Virus record (IMG/VR): IMGVR_UViG_3300047202_000009
Coordinates: 1-38,095 of that record
Direction: 5' to 3' (one strand)
Origin: a virus
DNA: 38,095 nucleotides
Each line of letters opens with the position of its first letter. The stretch's first letter is position 1. Shown piece after piece: positions 1 to 38,095 of this stretch. The notes beneath the pieces are model-generated. The model was given only the letters and a program-made list of their open reading frames with translations. It made no database searches and was not told where the DNA came from. Both the position numbers and the translations under genes were made by a program.

Positions 1-158
1 CTTTCAGTGTTGGATTTTTCAACCTATACATTTTTTTTTTTTCAACCTGCCTATCACTTTTCTCCGCACAAGAACATAATCCGGCTTTATAAAATATCCT
101 AAGAAGTCTATGCCCTTGTTGATCTGCTGAAATTTGATTTTCTTTTCGCTTAATTTTA
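1..158. repeat. Terminal redundancy, left copy
   Basis: These bases recur at 37939-38095 and are identical except that this copy has 12 T (31-42) where the other has 11. The sequence therefore closes on itself with a period of 37938. This is either an assembly of a circular or circularly permuted genome, or true terminal redundancy. The repeat lies inside the reverse transcriptase gene, so that gene is split only by the arbitrary window ends. Confidence 0.97.
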
Positions 159-963
159 AGTCCAGTTTTTCTTTTAGGAATGTGCGAATTTTTTCAATGT
201 CTTTGTAAATGTTTTTATCCCCTAAAATAATGAAATCGTCAACATATCTTACATAATATTTATGGCCCAGTGAATAAATGAATTTATCCAACTGGTCTAA
301 ATATGCATTTGCAAAGAACTGTGATGTCAGGTTTCCTATGGGTAATCCCTTGCCGTTTGAATGAAAAAGCGATTTTTCTTTTGGTATCAGTGCTTTCTTT
401 TTCAGGTCACCTTTGAAAAGATAATTGTTTGCCGGATTGTGGTAAATAATCTTTTCTGTCAGCCATAAAATATCTTTTTTCCATCCGTATGATTTTGGCG
501 CGTTCTGTATTTTTTCTTTTATGATTTCAAAAAGGATGTTTTTGTTTATCGAGCAGAAAAAGCTTTTAATGTCTAATTTCAGGTAATAACTGTCATGCGG
601 TATTTCTTTTAAGTATTGTTTTACAATCTCTACTCCTTTGTGCGTGCCTTTGCCTATGCGGTTGGCGAATGAATTCTCGATAAAATCTGCTTCAAATAAT
701 TTCTTGACTTCATTGTATAAAAGATGGTGTACTATTCTGTCCCTGAAATCTGCGGCGAATATTTCTCTTACTGTCGGGTCCTCAATTATAAAGCATATGT
801 GCCTTGAAATTCTGTATCTCCTGGATTTTAATTCTTGTAAAAGAGCAATCAGGTTTTTCTCGCGGTTATATTCAAACCGCAGTGCGTTTAATGTATTTTT
901 TTTCCTATATCGGCAATCTCTGTATGCCTGCCATAACTTCTCTAATGTGAATACTTCTTGCAT
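19..963 (-). CDS. DGR reverse transcriptase, main part
   Basis: This is the retron/group-II-like reverse transcriptase of a diversity-generating retroelement. It copies the template-repeat RNA with errors at adenines so that the cDNA replaces variable repeats. Counting from the Met at 963, the first catalytic Asp is in LKLDIKSFF (about D131). The DGR-type motif IGNLTSQ is at 209-215, where other RTs have QGxxxSP, and the YVDD box is at 240-243. The frame stays open upstream to a TTG at 1137, but that stretch only translates the template repeat, so I take the ATG at 963. The frame ends just after a poly-A run (31-42). The missing C-terminus is encoded in another frame at 37778-37969. A run of 10 or 13 A would join them into a protein of about 373 residues. 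Confidence 0.95.
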   Translation of the reverse strand: MQEVFTLEKLWQAYRDCRYRKKNTLNALRFEYNREKNLIALLQELKSRRYRISRHICFIIEDPTVREIFAADFRDRIVHHLLYNEVKKLFEADFIENSFANRIGKGTHKGVEIVKQYLKEIPHDSYYLKLDIKSFFCSINKNILFEIIKEKIQNAPKSYGWKKDILWLTEKIIYHNPANNYLFKGDLKKKALIPKEKSLFHSNGKGLPIGNLTSQFFANAYLDQLDKFIYSLGHKYYVRYVDDFIILGDKNIYKDIEKIRTFLKEKLDLKLSEKKIKFQQINKGIDFLGYFIKPDYVLVRRKVIGRLKKKKCIG

Positions 964-996
964 TTCTTTCAAAACAGCCGGGCTGGATAGGAAGTG

Positions 997-1098
997 CTGG
1001 CGGACTGGCCGGACATAGTTGTTGTTGTTGCGGTTGTTGTTGTTGACATTGCCATTGTTGAAGTTCACGTTCCACGCGTTGTTATCGGGATTGGCGGC
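997..1098 (-). other. DGR template repeat (TR)
   Basis: This is a 102-bp segment between avd and the reverse transcriptase, read on the minus strand. Sixteen of its 34 in-register codons are AAC or AAT. It matches VR1 (1595-1696) and VR2 (22463-22564) everywhere except almost only at template adenines. The 5' end (codons for AANPD) and the GC-rich 3' end (gtccggccagtccgcc) are unchanged in all three copies. The last variable codon is TAT here and TGT in both VRs, a candidate difference between the TR-side (IMH*) and VR-side (IMH) homing signals. Similarity to VR1 may extend six bases further, to 1104. Confidence 0.97.
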
Positions 1099-1138
1099 AT
1101 AAATGCCCTTTATGTAACCTCTGACTTCGTGCTTCAAT

Positions 1139-1202
1139 CCTCTTCCAAGGGCAGAGGTTTGTATTTCCCAAACCCACTCTTTTTAACATTTCTTGTTAAA
1201 AA
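1139..1202 (-). other. Hairpins between avd and TR
   Basis: A perfect 9-bp inverted repeat (TTTTTAACA / TGTTAAAAA, 5-base loop) lies at 1180-1202, immediately after the avd stop. A second hairpin (CCTCT/AGAGG with an inner CC/GG) lies at 1139-1157. Both would form in the RNA just upstream of the template repeat. In studied DGRs the RNA around TR is structured and needed for cDNA priming. The same role here is inference; the first hairpin could instead end or stabilise the avd message. Confidence 0.5.
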
Positions 1203-1203
1203 T

Positions 1204-1557
1204 TCAGGGGATATATTTCTTCCAGCCCTCGGCTTGTTTTGATAAATCCACAGCCATTTCGCTCAGATATAAGTATGATGTCTGTCCACCCAGTTGCCTT
1301 AGTTCGTTGGCTATTCTTATTTCGGTAATCAACATCTCAATCGTCAAACACAAATGCTCTATCAATTCTGTGCGCCTTTCGCTATCTCTTTCACTGTTTG
1401 CTTTAATTATTAATTTTATTATGTCTATTGAATGTTCTATCAGTTTTCCTCCGAGAAAGTATTTGTATTGTTTCCCAAACTTTGGCACTCTTTGGTAAAA
1501 TTCACGCAGAATTGCGAATGCTTTGTTATAAATTGGTAGGTGTGAATACTGTGCCAT
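1204..1557 (-). CDS. avd: DGR accessory variability determinant
   Basis: A 117-residue helical protein with the look of the Avd / 23S-rRNA-intervening-sequence four-helix-bundle family: an N-terminal HLPIYNKAFAILREFY segment, a central helix with GKQYKYFLGGKL, and a C-terminal TSYLYLSEMAVDLSKQAEGW segment. Avd forms a basic pentamer that binds the DGR reverse transcriptase and template RNA and is needed for mutagenic homing. Its position between the target gene and the TR/RT pair is the canonical order avd-TR-RT. The start ATG is 31 bp past the stop of the target gene. Confidence 0.93.
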   Translation of the reverse strand: MAQYSHLPIYNKAFAILREFYQRVPKFGKQYKYFLGGKLIEHSIDIIKLIIKANSERDSERRTELIEHLCLTIEMLITEIRIANELRQLGGQTSYLYLSEMAVDLSKQAEGWKKYIP

Positions 1558-1588
1558 AAAATTTGTTTAATAATCAAATGCCCCAATT

Positions 1589-2317
1589 TTAATACTGGCG
1601 GACTGGCCGGACACAGTAGTTGTTGTAGCGGTAGTTGTTGTAGACAAAGCCATAGTAGAAGTTCACGTACCACGCGAGGCCATCGGGATTGGCGGCACAA
1701 ATTGTGGAACTCCAATATCCTGCTAATTGAGTGTTTGGAAAGAATGTCGTGTCTATCGCTGGATTTACTCCATCGCCTCCCAATCCGTAATCAACGATGC
1801 TCATTAATTCTTTCACGTTTGGAAGTCTCCAGTCGGCGTGCCCGAGATAATTTGCGATGTTTAATGCTTGCACCGCTAATAAAGCATTATCCCAACTCAT
1901 TCCTGCGCTAAAATCAAAACCTCCAACCGTACCCAAAACTGCGTGGTCTTTAACCCATTGTAATCCTGTTGCTTTATCATTAATTGAGTTATTTGCATTA
2001 TCGATTAAACGAGGATTAACGGGATTTCCAATACTTAAATGATAATAACCATCGTCGTAATCTGATTCAGAGACTACTTGTCCTGTTTTGGGTAAAAGAT
2101 TTTTTAGCGTCCCCGTCTTTGCTACATTCAATATTTTATATCCCACTCCGTCTACCACGTTAGCTTCTGCCGGGTCGGTATTGCGCGTCGCTTCGTCAAA
2201 TGAACCGTTTTTTGCTCCTCCGTCATATGCCACTCCCAATAAAACATTGGGTTCCGCAGGGTAATCGCAAACAACTGGCGGTGGGCATGGCGGGCATTTT
2301 CTTTTTATTTTTGGCAT
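1589..2317 (-). CDS. DGR target protein 1, C-type-lectin-like
   Basis: A 242-residue protein whose last 34 codons before the final Tyr are the variable repeat VR1. The region from about residue 115 has the DUF1566/Lcl-type C-type-lectin pattern: GLQWVKD, DWRLPNVKELMSIVDY, NPAIDTTFFP, YWSST, then the variable stretch and YCVRPVR. The N-terminus is Pro/Cys-rich (KCPPCPPPVVC). Such proteins display variable side chains on a stable fold to bind ligands. It sits right after the capsid gene and a small capsid-adjacent gene, so it may be displayed on the head or as a fibre tip. That placement is inference. Confidence 0.93.
   Translation of the reverse strand: MPKIKRKCPPCPPPVVCDYPAEPNVLLGVAYDGGAKNGSFDEATRNTDPAEANVVDGVGYKILNVAKTGTLKNLLPKTGQVVSESDYDDGYYHLSIGNPVNPRLIDNANNSINDKATGLQWVKDHAVLGTVGGFDFSAGMSWDNALLAVQALNIANYLGHADWRLPNVKELMSIVDYGLGGDGVNPAIDTTFFPNTQLAGYWSSTICAANPDGLAWYVNFYYGFVYNNYRYNNYCVRPVRQY
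1595..1696 (-). other. DGR variable repeat VR1
   Basis: This 102-bp copy of the template repeat forms the C-terminus of target 1. Aligned codon by codon it differs from the TR at 14 bases, and all 14 are template adenines (for example AAC to GGC, CTC or TAC; AAT to TTT). Adenines in the first five codons are untouched. It ends in TGT followed by the GC-rich block shared with VR2, the likely homing-initiation site. Confidence 0.96.
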
Positions 2318-2322
2318 GGTTT

Positions 2323-2583
2323 TTAATTTGTTTCGTAAATAAAATTGACTCCCTGGCCCGCGGTCCCTTTTATGTAAATCTTGGATATATTGTCGACCCC
2401 ATCGAATGTTATAGAATCTCCTTTCTCTAATTCAATGTCCTGATCGTCCTTACCTCCAATAAAAATGCTGGCACCGTTATTCAATTTTGCCTGAACACAA
2501 ATTGAATTTATCACGGCACTCAGTGCTAACTTTTCCGCAACTCCGGTTGTATTTATTTTTTGTTTACCTGATTTTAGTATCAT
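2323..2583 (-). CDS. Small head-region protein
   Basis: An 86-residue, probably all-beta protein, with alternating hydrophobic strands such as ALSAVINSICVQAKL, GASIFIGG and SITFDG. It lies between the capsid gene and the DGR target. The size, beta-rich composition and position suit a capsid decoration or accessory virion protein, but I do not recognise a family. The start ATG follows an A-rich leader with no Shine-Dalgarno. Confidence 0.75.
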   Translation of the reverse strand: MILKSGKQKINTTGVAEKLALSAVINSICVQAKLNNGASIFIGGKDDQDIELEKGDSITFDGVDNISKIYIKGTAGQGVNFIYETN

Positions 2584-2618
2584 GTTTTTTTATTTAATAG
2601 TTAATAATCTCATTCAGA

Positions 2619-2666
2619 GAGCGGATTTTTCCGCTCCCTTATCAGGTTGTTAACTATGAACCTGAT
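2619..2666 (-). other. Double hairpin after the capsid gene
   Basis: Two perfect stems sit at the capsid gene's end: 7 bp (GAGCGGA/TCCGCTC, loop TTTT) at 2619-2636, and 8 bp (ATCAGGTT/AACCTGAT) at 2641-2666, which spans the stop codon. Neither is followed by a clear U-run on the minus strand, so they look more like mRNA-stabilising or attenuating structures at the 3' end of a highly expressed gene than a strong terminator. Confidence 0.5.
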
Positions 2667-3970
2667 CCCGATTCTCCGGAGTCTAACACTGTCAAAGCTT
2701 TTGGCAATGCGACTACGTATCCTACTCTCTCGACGATTCTCAACGCTACCATGTCCTGTTCGGCCAAATTGATTTCTGTCTGGTCGTCTGTGTCGGTGAC
2801 TGTGGCTTGATCGAGCAATTTTGCTCTGATTTGCTGTTTGTCTCCGAAAATACAACCCTGTTTTAAGTTACCGAATAAGATATATGGTGATCCGTCGACT
2901 ACGTCTGCGGCCAATGGGAATGCATCGCTCAACTCATAAGTGTAATTCCAAATGGTTGCTGGCAATCCGTTTCCTGGCGCTTGGTAGATGTAATTTCCAT
3001 CCAAGTCTTTCAACTTTCTGATAACTGACAACACTGTCCTGTTCAAATAGAACTTCGCCCCTGCTAATGCTCCTGTTGGGGTTGCGTCTATCATGTTCAA
3101 GAGGTCATCTGCTGTTAAGTTGGCCACTCCGCCGGTTGTTTGGTAAACGATGTTTACTGAACCGTTATTCAATACTCCAGTCCATGGGGCTCCGATTCCT
3201 GCGAAAAACTGTAAGTCCTCCTCCTTGGCAATCGCTTCTGCAAATAACATTCCTAACAATTGTGTTAAGTTGATTGCAGAATCCTCCAAAATTTCCTCGG
3301 TCATTGGAACAATGGCGGCGAGTTTCTTTAAGGTCTGTGTTACCAATTCGAATTTTGGCTGAGTGCTTGTCTTTTTGACGCCTTCTCCTGTCCAAAATAC
3401 TTTCACGGAGGTTCCTAATGTAGGAATCTGTCTGCTGTTGCCCGGGCCCGAGAATGGGAGGTATAACATATCTCTCCTTGCTAAACCGAATTGTTTTTCG
3501 GCGATTCTCAATACCTCGGCTCTTAACTCTGACGGGATTGTTAATCCGGCCTGAGCGTCGTCAGGAGATGCTCCTGATGTTGAATCGGACAATGCTTTTG
3601 CTCCGACTCTGTCGCCGTCCAATAAGCATTTCATGAATGCCCTTGTGTTGGCGTCTGCTCTTTCGTCCTTGACGACTTCCTTGCCTGCTAAAACTTTGGC
3701 TCTCTGTTTTTCTACGCCTTTGGTAAATTTACTGACGATTTCGTCAGAAATCGAGTCTACCTTTTTGGCGATGGCTTCTTGAACAGAGGTTGAAACCAAA
3801 GCTTTTACAGCTTCGATGTCCATTCCTTTGCTCTCGTCCTCATCCCCAATGACTTCCGCGTAGGCGGTCTTTTGCTCAGCAGTTAATTCCTCGGCGTGTT
3901 CCTTTATGAACAACTTTTCCTCGGCCGTGAGTTCCTCGATTTTCTTTACGAGTAATTCTTTTATGGTCAT
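2654..3970 (-). CDS. Major capsid protein, HK97 fold
   Basis: A 438-residue protein laid out like HK97-family major capsid proteins. Residues 1-115 are a helical, charged delta/scaffold-like region. The shell domain follows, with GLTIPSELRAEVLRI, a segment KKLAAIVPMTEEILEDS, EEDLQFFAGIG and the C-terminal VALRIVERVGYVVALPKAL. It lies directly downstream of the prohead protease (5-bp gap), which would remove the N-terminal region during maturation. Its leader contains TAAAATAAAACC just before ATG, a motif shared with three other structural genes. Confidence 0.92.
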   Translation of the reverse strand: MTIKELLVKKIEELTAEEKLFIKEHAEELTAEQKTAYAEVIGDEDESKGMDIEAVKALVSTSVQEAIAKKVDSISDEIVSKFTKGVEKQRAKVLAGKEVVKDERADANTRAFMKCLLDGDRVGAKALSDSTSGASPDDAQAGLTIPSELRAEVLRIAEKQFGLARRDMLYLPFSGPGNSRQIPTLGTSVKVFWTGEGVKKTSTQPKFELVTQTLKKLAAIVPMTEEILEDSAINLTQLLGMLFAEAIAKEEDLQFFAGIGAPWTGVLNNGSVNIVYQTTGGVANLTADDLLNMIDATPTGALAGAKFYLNRTVLSVIRKLKDLDGNYIYQAPGNGLPATIWNYTYELSDAFPLAADVVDGSPYILFGNLKQGCIFGDKQQIRAKLLDQATVTDTDDQTEINLAEQDMVALRIVERVGYVVALPKALTVLDSGESGSGS

Positions 3971-3974
3971 GGTT

Positions 3975-5135
3975 TTATTTTATATTTTTTTTAATTTCTA
4001 ATAACTCCCTCATTGCTTTGTTAAGCAATTTCACAGATATTTTTTTACCGCCCTTTGCAGGGGTTTCGACCTTATCCACTTTTTTATCGGTTCCAACAGC
4101 TCCTAAGACTTCTGTGAGAGTCTTGATGGCTGATTGTATGGTTTCTTTATTGGATCTGCTTATTACTTCCACGGCTTTCGCCTGATCCTCTGGCTTTTCG
4201 ATTGCTTTTAAGTTTCCTGTTTCCTCAATCTCTTTTAATTCGATTTCTGTGTAGCTTTTCATTTCAGGAACTGGCTTATCAAATTGCGCATAGTGTTTTG
4301 AAAGGTGAGTATAAACTCCCTGTCTGTCTGAGTCCGGTATTGCCACTCCGCCTCTCGCTCCTAATAAAGCGGCCATTGCGGCGGTTACTCCGTCCCATAC
4401 CACTTTCAAATTTATATCATGGTGCGGTAATTTGTAGGCGCTCTTAATATCAGGATATCCGTCGCCGTCGTCGTCGTTTTGATTATCATCGAACCATGCG
4501 TGTATTTTTGCGTACCTTGCTTGGTTCTCCCCGTCTTGCCATGCCTCTGCCTGAACTGCGTTTGCGTCCCATGATGTGCCCTCCGGCCTCATCGGACTTG
4601 CCACAAAAGGAACTACTCCTTTCTGCATCATTTTTTGTTCTCTGATAACTCTCATTAATGGTTTCATGTCTAAACCTTTTTGCTCGGCCAGTGCCATTGC
4701 ATTTGCTGGGATGTTTACGGCTGATACTTCGTATAAAGTATTTTCTTTTAATATAATTGTGTCGTTGGTTTGATCCACTTCGTATGTGTTATTTTCAAAT
4801 CCCACGCTGAATGCTCGCATATATCCGCCTTTATATAAATTATAAATTGTTTTTGCGAAGTCGTATTCCTCTGCGGCGAACTGGATTGCTCCAGCTAAAT
4901 TATTGCTGGCATCTAAACCCAGTTCTACCATTTTCCCAATGGCTGGCTGATAATGGTCATGGGCAAATAACACAACTGGATTCTGCATATATTCTTGCAG
5001 TTTCCAACCCGATTGAACGATCACTTCTCCTTGGCGGTCAACCATCGGGGTTGAAAACACTCCTTTGATTGTGTAACTTCCATCGTCGAAGTTTGTTGCC
5101 TTGAAAATTAATTGTTTTCTTAATAATGTTTTCAT
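3975..5135 (-). CDS. HK97-family prohead protease with C-terminal extension
   Basis: A 386-residue maturation protease. Family-type signatures are VFSTPMVDRQGEVI, the His segment NPVVLFAHDHYQPAIG, the Ser segment GGYMRAFSVGFE and LYEVSAVNIPANAMA. After about residue 180 come an inserted domain (EGTSWDANAVQAEAW, AIPDSDRQGVYTHLSKHYAQF) often fused to phage proteases, and a Lys/Glu-rich tail that could act as a scaffold. The protease cleaves the capsid N-terminus inside the prohead. The order portal, protease, capsid is canonical. Confidence 0.9.
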   Translation of the reverse strand: MKTLLRKQLIFKATNFDDGSYTIKGVFSTPMVDRQGEVIVQSGWKLQEYMQNPVVLFAHDHYQPAIGKMVELGLDASNNLAGAIQFAAEEYDFAKTIYNLYKGGYMRAFSVGFENNTYEVDQTNDTIILKENTLYEVSAVNIPANAMALAEQKGLDMKPLMRVIREQKMMQKGVVPFVASPMRPEGTSWDANAVQAEAWQDGENQARYAKIHAWFDDNQNDDDGDGYPDIKSAYKLPHHDINLKVVWDGVTAAMAALLGARGGVAIPDSDRQGVYTHLSKHYAQFDKPVPEMKSYTEIELKEIEETGNLKAIEKPEDQAKAVEVISRSNKETIQSAIKTLTEVLGAVGTDKKVDKVETPAKGGKKISVKLLNKAMRELLEIKKNIK

Positions 5136-5142
5136 TGTTTTT

Positions 5143-5168
5143 ATTTTAGCACGTTTTTATTTATTCAA
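5143..5168 (-). promoter_or_regulatory. Candidate promoter, near-leaderless, before protease
   Basis: On the minus strand, TTGAAT is followed after 14 bp by TGCTAAAAT, an extended -10. The first base of the ATG lies about 7 bases past the -10, so a transcript starting at the usual distance would be leaderless. The -35 overlaps the portal stop codon. The 14-bp spacer is short, so this is tentative. The same spacing recurs at 7314 and 34425. Confidence 0.4.
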
Positions 5169-7293
5169 GAAATGCCGGGCCCAGTACGCATCTGCAATTC
5201 GGCTCTTGCGGATATGCGAGACCGTTTGAGAAGTTTGCATCTAAGGCTACAATTTCTCCGCCTACTCCGATGCCGTCCTCATGCTCGGGTCTTACTCTGT
5301 CGTCGCCTGCGTTGATCCACTCTTTTGCTGTGGCCACGCTCGACTGCCTGTAACCCTCTAAAAGCCCCTGGTTGTTTGCATTGGTTGCTTCAGTGCGCGC
5401 TACGAGTTCGCTTCTGTATGTTGAGAATTCCCCGTAGACAGATTCCACTCTGTTTGCGAGATCGCGGACTCCCTCGCCAGCTGATATGCCCTCGGCTAAG
5501 GTTGCACTGAGTTTATCTAACGTCGTAGTATTTACCGACGTTGCAAACTCCTCGGCTCTTGCTTTTATTTTCTTTTGTATTGCCTGCGTTATTTCAAATG
5601 TTTCTGCCGGTGCTATCATGTTCAGCGCGTCTTTTCCTGATTCTTTTAAGAATGCCTCGATGTATGGAATAATAAACTCCACTGATAATTTCTCCTCTGC
5701 TTTTAAGTCAAATATCTGCGAGATTTTGAATGCTTTTAGTTTTGCCTTGCTTTTTATTTTATCTAAATCTGCCATCACTCTTTCCTCTTGCCCTTTTGCG
5801 AATTTTGTCATGCCTTCTTTTAATTTTTCAGCCTTGGCATCTATAATTTTCAAAATCATTTTTGCAAAAGCGATTTTCATTTCTTTGTCCTCTAACAAAG
5901 ATTTCCCGACTTTTTTCCTGCGGATTTTCTTTTTACTTTTTCCTGACATTACTCCGGCAACTGCTTCTGTCACTGTTTCCATTATTATAAACTTTTGCTT
6001 CAGCCAGAATTTTCCTTTGAAATTAAATCTTTCAGGTTCTGTTTCTTTTGTAATTCTTGCGTCCTCGATTAATTTTGTTTTTTGTTTTGCTGTCGCTCCT
6101 TGTGGAAGTCCTCCGACTGGCGCGTTCATTAATGGCATGTAAAAACTCCATCCCCCATTAATCGGCGGCAGATTTTCTTTCGCCCTTACTTCGTTGATAA
6201 GCATCCAGTTATTTGTAATTGCTGATGCATATTCTGTTGTGATAACTTCTCTATTCTGTGGTGTCGGATCTGTAAATCCCATAAAGAATTCGTCTCCGAA
6301 ATCAGGCATAATTAATTCCTCGTTTATTTTTTCGAGCAGTCTTTTAATTTCGGGCACGATTGTTTCTGATAAAAAGATATACATTCCTGTTTCGGCGTTA
6401 GCCCTGTTAACATCGTCAACTATTGAAATAATTACTTTTGGAACTTTGAATGCCACCAAAATATCGTCGCGCGTGAACTTCATGCTTTCGATATAATCCA
6501 TTTCTTTCTGAGTCAGCGCCACTTGCTGGTATTCCAGGTTCTCGTCTAATATGGCCAGCTTTGAACTGTTGCTCGGACCCTGGTGCCTCAATGCCCAATC
6601 TCTGCGAATGTTTTCTCTTGTTTCTTTTCTCATTGCGGATTCGCCTTTGTTAATTAAAAGAGCATCCGGTCTTGAATTATTCAAAAAGAAATCTCTTTGA
6701 TATCGCGATGCAAAATCCTCTGTTTGAATTCTTGTCTGCGCTGGTTTGATTGGCGAGAGTCCAAAATATAAACTCATCGGATCGGGATATTTCACATGCA
6801 CGATGTCCTCTACTGCAAAAGTTTCTGTGGTCCCGTTCTCTGTTTGTATTTTATATTCCTTTATGAAATTTGTCGGGTCTTTTACAATTTCAATTAAGTC
6901 TGGCCTGATGTTCCATAGTTCCACAACTTTTCCTGAATTGTTTCTTGCCTTGAACCAAAAAGCGTCGCCGGTTGTTTTCAGATTTATTATTGTCGTCTCT
7001 AAAAATTCAGTCTTTGTTTGGAATGGATTTACTTTGTATAAAAGGTCAAGTGCCGGGTGCGTTGTGATTTCTTTGATGTCTCCTTTTGAGTTTATAATTT
7101 TATAAAGTTTGAATTCTGTTGATGCAACTTTTTCTGCTATTTTTGAAATGCATGCAAAAACATACAGCGATTTTGAGTATTGCTGTATCATTCCTGATTT
7201 AGAAAATTCAGGGGTGGTTAATCTGCGGAGCAAATTAATTCCTGCATCCGCTACGTAATCTTTTTTTCTTTTTAAGAATGAGAAGATTGACAT
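5161..7293 (-). CDS. Portal protein fused to MuF-like head morphogenesis domain
   Basis: A 710-residue protein. Residues 1 to about 400 match phage portal proteins: SLYVFACISKIAEKVAST, EFLETTIINLKTTGDAFWF, VEDIVHVKYPDPMSLYFGLS, and the clip/stem region ending in LMNAPVGGLPQ. A Lys-rich helical linker covers about 430-590. The C-terminus from about 620 is a gpF/SPP1-gp7-like minor head domain with YRSELVARTEATNANNQG, EWINAGDDRVRPEHE and PNCRCVLGPAF. The portal forms the dodecameric vertex for DNA entry. MuF proteins are usually separate genes, so the fusion is noteworthy. Confidence 0.92.
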   Translation of the reverse strand: MSIFSFLKRKKDYVADAGINLLRRLTTPEFSKSGMIQQYSKSLYVFACISKIAEKVASTEFKLYKIINSKGDIKEITTHPALDLLYKVNPFQTKTEFLETTIINLKTTGDAFWFKARNNSGKVVELWNIRPDLIEIVKDPTNFIKEYKIQTENGTTETFAVEDIVHVKYPDPMSLYFGLSPIKPAQTRIQTEDFASRYQRDFFLNNSRPDALLINKGESAMRKETRENIRRDWALRHQGPSNSSKLAILDENLEYQQVALTQKEMDYIESMKFTRDDILVAFKVPKVIISIVDDVNRANAETGMYIFLSETIVPEIKRLLEKINEELIMPDFGDEFFMGFTDPTPQNREVITTEYASAITNNWMLINEVRAKENLPPINGGWSFYMPLMNAPVGGLPQGATAKQKTKLIEDARITKETEPERFNFKGKFWLKQKFIIMETVTEAVAGVMSGKSKKKIRRKKVGKSLLEDKEMKIAFAKMILKIIDAKAEKLKEGMTKFAKGQEERVMADLDKIKSKAKLKAFKISQIFDLKAEEKLSVEFIIPYIEAFLKESGKDALNMIAPAETFEITQAIQKKIKARAEEFATSVNTTTLDKLSATLAEGISAGEGVRDLANRVESVYGEFSTYRSELVARTEATNANNQGLLEGYRQSSVATAKEWINAGDDRVRPEHEDGIGVGGEIVALDANFSNGLAYPQEPNCRCVLGPAFLE

Positions 7294-7313
7294 GGGAGTT
7301 TTTGAATTATTTA

Positions 7314-7339
7314 ATTATAGACCTTTTATTTATTGTCAA
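7314..7339 (-). promoter_or_regulatory. Candidate promoter before portal
   Basis: In the 73-bp gap between terL and the portal gene, the minus strand carries TTGACA, 14 bp, TATAAT. Another TTGACA lies 13 bp further upstream (7347-7352), and TTGTTG gives a 17-bp spacer. The -10 is perfect, and this is one of few real gaps in the head operon. The duplicated TTGACA could also be an operator. Confidence 0.5.
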
Positions 7340-7366
7340 CAAGGGCTGTCAAGGGGTGAATAACTT

Positions 7367-8881
7367 TTAGACATATTCTATGCTCTTTCTATCCTTATCT
7401 CGGATTCCCCATGCGATTGCGCGCGCAAATATTCTGTCGTCGTGTTTTCCTTTCTTTGCTTCGGCCCGGCTGTTTTCTGTATATTGCATATCGCGCGCTT
7501 CGTTTTCTGCTTCGTCGTAGGTTTCAATCAGTTCTGTTTTTCTGTATGCCTCCTCTAAGTCCAAAATCATTGTCGGCCTGTTGGCCCCGGTTGTTGTCCA
7601 GCTCCTGAATGGTATCCCAAGTGCTTGCGCCTTTCGCACGTGCGCGAGTCCCACTCCGTTTTTTTCTATGCCCAGCATAATGTCAAAATTGTCGCAGACA
7701 TATTTTATCATTTTCCAAAAAACATCTATCGGTTCGTTTGTCGTATATTCAAAAATGACTGTGCCTTTTCCGTCCTCTCCCGGTATGTCTATCACTGCGA
7801 ACGAATGCGCGTCGCCTGTCAATGTTCCCTCAGCTCCATCCACTCCTGCAAATAATCTGCGCTTTTTTAATGCTTCCTTTTCATCTTTGCTTGCATCCCA
7901 GCTTTCTAAATCATCCAGCGGAATTTGTTTTGATTTGTCTTTTGTTATTTTTGAAAAAACTGATCTGCCTGTCTGTAAAAAACAACTGACATCGTCCTCC
8001 GGATATTCTTGCCAAAACATTTCACCTTTGTCCCATATTTTATAGCGCCTCCATTTTATTTGACCGATTGTAATATCTATGTTCCATTCTTTTTTGACTC
8101 TCGCTATTAATTCTTTTTCACTTTGATCCAGTATAAAATCTTTGTCGGGTATCAAAAACATTTCCTGCACGCTCACTGATAATCCCTGCTTTTCTTTTTC
8201 CGTTAAATTATCTATGCTGTATTCTCCGTCAATAAACCACGGAATAAAAATCGGGGTATACGAACTTTTTCCTGCCTTGGCTTTTTGCCACATATCATAA
8301 ATTTCGTTTCGTCCGTTCGGGGTTGTTTCAATATCTATCTGCCCGTATTCTGCGGCTTCTGAAATTCCTCCTAATATTTTTTCTAAACTATCATAGAATG
8401 CCGCCTCTGATAAATGAGCCCTCTGTACTGTATCTCCCCTGCCGAATGCTTTTTGTCCTGCCGTTCCTATAAAATAATTACTGCCCGGGTCTGGGAACTT
8501 CACTGCGTTTTGCGAATCAATCGACATTGCTGGCTTTGGCGTCATGTAATCTATAAAACCTTTTACTGAAGCAAACAATCTTTTTGTGGCTTCTCTCTCG
8601 TGCGAAATAATAACCGCGTTCGTTGATTTACGAATGCAGTCCATCATTTGATCGGCGTCTATGATTTTACTTATTCCCTTTTGCCTTGCTTTCAGTATGA
8701 GGTTTCTCCTGGTCTTTCTTTTCCAGTAATATCTCTGTGCCGGGTTCAGAATGAACGGCACCATCTTTCCCCTTTTGTCTTTCAGTTGAATCATTTCCTC
8801 TATCAGCAGGTCGTTGGTTATCATTTCCGACGCTTGCTTTATCGCCGCTTCCATCTGTTGTGTTGTTATTTGACTTTCCAT
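7367..8881 (-). CDS. terL: Terminase large subunit
   Basis: A 504-residue packaging motor. The ATPase half has a Walker-A-like KARQKGISK near residue 65 and an acidic Walker B-like AHLSEAAF. The RNaseH-like nuclease half has GVDGAEG, GIEKNGVG and HDDRIFARAIAW carrying acidic metal ligands. It translocates DNA into proheads through the portal encoded next. The frame overlaps terS by 215 bp if the first ATG is used. Internal Met codons at residues 10, 20, 30 and 40 are alternatives and would still leave about 100 bp of overlap. Confidence 0.93.
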   Translation of the reverse strand: MESQITTQQMEAAIKQASEMITNDLLIEEMIQLKDKRGKMVPFILNPAQRYYWKRKTRRNLILKARQKGISKIIDADQMMDCIRKSTNAVIISHEREATKRLFASVKGFIDYMTPKPAMSIDSQNAVKFPDPGSNYFIGTAGQKAFGRGDTVQRAHLSEAAFYDSLEKILGGISEAAEYGQIDIETTPNGRNEIYDMWQKAKAGKSSYTPIFIPWFIDGEYSIDNLTEKEKQGLSVSVQEMFLIPDKDFILDQSEKELIARVKKEWNIDITIGQIKWRRYKIWDKGEMFWQEYPEDDVSCFLQTGRSVFSKITKDKSKQIPLDDLESWDASKDEKEALKKRRLFAGVDGAEGTLTGDAHSFAVIDIPGEDGKGTVIFEYTTNEPIDVFWKMIKYVCDNFDIMLGIEKNGVGLAHVRKAQALGIPFRSWTTTGANRPTMILDLEEAYRKTELIETYDEAENEARDMQYTENSRAEAKKGKHDDRIFARAIAWGIRDKDRKSIEYV

Positions 8882-9368
8882 CTTTTAATAATTTTAACGC
8901 TAAATTTTCTGTAATTTTATTTATTGATTCTTGCGCGGTTCCGGCTCCGACTATTTCTGTAACCGTATGCGGTTTATATCCGGGGTGTTGCCTATCTAAA
9001 AAATATGTCACGGCTCTCGGCACTCCCTTTCTGACTAATGCCATTAAAATTCCCTCCGCGTCATCGAGTGTTTGTATTTTTGTTGTCTCGAGTGCTTTTG
9101 CAAAATCAGGATCCCCGTTTTTCCATTCATAAAATGTTTTCCTTGCTATGTCTATCTTTTCGCAGGTCTGTTTTATTGCTCCCATTGTCTTTTCAAAGTG
9201 TTCCAAAAATAGAGCCTTTTTTATTCGAGTTCTTTCCTGTTCCTCTTTTTCGTGGGTTTGTTTCTCCGTTGAAGTGTTACTTTCTGCTACCTTTTGTTGT
9301 ATTTCAACCTCCTTTGGCTTTTCTGTCAATTCCTTTGCTTTCTCTTGTTTTACCTTGTTTTGCTCCAT
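8667..9368 (-). CDS. terS: Terminase small subunit
   Basis: A 233-residue protein: a charged Glu/Lys-rich N-terminus to about 50, an HTH DNA-binding region (KTMGAIKQTCEKIDIARKTF, WKNGDPDFAKALE), then a TerS-like segment with ALVRKGVPRAVTYFLDRQHP. Small terminases recognise the packaging site and load TerL. The last 70 or so residues are hydrophilic and low-complexity and are encoded entirely within terL in another frame, which suggests the tail was added by overprinting. Confidence 0.85.
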   Translation of the reverse strand: MEQNKVKQEKAKELTEKPKEVEIQQKVAESNTSTEKQTHEKEEQERTRIKKALFLEHFEKTMGAIKQTCEKIDIARKTFYEWKNGDPDFAKALETTKIQTLDDAEGILMALVRKGVPRAVTYFLDRQHPGYKPHTVTEIVGAGTAQESINKITENLALKLLKDGKSNNNTTDGSGDKASVGNDNQRPADRGNDSTERQKGKDGAVHSEPGTEILLEKKDQEKPHTESKAKGNK

Positions 9369-9443
9369 GTTCTTGTTGCTACGGCTTTGATGGTTGCGTT
9401 TGAATTGCAGAGTCGTAGCTTTATACCTTTCCCTTGTAATATA

Positions 9444-9472
9444 TTGACATTCTTTGACGTCTTACTTATAAT
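9444..9472 (+). promoter_or_regulatory. Consensus promoter on the plus strand
   Basis: An exact TTGACA (9444-9449), a 17-bp spacer and an exact TATAAT (9467-9472). It is the best sigma70-type promoter in the window. It points opposite to every protein gene and reads directly into a 55-bp stretch that ends in a terminator. Confidence 0.8.
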
Positions 9473-9478
9473 AAGCAA

Positions 9479-9533
9479 CAAATCTTGTATTTTTCGCCCG
9501 GCACTGGCTTGTCCAATGAATCCGGGCTTTTTT
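9479..9533 (+). ncRNA. Predicted small antisense-strand RNA
   Basis: A transcript from the promoter at 9444-9472 would start near 9479 and stop at an intrinsic terminator at 9496-9533, giving about 55 nt. It has no open frame of useful length. The 5' part (about 9479-9495) is A/U-rich and single-stranded, suitable for base pairing. It lies in the gap before terS and ends two bases from the stop codon of the small membrane gene on the other strand. The function is unknown: it could regulate late transcription, pair with host RNA, or act as a decoy. Confidence 0.65.
9496..9533 (+). terminator. Intrinsic terminator of the small RNA
   Basis: Stem GCCCGG (9496-9501) / CCGGGC (9522-9527) is extended by CA/TG and TGG/CCA pairs with a one-base mismatch and a small bulge. 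Six T follow (9528-9533) on the plus strand. On the minus strand the stem is preceded by A and followed by G, so it works as a terminator only for plus-strand transcription. Confidence 0.8.
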
Positions 9534-9534
9534 A

Positions 9535-9696
9535 TTAATCGCTCATGTCTGATTTACCTTTGCCCCCGGCTTTCCATTTCTTATATTCCTCGCCGGTCAG
9601 TCCGTGCCATTCAGACAGGGGTTTTAGTACTGCTTTCAGAACTAATACGATCCCTGTGATCAGGGCGATTATTATTATTGCCGTCAATATTTTCAT
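9535..9696 (-). CDS. Small single-pass membrane protein
   Basis: A 53-residue protein starting MKILTAIIIIALITGIVLVL, a clear transmembrane helix, followed by a hydrophilic tail (SEWHGLTGEEYKKWKAGGKG). The tail looks cytoplasmic and structured, unlike a random frame. No family is recognised. It overlaps the basic 49-residue frame at 9611-9760, and its stop lies against the plus-strand small-RNA terminator. Confidence 0.6.
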   Translation of the reverse strand: MKILTAIIIIALITGIVLVLKAVLKPLSEWHGLTGEEYKKWKAGGKGKSDMSD

Positions 9697-9760
9697 TTTG
9701 CTTTTTGCGTCTGGCCTCTTTGCGGCGCTGGCGCGCTTTGTGTTTATTGTGTTTGCTCAT
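9611..9760 (-). CDS. Small basic protein
   Basis: A 49-residue frame starting MSKHNKHKARQRRKEARRKK, very rich in Lys and Arg, then Asn and polar residues. Short basic phage proteins of this kind often bind nucleic acid. It overlaps the membrane-protein gene at 9535-9696 by 86 bp in another frame, so one of the two may not be translated. An upstream in-frame GTG (9793) preceded by GGGAG would add 11 residues. Confidence 0.4.
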   Translation of the reverse strand: MSKHNKHKARQRRKEARRKKQNENIDGNNNNRPDHRDRISSESSTKTPV

Positions 9761-9906
9761 GTTGAAATTAAGCTGGCAGGTTAATTCCCTCACACTCCCT
9801 CTTGCGTTTTACTCCGGTTTAATTGGGGGCAGGCCGTCTAAGCGGTTGCAGAGGCAACACACATGTTGGCGTTGCCGGGCGAGGCCGTAGTAAAAACCAG
9901 TTGTCG

Positions 9907-10707
9907 TTATTTAATTTTTTCTGCTTCTCCACCTGTCAGCAATTCCCAGCGTTGAATTATTGTCGTGCAATAATTCGGGTCCAGTTCTATCATAGCACAT
10001 TTTCTTTTGAATTGTTCGCAGGCAATTAATGTTGACCCTGATCCCCCGAAAGGATCGTATACCCATTCCTTTATCTTTGTTGAATTTTCAATTAGCTTTC
10101 TAAGCAGTCCGACTGGCTTCATTGTCGGGTGCAAATTGGATCTGTGCGGTTTCGGATAAAATATCACGCTCTTGCCTTTACCTTTTTCTGTCTTGTACCT
10201 GCCGTGCCATCCGTATGCAATCAATTCGTGGCCGGGCAGATAATCTTTCCGGCCCACCACGATTGTGTTCTTTACCCATATTATCATTTGGCTGTAGTAA
10301 AATCCTGCCCGTTCCATTCCTCCTCTTAATCCACAAATCATAATGTCTGAATTGAAAATGTAACTTGTATTGTATGATTCTAAATATTCCGTTACCGGTT
10401 CCAACCATTTTTTTGTAAATTCTGCATATTGCTCATTCGTCTGAAGTTGGTCTCCTTGAATAATTGTTGTGTTTGAAAGGTTCGCGCCGATTGTTTCTTT
10501 GAAGTGCGCTTTGTTTTCCACATATGCTACTCCGTAGGGCGGATCTGTTAAAATCTGCCTTATTTTATTTTCTCCCACTGCCTTTTTAATTGCCACTGGA
10601 TCTGTTGCATCTCCGCATACTAATCTGTGATCCCCTAAAATCCATAAATCTCCCGACTCAACAGATTTCCTTGGACTAATTTTTTTTGCTAGTGTTTTTG
10701 TTACCAT
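9907..10707 (-). CDS. Beta-class DNA N4/N6 methyltransferase
   Basis: A 266-residue methylase with motif IV TDPPYG near residue 55 and motif I-type YDPFGGSGSTLIACEQ near the C-terminus, the order seen in beta-class adenine-N6 / cytosine-N4 enzymes. HPTMKPVGLLRKLIENS is also characteristic. There is no ParB-like domain. It modifies DNA with SAM, probably shielding phage DNA from host restriction. The recognition site cannot be read from sequence. It is related to the upstream ParB-methylase fusion, with only two tiny frames between them, so it probably arose by duplication. Confidence 0.92.
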   Translation of the reverse strand: MVTKTLAKKISPRKSVESGDLWILGDHRLVCGDATDPVAIKKAVGENKIRQILTDPPYGVAYVENKAHFKETIGANLSNTTIIQGDQLQTNEQYAEFTKKWLEPVTEYLESYNTSYIFNSDIMICGLRGGMERAGFYYSQMIIWVKNTIVVGRKDYLPGHELIAYGWHGRYKTEKGKGKSVIFYPKPHRSNLHPTMKPVGLLRKLIENSTKIKEWVYDPFGGSGSTLIACEQFKRKCAMIELDPNYCTTIIQRWELLTGGEAEKIK

Positions 10708-10861
10708 TTTTATTTAATCGCATTAATGAGCAAATGACAGCATATACAATTACTGCTCTATCCTCGTGTGTCCAACGTCCCCATTTTTGACCCTTTGGAA
10801 CTCCGGCACACCTCTCGGCCATTTTCCAAATTTCTTTTTCCTCTTTTTTGGTTAACTTCAT
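10676..10861 (-). CDS. Small protein between methylases
   Basis: A 61-residue frame with a protein-like composition (KEEKEIWKMAERCAG, KWGRWTHEDRAVIVYAVIC). It overlaps the downstream methylase start by 32 bp and the 58-residue frame upstream. The Trp/His-containing amphipathic core suggests a folded protein, but no family is recognised. Confidence 0.5.
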   Translation of the reverse strand: MKLTKKEEKEIWKMAERCAGVPKGQKWGRWTHEDRAVIVYAVICSLMRLNKNGNKNTSKKN

Positions 10862-10934
10862 TTCTCATGTCCGCTGTTTCGTCTAACATCCTGAAAACCC
10901 ACGCGGATTCAGGGTCAAACTCTCCCTCGAACAT
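10758..10934 (-). CDS. Possible small protein after ParB-methylase
   Basis: A 58-residue frame whose ATG is two bases past the stop of the ParB-methylase. The first half (MFEGEFDPESAWVFRML) looks like real protein. The second half is polar and overlaps the 61-residue gene in another frame. Possibly genuine, or a remnant whose reading frame shifted into the neighbour. Confidence 0.4.
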   Translation of the reverse strand: MFEGEFDPESAWVFRMLDETADMRNEVNQKRGKRNLENGREVCRSSKGSKMGTLDTRG

Positions 10935-10936
10935 TT

Positions 10937-12238
10937 TTAATTGATTTTTTTGGCTTTCTCGCCCTTGTATGATTCCCATCGGTTTATAATTACTTGACAA
11001 AATAACGGGTTCATTTCCATCATGTAGCATCTGCGATTTAATTGGTCGCAACTCATTAATGTGCTTCCTGATCCGCCATATAAATCTAACACTATCGTTC
11101 CGGGCGCCGAGCATCTCTTTAGTGGTTTCTCATGCAGGGCCAGGGGTTTTTGAGTTGGATGTTCGTAGTCCTGCGCCGTATCTCTTTTTACCAGCCAAAT
11201 ATTGAAAAGGTCAAAAATATCGTCTATCAGTTGGTTTCCCGATTCAACTTCTTTATTCAGGATTTCATTGAATGCTTTGTAATTTGGATTTAAGAATGGC
11301 CTGCCTATGGTCCCGTAAACACAGGCTTCGTATACCTTGTTGAATGCCACCTGCGGAACTGGGTTCTGATTGTTTTTCACCCACAAGCAAACTCTTTTAT
11401 TTTCAATTAATAATTCTTTATAGAGAGTTTGTAAAAGCCATATATATTTTTCGTCGCACCAGTAAAAATAATGGGCGTTTTCCTCTGCGTTCTTTAGTGC
11501 GTTCTTTAGTGCGTTCTTTAAGAATTCCGTGTATTCCCCGATTTTTTTGTTGTCGTTTATCTCTACTCCTTGATATTGAAGTTGCCCGATGTTGCCAGAT
11601 TTGCCTCCTTGATATTTCCTGGCCGTTCCGATGCCCGAATTATAGTCGAGTCCGATGTTGTAAGGTGGATCGCAGTAAATCATCGATGTCTTTTTTCCAC
11701 CCATCAGTTTTGTCACATCCTCCTCTTTTGTGGCATCGCCGCACATTAGCCGATGTTCGCCTAACTCATAAATGTCACCTGGCTTGATTTTTGTCGTCTT
11801 GGCTTCCTCTACGGCCTTTCCTTGGTTAAATCCATCGTCTGTGATGTCGACATTGTCGAACATGGTTGATAATTCCTCATCGCCAAATCCCACGTCCAGT
11901 AAAGTTTCTATATTTAAGTCCTGCAGTTTTTCAGGATCCCAGTCCCCGGTGTTTTTGTTTAATCTCAGGTTTAATTTTATTTCCTCGTCGACTGTCAGTT
12001 TTCTGTTCGGGACTCTGACCTCTACTTCGTCGATTCCCTGATCTGTGTAAATGCTCAGTCTTTGATGTCCGCCGATCAGGTGATTATTCAAATTAATTAC
12101 CAGCGGTTCTACCGTGTCAAATTCTTTTATGGATTCAATTAATTCCAATCTCTGCTTTTCAGAAATCTTTCTCGGATTGTAATCAGCCGGGATTAAATCT
12201 TTTACTTTTCGTTTTTCGGTTGACCAGATTATTTTCAT
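10937..12238 (-). CDS. ParB-like domain fused to DNA methyltransferase
   Basis: A 433-residue two-domain protein. Residues about 10-105 are a ParB/sulfiredoxin-like domain (LIPADYNPRKIS, VEPLVINLNNHLIGGHQR). The remainder is a beta-class methylase with MIYCDPPYN at about 187-194 and LDLYGGSGSTLMSCDQL near the C-terminus. ParB-methylase fusions are common in phages and are thought to modify phage DNA. The start overlaps the previous stop as ATGA. A tandem 12-bp repeat inside the gene encodes a KNAL repeat. Confidence 0.93.
   Translation of the reverse strand: MKIIWSTEKRKVKDLIPADYNPRKISEKQRLELIESIKEFDTVEPLVINLNNHLIGGHQRLSIYTDQGIDEVEVRVPNRKLTVDEEIKLNLRLNKNTGDWDPEKLQDLNIETLLDVGFGDEELSTMFDNVDITDDGFNQGKAVEEAKTTKIKPGDIYELGEHRLMCGDATKEEDVTKLMGGKKTSMIYCDPPYNIGLDYNSGIGTARKYQGGKSGNIGQLQYQGVEINDNKKIGEYTEFLKNALKNALKNAEENAHYFYWCDEKYIWLLQTLYKELLIENKRVCLWVKNNQNPVPQVAFNKVYEACVYGTIGRPFLNPNYKAFNEILNKEVESGNQLIDDIFDLFNIWLVKRDTAQDYEHPTQKPLALHEKPLKRCSAPGTIVLDLYGGSGSTLMSCDQLNRRCYMMEMNPLFCQVIINRWESYKGEKAKKIN
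11487..11522. repeat. 12-bp tandem repeat, three copies
   Basis: Three head-to-tail copies of gcgttctttagt, the last differing at one base. They lie within the ParB-methylase coding sequence and encode the repeating helix segment KNALKNALKNA. Copy number could change by slippage in steps of four residues without breaking the frame. Confidence 0.85.
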
Positions 12239-12579
12239 TTGCTTAAATATTTTATAACTTCTGCCAGCACATTGCTGACCTGATTAATAATAAAATCCAC
12301 CGTCCTTTCTAAGATGGTGACTTTTGATTCGAGTATTGTTAATCTCTGTTCGTCCTGTCCGCTGTAATTTGTCAGTGCCCCTGCAGTTGCGCATTGGATT
12401 TTCAATGCGTTTATTTGATTCTGTAAATCGTCAATCATTGGATCCACTATGTTGTGGGTGTTTTGTGTTACCGCTCCGACTCCTGGATATGTTTTCTGCG
12501 TAAATGCAAAAGTTCCCACCGGCATTATTGCCACTGTCACTATTGCTAAAATTAAAATTGTTTGTATGATTTTTTTCAT
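12235..12579 (-). CDS. Exported coiled-coil protein
   Basis: A 114-residue protein with a typical Sec signal peptide (MKKIIQTILILAIVTVAIMP, then GTFAF). The mature part contains two helical heptad segments (MIDDLQNQINALKIQ; ESKVTILERTVDFIINQVSNV). It is probably exported or anchored in the envelope. It follows the glycan-modification genes and overlaps the ParB-methylase start by four bases. No family is recognised; an envelope-acting exclusion role is possible but not shown. Confidence 0.8.
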   Translation of the reverse strand: MKKIIQTILILAIVTVAIMPVGTFAFTQKTYPGVGAVTQNTHNIVDPMIDDLQNQINALKIQCATAGALTNYSGQDEQRLTILESKVTILERTVDFIINQVSNVLAEVIKYLSK

Positions 12580-12597
12580 GATTTTTTTGTTTAATTA

Positions 12598-12606
12598 ATT
12601 ATACCA
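12598..12606 (-). promoter_or_regulatory. Extended -10 promoter element
   Basis: The minus strand reads TGGTATAAT, a perfect extended -10, right after the stop of the Stealth-like gene. Transcription would start about 12 bases before the ATG at 12579. The same GTGGTATAAT ten-mer occurs at 18168-18177 before an HNH gene. No clear -35 is seen. Confidence 0.5.
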
Positions 12607-13476
12607 CTAATAAGATTTTTTGACTAACACAAGTCTATTGGCTTCAGCCACCGTTTTTGGGATATCGCCGACCTTGATTAAATCCCCGGGATTGTATGTC
12701 CTGTCTTTGTAAGTGAACATGTGCTTTGAATAATAAATGCCAATTTTTTCTTTCTCGTATTTAGATACTTTTTTGAATTTTACTTTAAGCCATTTTTGAA
12801 ATTTAGGGTCCATTACCACCTTGTTTCCTGTTGAAATTATCTTGTAATCTTTATATTTTTCCATTCCCTTTGCTCCTATGTTAAATATCTTAACGTCTGG
12901 CACCACATCTCTTTTCGCACCTGTCAAGTTACCGTAGATGCTCCTGAATAGCAAGCCCTTTTCCTCGAGGTTCATTTTTTTGTCTATTTCCAAAAACTTT
13001 GTTTTTTCTATTATAATCGGCGCGTGTATTTCGTAATCTGTCGGATTTTTTATTCCCATTCCCTCGAGTAATTCTTTTGTTTCTTTTATGGCCTTGTAGT
13101 AATATCCGCCCTTTGTTTTGTGCCTTGCCATGGATCCTTTCAGCGATCCTTTGCTCCAGTATTTTATCTCACTCACCTTTTTCATTATAAAAAAGTCATC
13201 GTTCATTAAAATAAATCTGTCTGTGATGTGGTAATTGTTGCAGGCGGCTTTTATCTTTCGCACAGCATTTTGCAGTTTGTTTGTATATTTATCTTGTACG
13301 TCTATATTTGAAACTTCCAAATCCTGAATAAATTTAGGCATAAATCCTACGATATAAATTCTGCCTATTTTTAGGTCAAGGTTTTTTTCTATACTTCGCA
13401 AAGAATATCTTATCTCGTTATTTTGCCATTTTGAAGCGTTTGCTAAAATGTAAACTATGTCAATTTTTTGGTCCAT
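12607..13476 (-). CDS. Stealth-like sugar-phosphate transferase
   Basis: A 289-residue protein with the conserved-region pattern of the Stealth family (capsule-type hexose-1-phosphate transferases): DIVYILANASKW, EIRYSLRSIEKN, IYIVGFMP, the acidic RFILMNDDFFIMKKV motif, and YEIHAPIIIEK. Such enzymes transfer sugar-1-phosphate onto a glycan to form phosphodiester linkages. The last 40 or so residues (TYKDRTYNPGDLIKVGDIP) look like a separate small domain. The gene overlaps the upstream pyruvyltransferase by 17 bp. Confidence 0.75.
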   Translation of the reverse strand: MDQKIDIVYILANASKWQNNEIRYSLRSIEKNLDLKIGRIYIVGFMPKFIQDLEVSNIDVQDKYTNKLQNAVRKIKAACNNYHITDRFILMNDDFFIMKKVSEIKYWSKGSLKGSMARHKTKGGYYYKAIKETKELLEGMGIKNPTDYEIHAPIIIEKTKFLEIDKKMNLEEKGLLFRSIYGNLTGAKRDVVPDVKIFNIGAKGMEKYKDYKIISTGNKVVMDPKFQKWLKVKFKKVSKYEKEKIGIYYSKHMFTYKDRTYNPGDLIKVGDIPKTVAEANRLVLVKKSY

Positions 13477-14182
13477 AATAATCTTGTAATGCTTTAATTA
13501 ATATTTTTTGTTTTGTTTCTAAATCTTTTATTGGCGGAATTTCTGTGTTGTATTTCTGTCGCGGTCTGCCGGTTCCCATAAAATAATCCTGAAATTTTAA
13601 TGGTCCGCCCGTGATCTTGTCTGAATATCTTACCCATATTACCGGTATCCCGTATGCTTCTGCGCAAATCAATCCGTGAAGCGAAGATGTTATGATTTTT
13701 TTGCATGACAATACTTCCTCAATCACTGTTTTCCAGTCTGCCTGTATGTCTATCATTTTTGCTTTTCCCTCGGCTATCTCCATTTCGTATGTTTCTTTTG
13801 CAAATGGCTTGTCCACGTAGTGCGGCAAAATTCCTACCTCGTATTTCTTTTCTATTTTCGGGTTGTAAATCAGCGGTAGCAGTATGCCGGGATCTCCGTA
13901 AACCTGCGGTATTTTTGCCCCCCTTATCAGCCATCTTGTTATCGGGCCCCTGACCGCTAAAAACTTGACTCCTTTCTTTGCTGTAATCCTCCTTTTTTTA
14001 TTAAGTCCTGAACCCCACACTACGTCATTGTCTTGCATTAAATGCAGGATTGACCCTGTCGCCAGCAGTTTTCCTTTGTCTGCTCTTTCGGCCAGTTCTA
14101 TTTTTTGTTTGATAAAATGCTCCAGTATGTGGGGCGTTAGCGTATCTCCGAAATTTTTTGCAGGCCACCAGTATGTTTTCAT
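13460..14182 (-). CDS. Polysaccharide pyruvyltransferase family protein
   Basis: A 240-residue protein with family hallmarks: NFGDTLTPHIL at the N-terminus, VVWGSGLN, KFLAVRGPITRWL, VYGDPGILLPLIY and the C-terminal ITSSLHGLICAEAYGIPVIW. Members transfer pyruvate ketals to sugars or act as related glycan-modifying enzymes. The start overlaps the upstream glycosyltransferase stop as ATGA, so the two are translationally coupled. Confidence 0.88.
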   Translation of the reverse strand: MKTYWWPAKNFGDTLTPHILEHFIKQKIELAERADKGKLLATGSILHLMQDNDVVWGSGLNKKRRITAKKGVKFLAVRGPITRWLIRGAKIPQVYGDPGILLPLIYNPKIEKKYEVGILPHYVDKPFAKETYEMEIAEGKAKMIDIQADWKTVIEEVLSCKKIITSSLHGLICAEAYGIPVIWVRYSDKITGGPLKFQDYFMGTGRPRQKYNTEIPPIKDLETKQKILIKALQDYYGPKN

Positions 14183-14823
14183 TTGATTTTTGTTGTTGAA
14201 TAATTGTGCCCGTGGACGCTGGCCCAGCAGAATCCTTTTGGAATGATTATGGATTTTTCCATGTCCTTTCCTATAAATAAATGCGACTTTTCGTATGCGA
14301 ATTTGTAGTGCTGTTTGTCGGGTTGATAAATTGAAAAAAATGCTGATCCTCTTTCCGCTGTGTATGTTGACCCTATTGGATATGTTTTTAATGTCTGCGC
14401 GTTGAAAACTTCCGGCTGGAATGAAATATGAAGCGATTTGCCGTTTGCTCTTTCTTTGACGATTTTTTGTATTGTTTCAATGTAATTTTCTGCCACCAGA
14501 TCGTCCGAGTCCAGTCCGCTTTGGATGTCGTATTGTTTTAAGTCCATTATCTGATGCCAGGGCGCAAAGTCCACAAAATATTTTTTTGTGCTTATCATTC
14601 TGAAATTCTCTGCCTCACCTCTAACCCTAAATGTCGTTATTTTTTTTGATAAACTTTTTAAGATTTTTTCGTGACAGGGGTTGCATCTTATCGCTATTTC
14701 GAAGTTCTGCTCTGTTTGTGCCAGCAGTCTTGGAAGTACCATGGCCCTAAAATATGCCACCCTGAATCCGAATCTCGGGTCGCCTCTATCGTAATGAAAT
14801 CTGATAATTACTCCGTGCGTCAT
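14179..14823 (-). CDS. Glycosyltransferase, rhamnosyltransferase-like
   Basis: A 214-residue protein from the ATG at 14823, which overlaps the methyltransferase stop as ATGA. A longer frame to 14892 would run through the methyltransferase and is unlikely. Motifs are RFHYDRGDPRFGFRVAYF, RLLAQTEQNFEIAIRCNP and the acidic QSGLDSDDLVAENY, which resembles the DxD region of putative rhamnosyltransferases. It is predicted to add a sugar to a surface glycan. Confidence 0.72.
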   Translation of the reverse strand: MTHGVIIRFHYDRGDPRFGFRVAYFRAMVLPRLLAQTEQNFEIAIRCNPCHEKILKSLSKKITTFRVRGEAENFRMISTKKYFVDFAPWHQIMDLKQYDIQSGLDSDDLVAENYIETIQKIVKERANGKSLHISFQPEVFNAQTLKTYPIGSTYTAERGSAFFSIYQPDKQHYKFAYEKSHLFIGKDMEKSIIIPKGFCWASVHGHNYSTTKIK

Positions 14824-15326
14824 TTTTGTTTGCAGTAAAATAATTTTTGCTCGCCTGAAATTGAAATAATGCTTTGCATTAAAATATCCCACCCCGTTTT
14901 TTCCAACATCTCTCGTATTTCGTTAAATGTCAGTTTGTTTTTTCTGTCTGCTACATCGTGCGTTGTGTCTGTAAGATATGTTAAAATCATTATTTTCCCG
15001 TATTTTTTTATTTCGTTTAGAAATCTTTCCGGCTTCTCGATGTATTCGAGTATCCCTTGACAAATTATGAATTGATATAGTCCCAGTAGTTCAGGGAATT
15101 GCCACTTGTTAAAATCTGCCACTATGGTTTTGTCTGTCCATGGCTTCAAGTCTAACGATATGTATTCCCCGTTTTTTATGTATTTTTCCAGGTGGCAAAA
15201 TCCTCCTCCCATCTCTATCACCCTTGCGCCGTCAGGTAAAATATCTGCTATAATTTTAGTCCTTGTTTTCCATTCTCTTTCTGGTCCCCATTGAAATTCG
15301 TTTTTAATTTTTTGATTTATTTTCAT
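14820..15326 (-). CDS. Class I SAM-dependent methyltransferase
   Basis: A 168-residue methyltransferase. The SAM-binding motif I is ARVIEMGGGFCHLEKYI, followed by an acidic strand (YISLDLKPW), FIICQGILEYIEKPERFL as motif IV/V, and a C-terminal GWDIL strand. Located inside the glycosyltransferase cluster, it probably methylates a sugar or glycan terminus rather than DNA. The start overlaps the upstream glycosyltransferase by 23 bp. Confidence 0.85.
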   Translation of the reverse strand: MKINQKIKNEFQWGPEREWKTRTKIIADILPDGARVIEMGGGFCHLEKYIKNGEYISLDLKPWTDKTIVADFNKWQFPELLGLYQFIICQGILEYIEKPERFLNEIKKYGKIMILTYLTDTTHDVADRKNKLTFNEIREMLEKTGWDILMQSIISISGEQKLFYCKQK

Positions 15327-15918
15327 TATCTATAAAATACCATGCCTTGCGTCCCATCCCAGGATCTCCTACGAGGCTGTGATTGCCTGTTCTATGGTCT
15401 ATTAAACTTGGCATTGGGAAATATGTTTTAATTTTTTTGTGGCGTAAAAATCTGCTAATTCTTGTGTCGTCATTTTTTATTTTCATTTTATCACAGTACA
15501 TCAACATTTCCCTAATCAAGTAAGTTGGCAGGCATATGGCCACTCCCCAGCATGGGTTTGGCTCTATAACAAATCCTCTCTGCATTCCGTCGTTCGCAAT
15601 TTTTCTATATGATTGTCTGTTCCCGAAATAAAAGCTGTATGCAAATTCCTGATCTCCTGTCGTTTTTGCCCACACTGATTCTATAAATTTTATTGCCTTT
15701 TCCCTGAAATTTTCGCATATGATGGCGTCGTCCTGAATAACTATGTGATAATCGCAGTCATGGTCGTATTGCATCCATGCCCTTTTGCAGTTATTCCATA
15801 CTCCTATTTCGGCTCCGGCTTTATCTATGCTGAATTTCACATCTCCCAACATTCGGTTTAGATAAGGAAAGTATTTTGCGCGACTCGAGTGCGCCATTAT
15901 TGATATGCTTAATTTCAT
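15304..15918 (-). CDS. Glycosyltransferase-like protein
   Basis: A 204-residue protein with a GT-A-type N-terminus (LSISIMAHSSRAKYFPYL) and an acidic HIVIQDDAIICENFREKA segment that would bind metal and nucleotide sugar. Also present are NPCWGVAICLPTYLIREML and PSLIDHRTGNHSLVG. The pattern recalls GT25-like and other phage or host glycosyltransferases. Its stop region overlaps the next gene, and its start overlaps the preceding small gene as ATGA. Confidence 0.7.
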   Translation of the reverse strand: MKLSISIMAHSSRAKYFPYLNRMLGDVKFSIDKAGAEIGVWNNCKRAWMQYDHDCDYHIVIQDDAIICENFREKAIKFIESVWAKTTGDQEFAYSFYFGNRQSYRKIANDGMQRGFVIEPNPCWGVAICLPTYLIREMLMYCDKMKIKNDDTRISRFLRHKKIKTYFPMPSLIDHRTGNHSLVGDPGMGRKAWYFIDNENKSKN

Positions 15919-16085
15919 TTTTTAATAAAAATAAATATTGATAAAAGTTTAATCCACAGCCATCCTGGAAACCATCTCGGCTTTGGTTTTATAATTCTCG
16001 AATGAATTTCAGCCATCTCTTTCATTGTATCCCTATAAATTCTCCTGGCTTCCTGCCTTAACTTTTTTGATTTCTTTTCGTTCAT
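15915..16085 (-). CDS. Small basic phage protein
   Basis: A 56-residue protein: a basic helix (NEKKSKKLRQEARRIYRDT), then IIKPKPRWFPGWLWIKLLSIF, an aromatic-rich amphipathic or membrane-touching segment. I associate this KPKPRWxPxWLW pattern with small conserved proteins of uncultured phages, but no function is known to me. It overlaps the glycosyltransferase start by ATGA and may mark the start of the glycan operon. Confidence 0.75.
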   Translation of the reverse strand: MNEKKSKKLRQEARRIYRDTMKEMAEIHSRIIKPKPRWFPGWLWIKLLSIFIFIKK

Positions 16086-16092
16086 ATTTTTT

Positions 16093-16890
16093 TTATTTAT
16101 ATTCGATTTGATTTTCCTTTCCCGCGAACTCGAGCATCTCTCCGTTCTTGATGCAATATCTTTTTCCGAATTTTTCCACTATTGGCATGCCGTTAAAGTA
16201 TGGCTTTTTCTTTATCGGCAGTGCTTTTATCACTTCATCGTTCCAGCGCTCCTGGTTCAGCCATGTTGCCGGGTAAGGTATAAATATTCCCTTGTCTTTT
16301 GACCATTGCTCTGATCCTTTGTGGCTTTGCAGGGCTCTCATTATCAGGTCCACTAAATCAGGCTTTGGATTTAATCGGTTCCACGTCTGTTCGGCTTTTT
16401 TCTTTCCGGTCTTTCTAGGGTATTTTTTCCAAAATGTTTCAAAATCCAGGGCAGTATTTGAATTAGCTTTACTTAACTTACCTTGACTTACGCTGACCGT
16501 GGACTGTCCACCGCCCAATCTCCTGCTATTATCCTCTACATCCTGCCTTGGTTTTGGCTCTACAATATCTAGTTCAGGGCATGCTCTTTTTAAGAGTGGC
16601 AGGTATATGCTATTGACCTTTCTGTCGGCTCGAATGGTGTTGTGTTCGAGCCAGTCCATAATAATCATTACCTGATCTGCGTTCAGTTGTTTTATAAATC
16701 CCTTTGCCAATAATATTTTCAGGTTGTCGGGCGCTGATCCGAGCAGTTGGACTATCGGGTAAATTTCCACCACCCCATCGTCGTCTGCTCTTATCACTGC
16801 GTGCATGTATAAAAGTTGCGCGCCCTCTGGCATCTGCAAAAACTTTGCAGAGTTTGCGATTCTAAAGCTGAACATTCTATGTTGCGCCAT
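16093..16890 (-). CDS. Phage replication protein, DnaD/loader-like
   Basis: A 265-residue protein. The N-terminal half (MFSFRIANSAKFLQMPEGAQ, YMHAVIRADDDGVVE) matches the winged-helix region of phage replication proteins. The C-terminal half has ALDFETFWKKYPRKTGKKKA and FIPYPATWLNQERWND, the common C-terminal module of helicase-loader or initiator proteins. A low-complexity linker (about 110-140) separates them. It probably recruits the host helicase to the phage origin. Confidence 0.8.
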   Translation of the reverse strand: MAQHRMFSFRIANSAKFLQMPEGAQLLYMHAVIRADDDGVVEIYPIVQLLGSAPDNLKILLAKGFIKQLNADQVMIIMDWLEHNTIRADRKVNSIYLPLLKRACPELDIVEPKPRQDVEDNSRRLGGGQSTVSVSQGKLSKANSNTALDFETFWKKYPRKTGKKKAEQTWNRLNPKPDLVDLIMRALQSHKGSEQWSKDKGIFIPYPATWLNQERWNDEVIKALPIKKKPYFNGMPIVEKFGKRYCIKNGEMLEFAGKENQIEYK

Positions 16891-16908
16891 TTGATTTTTT
16901 TTGATTTT

Positions 16909-16980
16909 TTAATTACACTTTTTATTATCCTGCGTTTCTGTGATCCAGTCCAGCCCGGTCATTCCACAGTTTCTCCACAT
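16909..16980 (-). CDS. Possible 23-residue protein
   Basis: A short frame (MWRNCGMTGLDWITETQDN) whose ATG is two bases past the preceding stop. The composition, with Trp and Cys, is not random-looking. The evidence is only position and composition, and it could be spurious. No other content is seen between 16891 and 16982. Confidence 0.3.
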   Translation of the reverse strand: MWRNCGMTGLDWITETQDNKKCN

Positions 16981-16982
16981 CC

Positions 16983-17432
16983 CTATAAATTGTATTCTGC
17001 CTCGTATGGTTCGGGCAAATAAATTCCTTTTTCTACAATGTTTCCTGGCGAGCCTGCCCACATGCGTACGCGCGAGCAGTAATCTGCAAATTCTGCCCCC
17101 GACATGTGTGCGGTCCCGGCCGGTGCTTTCAAACCCCCTGGCATTATCTTTGTGTTTCCTGTCGCTATCTGCAACCATTCGTGAACGATGTCCTGGTCTA
17201 TTTCCCCGATTTCGTCTGCTATAATTTTTACTATCACTCCCCAGTAATATCCGTTAAAATTCGTCTCCTCTCCCGGCTGGCCGGATGTTCTCTTTTTGAA
17301 TTTTCTTTTAATCGTAATTTCAACCTCCTGCCCCTCTTTGAACTTTTGGATCACATAGGTTTGAAATGCCTGCGGGTCCGCATGCTTGACTTTTCCCTGT
17401 TCTATTGTTGCAAAAAACTTTGGAGTAATCAT
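16983..17432 (-). CDS. Conserved phage protein of unknown function
   Basis: A 149-residue protein. A basic segment EVEITIKRKFKKRTSGQPGE is followed by NFNGYYWGVIVKIIADEIG, EWLQIATGN and a C-terminal EFADYCSRVRMWAGSPGNIV then YLPEP. The YYWGV and YLPEP signatures recur in phage replication/recombination regions next to HNH and nuclease genes, possibly NinB-like, but I cannot assign a family with confidence. The start overlaps the HNH stop as ATGA. Confidence 0.7.
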   Translation of the reverse strand: MITPKFFATIEQGKVKHADPQAFQTYVIQKFKEGQEVEITIKRKFKKRTSGQPGEETNFNGYYWGVIVKIIADEIGEIDQDIVHEWLQIATGNTKIMPGGLKAPAGTAHMSGAEFADYCSRVRMWAGSPGNIVEKGIYLPEPYEAEYNL

Positions 17433-18160
17433 TTTTTTTTGAATAGTTTTTTAAGTCCTCTTTGTTTTTCCAATTCCAAAAATTTATCTTTGTATTTATA
17501 TGCGTGGAATTTTTGATGGCATTCTAAACATAATAAAATAAGATTTTTGAAATTGTGTAATTCTTCGTGGTCCGGGTGTCTTGATGCCGTGTATATATGG
17601 TGCACCTGAAATTGCATGGTCCCGTTTTGATTTACTCCGCATACCTCGCAAAATTTATATCCGTTCTTTTTCAAGAAATGCTTATGGTATCTTGCGCATG
17701 CGTTAAGGTGTTTTTGTGCCTGCCTGCTCGTCCTCTGCCATCCCATATAAAGTCCTGCCTTATAGTTTGGGTTTCCTTTGCCCCGTCTTTTTTCTTTGTA
17801 TTCTTGATAAATACATTCATTGCATTTTCCGGTCTTTGGGTGGTGGGATAATCTTGCAAACAATTTATCGCATTTTTTGCACTTTATCTCCTCTTTTTGC
17901 TTGCTTCTTTTGTTGGATATGTTGTAAGCATTCTGTTTCCAACATTCAAATGAGCATGTTTTTTTACCAACTTTTAACGGGTAGTTTATTTCAAATTCCT
18001 TTCCGCAAATTATGCATTTCTTTTTTCTCGGCTTAAATCCCCATACATCTTTTTTTGCACATTCTCGCGAGCAGTATTTTTTGATGCCGAATCTGCTCTC
18101 CGAGATGTAAAACTCTTTTTTGCAAACTTTGCATCTTATGTTTTTACCATTCTTAATCAT
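17429..18160 (-). CDS. HNH endonuclease with N-terminal zinc fingers
   Basis: 243 residues from the ATG at 18160. Several CxxC zinc modules (IRCKVCKKEFY; KKCIICGKEFEI; IKCKKCDKLFARL) precede the HNH domain (FCEVCGVNQNGT, FQVHHIYTASRHPDHEELHN, LCLECHQKFH). Such proteins are usually free-standing homing endonucleases. An ATG at 18169 would add three residues. I prefer 18160 because it aligns exactly with the start of the paralogue at 24512, and because a promoter -10 overlaps the longer start. Confidence 0.88.
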   Translation of the reverse strand: MIKNGKNIRCKVCKKEFYISESRFGIKKYCSRECAKKDVWGFKPRKKKCIICGKEFEINYPLKVGKKTCSFECWKQNAYNISNKRSKQKEEIKCKKCDKLFARLSHHPKTGKCNECIYQEYKEKRRGKGNPNYKAGLYMGWQRTSRQAQKHLNACARYHKHFLKKNGYKFCEVCGVNQNGTMQFQVHHIYTASRHPDHEELHNFKNLILLCLECHQKFHAYKYKDKFLELEKQRGLKKLFKKK

Positions 18161-18167
18161 ATACTTC

Positions 18168-18176
18168 ATTATACCA
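18168..18176 (-). promoter_or_regulatory. Extended -10, start-deciding, before HNH gene
   Basis: The minus strand reads TGGTATAAT here. The usual start distance puts transcription at about 18161, one base before the ATG at 18160, so the HNH message would be essentially leaderless. An own promoter is typical of a mobile homing-endonuclease gene. No good -35 is visible. Confidence 0.5.
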
Positions 18177-18199
18177 CAAATCAGGTTCTTTGGTGCATT

Positions 18200-18325
18200 T
18201 TATTCGTCCTCGTCGTCATGGCAATCCTCGTCGCAGTCGTCCTCGTCGCAGTCATCGCAGTCGTCGTCCGCCCAGTTATCGTCAAAATCATCGTCGTCAA
18301 AGTTTTTAATTACTAATTTCGGCAT
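18200..18325 (-). CDS. 41-residue Asp/Cys-rich acidic protein
   Basis: Starts MPKLVIKNF, then runs almost entirely on Asp and Glu punctuated by Cys: a CDDC and two CDED-type segments ending CH. It has one Trp and hardly any basic residues. The ATG lies 20 bp inside the end of the upstream gene, which suggests coupled translation. It might bind metal through its Cys/His/Asp residues or mimic nucleic acid to block a host enzyme. Both ideas are inference. The repeats of GAC/GAT codons could also be a tolerated low-complexity run. Confidence 0.6.
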   Translation of the reverse strand: MPKLVIKNFDDDDFDDNWADDDCDDCDEDDCDEDCHDDEDE

Positions 18326-18593
18326 GCTCTTGTAAATTTAATTGTATTTTTTCTGCATCCTCGACCCATTTATAACCTGCGATGTAACCGTCCGGCTCAA
18401 TCTTTTTAATATGCGGATTGAAATCTTTGTTGCCCGGTTCGGTTACTTCTCGCAATCGCCTGTCCGCGGTTGCGATTTTATACATTCTCCTGAATCTGCC
18501 GTAGCTTCCCAGGTTGCATTGATCCTCAATTTCCCGGTAAGAAACGATGCGTTTTTCTTTGATCCACTCGACTAATTGTTTTTTTAGGCTCAT
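18306..18593 (-). CDS. Small winged-helix-like protein
   Basis: A 95-residue protein with an N-terminal HTH-like run (LVEWIKEKRIVSYREIEDQC, YGRFRRMYKIATADRRLREV) and a C-terminal strand segment (HIKKIEPDGYIAGYKWV), consistent with a small winged helix. It lies in the recombination cluster, directly after the PD-(D/E)XK nuclease. The partner or DNA site is not known. Confidence 0.7.
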   Translation of the reverse strand: MSLKKQLVEWIKEKRIVSYREIEDQCNLGSYGRFRRMYKIATADRRLREVTEPGNKDFNPHIKKIEPDGYIAGYKWVEDAEKIQLNLQEHAEISN

Positions 18594-18597
18594 AAAT

Positions 18598-19188
18598 TTA
18601 TAGCCATTCCTGGCTGGTTAATTTTTGTATGCCTGCCCATGCTTTTTTAATACGGATCCTCATTTTCACGCAATCCATCATGTTTCGCACCTCCTTTCGC
18701 CTTATTACCTCGCCTGTGGCTTCTATTTTGCCGTCTAGGCGCTTCTTTGTCTGAATGCCCACCCATTCTATGTCTTTCGGAATTTGTCCTGTTTTTAGCT
18801 CTATTATGGTTGCGTAAAATGTGATCTGGTCAAAGGCCGACTTTTGGTTTAATATCTGCCCGGTTTTGTATTCTTTGAATGCGCTTAAATCTTTTTTGGC
18901 CGTGTCCAGCAGTGCAAATAATGGTATAATTTCTTTGCCTGTTTTGTATTCGACTTCCACTTTCATTTCGTTAATTTCTAAGGCAGGTATTTTTTCCATA
19001 ACCATGTCGAGGGCTGGATCCCCGGTAAATTCTCCATCCTCCAGCCCTTTCGACAATAGTTTTCCGTATGCCTGCCCTGAATTAATTCTCTGCTCCTCTC
19101 CCTGCAGATATTTTCTTTTATATCTTTCAGGATCTGTTTCAAACAGATTCAGTTGGGACCATGATAAATAATTTTTGGGCGTAAGCAT
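18598..19188 (-). CDS. PD-(D/E)XK nuclease, RecB/Cas4-like
   Basis: A 196-residue protein. The N-terminal YLSWSQLNLFETDPERYKRK pattern (SxSxLxxF...P..Y) and the core IIPLFALLDTAKKD then AFKEYKTGQ give the D...ExK catalytic arrangement. These are followed by FDQITFYATIIE, as in the PDDEXK_1 superfamily. Next to an ERF annealing protein, it is the likely 5'-3' exonuclease partner in a phage two-component recombination system. Confidence 0.82.
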   Translation of the reverse strand: MLTPKNYLSWSQLNLFETDPERYKRKYLQGEEQRINSGQAYGKLLSKGLEDGEFTGDPALDMVMEKIPALEINEMKVEVEYKTGKEIIPLFALLDTAKKDLSAFKEYKTGQILNQKSAFDQITFYATIIELKTGQIPKDIEWVGIQTKKRLDGKIEATGEVIRRKEVRNMMDCVKMRIRIKKAWAGIQKLTSQEWL

Positions 19189-19189
19189 G

Positions 19190-19768
19190 TTATTTTTTTT
19201 CTAACCTTTTAATTGTTTCGTTCGCCGCGTCGATGTATTCTTTCTTTTGCTCAGGCGTGTATCCTTTCGACTTTTCCATTTTTCCCACCGCTTCTTTCAG
19301 TTTCACTGCGTTTGTCGCTTTCTTTGCGTTCTCCACTAAGGCCTTAAATGTTTTTGTTTTCTGAGAATCTGCCATTGCTTTGTCCGCGTCAGGATCTGCT
19401 TGGTTGTCAGCGATATTAAAAGCCGACATAATCATATACCTTTTGCAGTATGTGAGTGTCGCTCCTGCGTTCTGTGCCGGTGATGCGGCGGCCACGCTTG
19501 TCAGCGGAATATCAAATTGATAAATTGCCTCTCCGCTGTTCTCTCCGGCCTCTGTGCTTTTAATCGTTAACTTCCCTTCGTACATTTCTTTGACCTTGTT
19601 GAATGGCAGGTCAAATAAAATGATTATGCTGTGCTTTTTTAAGAGGGGATTTATTGCTTGCGCGATGTCGTCTGGCTTGAAATACTTAAATCCTTTGAAT
19701 TCATTGTTGCCGTCTTTGGCAATTCTCAACTCATTGGAAATCTCCACGATTTTTTCGTAAATGTTCAT
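19190..19768 (-). CDS. erf: ERF-family single-strand annealing protein
   Basis: A 192-residue protein with ERF pattern: EFKGFKYFKPDDIAQAINPL, a central beta region, and AGATLTYCKRYMIMSAFNIA followed by acidic DPDAD. The C-terminal 60 residues are helical and Lys-rich. ERF proteins anneal complementary single strands during phage recombination and concatemer formation. The neighbouring genes (nuclease, coiled coil, SSB further up) fit that pathway. Confidence 0.85.
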   Translation of the reverse strand: MNIYEKIVEISNELRIAKDGNNEFKGFKYFKPDDIAQAINPLLKKHSIIILFDLPFNKVKEMYEGKLTIKSTEAGENSGEAIYQFDIPLTSVAAASPAQNAGATLTYCKRYMIMSAFNIADNQADPDADKAMADSQKTKTFKALVENAKKATNAVKLKEAVGKMEKSKGYTPEQKKEYIDAANETIKRLEKK

Positions 19769-19797
19769 GATTTTTTTTGATTTTTTAATTAATAATT

Positions 19798-19815
19798 GGT
19801 TGATAATGTTCGACC
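19798..19815. repeat. GGTCGAA...ACC inverted motif, copy 1
   Basis: Minus strand GGTCGA-N6-TCAACC, a palindrome with one G-T pair, lies just after the stop of the coiled-coil gene. Similar elements are at 20430-20446 and 37379-37394. All are preceded by AAA or AAAA and lie at or near the 3' end of a gene. They may be a small operator or RNA hairpin. Confidence 0.4.
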
Positions 19816-19817
19816 TT

Positions 19818-20414
19818 TTATAATGCGGCTACATTCACTTCCTCTTTGATTATAACGCCCGGGATCTGCGGTAGTCCATTCTTTTCGCGATCCATTGCAT
19901 CCTTTCTAACTCTGACCTCGTCGATTATCCAGTATTCGTCCGGGATCAGGTTCGGGTCCTCTATTACTGCCACCTTTCTCTTTCTCAGTTGCAATCCTGA
20001 ATTTTCTGTCTGCACGTTCTTTGGCGCATCGGGCAATTTTTCAATTCTCTTTACTGCGGTTTCGGTTTTAATCTTTCCGTCCTCGAGTTTTTTTGCGATC
20101 TTGTCCTCCTCCTCTTTCCTGATAACCTCTTGCGCCACCATGTATGCTGTTGCTTTTGACTTCAGCACCGTTTCGGCGTTATCGCAGTCCTTTATATAGG
20201 GATCATATTTTGTCCTTGCCTCCTCGATGATCTGTTTGGCCGGTGCCACAAATTTTTCTTTTTGCGCCTTTATGATTTTTAGTATTCCCCTGACGTTTTT
20301 TATTTTATCCGAGATTGCATCTAACTCCTCGGGCGTTGTGACTTTGGTGGCCTCTACCATTGCCATCATTCCCGTTATTGATTCTTTGAATGTTTCTATT
20401 TTATTTTTTTCCAT
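19818..20414 (-). CDS. Coiled-coil recombination-region protein
   Basis: A 198-residue protein. Residues 1-120 are a long charged helix set (TTPEELDAISDKIKNVRGIL, AKQIIEEARTKYDPYI, VIRKEEEDKIAKKL). The C-terminus is a compact domain (EYWIIDEVRVRKDAMDREK, LPQIPGVIIKEEV). Proteins of this layout often precede ssDNA-annealing genes in phages, but the function is not established to my knowledge. Confidence 0.75.
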   Translation of the reverse strand: MEKNKIETFKESITGMMAMVEATKVTTPEELDAISDKIKNVRGILKIIKAQKEKFVAPAKQIIEEARTKYDPYIKDCDNAETVLKSKATAYMVAQEVIRKEEEDKIAKKLEDGKIKTETAVKRIEKLPDAPKNVQTENSGLQLRKRKVAVIEDPNLIPDEYWIIDEVRVRKDAMDREKNGLPQIPGVIIKEEVNVAAL

Positions 20415-20709
20415 TTGATTTTTTTAATTGGTTAATATGTTCGACCTTTTGTTTTCCTATAAATTGGCAATTCCAGCAAATCACTTTCCCTTTGGTAAAA
20501 TTCAAAAACTCGATCTGTTTTTCTTTGCAGTAAAAGCATTTGCCTCCATGTTTTTCTATCTCGTCAATTTTTTTCATTCTCGGAGTTTTCAATATCATTT
20601 CCTCGCAGATTTGGTGGATCCTTGATCTCGACAATCCGACCATTTTTCCTATCGCTCCGTATGATAATCCTGCCCCTCTGAGTTGTTTGATTTTTTTTAT
20701 TGTTTCCAT
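20401..20709 (-). CDS. HTH and zinc-ribbon regulator
   Basis: 102 residues from the ATG at 20709. An HTH (IKQLRGAGLSYGAIGKMVGL then SRSRIHQICEEM) is followed by a zinc ribbon (CFYCKEKQIEF ... ICWNCQ). A longer frame from a GTG at 20763, overlapping the helicase stop as GTGA, exists. Its extra 18 codons, however, coincide with a promoter repeated elsewhere, so I prefer 20709. It is probably a sequence-specific regulator; control of the two matching promoters is plausible but unproven. Confidence 0.75.
   Translation of the reverse strand: METIKKIKQLRGAGLSYGAIGKMVGLSRSRIHQICEEMILKTPRMKKIDEIEKHGGKCFYCKEKQIEFLNFTKGKVICWNCQFIGKQKVEHINQLKKSNGKK
20430..20446. repeat. GGTCGAA...ACC inverted motif, copy 2
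   Basis: Minus strand GGTCGAACATATTAACC, within the last codons of the HTH/zinc-ribbon gene. With flanking AAAAGG and AATTA it shares about 25 positions with the copy at 19798. Here it is partly coding, so selection on the protein could also explain it. Confidence 0.35.
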
Positions 20710-20721
20710 GTTATTTATTTG

Positions 20722-20749
20722 ATTATAATCTATCCTGCACGCTTGTCCA
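20722..20749 (-). promoter_or_regulatory. Early promoter copy 2
   Basis: Minus strand TGGACA, 16 bp, TATAAT. The spacer shares CGTGCAGG and 11 of 16 bases with the promoter at 24854-24881. Transcription would begin about six bases before the ATG at 20709. It lies between the SNF2 helicase and the regulator gene and probably starts a recombination-gene transcript. Confidence 0.7.
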
Positions 20750-20759
20750 GCGAAGATGT

Positions 20760-22265
20760 TCACACTTTGTCCACACCTGCCTTTCTCGACATTCTATGCA
20801 AAAACTCGACCTGCGTGCTGGCTGATTTTATGCTGTCGTCTGATCCCTCTAAAATCTTGCTCAGCACATTTTTCTTGCTGTTTAGTATGTCGACTATGTC
20901 CTCCTCGATGGTGTCACTGCAGACGTAAAAATAAGCGTTGACCATTTTGTCCTGGCCTATTCTGTGGGCTCTATCTATCGCCTGATTGTGGATCTCCGGG
21001 CTCCAGTCCATGTCTGCGAATATCACTATTGAAGCGGCGGTCAGGTTCAATCCCACTCCTCCGGCCTTTATGTTGGCTATAAAAACCTTTGTCCCCGGGT
21101 TCTTTTGAAAGTCGTCCACCGAGGACTGCCTTTGATCCATGTCGTCGGCGCCGGTCAGGGTCCTGCATCTTATTCCTGCTTTCATTAATCCTGCGGCCAG
21201 TCCGTTTATTGTATTCGTATATTGGCTGAAAATTATCACTTTTTCGTCTTGCTCGATTGCATTCTCTACGTCTTTCATAATTCTTTCCATTTTTGCCTGT
21301 GAGCAAACCTGTTTCAGTTTTGTTATTTCTACAAGATGCCTCGCCATCATTATGTTATCGATGTTTCTTTCGGGTATCGGATTTTTCTGTAAAAAATCAA
21401 TGTATAAATCCCAGGCGGTGTCATAGTTTTTTTGCCAGACTTTGTCGAGTTCGCAATCCAATGTGCTCACTATTCTTTGTGGTAAATTCAGCACCTCCTC
21501 TTTTTTCCTGCGGATCATCGATCCTTTTATCGCTTCTCTCAACTCTCCAAGGTTTGTGGCTCCGGTTTCGTCCATGTATCTTATCACTCCTTTGGTTCTT
21601 GTCGGGATAACTTTCAGGAATGCTCCGCAGTATCTCTTTGCAAAATAGGTTCTGATGTTTCCCAGTGGATGCCCGATGGCCCGTAATAAATTATAGAGTT
21701 CTATCGGCCTGTTCAAAAGAGGTGTTCCCGTAAGGCAATAAATTCGTTTCATTTTGTGCGCTATGCCGTCGTATTTTGTCCTCGCTGGTTTTAACTCTCC
21801 GCCCATTGCGATCTGTTCTATTTCCTCGGATGTCAGTTTTTTTGTCTTTGGCTTAAACGATCCGCCAACTATGCAGGCCGCACGCAATGTTTTCCCTTTG
21901 ATGTAATGCGCCTCGTCTAAAATAAGATTTTCAACCCATCCATTTTCAATCAGGTTTTCAATCGCCTGCATTTCTCTTTGCAAAATATCGTAATTTATTA
22001 TGATCCATTTTTCCCGGTCGCTGATTCCCTCGTCGTGCCTGTTTATCACATGCACTTCGTCGTCTGGGTATACCATCTTTATTTCTCTTTGCCAGTTTAT
22101 TTTCAGCGATGCCGGGCATACAATCAACGTTCCTCCTCCGGCTGATTTTGCCGCCACTATGGCCTGCCTTGTTTTGCCCAGTCCCATCTCGTCGGCCAGG
22201 ATTGCTTTGCCTGTCCTTTCAAGGAATTCGATGCCTGTTTTTTGATGTTCGAATAGTTCTATCAT
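20760..22265 (-). CDS. SNF2-family DEAH helicase
   Basis: A 501-residue SWI2/SNF2-type ATPase: Walker A LADEMGLGKT (about 23-32), TLIVCPASLKINW, IINYDIL, LILDEAHYIKG, LTGTPLLNRPIELY, then the helicase C half with IIFSQYTNTI, KAGGVGLNLTAASIVIF and QAIDRAHRIGQ. This is a compact phage form without accessory domains. It likely remodels protein-DNA complexes or branched DNA during replication or recombination. The start overlaps the upstream small gene by four bases. Confidence 0.95.
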   Translation of the reverse strand: MIELFEHQKTGIEFLERTGKAILADEMGLGKTRQAIVAAKSAGGGTLIVCPASLKINWQREIKMVYPDDEVHVINRHDEGISDREKWIIINYDILQREMQAIENLIENGWVENLILDEAHYIKGKTLRAACIVGGSFKPKTKKLTSEEIEQIAMGGELKPARTKYDGIAHKMKRIYCLTGTPLLNRPIELYNLLRAIGHPLGNIRTYFAKRYCGAFLKVIPTRTKGVIRYMDETGATNLGELREAIKGSMIRRKKEEVLNLPQRIVSTLDCELDKVWQKNYDTAWDLYIDFLQKNPIPERNIDNIMMARHLVEITKLKQVCSQAKMERIMKDVENAIEQDEKVIIFSQYTNTINGLAAGLMKAGIRCRTLTGADDMDQRQSSVDDFQKNPGTKVFIANIKAGGVGLNLTAASIVIFADMDWSPEIHNQAIDRAHRIGQDKMVNAYFYVCSDTIEEDIVDILNSKKNVLSKILEGSDDSIKSASTQVEFLHRMSRKAGVDKV

Positions 22266-22417
22266 TTTAGTAAATATGCAGGGATGTTTTTAATCTCTTT
22301 TCTGACTTTCCCTTTGTTTGTTTCGACCCAGGCGTGCCTTTTGCAAGGTGTAATTTTAATGATCCTGTGTATCTCGAGTTTTGTTTCCTCTTTTTTCTTA
22401 AATAGTTTGAATTTCAT
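22262..22417 (-). CDS. Small basic protein coupled to helicase
   Basis: A 51-residue frame beginning MKFKLFKKKEETKLEIHRII and ending NIPAYLLK. It is Lys-rich with a beta/helix mix. Its TGA overlaps the ATG of the SNF2 helicase, a tight arrangement that favours a real gene. No family is recognised. Confidence 0.6.
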   Translation of the reverse strand: MKFKLFKKKEETKLEIHRIIKITPCKRHAWVETNKGKVRKEIKNIPAYLLK

Positions 22418-22456
22418 TTATTATGTTTTATTTTTTTTAATTACCAAATATCCGAA

Positions 22457-22876
22457 TTAATACCGGCGGACTGGCCGGACACAGTAGCTGCCGTCGCGGC
22501 CGTTGTAGCCGACATAGCCATCGTCGAAGTCCGCGAGCCACGCGAGGTCATCGGGATTGGCGGCACTTAAATCTGCTGACCAATAATATCCTTTTTCAAA
22601 TCCCTCAACTTTATCAATGTAGGCCTGTAATAATTCGACTCTTGTGGGCATTCGCCATCCCTTTCCTAGTTTTGAAATATACTCATCTATAGATTTATCG
22701 TGTTTCAAATTCACCGTCTTTTCGTGCCATTCTAATTTCTTTTCAGGAATTATTTGAATCGTGTTTTTTGTTTTTAATTTTCCGTCAGATCCACATACCT
22801 CGCATTGCACCTTTCTAACCATTGGTGCATTACAACATTCTGATAATTTTTCTTTTTTAATTTTTGTGTTTGCCAT
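22457..22876 (-). CDS. DGR target protein 2, zinc ribbon plus lectin-like
   Basis: A 139-residue protein. The N-terminus has a zinc ribbon (SECCNAPMVRKVQCEVCG). The C-terminus has a short C-type-lectin-like module (GKGWRMPTRVELLQAY, GYYWSAD) leading into variable repeat VR2 (residues 105-138) and a final Tyr. There is no signal peptide or virion-attachment region. It sits among replication genes, between a small zinc-ribbon gene and a helicase, about 21 kb from the RT. The variable face could bind intracellular partners. That would be unusual for a DGR and is inference. Confidence 0.9.
   Translation of the reverse strand: MANTKIKKEKLSECCNAPMVRKVQCEVCGSDGKLKTKNTIQIIPEKKLEWHEKTVNLKHDKSIDEYISKLGKGWRMPTRVELLQAYIDKVEGFEKGYYWSADLSAANPDDLAWLADFDDGYVGYNGRDGSYCVRPVRRY
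22463..22564 (-). other. DGR variable repeat VR2
   Basis: A 102-bp copy of the template repeat. It differs from the TR at 22 bases: 21 are template adenines, and one is T to C (GTG to GCG) in a constant position. Adenines in the AANPD codons are unchanged. The 3' GC-rich block matches TR and VR1, with TGT before it as in VR1. The last codon is CGG rather than CAG. Confidence 0.96.
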
Positions 22877-22886
22877 AAATTTTTAT

Positions 22887-23072
22887 TTATTTTTTGAATT
22901 GTTTTGCTTTAATGCAGTTTCCCCAGTGAGGAATAAACACTATTCTCATTTCCCCATCCTCGTCTATACCCCGCACTCCGGCTATTTCGCAAGGCATATT
23001 TTTCCCGGCCTTTGTTTTGATCCAACGGATTTGCTCGTGGCAACCTTTGCATTCTGATATATTATTTTCCAT
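22887..23072 (-). CDS. Small phage zinc-ribbon protein
   Basis: A 61-residue protein: SECKGCHEQIRWIKTKAGK gives CxxC, NMPCE follows, and a C-terminal FIPHWGNC supplies His and Cys for a zinc site. This compact zinc-binding layout is frequent in phage early regions. The function is unknown. It ends 10 bp before the start of DGR target 2, so the two are probably co-transcribed. Confidence 0.8.
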   Translation of the reverse strand: MENNISECKGCHEQIRWIKTKAGKNMPCEIAGVRGIDEDGEMRIVFIPHWGNCIKAKQFKK

Positions 23073-23211
23073 GTTCGTTTTTGGTTAACAGTTCCTGTAA
23101 AATCTCCTGTGCGTATGCCACCATTCTTTCTTTGTCCTGCTTATTCCACCTCTCGACAAAATCCAAAATTATTTTTAATGCCCGGCATTGATCTTGTGTT
23201 AATTTTTCCAT
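23062..23211 (-). CDS. Small helical protein
   Basis: A 49-residue frame (MEKLTQDQCRALKIILDF then RMVAYAQEILQELL), predicted to be two amphipathic helices. It fills the gap between ssb and the zinc-ribbon gene and overlaps the latter's start by 11 bp. No family is recognised. Confidence 0.6.
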   Translation of the reverse strand: MEKLTQDQCRALKIILDFVERWNKQDKERMVAYAQEILQELLTKNEHGK

Positions 23212-23216
23212 GTCTT

Positions 23217-23636
23217 TTAAGGTTCCATTACTGGTTCCTCCTCTATTACTGGTATTTCGTTTGTGTCGGCCTTTTTAATGTCCACGGGTCCTTGCCCGGC
23301 TCCTGCTCCGGCTGGCTTCTGCCCGAATTGAAAGGACTCGACTATAATCTTTGTCGAGTATTTTTTGACACCGTCCTTTTCCCAGGTGTCTGTTTTAATT
23401 CTGCCCTCCACTAAAATCTCCTGGCCTTTGACTACGTAGGTTGCTATCGTTTCGGCCGTTTTGCCGAATGCTGTGCAATTATGGAAGTCCGTTTCCTCTT
23501 GCTTTTGGCCGTCCTTATCTTTCCACACTCTGTTTGTTGCCAGTGAGAATGAAGTCACTGACGATCCCGATGGCATTGATCTCTGCTCGGGCGCTCTTGT
23601 CACTCTACCAACTATAAATACTTTATTTAAGTTCAT
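23217..23636 (-). CDS. ssb: Single-stranded DNA-binding protein
   Basis: A 139-residue OB-fold SSB: MNLNKVFIVGRVTRAPEQRS, SFSLATNRVWKDK, DFHNCTAFGKTAETIATYV, EILVEGRIKTDTW and STKIIVESFQFG. The C-terminus is an acidic disordered tail ending EEEPVMEP rather than the usual DIPF-type tip. It coats single-stranded DNA for replication and for the ERF/exonuclease pathway. Confidence 0.95.
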   Translation of the reverse strand: MNLNKVFIVGRVTRAPEQRSMPSGSSVTSFSLATNRVWKDKDGQKQEETDFHNCTAFGKTAETIATYVVKGQEILVEGRIKTDTWEKDGVKKYSTKIIVESFQFGQKPAGAGAGQGPVDIKKADTNEIPVIEEEPVMEP

Positions 23637-23652
23637 GATTTTTTTTAATTAA

Positions 23653-24036
23653 TTATTGCCAGCAGTTTTTTGACCAGTTCCAGGGTGTTGACCCCTCCTT
23701 TTCAAAAAGCCAGTTGGCATATTTTATATTATCTTGCTCTTTGAATAAATCCAATCCCATTTCTTTTGCTTTTTTGTCATGGAATATCAGATTTATTTGG
23801 CACATGCCGATGTCGTTTTTGTTTATCTTTCCCCTCAACACGCTTCCGTCTGTATCGTATTGAGTTGGTTCTTTTGTTTTGCTTCCTGCGCTTTCGCATG
23901 CGCAGATTGGTTTTAATTCTTTTGTTAATTCGACCTTTTTCTCAGGGATTATGATTGTAGTTGTTTTCCCTGGTATTAATAGCGCCACTACCATCGCTCC
24001 GGCTACTATCGCTATCGCTATAATTATTTTTTTCAT
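23653..24036 (-). CDS. Membrane-anchored lysozyme-like protein
   Basis: A 127-residue protein with an N-terminal hydrophobic helix (KKIIIAIAIVAGAMVVALL) and an SLT/lysozyme-like domain: ICACESAGS with the candidate catalytic Glu48, DIGMCQINLIFHDKKAKEMG, and NIKYANWLFEKEG followed by PWNWSKNCW. I associate this form with Patescibacteria and their phages. It may act on peptidoglycan at the envelope. Lying in the early region, it could serve a role other than final lysis. Confidence 0.78.
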   Translation of the reverse strand: MKKIIIAIAIVAGAMVVALLIPGKTTTIIIPEKKVELTKELKPICACESAGSKTKEPTQYDTDGSVLRGKINKNDIGMCQINLIFHDKKAKEMGLDLFKEQDNIKYANWLFEKEGSTPWNWSKNCWQ

Positions 24037-24512
24037 TTATTTTTGCCCTGTTGGATAGGAGGCTTTCTCCCGTCCATTTTCATGTGGCATTTTCTGCACA
24101 ACCATATAAAATGTTTTAAGTTCTTTTCGTATTTATGGTTGTTGGTATTTGCCAAATCATAGGGTTTAATTTTATTGCACCTCGGACATTTTTCAGGCTT
24201 TGGTATTCTCCTCTTTGCCCAGGAGTGTATCGTTCCTCTTTTAACATTGTTTCCTTTCCATTGAGGATTTTTTTCTCCGGTCATTGCCTTTTTCAATGCC
24301 TCTATTTGATGCGGATAATTTTTTGTCCTTTGATTTTTTCTTATGGTCTGCCATTCTTTTTTCAACCTTATTTTTATCTTTTGTTTGGTTTGAAATGAAT
24401 GCCTGACACATTTTCTCGAGCAAAATCTACGTCCTATCTTTATGAAACATGCCTGTGTATAAAACTTTTTACCGCATGTTTTACACTTTATTATTTTACC
24501 ATTTTTGTTCAT
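24033..24512 (-). CDS. HNH endonuclease, zinc-finger type
   Basis: A 159-residue protein. The N-terminal zinc module IIKCKTCGKKFYTQACF with RRFCSRKC closely parallels the HNH protein at 17429-18160. A NUMOD-like stretch (TGEKNPQWKGNN) and an HNH core (PEKCPRCNKIKPYDLANTNN, LCRKCHMKMDG) follow. It is probably a homing endonuclease. The stop overlaps the lysozyme-like start by ATGA. Confidence 0.82.
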   Translation of the reverse strand: MNKNGKIIKCKTCGKKFYTQACFIKIGRRFCSRKCVRHSFQTKQKIKIRLKKEWQTIRKNQRTKNYPHQIEALKKAMTGEKNPQWKGNNVKRGTIHSWAKRRIPKPEKCPRCNKIKPYDLANTNNHKYEKNLKHFIWLCRKCHMKMDGRKPPIQQGKNK

Positions 24513-24521
24513 GGCTTAATT

Positions 24522-24755
24522 CTACTTTACTACTGGCACATTGTCAATGGGTATTCCCCTGGCTTGACACTGTTCTTTTTGCCATTCTGCAATAAAGTAT
24601 CCTTTTTCCTGGTATTGGCTTGCCTCGAGCACCCATTTTTGGCATTCGTATGATTCCTGTCGTTCCATGCCCCATTCCATTAATGCTGTTACCGCCGCCA
24701 AAATTACCACCCCTAATAATAAATATGCTATGAATTTTATGATCTCTTTTAACAT
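24522..24755 (-). CDS. Small membrane protein, first early gene
   Basis: A 77-residue protein with a transmembrane helix (IIKFIAYLLLGVVILAAVTA) and a hydrophilic domain holding two Cys (YECQKWVLEASQY, EWQKEQCQARGIPI). It is the first gene after the early promoter. The Cys pair and topology suggest an extracytoplasmic tail. The function is unknown; superinfection exclusion is a possibility. Confidence 0.75.
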   Translation of the reverse strand: MLKEIIKFIAYLLLGVVILAAVTALMEWGMERQESYECQKWVLEASQYQEKGYFIAEWQKEQCQARGIPIDNVPVVK

Positions 24756-24853
24756 TGATTTTTTCTTGATTAGTTTTTCGCGACCTTTTTTATGGCACTA
24801 CCCCTATCGCTAGGCGTCTAACGAGGCGAATATTCTCGCTTACCACTATCTCC

Positions 24854-24881
24854 ATTATAACGCACCCTGCACGCCTGTCCA
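24854..24881 (-). promoter_or_regulatory. Early promoter copy 1
   Basis: Minus strand TGGACA (24876-24881), 16 bp, TATAAT (24854-24859). It is nearly identical to the promoter at 20722-20749, including the CGTGCAGG block inside the spacer. It lies just after the lysis terminator and faces the replication genes, so it is the likely main early promoter. The shared spacer block suggests a common regulator. Confidence 0.75.
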
Positions 24882-24931
24882 GCCCTGGAGCCCTGATTTC
24901 TCCCCAACTTGTCCACACCCCCATTTTAACA

Positions 24932-24955
24932 CAAAAAGCCCCGAGAGGGGCTCTT
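24932..24955 (-). terminator. Intrinsic terminator after lysis module
   Basis: Minus strand stem AGCCCC-TCTC-GGGGCT, followed directly by TTTTTGTG. It lies downstream of the holin-like gene and upstream of the early promoter, so it separates late from early transcription. On the plus strand the stem is followed by CTTTGTTT, so weak bidirectional action is possible. Confidence 0.85.
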
Positions 24956-25037
24956 TGTTTGTCGATAAGCGAACCTACCAACCAATGGCAGAGAGGATAA
25001 ATCATAACCTCTTTGTCTGCCTCTTTTATTTTAGCAC

Positions 25038-25310
25038 TTATTTTTTCTTTGCAACAGCGTTTTTGATTAACAGGGTTGCTTTGGCTCCGGTGTCGTATAA
25101 TCCCAATGCTGACAATCCTATCACGATTCCTGTAAAAATAATCTCGGCGGTTGGTTCAAAAAATGCGACCAATAGGACTGATCCTATTCCGAGGGCTATT
25201 CCAACGAATGGCGCCCACTTTGTCGGAAGTCCGAAAGATTTTAATGCTGTTATGATTGCGATAATTACTAATGAAATTATTGATGTTGTTACTTGAAATG
25301 TTGTGATCAT
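25038..25310 (-). CDS. Holin-like membrane protein
   Basis: A 90-residue protein with about three hydrophobic segments (TSIISLVIIAIITALKSF; WAPFVGIALGIGSVLLVAFF; IIFTGIVIGLSALGLYDT) and a Lys-rich C-terminus (KNAVAKKK). Size, topology and its place right after the endolysin gene fit a phage holin that permeabilises the membrane. Confidence 0.82.
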   Translation of the reverse strand: MITTFQVTTSIISLVIIAIITALKSFGLPTKWAPFVGIALGIGSVLLVAFFEPTAEIIFTGIVIGLSALGLYDTGAKATLLIKNAVAKKK

Positions 25311-25315
25311 GTTTT

Positions 25316-26347
25316 TTATTTAGTGAATATTGAATTTAACTTTGCCATGGTAATCGGTCCGACCACGCCGGTTCCTTGGATTCCATAGTTTGTTTGGAAT
25401 GTTTTAACCGCGGACTGAGTCAGTCCAAAATAATTTCCTGTGAATGCCTGCACATCCGGGAAGTATCCGAGGAAGTTTAAGCATTGCTGTAATGCCATGA
25501 CCTCTGTGTCTGCTTTTAATCCGAATGCCAGTTGCCTTGTGAATGTGTGAATCGGTTTTGTCACTCCGCCCTGTTGCGCGAATTTTGTGAAGTAACCTGC
25601 GCCGGTAACTCTATTTGCCTTGAACCAGTCCTCGCTTACGATCCTTTTTCCGCCTATGCCGTATCCTGTGCCCCAACTATCGTCAATAATAAGGCATTTC
25701 TTGCCGTTATATAGTGTCGCCTGCGTCACTACGATGCCGTGGTAGAGGTTTGCGTTGGCGTTCGGGTTAATCGTCGGCACTTGCTGGTTCCATTCGTCCA
25801 TGGCGAATCTGACCGTTATAACCACGGGTTTGCCGTTGGGCTCGACTATGTTTGCTATCGCATCGATATCCGGGATTGTCATTGTTATAAATTTGTCCGC
25901 CTTGCTCACTAAGGCCTCTAAATCAACGAATTCGTTTCTGTCTGATGCGTCATTCATTTGCGCCTCTGAAAGATTTTGAGATGGAAGAAGTTGCTCGACT
26001 GGTATTCCTGCTTTGCATGGGATGTTTAATGCTTCTACTAAATACATTCCCGGACCTGTGTTGGTTCTTTGGATGTATATAAATCTCGGGCTGTAAAAGA
26101 CGAATTTTCCTGATTTTAATTTTCTCTCTATACCGATGGCCTTACCGGTGGCCTGTGTCAGGCATGATCCTGACCCGTCCTGGCTAAAAATAGTATACTG
26201 TCGCCATTCTGCCTGTGGTACCTCTTTCCATACAAAAGGAGTAGCTGTTGCCAGTTCCTCGTGTTTATAATCTTTATCTTTTGCTTCTTGCGGTCGTGGA
26301 TCCTCAATCACTCCCGGTGTGAATATTTGTTTTTTTGGTCTTGCCAT
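25316..26347 (-). CDS. Papain-like endolysin with peptidoglycan-binding domain
   Basis: A 343-residue protein. The catalytic domain (about 30-258) has a papain-type Cys in DGSGSCLTQATGKA (C62), His in NLYHGIVVTQ (H203) and an aspartate/tryptophan segment IDDSWGTGYGIGG. The C-terminus (about 272-343) is a PG_binding_1 module: EVMALQQCLNFLGYFPD, YFGLTQSAVKTFQ and GVVGPITMAKLNS. No signal peptide is seen, so holin would be needed for release. It likely cleaves peptide crosslinks. The binding-module sequence style is one I link to Patescibacteria. Confidence 0.85.
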   Translation of the reverse strand: MARPKKQIFTPGVIEDPRPQEAKDKDYKHEELATATPFVWKEVPQAEWRQYTIFSQDGSGSCLTQATGKAIGIERKLKSGKFVFYSPRFIYIQRTNTGPGMYLVEALNIPCKAGIPVEQLLPSQNLSEAQMNDASDRNEFVDLEALVSKADKFITMTIPDIDAIANIVEPNGKPVVITVRFAMDEWNQQVPTINPNANANLYHGIVVTQATLYNGKKCLIIDDSWGTGYGIGGKRIVSEDWFKANRVTGAGYFTKFAQQGGVTKPIHTFTRQLAFGLKADTEVMALQQCLNFLGYFPDVQAFTGNYFGLTQSAVKTFQTNYGIQGTGVVGPITMAKLNSIFTK

Positions 26348-26357
26348 GTTTTTGTGT

Positions 26358-26373
26358 GGTAACTGTTGTTACC
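26358..26373 (-). promoter_or_regulatory. Hairpin just upstream of endolysin start
   Basis: A perfect 6-bp stem, GGTAAC/GTTACC with a four-base loop, ends 10 bases before the endolysin ATG. The only Shine-Dalgarno-like run, AAAAGG, is on its far side, with its GG inside the stem. Folding would both hide part of that site and bring it closer to the ATG. This would be a plausible translational delay of lysis. Confidence 0.5.
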
Positions 26374-26390
26374 TTTTAATGATAAAAAAT

Positions 26391-26475
26391 AGGGGTGGAC
26401 AAAAAGTCCAAATGCTTTCCGTTAGGCAACGGAGAAGCTGTGGCGTTATTGCCTATGGTTTTTTGAACCACCCCT
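26391..26475 (-). ncRNA. Structured RNA element with pseudoknot potential
   Basis: An 8-bp closing stem (AGGGGTGG / CCACCCCT) pairs the two ends of an 85-base segment. Inside is a hairpin TCCGTT/AACGGA (26418-26433). Its loop region (TTGCCTA on the minus strand) is exactly complementary to TAGGCAA near the 5' side, allowing a pseudoknot. On the minus strand the closing stem is followed by ATTTTTTAT, as in a terminator or riboswitch expression platform. It lies between the tail/membrane gene and the endolysin. The class is not recognised. Confidence 0.6.
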
Positions 26476-26485
26476 TTACAAAGAA

Positions 26486-26821
26486 CTAACACTCTTTTTT
26501 CGGAATTCTTTCGTCTATAATTGTCGTCATTTTTGTGATTTCTTTGCCCATTGCGTTGACAACTGTCGTCAGTTCTTTTACTCCGGCCAGGGCTTCATTG
26601 CTGTGGTTTTGAGTCAATTCAAACGCTTCTTTTATTTCTGTGTGCATTTCATTAAATCGTCTTTCGTTTCCCTCGATTGTCCACTGCACTTGTTGCGCGA
26701 GCAGTGCGTCTTTCTTGTCGTTTTTAATTTGCGGATTTCTAAATGAATTATAAACTATAAAAAGTATTCCTACGAGGGTTACTATCTGGCTGACTATTGC
26801 TAATATGTCTAAAATTTCCAT
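26486..26821 (-). CDS. Membrane-anchored coiled-coil protein
   Basis: A 111-residue protein with one N-terminal transmembrane helix (ILAIVSQIVTLVGILFIVY) and a long amphipathic helix set (RRFNEMHTEIKEAFELTQ; VKELTTVVNAMGKEITKM). It lies between the tail tip and the lysis genes. It could be a second holin/antiholin-type factor or a spanin-like accessory. No family is assigned. Confidence 0.7.
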   Translation of the reverse strand: MEILDILAIVSQIVTLVGILFIVYNSFRNPQIKNDKKDALLAQQVQWTIEGNERRFNEMHTEIKEAFELTQNHSNEALAGVKELTTVVNAMGKEITKMTTIIDERIPKKEC

Positions 26822-26831
26822 AATTGTTTTT

Positions 26832-27998
26832 TTAAGTTGTATATGTTACTGGCGTGTCATCTGATTTATTCTGTAAAGCATTCTTTGCTGTCTGATCCTG
26901 CCAGTCGACGATTCCCAGGTTTCTCGGGTCTATTGTCAATGTGACTTTGTCGAGGGTGTAAACTACCGATGTTATCAGCATATTGGCGCTTAAATATCGG
27001 CTGGCAAATGCTTCGCTGAATCCTATAAAACTGCACGTATCTCCGGGCTGGATGCTTTCGATGTCGTATCCCTTGCCGTCTGTGTTTTCTGTATTATCAA
27101 TTATTTCTACCGTCAGTACAATCTCCGGGTCCTTGTTTTCTGTCAGAAAGTTTGCGGCCAGCATATTTGCTGTCGCAATATTTCCCACTCCGTTGTCGTC
27201 TACTATCTTTGTCCTGCGTCCGTATAATGCTATTGACCCTGCATCCTCATATCGTTTGTAAATTTGACTGCCTCCAATCAATCCATTCCATAATAATAAA
27301 GAGTTTCTTATTTTTTCTACTCCTCTTTGCGCCTGCACCGAAGTAAAATGTTTTCCTAAAACGAATGTATGCGTCGGCGTTGTTGGCTTTGCTTTGAAAT
27401 TAACCACATTGTTTTCGTCTATGTAAAAATAATAATTCGGTGGAGCTACTGCTCTCACTCTATCTAAGGCGTCCTGATAAAATGTTCTGTATAATGTGTA
27501 TGTGATAACCTGTCCTACAGTCGGAATTGTCAGGGCGGTATAACTCAATTTTGAAAGGGGATTTGCGATTTTGAAATAATCTATGATGGTCCTAATAATT
27601 GTTCCAATGTCCACGGCCGTGAATGTAATTGTTGTGTCCAGCGAATTTCTAACTATGTCTAAGGCCAGCATAGTTTGAAATCCTAAGAGGTGGACTTTCA
27701 TTGTTTCCTGACGATCTGAAATCATTCCCTCGATCATTGAAATGTATCCCCAGTAAATAAGCCTCTGCACTCCGCCTCCGGTGTCGTTATCTGAAATTGA
27801 AATCTTGACCTCGTTTCCCTCGGCTATGTCCGCGCCCGCGTAGTCAAAATTATATGGCAGTTCCAGTATGCATTCCGAAAGTCCCGAGTTAATATTTTTT
27901 GTAAATTGATTTAGATTGGCTGTCAGCCAACTTGTGATTTTTAGTCCTGTCGCAGGATCGTATACATCCACAAAAAGTTGTTTCTTTTTTACAGCCAT
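26832..27998 (-). CDS. Tail tip / tail-associated baseplate protein
   Basis: A 388-residue protein. The N-terminal third (VDVYDPATGLKITSW, SECILELPYNFDYAGADI, GNEVKISISD, YWGYISMIE) and later FYIDENNVVNFKAKP, YDIESIQPGDTCSF and ITSVVYTLDKVTLTI follow the layout of siphophage tail-tip hub proteins after Dit. It has no obvious peptidase domain. The ATG overlaps the upstream gene by 10 bp. Confidence 0.75.
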   Translation of the reverse strand: MAVKKKQLFVDVYDPATGLKITSWLTANLNQFTKNINSGLSECILELPYNFDYAGADIAEGNEVKISISDNDTGGGVQRLIYWGYISMIEGMISDRQETMKVHLLGFQTMLALDIVRNSLDTTITFTAVDIGTIIRTIIDYFKIANPLSKLSYTALTIPTVGQVITYTLYRTFYQDALDRVRAVAPPNYYFYIDENNVVNFKAKPTTPTHTFVLGKHFTSVQAQRGVEKIRNSLLLWNGLIGGSQIYKRYEDAGSIALYGRRTKIVDDNGVGNIATANMLAANFLTENKDPEIVLTVEIIDNTENTDGKGYDIESIQPGDTCSFIGFSEAFASRYLSANMLITSVVYTLDKVTLTIDPRNLGIVDWQDQTAKNALQNKSDDTPVTYTT

Positions 27999-29314
27999 AA
28001 TTGTGTGAATTTTATTCTTAATCTTACTGAGTGGTTTGCCGCGCCTCCCGAACCGAGATAAACTCTAAATGTCATTTGAAAATCTCCTGGCAGTAATCTT
28101 GCCGGTGATAATTGTGAATTGGCTACACCGTTTACCCATACTCCAGCCGAGGTTGGTTTAGCCATTGCTTTTCCGTAAGCGTAATCTGATAAGTCCTCGC
28201 TGTACATCCAGCCGAAGAAGTTGCTGATGTCTGTTCCGGTGGCTTGGTTTGGATTTAGAACAATCCAATATCTTTTTCCTGCTGTTACAAATTTTTTGGT
28301 TCCTGAAACGAATGGTGCTTCCGTGAATGCGTGTCCTACGGGCACGGCCGCATCGTCTATCTGATAACTGTTTAATGATAAATCAGATGCGGGTATTCCA
28401 TTGTTGTCCTCTGCTATTATAAAATTCATATATCCGCCCGGGGTTCCGTTTTTGTTAACATCTAATTCCAATTTATCAATGTATCCTGATTCTGTCGGAA
28501 TAAATGATTGCGCCTGAAATGGCAGTCCTGATCCGTAGTCGTAGTTTACGCTCTGTGATCCGTCGTTGTTGTATTGATATTGATTCTCGTTATCTCCGTC
28601 TCCGATTAAAATAAATCTAAAATTGTTTGCCCCTATAATGAAATTTGGAAATACCCCCCTGAATGGATATGCCGTTCCATTTTTTGTAACTGCTAGTGTT
28701 AGGCAATTTACTATAATTTGGTCTCCGTTTGTAAATGGTCCGTCTATTTTCATGTACTCTCCGGTGTCAAAATTCAAAAGTTCCACCACCTGCGCGGATC
28801 CCACCGTAGTCATATCTATTGTAAAAATTGGCTTTGACGGGGCGCTTCCCGTAAATGTCAGCACTATCGATGTGCTGGTTGCTGTGATTGCCGCAGTATC
28901 ATATAAACTGGTTTCCGTTGTATCTTTACCGATGCCTGCCGGGACCACAAATTCTGCTGTCCATGGCACATATAAAAGGTTGAAGTGGTCGCGGTCAAAT
29001 TCGTGTCTTTGGCAGGTGGCCACGTATCTCCTTGTTGATCCGTTCCAGTCGATGTCGAGATTTTTATCTAACCTGCTGAATAATTCTTTGAAAATATCTA
29101 TCTTGCTTTCGCAGTCTGCCTGGCTGGTTCCTGAAATTATTCCTTTTACGGTTATAATCTTTGTGGCATATCGGCTTGAAACTCTGACTGATCCGTTCTG
29201 CCTTGTAATAGGCAAAAGCACCATCTCTCTTTCAGGAGACGATTCGTGTTTTACAAATCTTGGAATGTAGGTTGTGTTTACCAGTTCGACTGTGTCAAAT
29301 TTTATTGATGCCAT
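27989..29314 (-). CDS. Distal tail protein with C-terminal accessory domain
   Basis: A 441-residue protein. The N-terminal approximately 140 residues have Dit-like character (IKFDTVELVNTTYIPRFV, EREMVLLPITRQNGS, ITVKGIISGTSQADCESKI). A long beta-rich extension follows, with FQAQSFIPTESGYIDKLEL and YWIVLNPNQATG, a jelly-roll-like module seen in carbohydrate-binding tail parts. It would connect the tail tube to the tip and may touch the host surface. Confidence 0.75.
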   Translation of the reverse strand: MASIKFDTVELVNTTYIPRFVKHESSPEREMVLLPITRQNGSVRVSSRYATKIITVKGIISGTSQADCESKIDIFKELFSRLDKNLDIDWNGSTRRYVATCQRHEFDRDHFNLLYVPWTAEFVVPAGIGKDTTETSLYDTAAITATSTSIVLTFTGSAPSKPIFTIDMTTVGSAQVVELLNFDTGEYMKIDGPFTNGDQIIVNCLTLAVTKNGTAYPFRGVFPNFIIGANNFRFILIGDGDNENQYQYNNDGSQSVNYDYGSGLPFQAQSFIPTESGYIDKLELDVNKNGTPGGYMNFIIAEDNNGIPASDLSLNSYQIDDAAVPVGHAFTEAPFVSGTKKFVTAGKRYWIVLNPNQATGTDISNFFGWMYSEDLSDYAYGKAMAKPTSAGVWVNGVANSQLSPARLLPGDFQMTFRVYLGSGGAANHSVRLRIKFTQLWL

Positions 29315-29315
29315 A

Positions 29316-30629
29316 TTATCTCGCTCCCATTTGGCGGAGCGTCGCCGTTCTATTTAGCATTTCCATTATTGACCTTTGCAATGCGTCCCTGTCGTTGACA
29401 TCTCCGTTAAAAATAAACTGAAAAGACATTCCGCCGTTACTGCCGTCGCTCTTGGTTACGAATTCCCCTTTGTGCATTAAGTAGGGTCCGGTCTGCGGAA
29501 TGTATCCTCCCTCGGCTTTGCTCCCTATAATCCACTGCCCCAGTGCCGATTGTTTTAATCCGCTGGTTATTCCGCTCCCGACTGAACTTAGAGTGTCTTT
29601 CAAATTTATGCCTTTTATAAAAGTCCAGGCGTCTATGAATGGCTTAAATGCTTTCATCATCCCATCGATAAAATGCTGGAAATCTATCTGCATTTGGATC
29701 CACACATATTTCCAGTCTTTCCAAATTTTATAAACTGTTATACCTATTAAAGTCAGGTCTGCGATTATTCCCACTATCACGATCGCCACGGGATTCAGTG
29801 CAAAAAGCATTAATGCTATTGCTCCGGTCGCGGCGGTCAGTCCTGTCACTGCGGCGGTGACTGCTATAATTTGCGTTGTCAGTTTTGGATTTGCGTCTAC
29901 CCATGCAATCATTTTTTCAATGACTGGAGTTATTTTTATAAGTAAATCTGTTAAAATCGGCAAAAATGCCGTGCCTATACTCTCTTTTAGGTTGGTTACC
30001 TGCACGTCTAAAATAGCCATCTTGCCTGCGAACGTATCCGCGAATGCTATTGCCTGCCCACCCACCTTGCTTTGTAATATCCCCAAGGCTTCCATTGGCG
30101 TTGCGGCGTCTTTTATAACGATTCCATACTGTAAGAGTGCTCTTCCTGATCCTGATAAAGCTAAATTAACAAGGTTTGTTGCGGTTCCAAGGTCTATGCT
30201 TTTTGCCCGGGCCAAGTCCATTGCCAATACCGAGAGTTTATTTGCTTCGGTTACATCTTTGGTTCTCTGATAAAACTTTGCCAACATGTTTGCTGTGTCC
30301 TCGTCGTCAAATCCTAACTGAATAAACTTTTTTGATAATTCCATTAATTGCACTTTTGCTTTTTCAGACCCTTTTCCTGTGGCATCCATTGTGGCGTTAA
30401 ATTTTGCCATCTCCGCCTGTGCTTTGCTGGCGGCCTGAACGGTTATTGTTGCGAAACCCACGATGGCCCCGAATGCCAATGTTGCTCCGGCTGTTACTTG
30501 CTGAAGCGCTGGTTTTATTGAGTCCAGTTTTGTTTTTAGATTTCCAACCGAAGTCTGCACGCTTTTTAGCGCGGCTTCTGCGTTATTCTTTGCGTCTACT
30601 ACTAATGTGAGTGTAGTTGTGCTATCCAT
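29316..30629 (-). CDS. Tape measure protein
   Basis: A 437-residue protein: N-terminal helical region (VDAKNNAEAALKSVQTSV), repeated helices, hydrophobic segments (AVTGLTAATGAIALMLFAL; PVAIVIVGIIADLTLIGI) and a Gly-rich C-terminus. These are typical tape-measure features and imply a fairly short tail. The gene follows the frameshifted chaperones, and its ATG overlaps their extended stop by six bases. Confidence 0.88.
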   Translation of the reverse strand: MDSTTTLTLVVDAKNNAEAALKSVQTSVGNLKTKLDSIKPALQQVTAGATLAFGAIVGFATITVQAASKAQAEMAKFNATMDATGKGSEKAKVQLMELSKKFIQLGFDDEDTANMLAKFYQRTKDVTEANKLSVLAMDLARAKSIDLGTATNLVNLALSGSGRALLQYGIVIKDAATPMEALGILQSKVGGQAIAFADTFAGKMAILDVQVTNLKESIGTAFLPILTDLLIKITPVIEKMIAWVDANPKLTTQIIAVTAAVTGLTAATGAIALMLFALNPVAIVIVGIIADLTLIGITVYKIWKDWKYVWIQMQIDFQHFIDGMMKAFKPFIDAWTFIKGINLKDTLSSVGSGITSGLKQSALGQWIIGSKAEGGYIPQTGPYLMHKGEFVTKSDGSNGGMSFQFIFNGDVNDRDALQRSIMEMLNRTATLRQMGAR

Positions 30630-31100
30630 TTTTTCTTTTAGCTTCTTTAATTAACATGTCCTCTACAAAATCCAGGAAGAATTCCGGCTGGCTCATATAA
30701 GTCCAGTAGTCCCATCCCATGGCTTTGCAAATATAAGCCATTGACAGATATTTCAAACCCTCCTGGCCTATCCTTTTTTTGTTGTTGTTTCCTCGATGGC
30801 TTTTAATATCGCTTCGTAGTCCTCATTTTTCATGTCGAGGACTTTGTTTAGTATGTCGTCCTTTATGCCATCAACCGAAACCACCATTTTCTCAATGGTT
30901 CTGTGGGTGCTCTCTGTCATGAATGAAATGTCGAGTCCTTTGATTTCGGCTTCCGGCCTGCCCGATTCTATGGTTGATCCGACTGAAACTTTGTTATACA
31001 TCGGCTCTTGAATGTATTCGTGTTCTCTGCCTGTCAGCCATTGATTTATCACGATTTCATTTCCCGATGGAGTTTTGAATGTTTTTGTTGCTCTTTCCAT
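30622..31100 (-). CDS. Tail assembly chaperone, frameshifted long form
   Basis: The upstream frame (30768-31100, 110 residues) ends TTTKKG just after A7 at 30774-30780. A -1 slip on this run continues as RIGQEGLKYLSMAYICKAMG and onward to a stop at 30622, giving about 159 residues. This is the G/GT arrangement of lambda-like tails, where the minor long product loads the tape measure. The extension is open, protein-like, and fills the otherwise empty gap before the tape measure gene. Confidence 0.88.
30768..31100 (-). CDS. Tail assembly chaperone, short form
   Basis: A 110-residue product (ATKTFKTPSGNEIVINQWLT, EPMYNKVSVGST, EDYEAILKAIEETTT) made when ribosomes stay in frame. It lies between the tail tube and tape measure genes, as expected for lambda gpG-like proteins. 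It is expected in excess over the long form and acts in tail assembly without entering the virion. Confidence 0.88.
   Translation of the reverse strand: MERATKTFKTPSGNEIVINQWLTGREHEYIQEPMYNKVSVGSTIESGRPEAEIKGLDISFMTESTHRTIEKMVVSVDGIKDDILNKVLDMKNEDYEAILKAIEETTTKKG
30774..30780 (-). other. Slippery heptamer for -1 frameshift
   Basis: Seven A on the minus strand, read as ACA AAA AAA GGA in frame 0, an A-AAA-AAA slippery site. The zero-frame stop (TAG) follows one codon later. A downstream pseudoknot was not obvious by eye. Confidence 0.85.
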
Positions 31101-31144
31101 GATTTTTTAGGGAGGGCAGTTTTACCTGCCCGTCCCGATTAAGG

Positions 31145-32344
31145 TTAGTAATTTCCTGTCGCATCGGTTCTGTTGACCAATGTGATTTCGATTGACTTGG
31201 CGTCTGCGACATCGTATAGTGCTTCGAACTTCTGCTTGTCGAATAGATATTTTCCGACATCCAAAGGCTGTTCGTCAGTTTCTTGTTTTACATTGTGGAA
31301 TTTTATTGTGAATGCTTCCCATGTAGTGTTATCTGATTTTATAAATCTGCCCTTTACGATCATTGTCATTCCTTGCTTTGTCGTTTCGATCCATTTGTGA
31401 TATTGCACGGGAGTTTCAAATAATCTCGACAATTCTATTTGCGATTCTTTCACTTGGTTCATTAAAACAGATGGTCCTGCGGATCCTGTCGCTGGCGCGT
31501 CCAGCAAATTCTGTTTTAAGTTTATATTTATGTCGTAGCACGGAGTTGCTGTTGCTTTTGTCGCGGCGGCGGTGTCTGCCAATGCCGATGTTGCGGCAAC
31601 TCCGACCAGTGCGTTATTCATGTATAATGGTTCGACTATCGTTGTGTAACTCGGGGTTTGTGCTTTTAATACCAATGGATCTCCGATTGCGGCGGTGACT
31701 GCTGTTGAAGCGAATGTGACTGTTATTCCGTCTGCGGCGACTGTCAGCAATGTTAAATCCACTCCTCCCACGGTTATCACATCTCCGGCTACCAATCCCT
31801 CTGTTGGTTTTGCATTATAATCCTGTTTTAGAACTGCCGATGTCATTCCTGCGCCGGTCAATGCTACGGCCAAGGATGCCCCGTTAAATTGCCCTAATGC
31901 CTTTATGGATGCTGTTGCCATTAACTTATTATCTTGAAATTCAAGTTTTAAGTTATCGATTCTCGCTCCCCATATTCTCTGGGCGGTTATTCCTCTGCCT
32001 ATATCTATGCAATAACTTTTTCCCTCTCCCGGCAAAAATGGGTGGGTAAATCCGACTGGCGCCGATCCTGCCGATGCTCCTTTTGTATAGCACATATTCA
32101 AAAGGTGCCCCAGTGTGTCAGGATCTGCATAAACTACTAAATCTCCCTCAACTGTTCTCGGCCCTTTTAACATATCGTCTGACTTCCAGTCTAAACCTTT
32201 TATCCTGCGGTCAGCGATTATGTTCGGGTTAAGTCTTATCGACTCTGAAATAAGGGGAATAAATGTCCCCGGGGTTACTGGCGTGGTTGGTACTGCTTGC
32301 ACCTTTATCGCCAAGTACCCTTTATCTACCATATAGTTTGTCAT
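31145..32344 (-). CDS. Major tail protein (tail tube)
   Basis: A 399-residue protein starting YMVDKGYLAIKVQAVPTTPV. It has a tube-domain pattern (GPRTVEGDLVVYADPDTLGH, FTHPFLPGEGKSYCIDIGRG, ARIDNLKLEFQDN) and an inserted Ala/Val/Thr-rich domain (about 170-260) that may be surface decoration. It lies between the tail terminator region and the chaperones, as in other siphophages. Confidence 0.88.
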   Translation of the reverse strand: MTNYMVDKGYLAIKVQAVPTTPVTPGTFIPLISESIRLNPNIIADRRIKGLDWKSDDMLKGPRTVEGDLVVYADPDTLGHLLNMCYTKGASAGSAPVGFTHPFLPGEGKSYCIDIGRGITAQRIWGARIDNLKLEFQDNKLMATASIKALGQFNGASLAVALTGAGMTSAVLKQDYNAKPTEGLVAGDVITVGGVDLTLLTVAADGITVTFASTAVTAAIGDPLVLKAQTPSYTTIVEPLYMNNALVGVAATSALADTAAATKATATPCYDININLKQNLLDAPATGSAGPSVLMNQVKESQIELSRLFETPVQYHKWIETTKQGMTMIVKGRFIKSDNTTWEAFTIKFHNVKQETDEQPLDVGKYLFDKQKFEALYDVADAKSIEITLVNRTDATGNY

Positions 32345-32347
32345 GTT

Positions 32348-32545
32348 TTATAAATCTTTGTTTTGATTAGTTTTAATTTCTTTGTCCTTGACTTCTTTTA
32401 TTTCCTTGGTTCTCGTAACCCTTTGGAAATTGACGTTATGGAAGTCGTCGGGCGCTTCGACTGTTTCACCCGGTTCAACTATCCCCACGCCTATCACCGT
32501 CAAGGTCTGGTCGGTGATGTTCTTAAATTTGGCTGTGTTTTTCAT
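32348..32545 (-). CDS. Small tail-region protein
   Basis: A 65-residue protein: a small beta core (KFKNITDQTLTVIGVGIVEP, GETVEAP) and a Lys/Glu-rich tail. It may be a decoration or tail accessory. The ATG follows TGTTAAAATAAAACA, the structural-gene start motif. Confidence 0.65.
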   Translation of the reverse strand: MKNTAKFKNITDQTLTVIGVGIVEPGETVEAPDDFHNVNFQRVTRTKEIKEVKDKEIKTNQNKDL

Positions 32546-32563
32546 TGTTTTATTTTAACATGA

Positions 32564-33007
32564 TTAATAGTTCGGCACAATTACAACACAATCGACTTGT
32601 AGCGTTGCAAATATATATGTGCCTGCTGAAACTTTGAAATTGAAATCCATTTTTACTACTTTTATAATTTGAAGTTCTCCGCCGAGGTCAGGGTCCTGGT
32701 CAAATGCGATTATAGTTTTATCAACTGCCTCTGTCATTATGTCGTTCGCGTCTGATTTGTTTTTTCCTGCCTGTGTCTGTTCCTGATAAAATGTAATTTG
32801 AAAACTGAATACCCTCTCTATCCTGTGAGTGTCCACTCCCTGACCCGTCGACCCTCCGGTTGGTAAAATTACAGCAACAGGATATTTTGTAAAATCTCCG
32901 TTGGCGTAATCAAACACGTCACCGAATAATGGATCTCCTCCTGTTTTATTTATTCCCTGCATTTTTGTAACAAGCAGTGCTCGGATGTCGTTTAAGGTTG
33001 TTTTCAT
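32564..33007 (-). CDS. Tail terminator / completion protein
   Basis: A 147-residue protein (LNDIRALLVTKMQGI, DFTKYPVAVILPTGGST, RVFSFQITFYQEQT) in the position of the tail terminator, right after the HK97-gp10-like gene. The alpha/beta pattern fits that family. The start overlaps the upstream stop by four bases. Confidence 0.75.
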   Translation of the reverse strand: MKTTLNDIRALLVTKMQGINKTGGDPLFGDVFDYANGDFTKYPVAVILPTGGSTGQGVDTHRIERVFSFQITFYQEQTQAGKNKSDANDIMTEAVDKTIIAFDQDPDLGGELQIIKVVKMDFNFKVSAGTYIFATLQVDCVVIVPNY

Positions 33008-33465
33008 TGAAGTGATTTTATTACATTGGCTATCGCCGTTGCAAAAAATTCATTAATCTTATTTTTGCTGTCTTGAATTGCTCTTTGAAAAAATGGGTTT
33101 GGCCGTGTCCCCGGGTGTTGCACTTTCTTTCCGAAAAATTGCCCTGTTCTTTTGTTGGCCAGCACCTTTTTATTTACCACTTCTATCGGGTGCGGGCGCG
33201 TGCCCAGTTCCACAAAAACTGCATATGGCGCCGTCGCTTCAACCAGTCCCCTCAATCTTGTCTGCATTCTTGATTTTATATTCTGTCTAAGGTTTCCGCC
33301 TCCTCCCTGTTTGTTTACTGGCGCTTCTTTCATTGCATTGCTTTGTAAGGTCAGTATGGATTTTTGGATTGCTTTTGAAATTTCGTCAACAGCTTTCTGC
33401 GGCGCCTGCCTTAGTGCTGAGTCAAACTTTTCAAACCCGTCAATTTTTACTGTTATTTCTACCAT
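33004..33465 (-). CDS. HK97 gp10-like head-tail protein
   Basis: A 153-residue protein with the gp10-like pattern: ITVKIDGFEKFDSALRQ, AIQKSILTLQSNAMKEAPVN, GNLRQNIKSRM and TAPYAVFVELGTRPHPI. Members join head and tail or form part of the tail-completion complex. It lies in the canonical connector order. Confidence 0.88.
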   Translation of the reverse strand: MVEITVKIDGFEKFDSALRQAPQKAVDEISKAIQKSILTLQSNAMKEAPVNKQGGGGNLRQNIKSRMQTRLRGLVEATAPYAVFVELGTRPHPIEVVNKKVLANKRTGQFFGKKVQHPGTRPNPFFQRAIQDSKNKINEFFATAIANVIKSLQ

Positions 33466-33469
33466 TTTT

Positions 33470-33799
33470 TTAATCGTTATATTCTCTTATGCGAATTTCC
33501 ATATGTCTGTTTTCTCCTAAAAATCTGAACTGCTCCACTCCCACGACTCTGTAAACGTCTGATCCGTCCGTGATTCTGTCGCCCTCTAAAATATCTTGAA
33601 CCGAGCAAAACATCAGCAGGTCTTTGCCGAATTGTCCGGTGATGTCCTCTGTGAATGATTCGTCCAGCGGTTGTATGTGGCAAGGTAATGCCGTTATGTG
33701 CGTTGTGTATTCCTCCTCTCCTGCATCGCCGGAGTCCACATCCGTCAGTCTGTCGACTCTCACTGTTTTGTCGTAGTTTGTTTCAATATCTATTGACAT
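33470..33799 (-). CDS. Head closure (stopper) protein
   Basis: A 109-residue beta-rich protein (TVRVDRLTDVDSGDAG, CHIQPLDESFTE, VQDILEGDRITDGSDVYRVV, MEIRIREY) matching SPP1 gp16/HK97-type stoppers. It would close the connector after packaging. It lies between the adaptor and gp10-like genes. Confidence 0.82.
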   Translation of the reverse strand: MSIDIETNYDKTVRVDRLTDVDSGDAGEEEYTTHITALPCHIQPLDESFTEDITGQFGKDLLMFCSVQDILEGDRITDGSDVYRVVGVEQFRFLGENRHMEIRIREYND

Positions 33800-33801
33800 G
33801 T

Positions 33802-34416
33802 TTATAAATCGTATTTTTTATAATATTCTAAGATGCCTTTTATTCTGTCAAAATCTTGCCAGGATTTCTCATCTTTGTAAGTTACTGTGTATCTGCCGAT
33901 GCTCATTGATTTTACTTCTCCCTCTGCGTTCAATGAATAATTTATAATTCCTGCCACTAAAATTGTAGCGACTGTTATTATGTCTGTCGGCGCGGCCACG
34001 GAGTATCCCCATTTTGCTTTCACTTTTATGTTTTGAAAACCTCTATAAAATACTCCTCCTAAATATCTGATCTCGCTAATCGGCAAACCGTCGGCCGTAT
34101 GGTTGGCCGGGTATTCCATGTAGTCCTCGTCTTTGATGAGTGCGGTCCATATTGAACTCGCCACACTTATTGATCCGTCGCCCTGTTCTACTTTTGTTAT
34201 TGAAATGCAGTCATCTAACGGAAATATATTGGCGTTGTTTCCGTCAAATAATCTTTCTGTTGCTACTGCATCTGCGACAAAGTTTCGGCCAGTTAATTGG
34301 TCGATATATTTTTCCATTTGCTCGATCCACGAATTAACCTGCGCATAAAATGTCGGGTCAATTGTGATCAGTAAATAGTTTTCGATTTGTTGTCTTGTTG
34401 TGTATCCTTTTGGCAT
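33802..34416 (-). CDS. Head-tail adaptor (gp6-like)
   Basis: A 204-residue mainly helical protein with YTTRQQIENYLLITIDPTFY, VNSWIEQMEKYIDQLTGRNF and KVKAKWGYSVAAPTDIITVA, the layout of HK97 gp6-like adaptors that bind the portal. The gene begins the connector/tail operon and has its own candidate promoter. Confidence 0.85.
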   Translation of the reverse strand: MPKGYTTRQQIENYLLITIDPTFYAQVNSWIEQMEKYIDQLTGRNFVADAVATERLFDGNNANIFPLDDCISITKVEQGDGSISVASSIWTALIKDEDYMEYPANHTADGLPISEIRYLGGVFYRGFQNIKVKAKWGYSVAAPTDIITVATILVAGIINYSLNAEGEVKSMSIGRYTVTYKDEKSWQDFDRIKGILEYYKKYDL

Positions 34417-34424
34417 GTTGTTTT

Positions 34425-34450
34425 ATTTTAACACACTTTTTGTTTGTCAA
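34425..34450 (-). promoter_or_regulatory. Candidate promoter, near-leaderless, before adaptor
   Basis: Minus strand TTGACA (34445-34450), 14 bp, then TGTTAAAAT (extended -10). The ATG at 34416 lies eight bases past the -10. The -35 sits in a 7-bp inverted repeat (CACACTT/AAGTGTG, 34432-34458) that may be an operator. The gap follows the fibre gene, a natural transcription boundary. Confidence 0.5.
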
Positions 34451-34467
34451 GAAGTGTGAATAAATTA

Positions 34468-36141
34468 TTATAATTTTTTATATGGACTATTTTTTTTCGG
34501 ATAAGGGTTTATTGCCTGATCCGAATATGGGTTAATTTTATTTGCGTATGGACTGCTCTGTTTTGAGTAAGGATTTATTGTTTGTTTTTTATAAGGATAA
34601 ATTCTTATCACATATTTTACTAATTTTGTTATTGTTACCGGATTTTCTATATTGTATTTTAATGATTTAATTATTTTTTCATTTGTTGTTACTTTATAAT
34701 TAATGCCTTTTGTGATTGCGACCGGCGTTACCGTTACTTCGTATTTTAAGGATTTTGTTATGGCGAGGGGCGAACTTATCACTAAATATTTTAATGGTTT
34801 GGTAATAGGTTTTGATTTTATTATTCCATATCTTAAAGATTTTGTGATCGGACTTTGTTGTATTGTAGTCGTGTATTTTAACGATTTGGTTAGTGATCGG
34901 ATGGATATTGTGTTTATAATATATTCCAATCCCTTTGTTTTTGTGGTTATTGTTGCCCTAACTTTATACTCCAATCCCTTAGTTACCCCTCCTATTGTCG
35001 CTATTTCGTATATTAACCCCTTGGAGGTCTGTTTTGCTTGTCTAGTGGCGTATTGGAGTCCCTTTGTGGTAGCGGATGGCGTCCCTCTAACCTTGTATAT
35101 CAATCCTTTCGTCTTTGCCGATGGAATTGTCGTCACTAAATATCTTGTCGATTTAGTGATTGCTGTTGGTGTTTGTTTTATTGTATATTTTAGTGATTTT
35201 GTCGGCGCCCCCAAAGTTTTTATTGAATAAATCAGTTGCTTTGTCAATGCGGATGGTATTGCCCTTATTTTATATATCAGTCCTTTTGTTTTCGCTGATG
35301 GTATAGTAATTATTCTATAAATCAATCCCTTAGTTTTTCCGGCCGGAGTTATCGTCACGGTATATTTTAGTGATTTTGTTAATGCCGATGGTGCATATTT
35401 TATATCATAAATTAATCCTTTGGTAATTGCTGTGATTGTTTTTTTAACATCGTAAATCAAACCTTTTGTAATTGCGGTTTGAGTTTTTCTTATATCGTAG
35501 ATTAATCCTTTCGTCTTGGCACTCGGAGTTGACGGTACACAATATTTTAATGACTTTGTTGGCGCACTCGGCGGTGTTTTTATTTTATATATCAAACCTT
35601 TCGTTATTGCGGTTGGTATAGTTTTTACCGCATATCCTAATGATTTTGTTATTCCGGTTGATGTAATTATATCGTAATAAACTTTCACGCGTATGCTGTC
35701 TATGTAAATCACATCCGATCCGTTTCCAACATACGCCACTCCCTCTAATATAAAGTTAACGTCCGTAAAGTCGTCTTTGACCCACGCCTTTCCCCACATA
35801 TCTGTCGGTCCTCCAAAAGTCACTACTCCGTTAGAAGTTGGGAGAGCTAAAGAATATTGAGTACATGTCCCTCCTCCTACTCCGGCCATTGATATTCTCA
35901 ATGCGTTCCCAGAGTATGCGCAGTATCCCTTTCCCTCGACTTCTATTCCACGGATCACGGCCCCGGTCGGAAGTCCGAATGCAAAGTTTATGTACCATGC
36001 GTTAGAATAATATGGATGGCCTGGAACGTCGTTATAGGTATGGGTTGCATATACCCCGTCAACGGCATAGACATTCGTCGGGTTAATTAGTTCATTGTAT
36101 GCCCCGAGACCTGTTGGTAATTTGTATCCTGTATCTGCCAT
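34468..36141 (-). CDS. Repeat-shaft fibre-like protein
   Basis: A 557-residue protein with three parts. Residues 1-160 are a globular beta domain (PYYSNAWYINFAFGLPTG, VIRGIEVEGKGYC, VIYIDSIRVKVYYD). Residues 165-514 hold about 24 repeats of 15 residues built on TK(G/S)L(I/K)Yx(I/V) followed by a PSA-type turn. The last 43 have INPYxK/SPY repeats. The repeat length and alternating hydrophobics suggest a beta-fibrous shaft. It is probably a virion fibre, though the head-tail position is not proven. Confidence 0.8.
   Translation of the reverse strand: MADTGYKLPTGLGAYNELINPTNVYAVDGVYATHTYNDVPGHPYYSNAWYINFAFGLPTGAVIRGIEVEGKGYCAYSGNALRISMAGVGGGTCTQYSLALPTSNGVVTFGGPTDMWGKAWVKDDFTDVNFILEGVAYVGNGSDVIYIDSIRVKVYYDIITSTGITKSLGYAVKTIPTAITKGLIYKIKTPPSAPTKSLKYCVPSTPSAKTKGLIYDIRKTQTAITKGLIYDVKKTITAITKGLIYDIKYAPSALTKSLKYTVTITPAGKTKGLIYRIITIPSAKTKGLIYKIRAIPSALTKQLIYSIKTLGAPTKSLKYTIKQTPTAITKSTRYLVTTIPSAKTKGLIYKVRGTPSATTKGLQYATRQAKQTSKGLIYEIATIGGVTKGLEYKVRATITTKTKGLEYIINTISIRSLTKSLKYTTTIQQSPITKSLRYGIIKSKPITKPLKYLVISSPLAITKSLKYEVTVTPVAITKGINYKVTTNEKIIKSLKYNIENPVTITKLVKYVIRIYPYKKQTINPYSKQSSPYANKINPYSDQAINPYPKKNSPYKKL
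34600..35649 (-). repeat. 24 tandem 45-bp-class coding repeats
   Basis: Degenerate tandem repeats of about 45 bp encode the TKGLIY/TKSLKY units of the fibre-like protein. DNA identity between units is low to moderate while the protein core is kept, so the array is old and under selection. A minor block of INPY/SPY repeats (about 34471-34599) follows. Confidence 0.9.
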
Positions 36142-36142
36142 T

Positions 36143-36538
36143 TTATTCTATTTTTAATAAATCTCCGGGCGCCGATATAATCCGGTCGTCAGGTAAAATA
36201 TAATTATAAACTGCGGATCCTTTATTTTTCCAGCCGAACACGTAAGTCCTTATGTGCCTTTCGTTTGCGGTTCCATGTTCTAATACCGTGTTCCTGTAAA
36301 AATGAAATATCTGGGCTCCGTCGGGCATCAGGTCCATTCTCTTTGCCGGGTTCTCTAACTTATACATGGTAAAAATTGCGACCTCTTTTTGCTCTATCTC
36401 CCCGAATCTGTGGAATATGCCGTCGTCCCCGAATTGTTTCAGTTCCTTGCCGTCTTTATAAATAACTCCCCATGCCCATCTTTCGGGGGTAGCTTCGATG
36501 TCCCTGTTTTCCTCTTTGTTATGATATATATATTTCAT
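36143..36538 (-). CDS. Phage protein of unknown function
   Basis: A 131-residue protein (YHNKEENRDIEATPERWAWG, IFHRFGEIEQKEVAIFTMYK, YRNTVLEHGTANERHIRTYV). It looks like a compact beta-rich domain. The gene follows an intrinsic terminator and precedes the fibre-like gene by one base, so the two are likely co-expressed and could cooperate in the virion. Confidence 0.7.
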   Translation of the reverse strand: MKYIYHNKEENRDIEATPERWAWGVIYKDGKELKQFGDDGIFHRFGEIEQKEVAIFTMYKLENPAKRMDLMPDGAQIFHFYRNTVLEHGTANERHIRTYVFGWKNKGSAVYNYILPDDRIISAPGDLLKIE

Positions 36539-36546
36539 GATTTTTT

Positions 36547-36576
36547 AACAAAACAGCCCGTGGTTGACGGGGCTGT
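36547..36576 (-). terminator. Intrinsic terminator before the 131-residue gene
   Basis: Minus strand ACAGCCC ... GGGCTGT (7 bp, with GT/AC pairs and one bulge above), followed by TTTGTT. It lies between the small zinc-finger gene and the 131-residue gene. It could end the head/DGR transcript while the fibre and tail operon start afresh or by read-through. Confidence 0.78.
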
Positions 36577-36622
36577 CTTTGCATTGTATTGCGTGCCTCG
36601 TCATTGTATTGACTGCGATTAT

Positions 36623-36841
36623 TTATTTTTTCTTTTTGGCTACCGGAGCTCCTACTATTTTTTTAACTGCTTCGGTTTTTCTTTCCGCTCCTCTTTTTTG
36701 AGCGGCTTCTGATATGGTTTTGAATTCCTCGCCGAGATTTTCAGAATCTTTTGGAGTCACTCCCGATTTTTCGCAGGTATGGTCTAAATATTCCTGCTCG
36801 GTTGCAAATTCTTTCTCGCATGGTGAGCAAATGTGTTTCAT
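36623..36841 (-). CDS. Small C2H2-like zinc-finger protein
   Basis: A 72-residue protein: the N-terminal HICSPCEKEFATEQEYLDHT then C gives a C2HC/C2H2-like finger, followed by a Lys/Glu-rich helix and a basic tail (APVAKKKK). It probably binds nucleic acid or protein. It starts 7 bp after the stop of the structural-like gene upstream and ends before a terminator. Confidence 0.75.
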   Translation of the reverse strand: MKHICSPCEKEFATEQEYLDHTCEKSGVTPKDSENLGEEFKTISEAAQKRGAERKTEAVKKIVGAPVAKKKK

Positions 36842-36847
36842 GTTATA

Positions 36848-37360
36848 TTAGGCCGTCTCATCGTATTGGTAGTTCATTGTAGATGTTGACCCTGTCGTAT
36901 CTGCGGCATTGGTCTGAATCTGATGGACTAAGAAATCCGATGATCCTGCGGCTACTAAAGATCCTGTCAGCGATCCTCCTATTCCTAAGTTGGCCGTGGC
37001 TGGCACTGAACTTGGCATTGCATTTATAGCAATTGAGGATGTTGTTTTTATCGGTGTTGCGTATGTTGGCGCGCCTGCGTATGCGGATAATTTCACGTTT
37101 CCTAAGTGAACCGCGGCTCCTCCTAATGCTCCGTTTCTCCAAATTTTAAGGTTATCAATTTTTGAAGATGTGCCAATGCTTGTCACGTGAATTTTTTGCC
37201 ATTTCTCGTAAGTAAATTCTCCCGGGAGTACTGGATATGCAACTGGATCCAAATTTATTGCATCAGTATTCCCCATATTGGAATTGGTGATGTTGTGGGT
37301 TAATGTTGGGGCTCCCACTGCTCCATTTTGTTCGTCTATCTCTACTGTTGCGGCTGACAT
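36848..37360 (-). CDS. Putative virion structural protein
   Basis: A 170-residue beta-rich, Ala/Thr/Ser/Gly-rich protein with few charges (TVEIDEQNGAVGAPT, KWQKIHVTSIGTSSKIDNLK, FLVHQIQTNAADTTGS). The composition resembles a decoration or tail-sheath-like surface protein. No family is assigned. Confidence 0.7.
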   Translation of the reverse strand: MSAATVEIDEQNGAVGAPTLTHNITNSNMGNTDAINLDPVAYPVLPGEFTYEKWQKIHVTSIGTSSKIDNLKIWRNGALGGAAVHLGNVKLSAYAGAPTYATPIKTTSSIAINAMPSSVPATANLGIGGSLTGSLVAAGSSDFLVHQIQTNAADTTGSTSTMNYQYDETA

Positions 37361-37378
37361 AATTTTGTATAATTTTAT

Positions 37379-37394
37379 GGTTTATAATTCGACC
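37379..37394. repeat. GGTCGAA...ACC inverted motif, copy 3
   Basis: Minus strand GGTCGAATTATAAACC, two bases after the stop of the 124-residue gene (TAA, A, GGTCGAA). It resembles 19798-19815 in sequence and in position after a stop codon, but it is shorter and less palindromic. Confidence 0.35.
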
Positions 37395-37395
37395 T

Positions 37396-37770
37396 TTATA
37401 TTCTCTTTATGTCTAAAATTACTTTTTTGACTGCGTCTAGTTGTTTTAACTGTTCCTCGGATATGTCATCTATCGCTTCTGCAAACTCCGGCAGTGTTTT
37501 TAGATATTCGTATCCTTGTTGGTAAACATTTTTTACAGAATCTAAGTCGTAATCGAATTGGTAATTGCAATTAAAACCTGTGATTCTTTCATTTTTACTT
37601 CCCTCTAATTGATCGTTAAAAGGTACTGATCCTTCGGTATCCCTGGTTGTTTTATCTAACCAGTATTTCATTCGCAAGTTTATCTTTGTCTTGTTTGATA
37701 TTTGAGGGTCAAAATTAACGTATTCTCCCCCAACTCCGAACTTCGTCTCGAAATTTATTTTTACTCCCAT
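37396..37770 (-). CDS. Phage protein of unknown function
   Basis: A 124-residue protein: a beta-rich N-terminus (KINFETKFGVGGEYVNFD, KTKINLRMKYWLDKTT) and a helical C-terminus (LKTLPEFAEAIDDIS, EQLKQLDAVKKVILDIKR). It starts 8 bp after the end of the reverse transcriptase C-terminal segment, so it is probably in the same transcript as the DGR. No family is recognised. Confidence 0.7.
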   Translation of the reverse strand: MGVKINFETKFGVGGEYVNFDPQISNKTKINLRMKYWLDKTTRDTEGSVPFNDQLEGSKNERITGFNCNYQFDYDLDSVKNVYQQGYEYLKTLPEFAEAIDDISEEQLKQLDAVKKVILDIKRI

Positions 37771-37777
37771 TTTATTT

Positions 37778-37969
37778 TTACTGCCTTATTTTATTTCGTG
37801 CAGTAATTTTTATTGATTTATATTGTTTTTTTGCCGTAAAATTATCTCTAAAATACTTCTCGTAAATTTTCTTTCTTAATTTGTATGCGTTTGCGTGAAT
37901 AAAGTGTCCGAAATATGAATTTGCCGTGGCTAACAATTCTTTCAGTGTTGGATTTTTCAACCTATACAT
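37778..37969 (-). CDS. DGR reverse transcriptase, C-terminal part (frame-shifted)
   Basis: A 63-residue frame starting MYRLKNPTLKEL and containing NSYFGHFIHANAYKLRKKIY, the C-terminal signature found in DGR reverse transcriptases after the thumb. It directly continues the RT at 19-963 across the window ends, but in another frame because of the poly-A run. With 10 or 13 A the join reads RLKKK(K)MYRLK. It is best treated as part of one RT gene and not as an independent protein. Confidence 0.88.
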   Translation of the reverse strand: MYRLKNPTLKELLATANSYFGHFIHANAYKLRKKIYEKYFRDNFTAKKQYKSIKITARNKIRQ

Positions 37970-38095
37970 TTTTTTTTTTCAACCTGCCTATCACTTTTCT
38001 CCGCACAAGAACATAATCCGGCTTTATAAAATATCCTAAGAAGTCTATGCCCTTGTTGATCTGCTGAAATTTGATTTTCTTTTCGCTTAATTTTA
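37939..38095. repeat. Terminal redundancy, right copy
   Basis: Repeats 1-158 with one T fewer in the homopolymer (11 T from 37969). In this copy the RT would end RLKKKNV before a stop. The difference is the only one seen between the two copies. Confidence 0.97.

Follow-up and report, generated by a model that had tools for sequence, protein, structure and literature searches.

The window, that is, the whole stretch of 38,095 nt analysed here, is the single IMG/VR record IMGVR_UViG_3300047202_000009, and its terminal repeats of ~157 bp indicate that the genome is probably circular. It encodes a DGR, a type of system in which error-prone cDNA templated by the RNA of a template repeat (TR) homes at a 3′ block. 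Three copies of the repeat, giving a 108-nt match, are present in the 38-kb window, all on the minus strand, and no fourth copy was found there. Besides the TR and the first variable repeat (VR1), which lies in a target gene adjoining the DGR, a second variable repeat (VR2) is located far from the reverse transcriptase (RT), outside the structural module and within the replication region, at a distance of ~16.6 kb from the TR by the short way round the circle. The gene that carries VR2 will be named hereafter the remote target, and the coordinates of all features are collected in Table 1. An Rfam search of the window returned no match.

Table 1. Features of the DGR, its two targets and the neighbourhood of the remote target in the window
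Feature	Position	Strand	Basis or remark
DGR reverse transcriptase (RT)	19-960	-	YVDD and IGNLTSQ motifs intact; phrog_1423 (E 4e-87)
TR (template repeat)	997-1104	-	repeat search and alignment; just upstream of the RT
Avd	1204-1557	-	phrog_3206 (E 5e-14); NF033474 (E 6e-8)
Adjacent target gene with VR1, beside the major head protein gene	1589-2317	-	Lcl_C-type CLec
VR1	1595-1702	-	repeat in the target gene adjoining the DGR
Erf-like ssDNA annealing protein	19190-19768	-	phrog_155 (E 1e-25)
SNF2-family helicase, downstream neighbour of the remote target	20760-22265	-	PF00176 (E 3e-28)
Remote target gene, 139 aa: ribbon-like N-terminus and Lcl_C C-terminus with VR2	22457-22876	-	
VR2, remote variable repeat	22463-22570	-	108-nt match; 102-bp frame 22463-22564
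VR2 3′ homing block GTCCGGCCAGTCCGCC, GC-rich, IMH-like	22465-22480	-	repeat alignment
Lcl_C (PF07603), C-type-lectin type	22466-22681	-	E 2.4e-9
CC-x9-CxxC ribbon (SECCNAPMVRKVQCEVCGSDGK)	22778-22843	-	four Cys invariant in the three-phage alignment
61-aa ORF with CxxC and HWGNC, between SSB and the remote target	22887-23072	-	
SSB, upstream neighbour of the remote target	23217-23636	-	PF00436 (E 7e-37)

Over the 101-bp core, VR2 differs from the TR at 21 positions, 20 of which are TR adenines (hypergeometric p = 8e-11), the sole non-adenine mismatch being a T to C change; over the full 108 nt there are 26 mismatches, 23 of them at adenines. In the case of VR1, every one of the mismatches (15/15) falls on a TR adenine. 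The homing block GTCCGGCCAGTCCGCC is identical across TR, VR1 and VR2, as well as in the related loci L004, L170, L171 and L172 described below. VR2 ends with the ORF of the remote target, so that it occupies the 3′ end of the gene, inside the C-type-lectin-type (CLec) domain. Moreover, randomization of the TR adenines cannot generate a stop codon in the reading frame used by VR1 and VR2, whereas it can in the other two frames. A chance repeat is ruled out by the adenine bias, the reading frame and the conservation, and VR2 is a genuine second DGR variable repeat.

The protein encoded by the remote target combines a short N-terminal region, the ribbon, with a C-terminal Lcl_C domain at aa 66-137, which aligns to positions 30-117 of the 117-position profile and is thus shortened on its N-side. 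Cysteines C14, C15, C25 and C28 are invariant in the three ribbon sequences that could be aligned, and a Pfam search with aa 1-61 returned no match. Pfam and PHROG profile searches with the whole protein retrieved CLec-type families only, with no match to a virion-related family, and PADLOC returned no match for it. A hydrophobic segment is likewise absent from the 139-aa protein, in which the highest 19-residue hydropathy is 0.26, as compared with 2.5-2.6 for two membrane/signal-like proteins of the window that served as controls. AlphaFold models of the window protein and of its L171 homologue were poor (pLDDT 44 and 56, respectively), with values mostly below 50 at the ribbon, and the best Foldseek match of the weak homologue model, the Legionella Lcl C-terminal domain, was not significant (E 0.34).

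Downstream of the remote target, the SNF2 helicase and Erf-like genes are accompanied by a gene for an HTH protein. The 61-aa ORF on the SSB side had no match in Pfam, and a small ORF that resembles it by eye follows the L171 target. Methyltransferases are encoded ~10 kb from the remote target. The PADLOC matches of the SNF2 helicase correspond to generic helicase domains, and a defence assignment for this protein was set aside on that ground. Elsewhere in the window, near the head-tail adaptor gene, a 557-aa protein (34468-36141) carries ~45-nt (15-aa) repeats of the TKGLIYxI type and has no PHROG match. At the gene starts that were inspected there is no clear Shine-Dalgarno motif, the leaders being A-rich as in Bacteroidota-type hosts.

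Much of this arrangement had been proposed in a first-pass annotation of the same DNA. That annotation placed VR2 in the 102-bp frame of the TR, with the same homing block and with 21 of 22 changes at template adenines, and these counts are confirmed. The ribbon-like, Cys-rich N-terminus and CLec-type C-terminus that it described are borne out by the four invariant cysteines and the PF07603 match. In agreement with its further statements, the gene appears to be devoid of virion or export signals, as far as profile searches and hydropathy can tell, and it does lie amid replication and recombination genes, between those for SSB and the SNF2 helicase, with the Erf-like gene beyond.

Relatives of the ribbon protein were sought by means of DNA patterns; alignment-driven scans missed even known members. 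When the homing block TNTGTCCGGCCAGTCCGCC was used as a scan pattern across IMG/VR, it retrieved the known RT relative L004, whose RT is the closest to that of the window (77% identity), and two more contigs, L171 and L170/L172. Each of the latter has a gene that encodes this N-terminal ribbon together with a VR-bearing Lcl_C domain and that ends with the homing block, as had been suggested to be worth searching for at first pass. An independent scan of all IMG/VR with the ribbon motif only recovered exactly the same two contigs, which means that each ribbon of this type that was found bears a DGR repeat. In a BLASTP comparison, aa 1-61 of the remote target matched the L171 protein (E 1e-15), 24 of the first 40 aa being identical. 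The ribbon pattern had no match in bacterial genome contigs, no relatives of the remote target were detected in INPHARED by whole-protein and N-terminal searches, and IMG/VR gave no match when it was scanned with the VR2 protein or the SNF2 helicase as single queries, nor when a 5′ TR pattern was used. The known members of the family are three only, none of them in a cultured phage.

L171 and the L004 record are 99.7% identical over a 5.3-kb overlap and 100% identical over further kilobases, indicating that both are pieces of one phage population. The ribbon target of this phage is located ~15 kb from its TR and directly follows the gene for a Sak4-like annealing ATPase (phrog_124, AAA_24). 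In L170, the target shares its strand with a RecT gene ~2.3 kb downstream, and there are HNH-like genes close by on either side; like the window, L170/L172 also has a target of the adjacent (VR1) type. The L171/L173 contig ends inside VR1 (G052 19851), as expected where a repeat or hypervariable site breaks the assembly. As judged from these sequences, the ribbon-CLec architecture is conserved in related phages.

The TRs of the window and of L004 differ at six non-adenine positions (TTGCGT versus CCCTCC), and in each of the two phages both VR1 and VR2 match their own phage's TR at all six of these diagnostic sites. In its core, the L171 VR2 differs from the L004 TR at 19 A sites and at one non-A site. 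Between L171 and L170, pS is 0.66 for the ribbon and 0.74 for the scaffold but 0.11 for the VR, whereas non-synonymous divergence amounts to 0.21, 0.20 and 0.26, respectively. The ribbon and the scaffold are thus under purifying selection, and the VR is being homogenized from the template and scrambled at the adenine sites, as retrohoming predicts. The possibility that VR2 is an accidental passenger copy is ruled out, since two lineages keep the fusion and homogenize VR2 with their own TR. Adenine bias, match to the own TR and conserved architecture all agree with the original designation of this gene as a second, remote DGR target.

In all three ribbon phages, the DGR core is damaged or frame-disrupted. 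The RT domain of the window is open, but in both terminal copies the reading frame is lost after a T11/T12 run, which leaves the last ~63 aa of the protein out of frame, a disruption that had escaped the first-pass annotation; this out-of-frame tail (63 aa) is 62% identical to the tail of the relative. The run is the only homopolymer of 10 nt or longer in the genome (T12 at 31-42, T11 at 37969-37979). In L004 the RT frame is broken at 10780-10860, with ~11 aa missing relative to the window, and in L172 (6241-6600) the core is deleted. That is, Avd stops after ~40 aa and the TR and RT are gone, an HNH-like fragment having taken their place, while both VR genes of L172 are still open. Such damage would be consistent with VR2 being a relic, i.e. 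a past target whose RT is now defective and whose protein has been left with a frozen, already selected specificity. Several observations stand against this explanation, which we consider not very likely. The VR2 core of the window shows one non-adenine difference from the TR and VR1 shows none, which means that homing was recent. Furthermore, the length of the T-run differs between the terminal copies, and the frame disruption could possibly reflect an assembly error, a phase-variable RT or slippage. Finally, the RT of Quimbyvirus, which is encoded in overlapping frames, was judged to be active (PMC8008677). Homing in the window was thus recent, but the DGR may since have become inactive.

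Annotated phage DGR targets are mostly tail proteins, as is the case for viral DGR clades 1, 4 and 6 in the survey of Roux et al. 2021 (PMC8144416), and phages that have two targets of virion type have been described (PMC10743442). The remote CLec domain is, moreover, of the same Lcl_C type as that of the VR1 protein. It could therefore be argued that the ribbon-CLec protein belongs to the virion, as a minor component or as another receptor binder whose gene happens to lie apart from those of the tail, the DGR tuning adsorption at two sites. However, its N-terminus has no match to a virion-related family, and the gene lies amid those for SSB, SNF2 and Erf in the window, while in L171 it directly follows the Sak4-like gene and in L170 it has RecT nearby, so that a place in the virion seems improbable to us.

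The location of targets in other DGR phages was surveyed starting from 80 RT-related loci, and TRs with masked adenines were used to search 38 virus records piece by piece. A TR-VR pair was obtained in 36 of the 38 scanned records, commonly with two adjacent targets. Eight records, corresponding to seven phage types, have a VR at a distance of more than 2.5 kb, and in six of these seven types the remote target has a CI-type repressor, Erf or RecE/RecT in its vicinity, the seventh type being unassigned. In several of the six types the whole DGR sits in the repressor/recombinase region, so the remoteness is modest there. An enrichment of remote targets near repressor/recombinase genes is at most suggestive, the numbers being small.

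The clearest parallel to the dual-target layout of the window is provided by L064/L151 (IMG/VR 3300024305_000003). As in the window, one DGR with its first target is located beside virion genes and a CLec target is remote, lying in this case in an operon between RecE/RecT and a nucleoid-associated protein (L151 6512-7093). The second target of L064/L151 differs from that of the window in that it is on the opposite strand, 27.8 kb off, has no ribbon and belongs to the phrog_4245 CLec family. In the cultured Pseudomonas phage Cruim01, which is of temperate type, a complete two-target DGR (L175, 10041-15076) follows SSB and precedes the integrase gene. Pseudomonas phage PMG1 encodes near cI a small CLec-like protein (L174 3854-4342) related to the remote target of L151; no DGR was seen in the PMG1 stretch shown (L174).

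Phages often keep lysogen-expressed genes in the cI region. The remote CLec targets near CI-type repressors in unrelated DGR phages, and the small CLec-like gene that PMG1/D3 carry near cI, could thus point to a role in the prophage state or in superinfection, in which the variable early protein would bind components of competing phages or alter the lysogen instead of serving the phage's own infection. In the window, however, the searches that were run identified no integrase or repressor, and the neighbours of the remote target are replication and recombination genes. We regard such a role as unlikely.

Compared with Bordetella phage BPP-1 and its Mtd protein, the window has the same RT, Avd and TR, a 3′-terminal VR in a CLec-type domain and adenine-specific change, but BPP-1 has one adjacent tail-fibre target, whereas here there is an extra, remote target without virion features. 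A closer layout is that of Quimbyvirus, in which one target is in the structural module and the other is a remote, apparently non-structural gene on the opposite strand, in a defence-related island (Benler et al. 2021, PMC8008677). Both phages have one DGR with two CLec targets, one structural-side and one remote, and a disrupted RT frame. They differ in that the Quimbyvirus island contains methyltransferases, a nuclease and an RNA ligase, whereas the remote target of the window lies in the SSB/Erf/SNF2 region, on the strand of the DGR itself, and is fused to a Cys-ribbon.

Outside phages, cyanobacterial DGRs have remote, mostly cytosolic targets and, like the window, remote VRs at the 3′ ends of CLec genes with varied N-terminal domains (PMC7517822); these are, however, cellular genomes with N-terminal domains of signalling type, as opposed to a phage with a small ribbon. 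In Thiohalocapsa PB-PSB1, cytoplasmic DGR-diversified CLec proteins have been proposed to be variable intracellular sensors (PMC10907252), but they belong to bacterial defence with NACHT or ternary partners, and no such partner is present in the window. The position and orientation of a target relative to replication have been reported to affect homing (PMC12875486). In view of the dual layout already reported for Quimbyvirus (PMC8008677) and of the known cytosolic targets (PMC7517822, PMC10907252), the first-pass statement that this locus was the best candidate for a new system was too strong. Remote non-structural phage targets are already known, and what is new here is a ribbon-fused, conserved remote target in a recombination region.

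We propose that one DGR diversifies two proteins of the phage. The RT, together with Avd, would reverse-transcribe the TR RNA and mutate adenines, and the cDNA would home via the shared 3′ GC-rich block into VR1, in the gene beside the head genes, and likewise into VR2, in the CLec-type C-terminus of the small ribbon protein whose gene lies in the SSB/Erf/SNF2 region. The ribbon would serve as the anchor, which stays constant, whereas the lectin face would vary and bind an intracellular ligand that itself changes. Candidates for this ligand would be, as a guess, factors of host defence or replication, or competing phages. Sequence comparison establishes VR2 as a target of the DGR, with a fixed ribbon-CLec architecture, and we think it reasonably probable that the remote ribbon-CLec protein is an intracellular variable binder, early, cytoplasmic and non-virion. 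The intracellular site of action is suggested by the position of the gene, the absence of export or virion features and the recurrence of remote targets near repressor/recombinase genes elsewhere. Of the earlier idea of a diversified cytoplasmic binder, the part that stands is that the target is remote, conserved and without an export feature; its proposed defence or replication ligand is conjectural, PADLOC having returned nothing.

More tentatively, it may be that in many phages one DGR maintains two repertoires, a virion receptor binder and an intracellular binder kept with the recombination/replication genes, the latter acting much like an antibody directed at the changing defences of the host or at rival phages. 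The ribbon-CLec targets, the RecE/RecT-associated targets and the repressor-associated targets would then be independent instances of such an arrangement. The role usually assigned to phage DGRs is that of tropism switches, and intracellular phage targets are probably under-counted, since remote targets were invisible to the large metagenome survey of Roux et al. 2021 (PMC8144416). A ribbon-CLec family homogenized with the TR, together with the recurrence of such targets near SSB, RecT, Sak4, Erf and CI, would make the existence of intracellular binders produced by targeted hypermutation directly testable.
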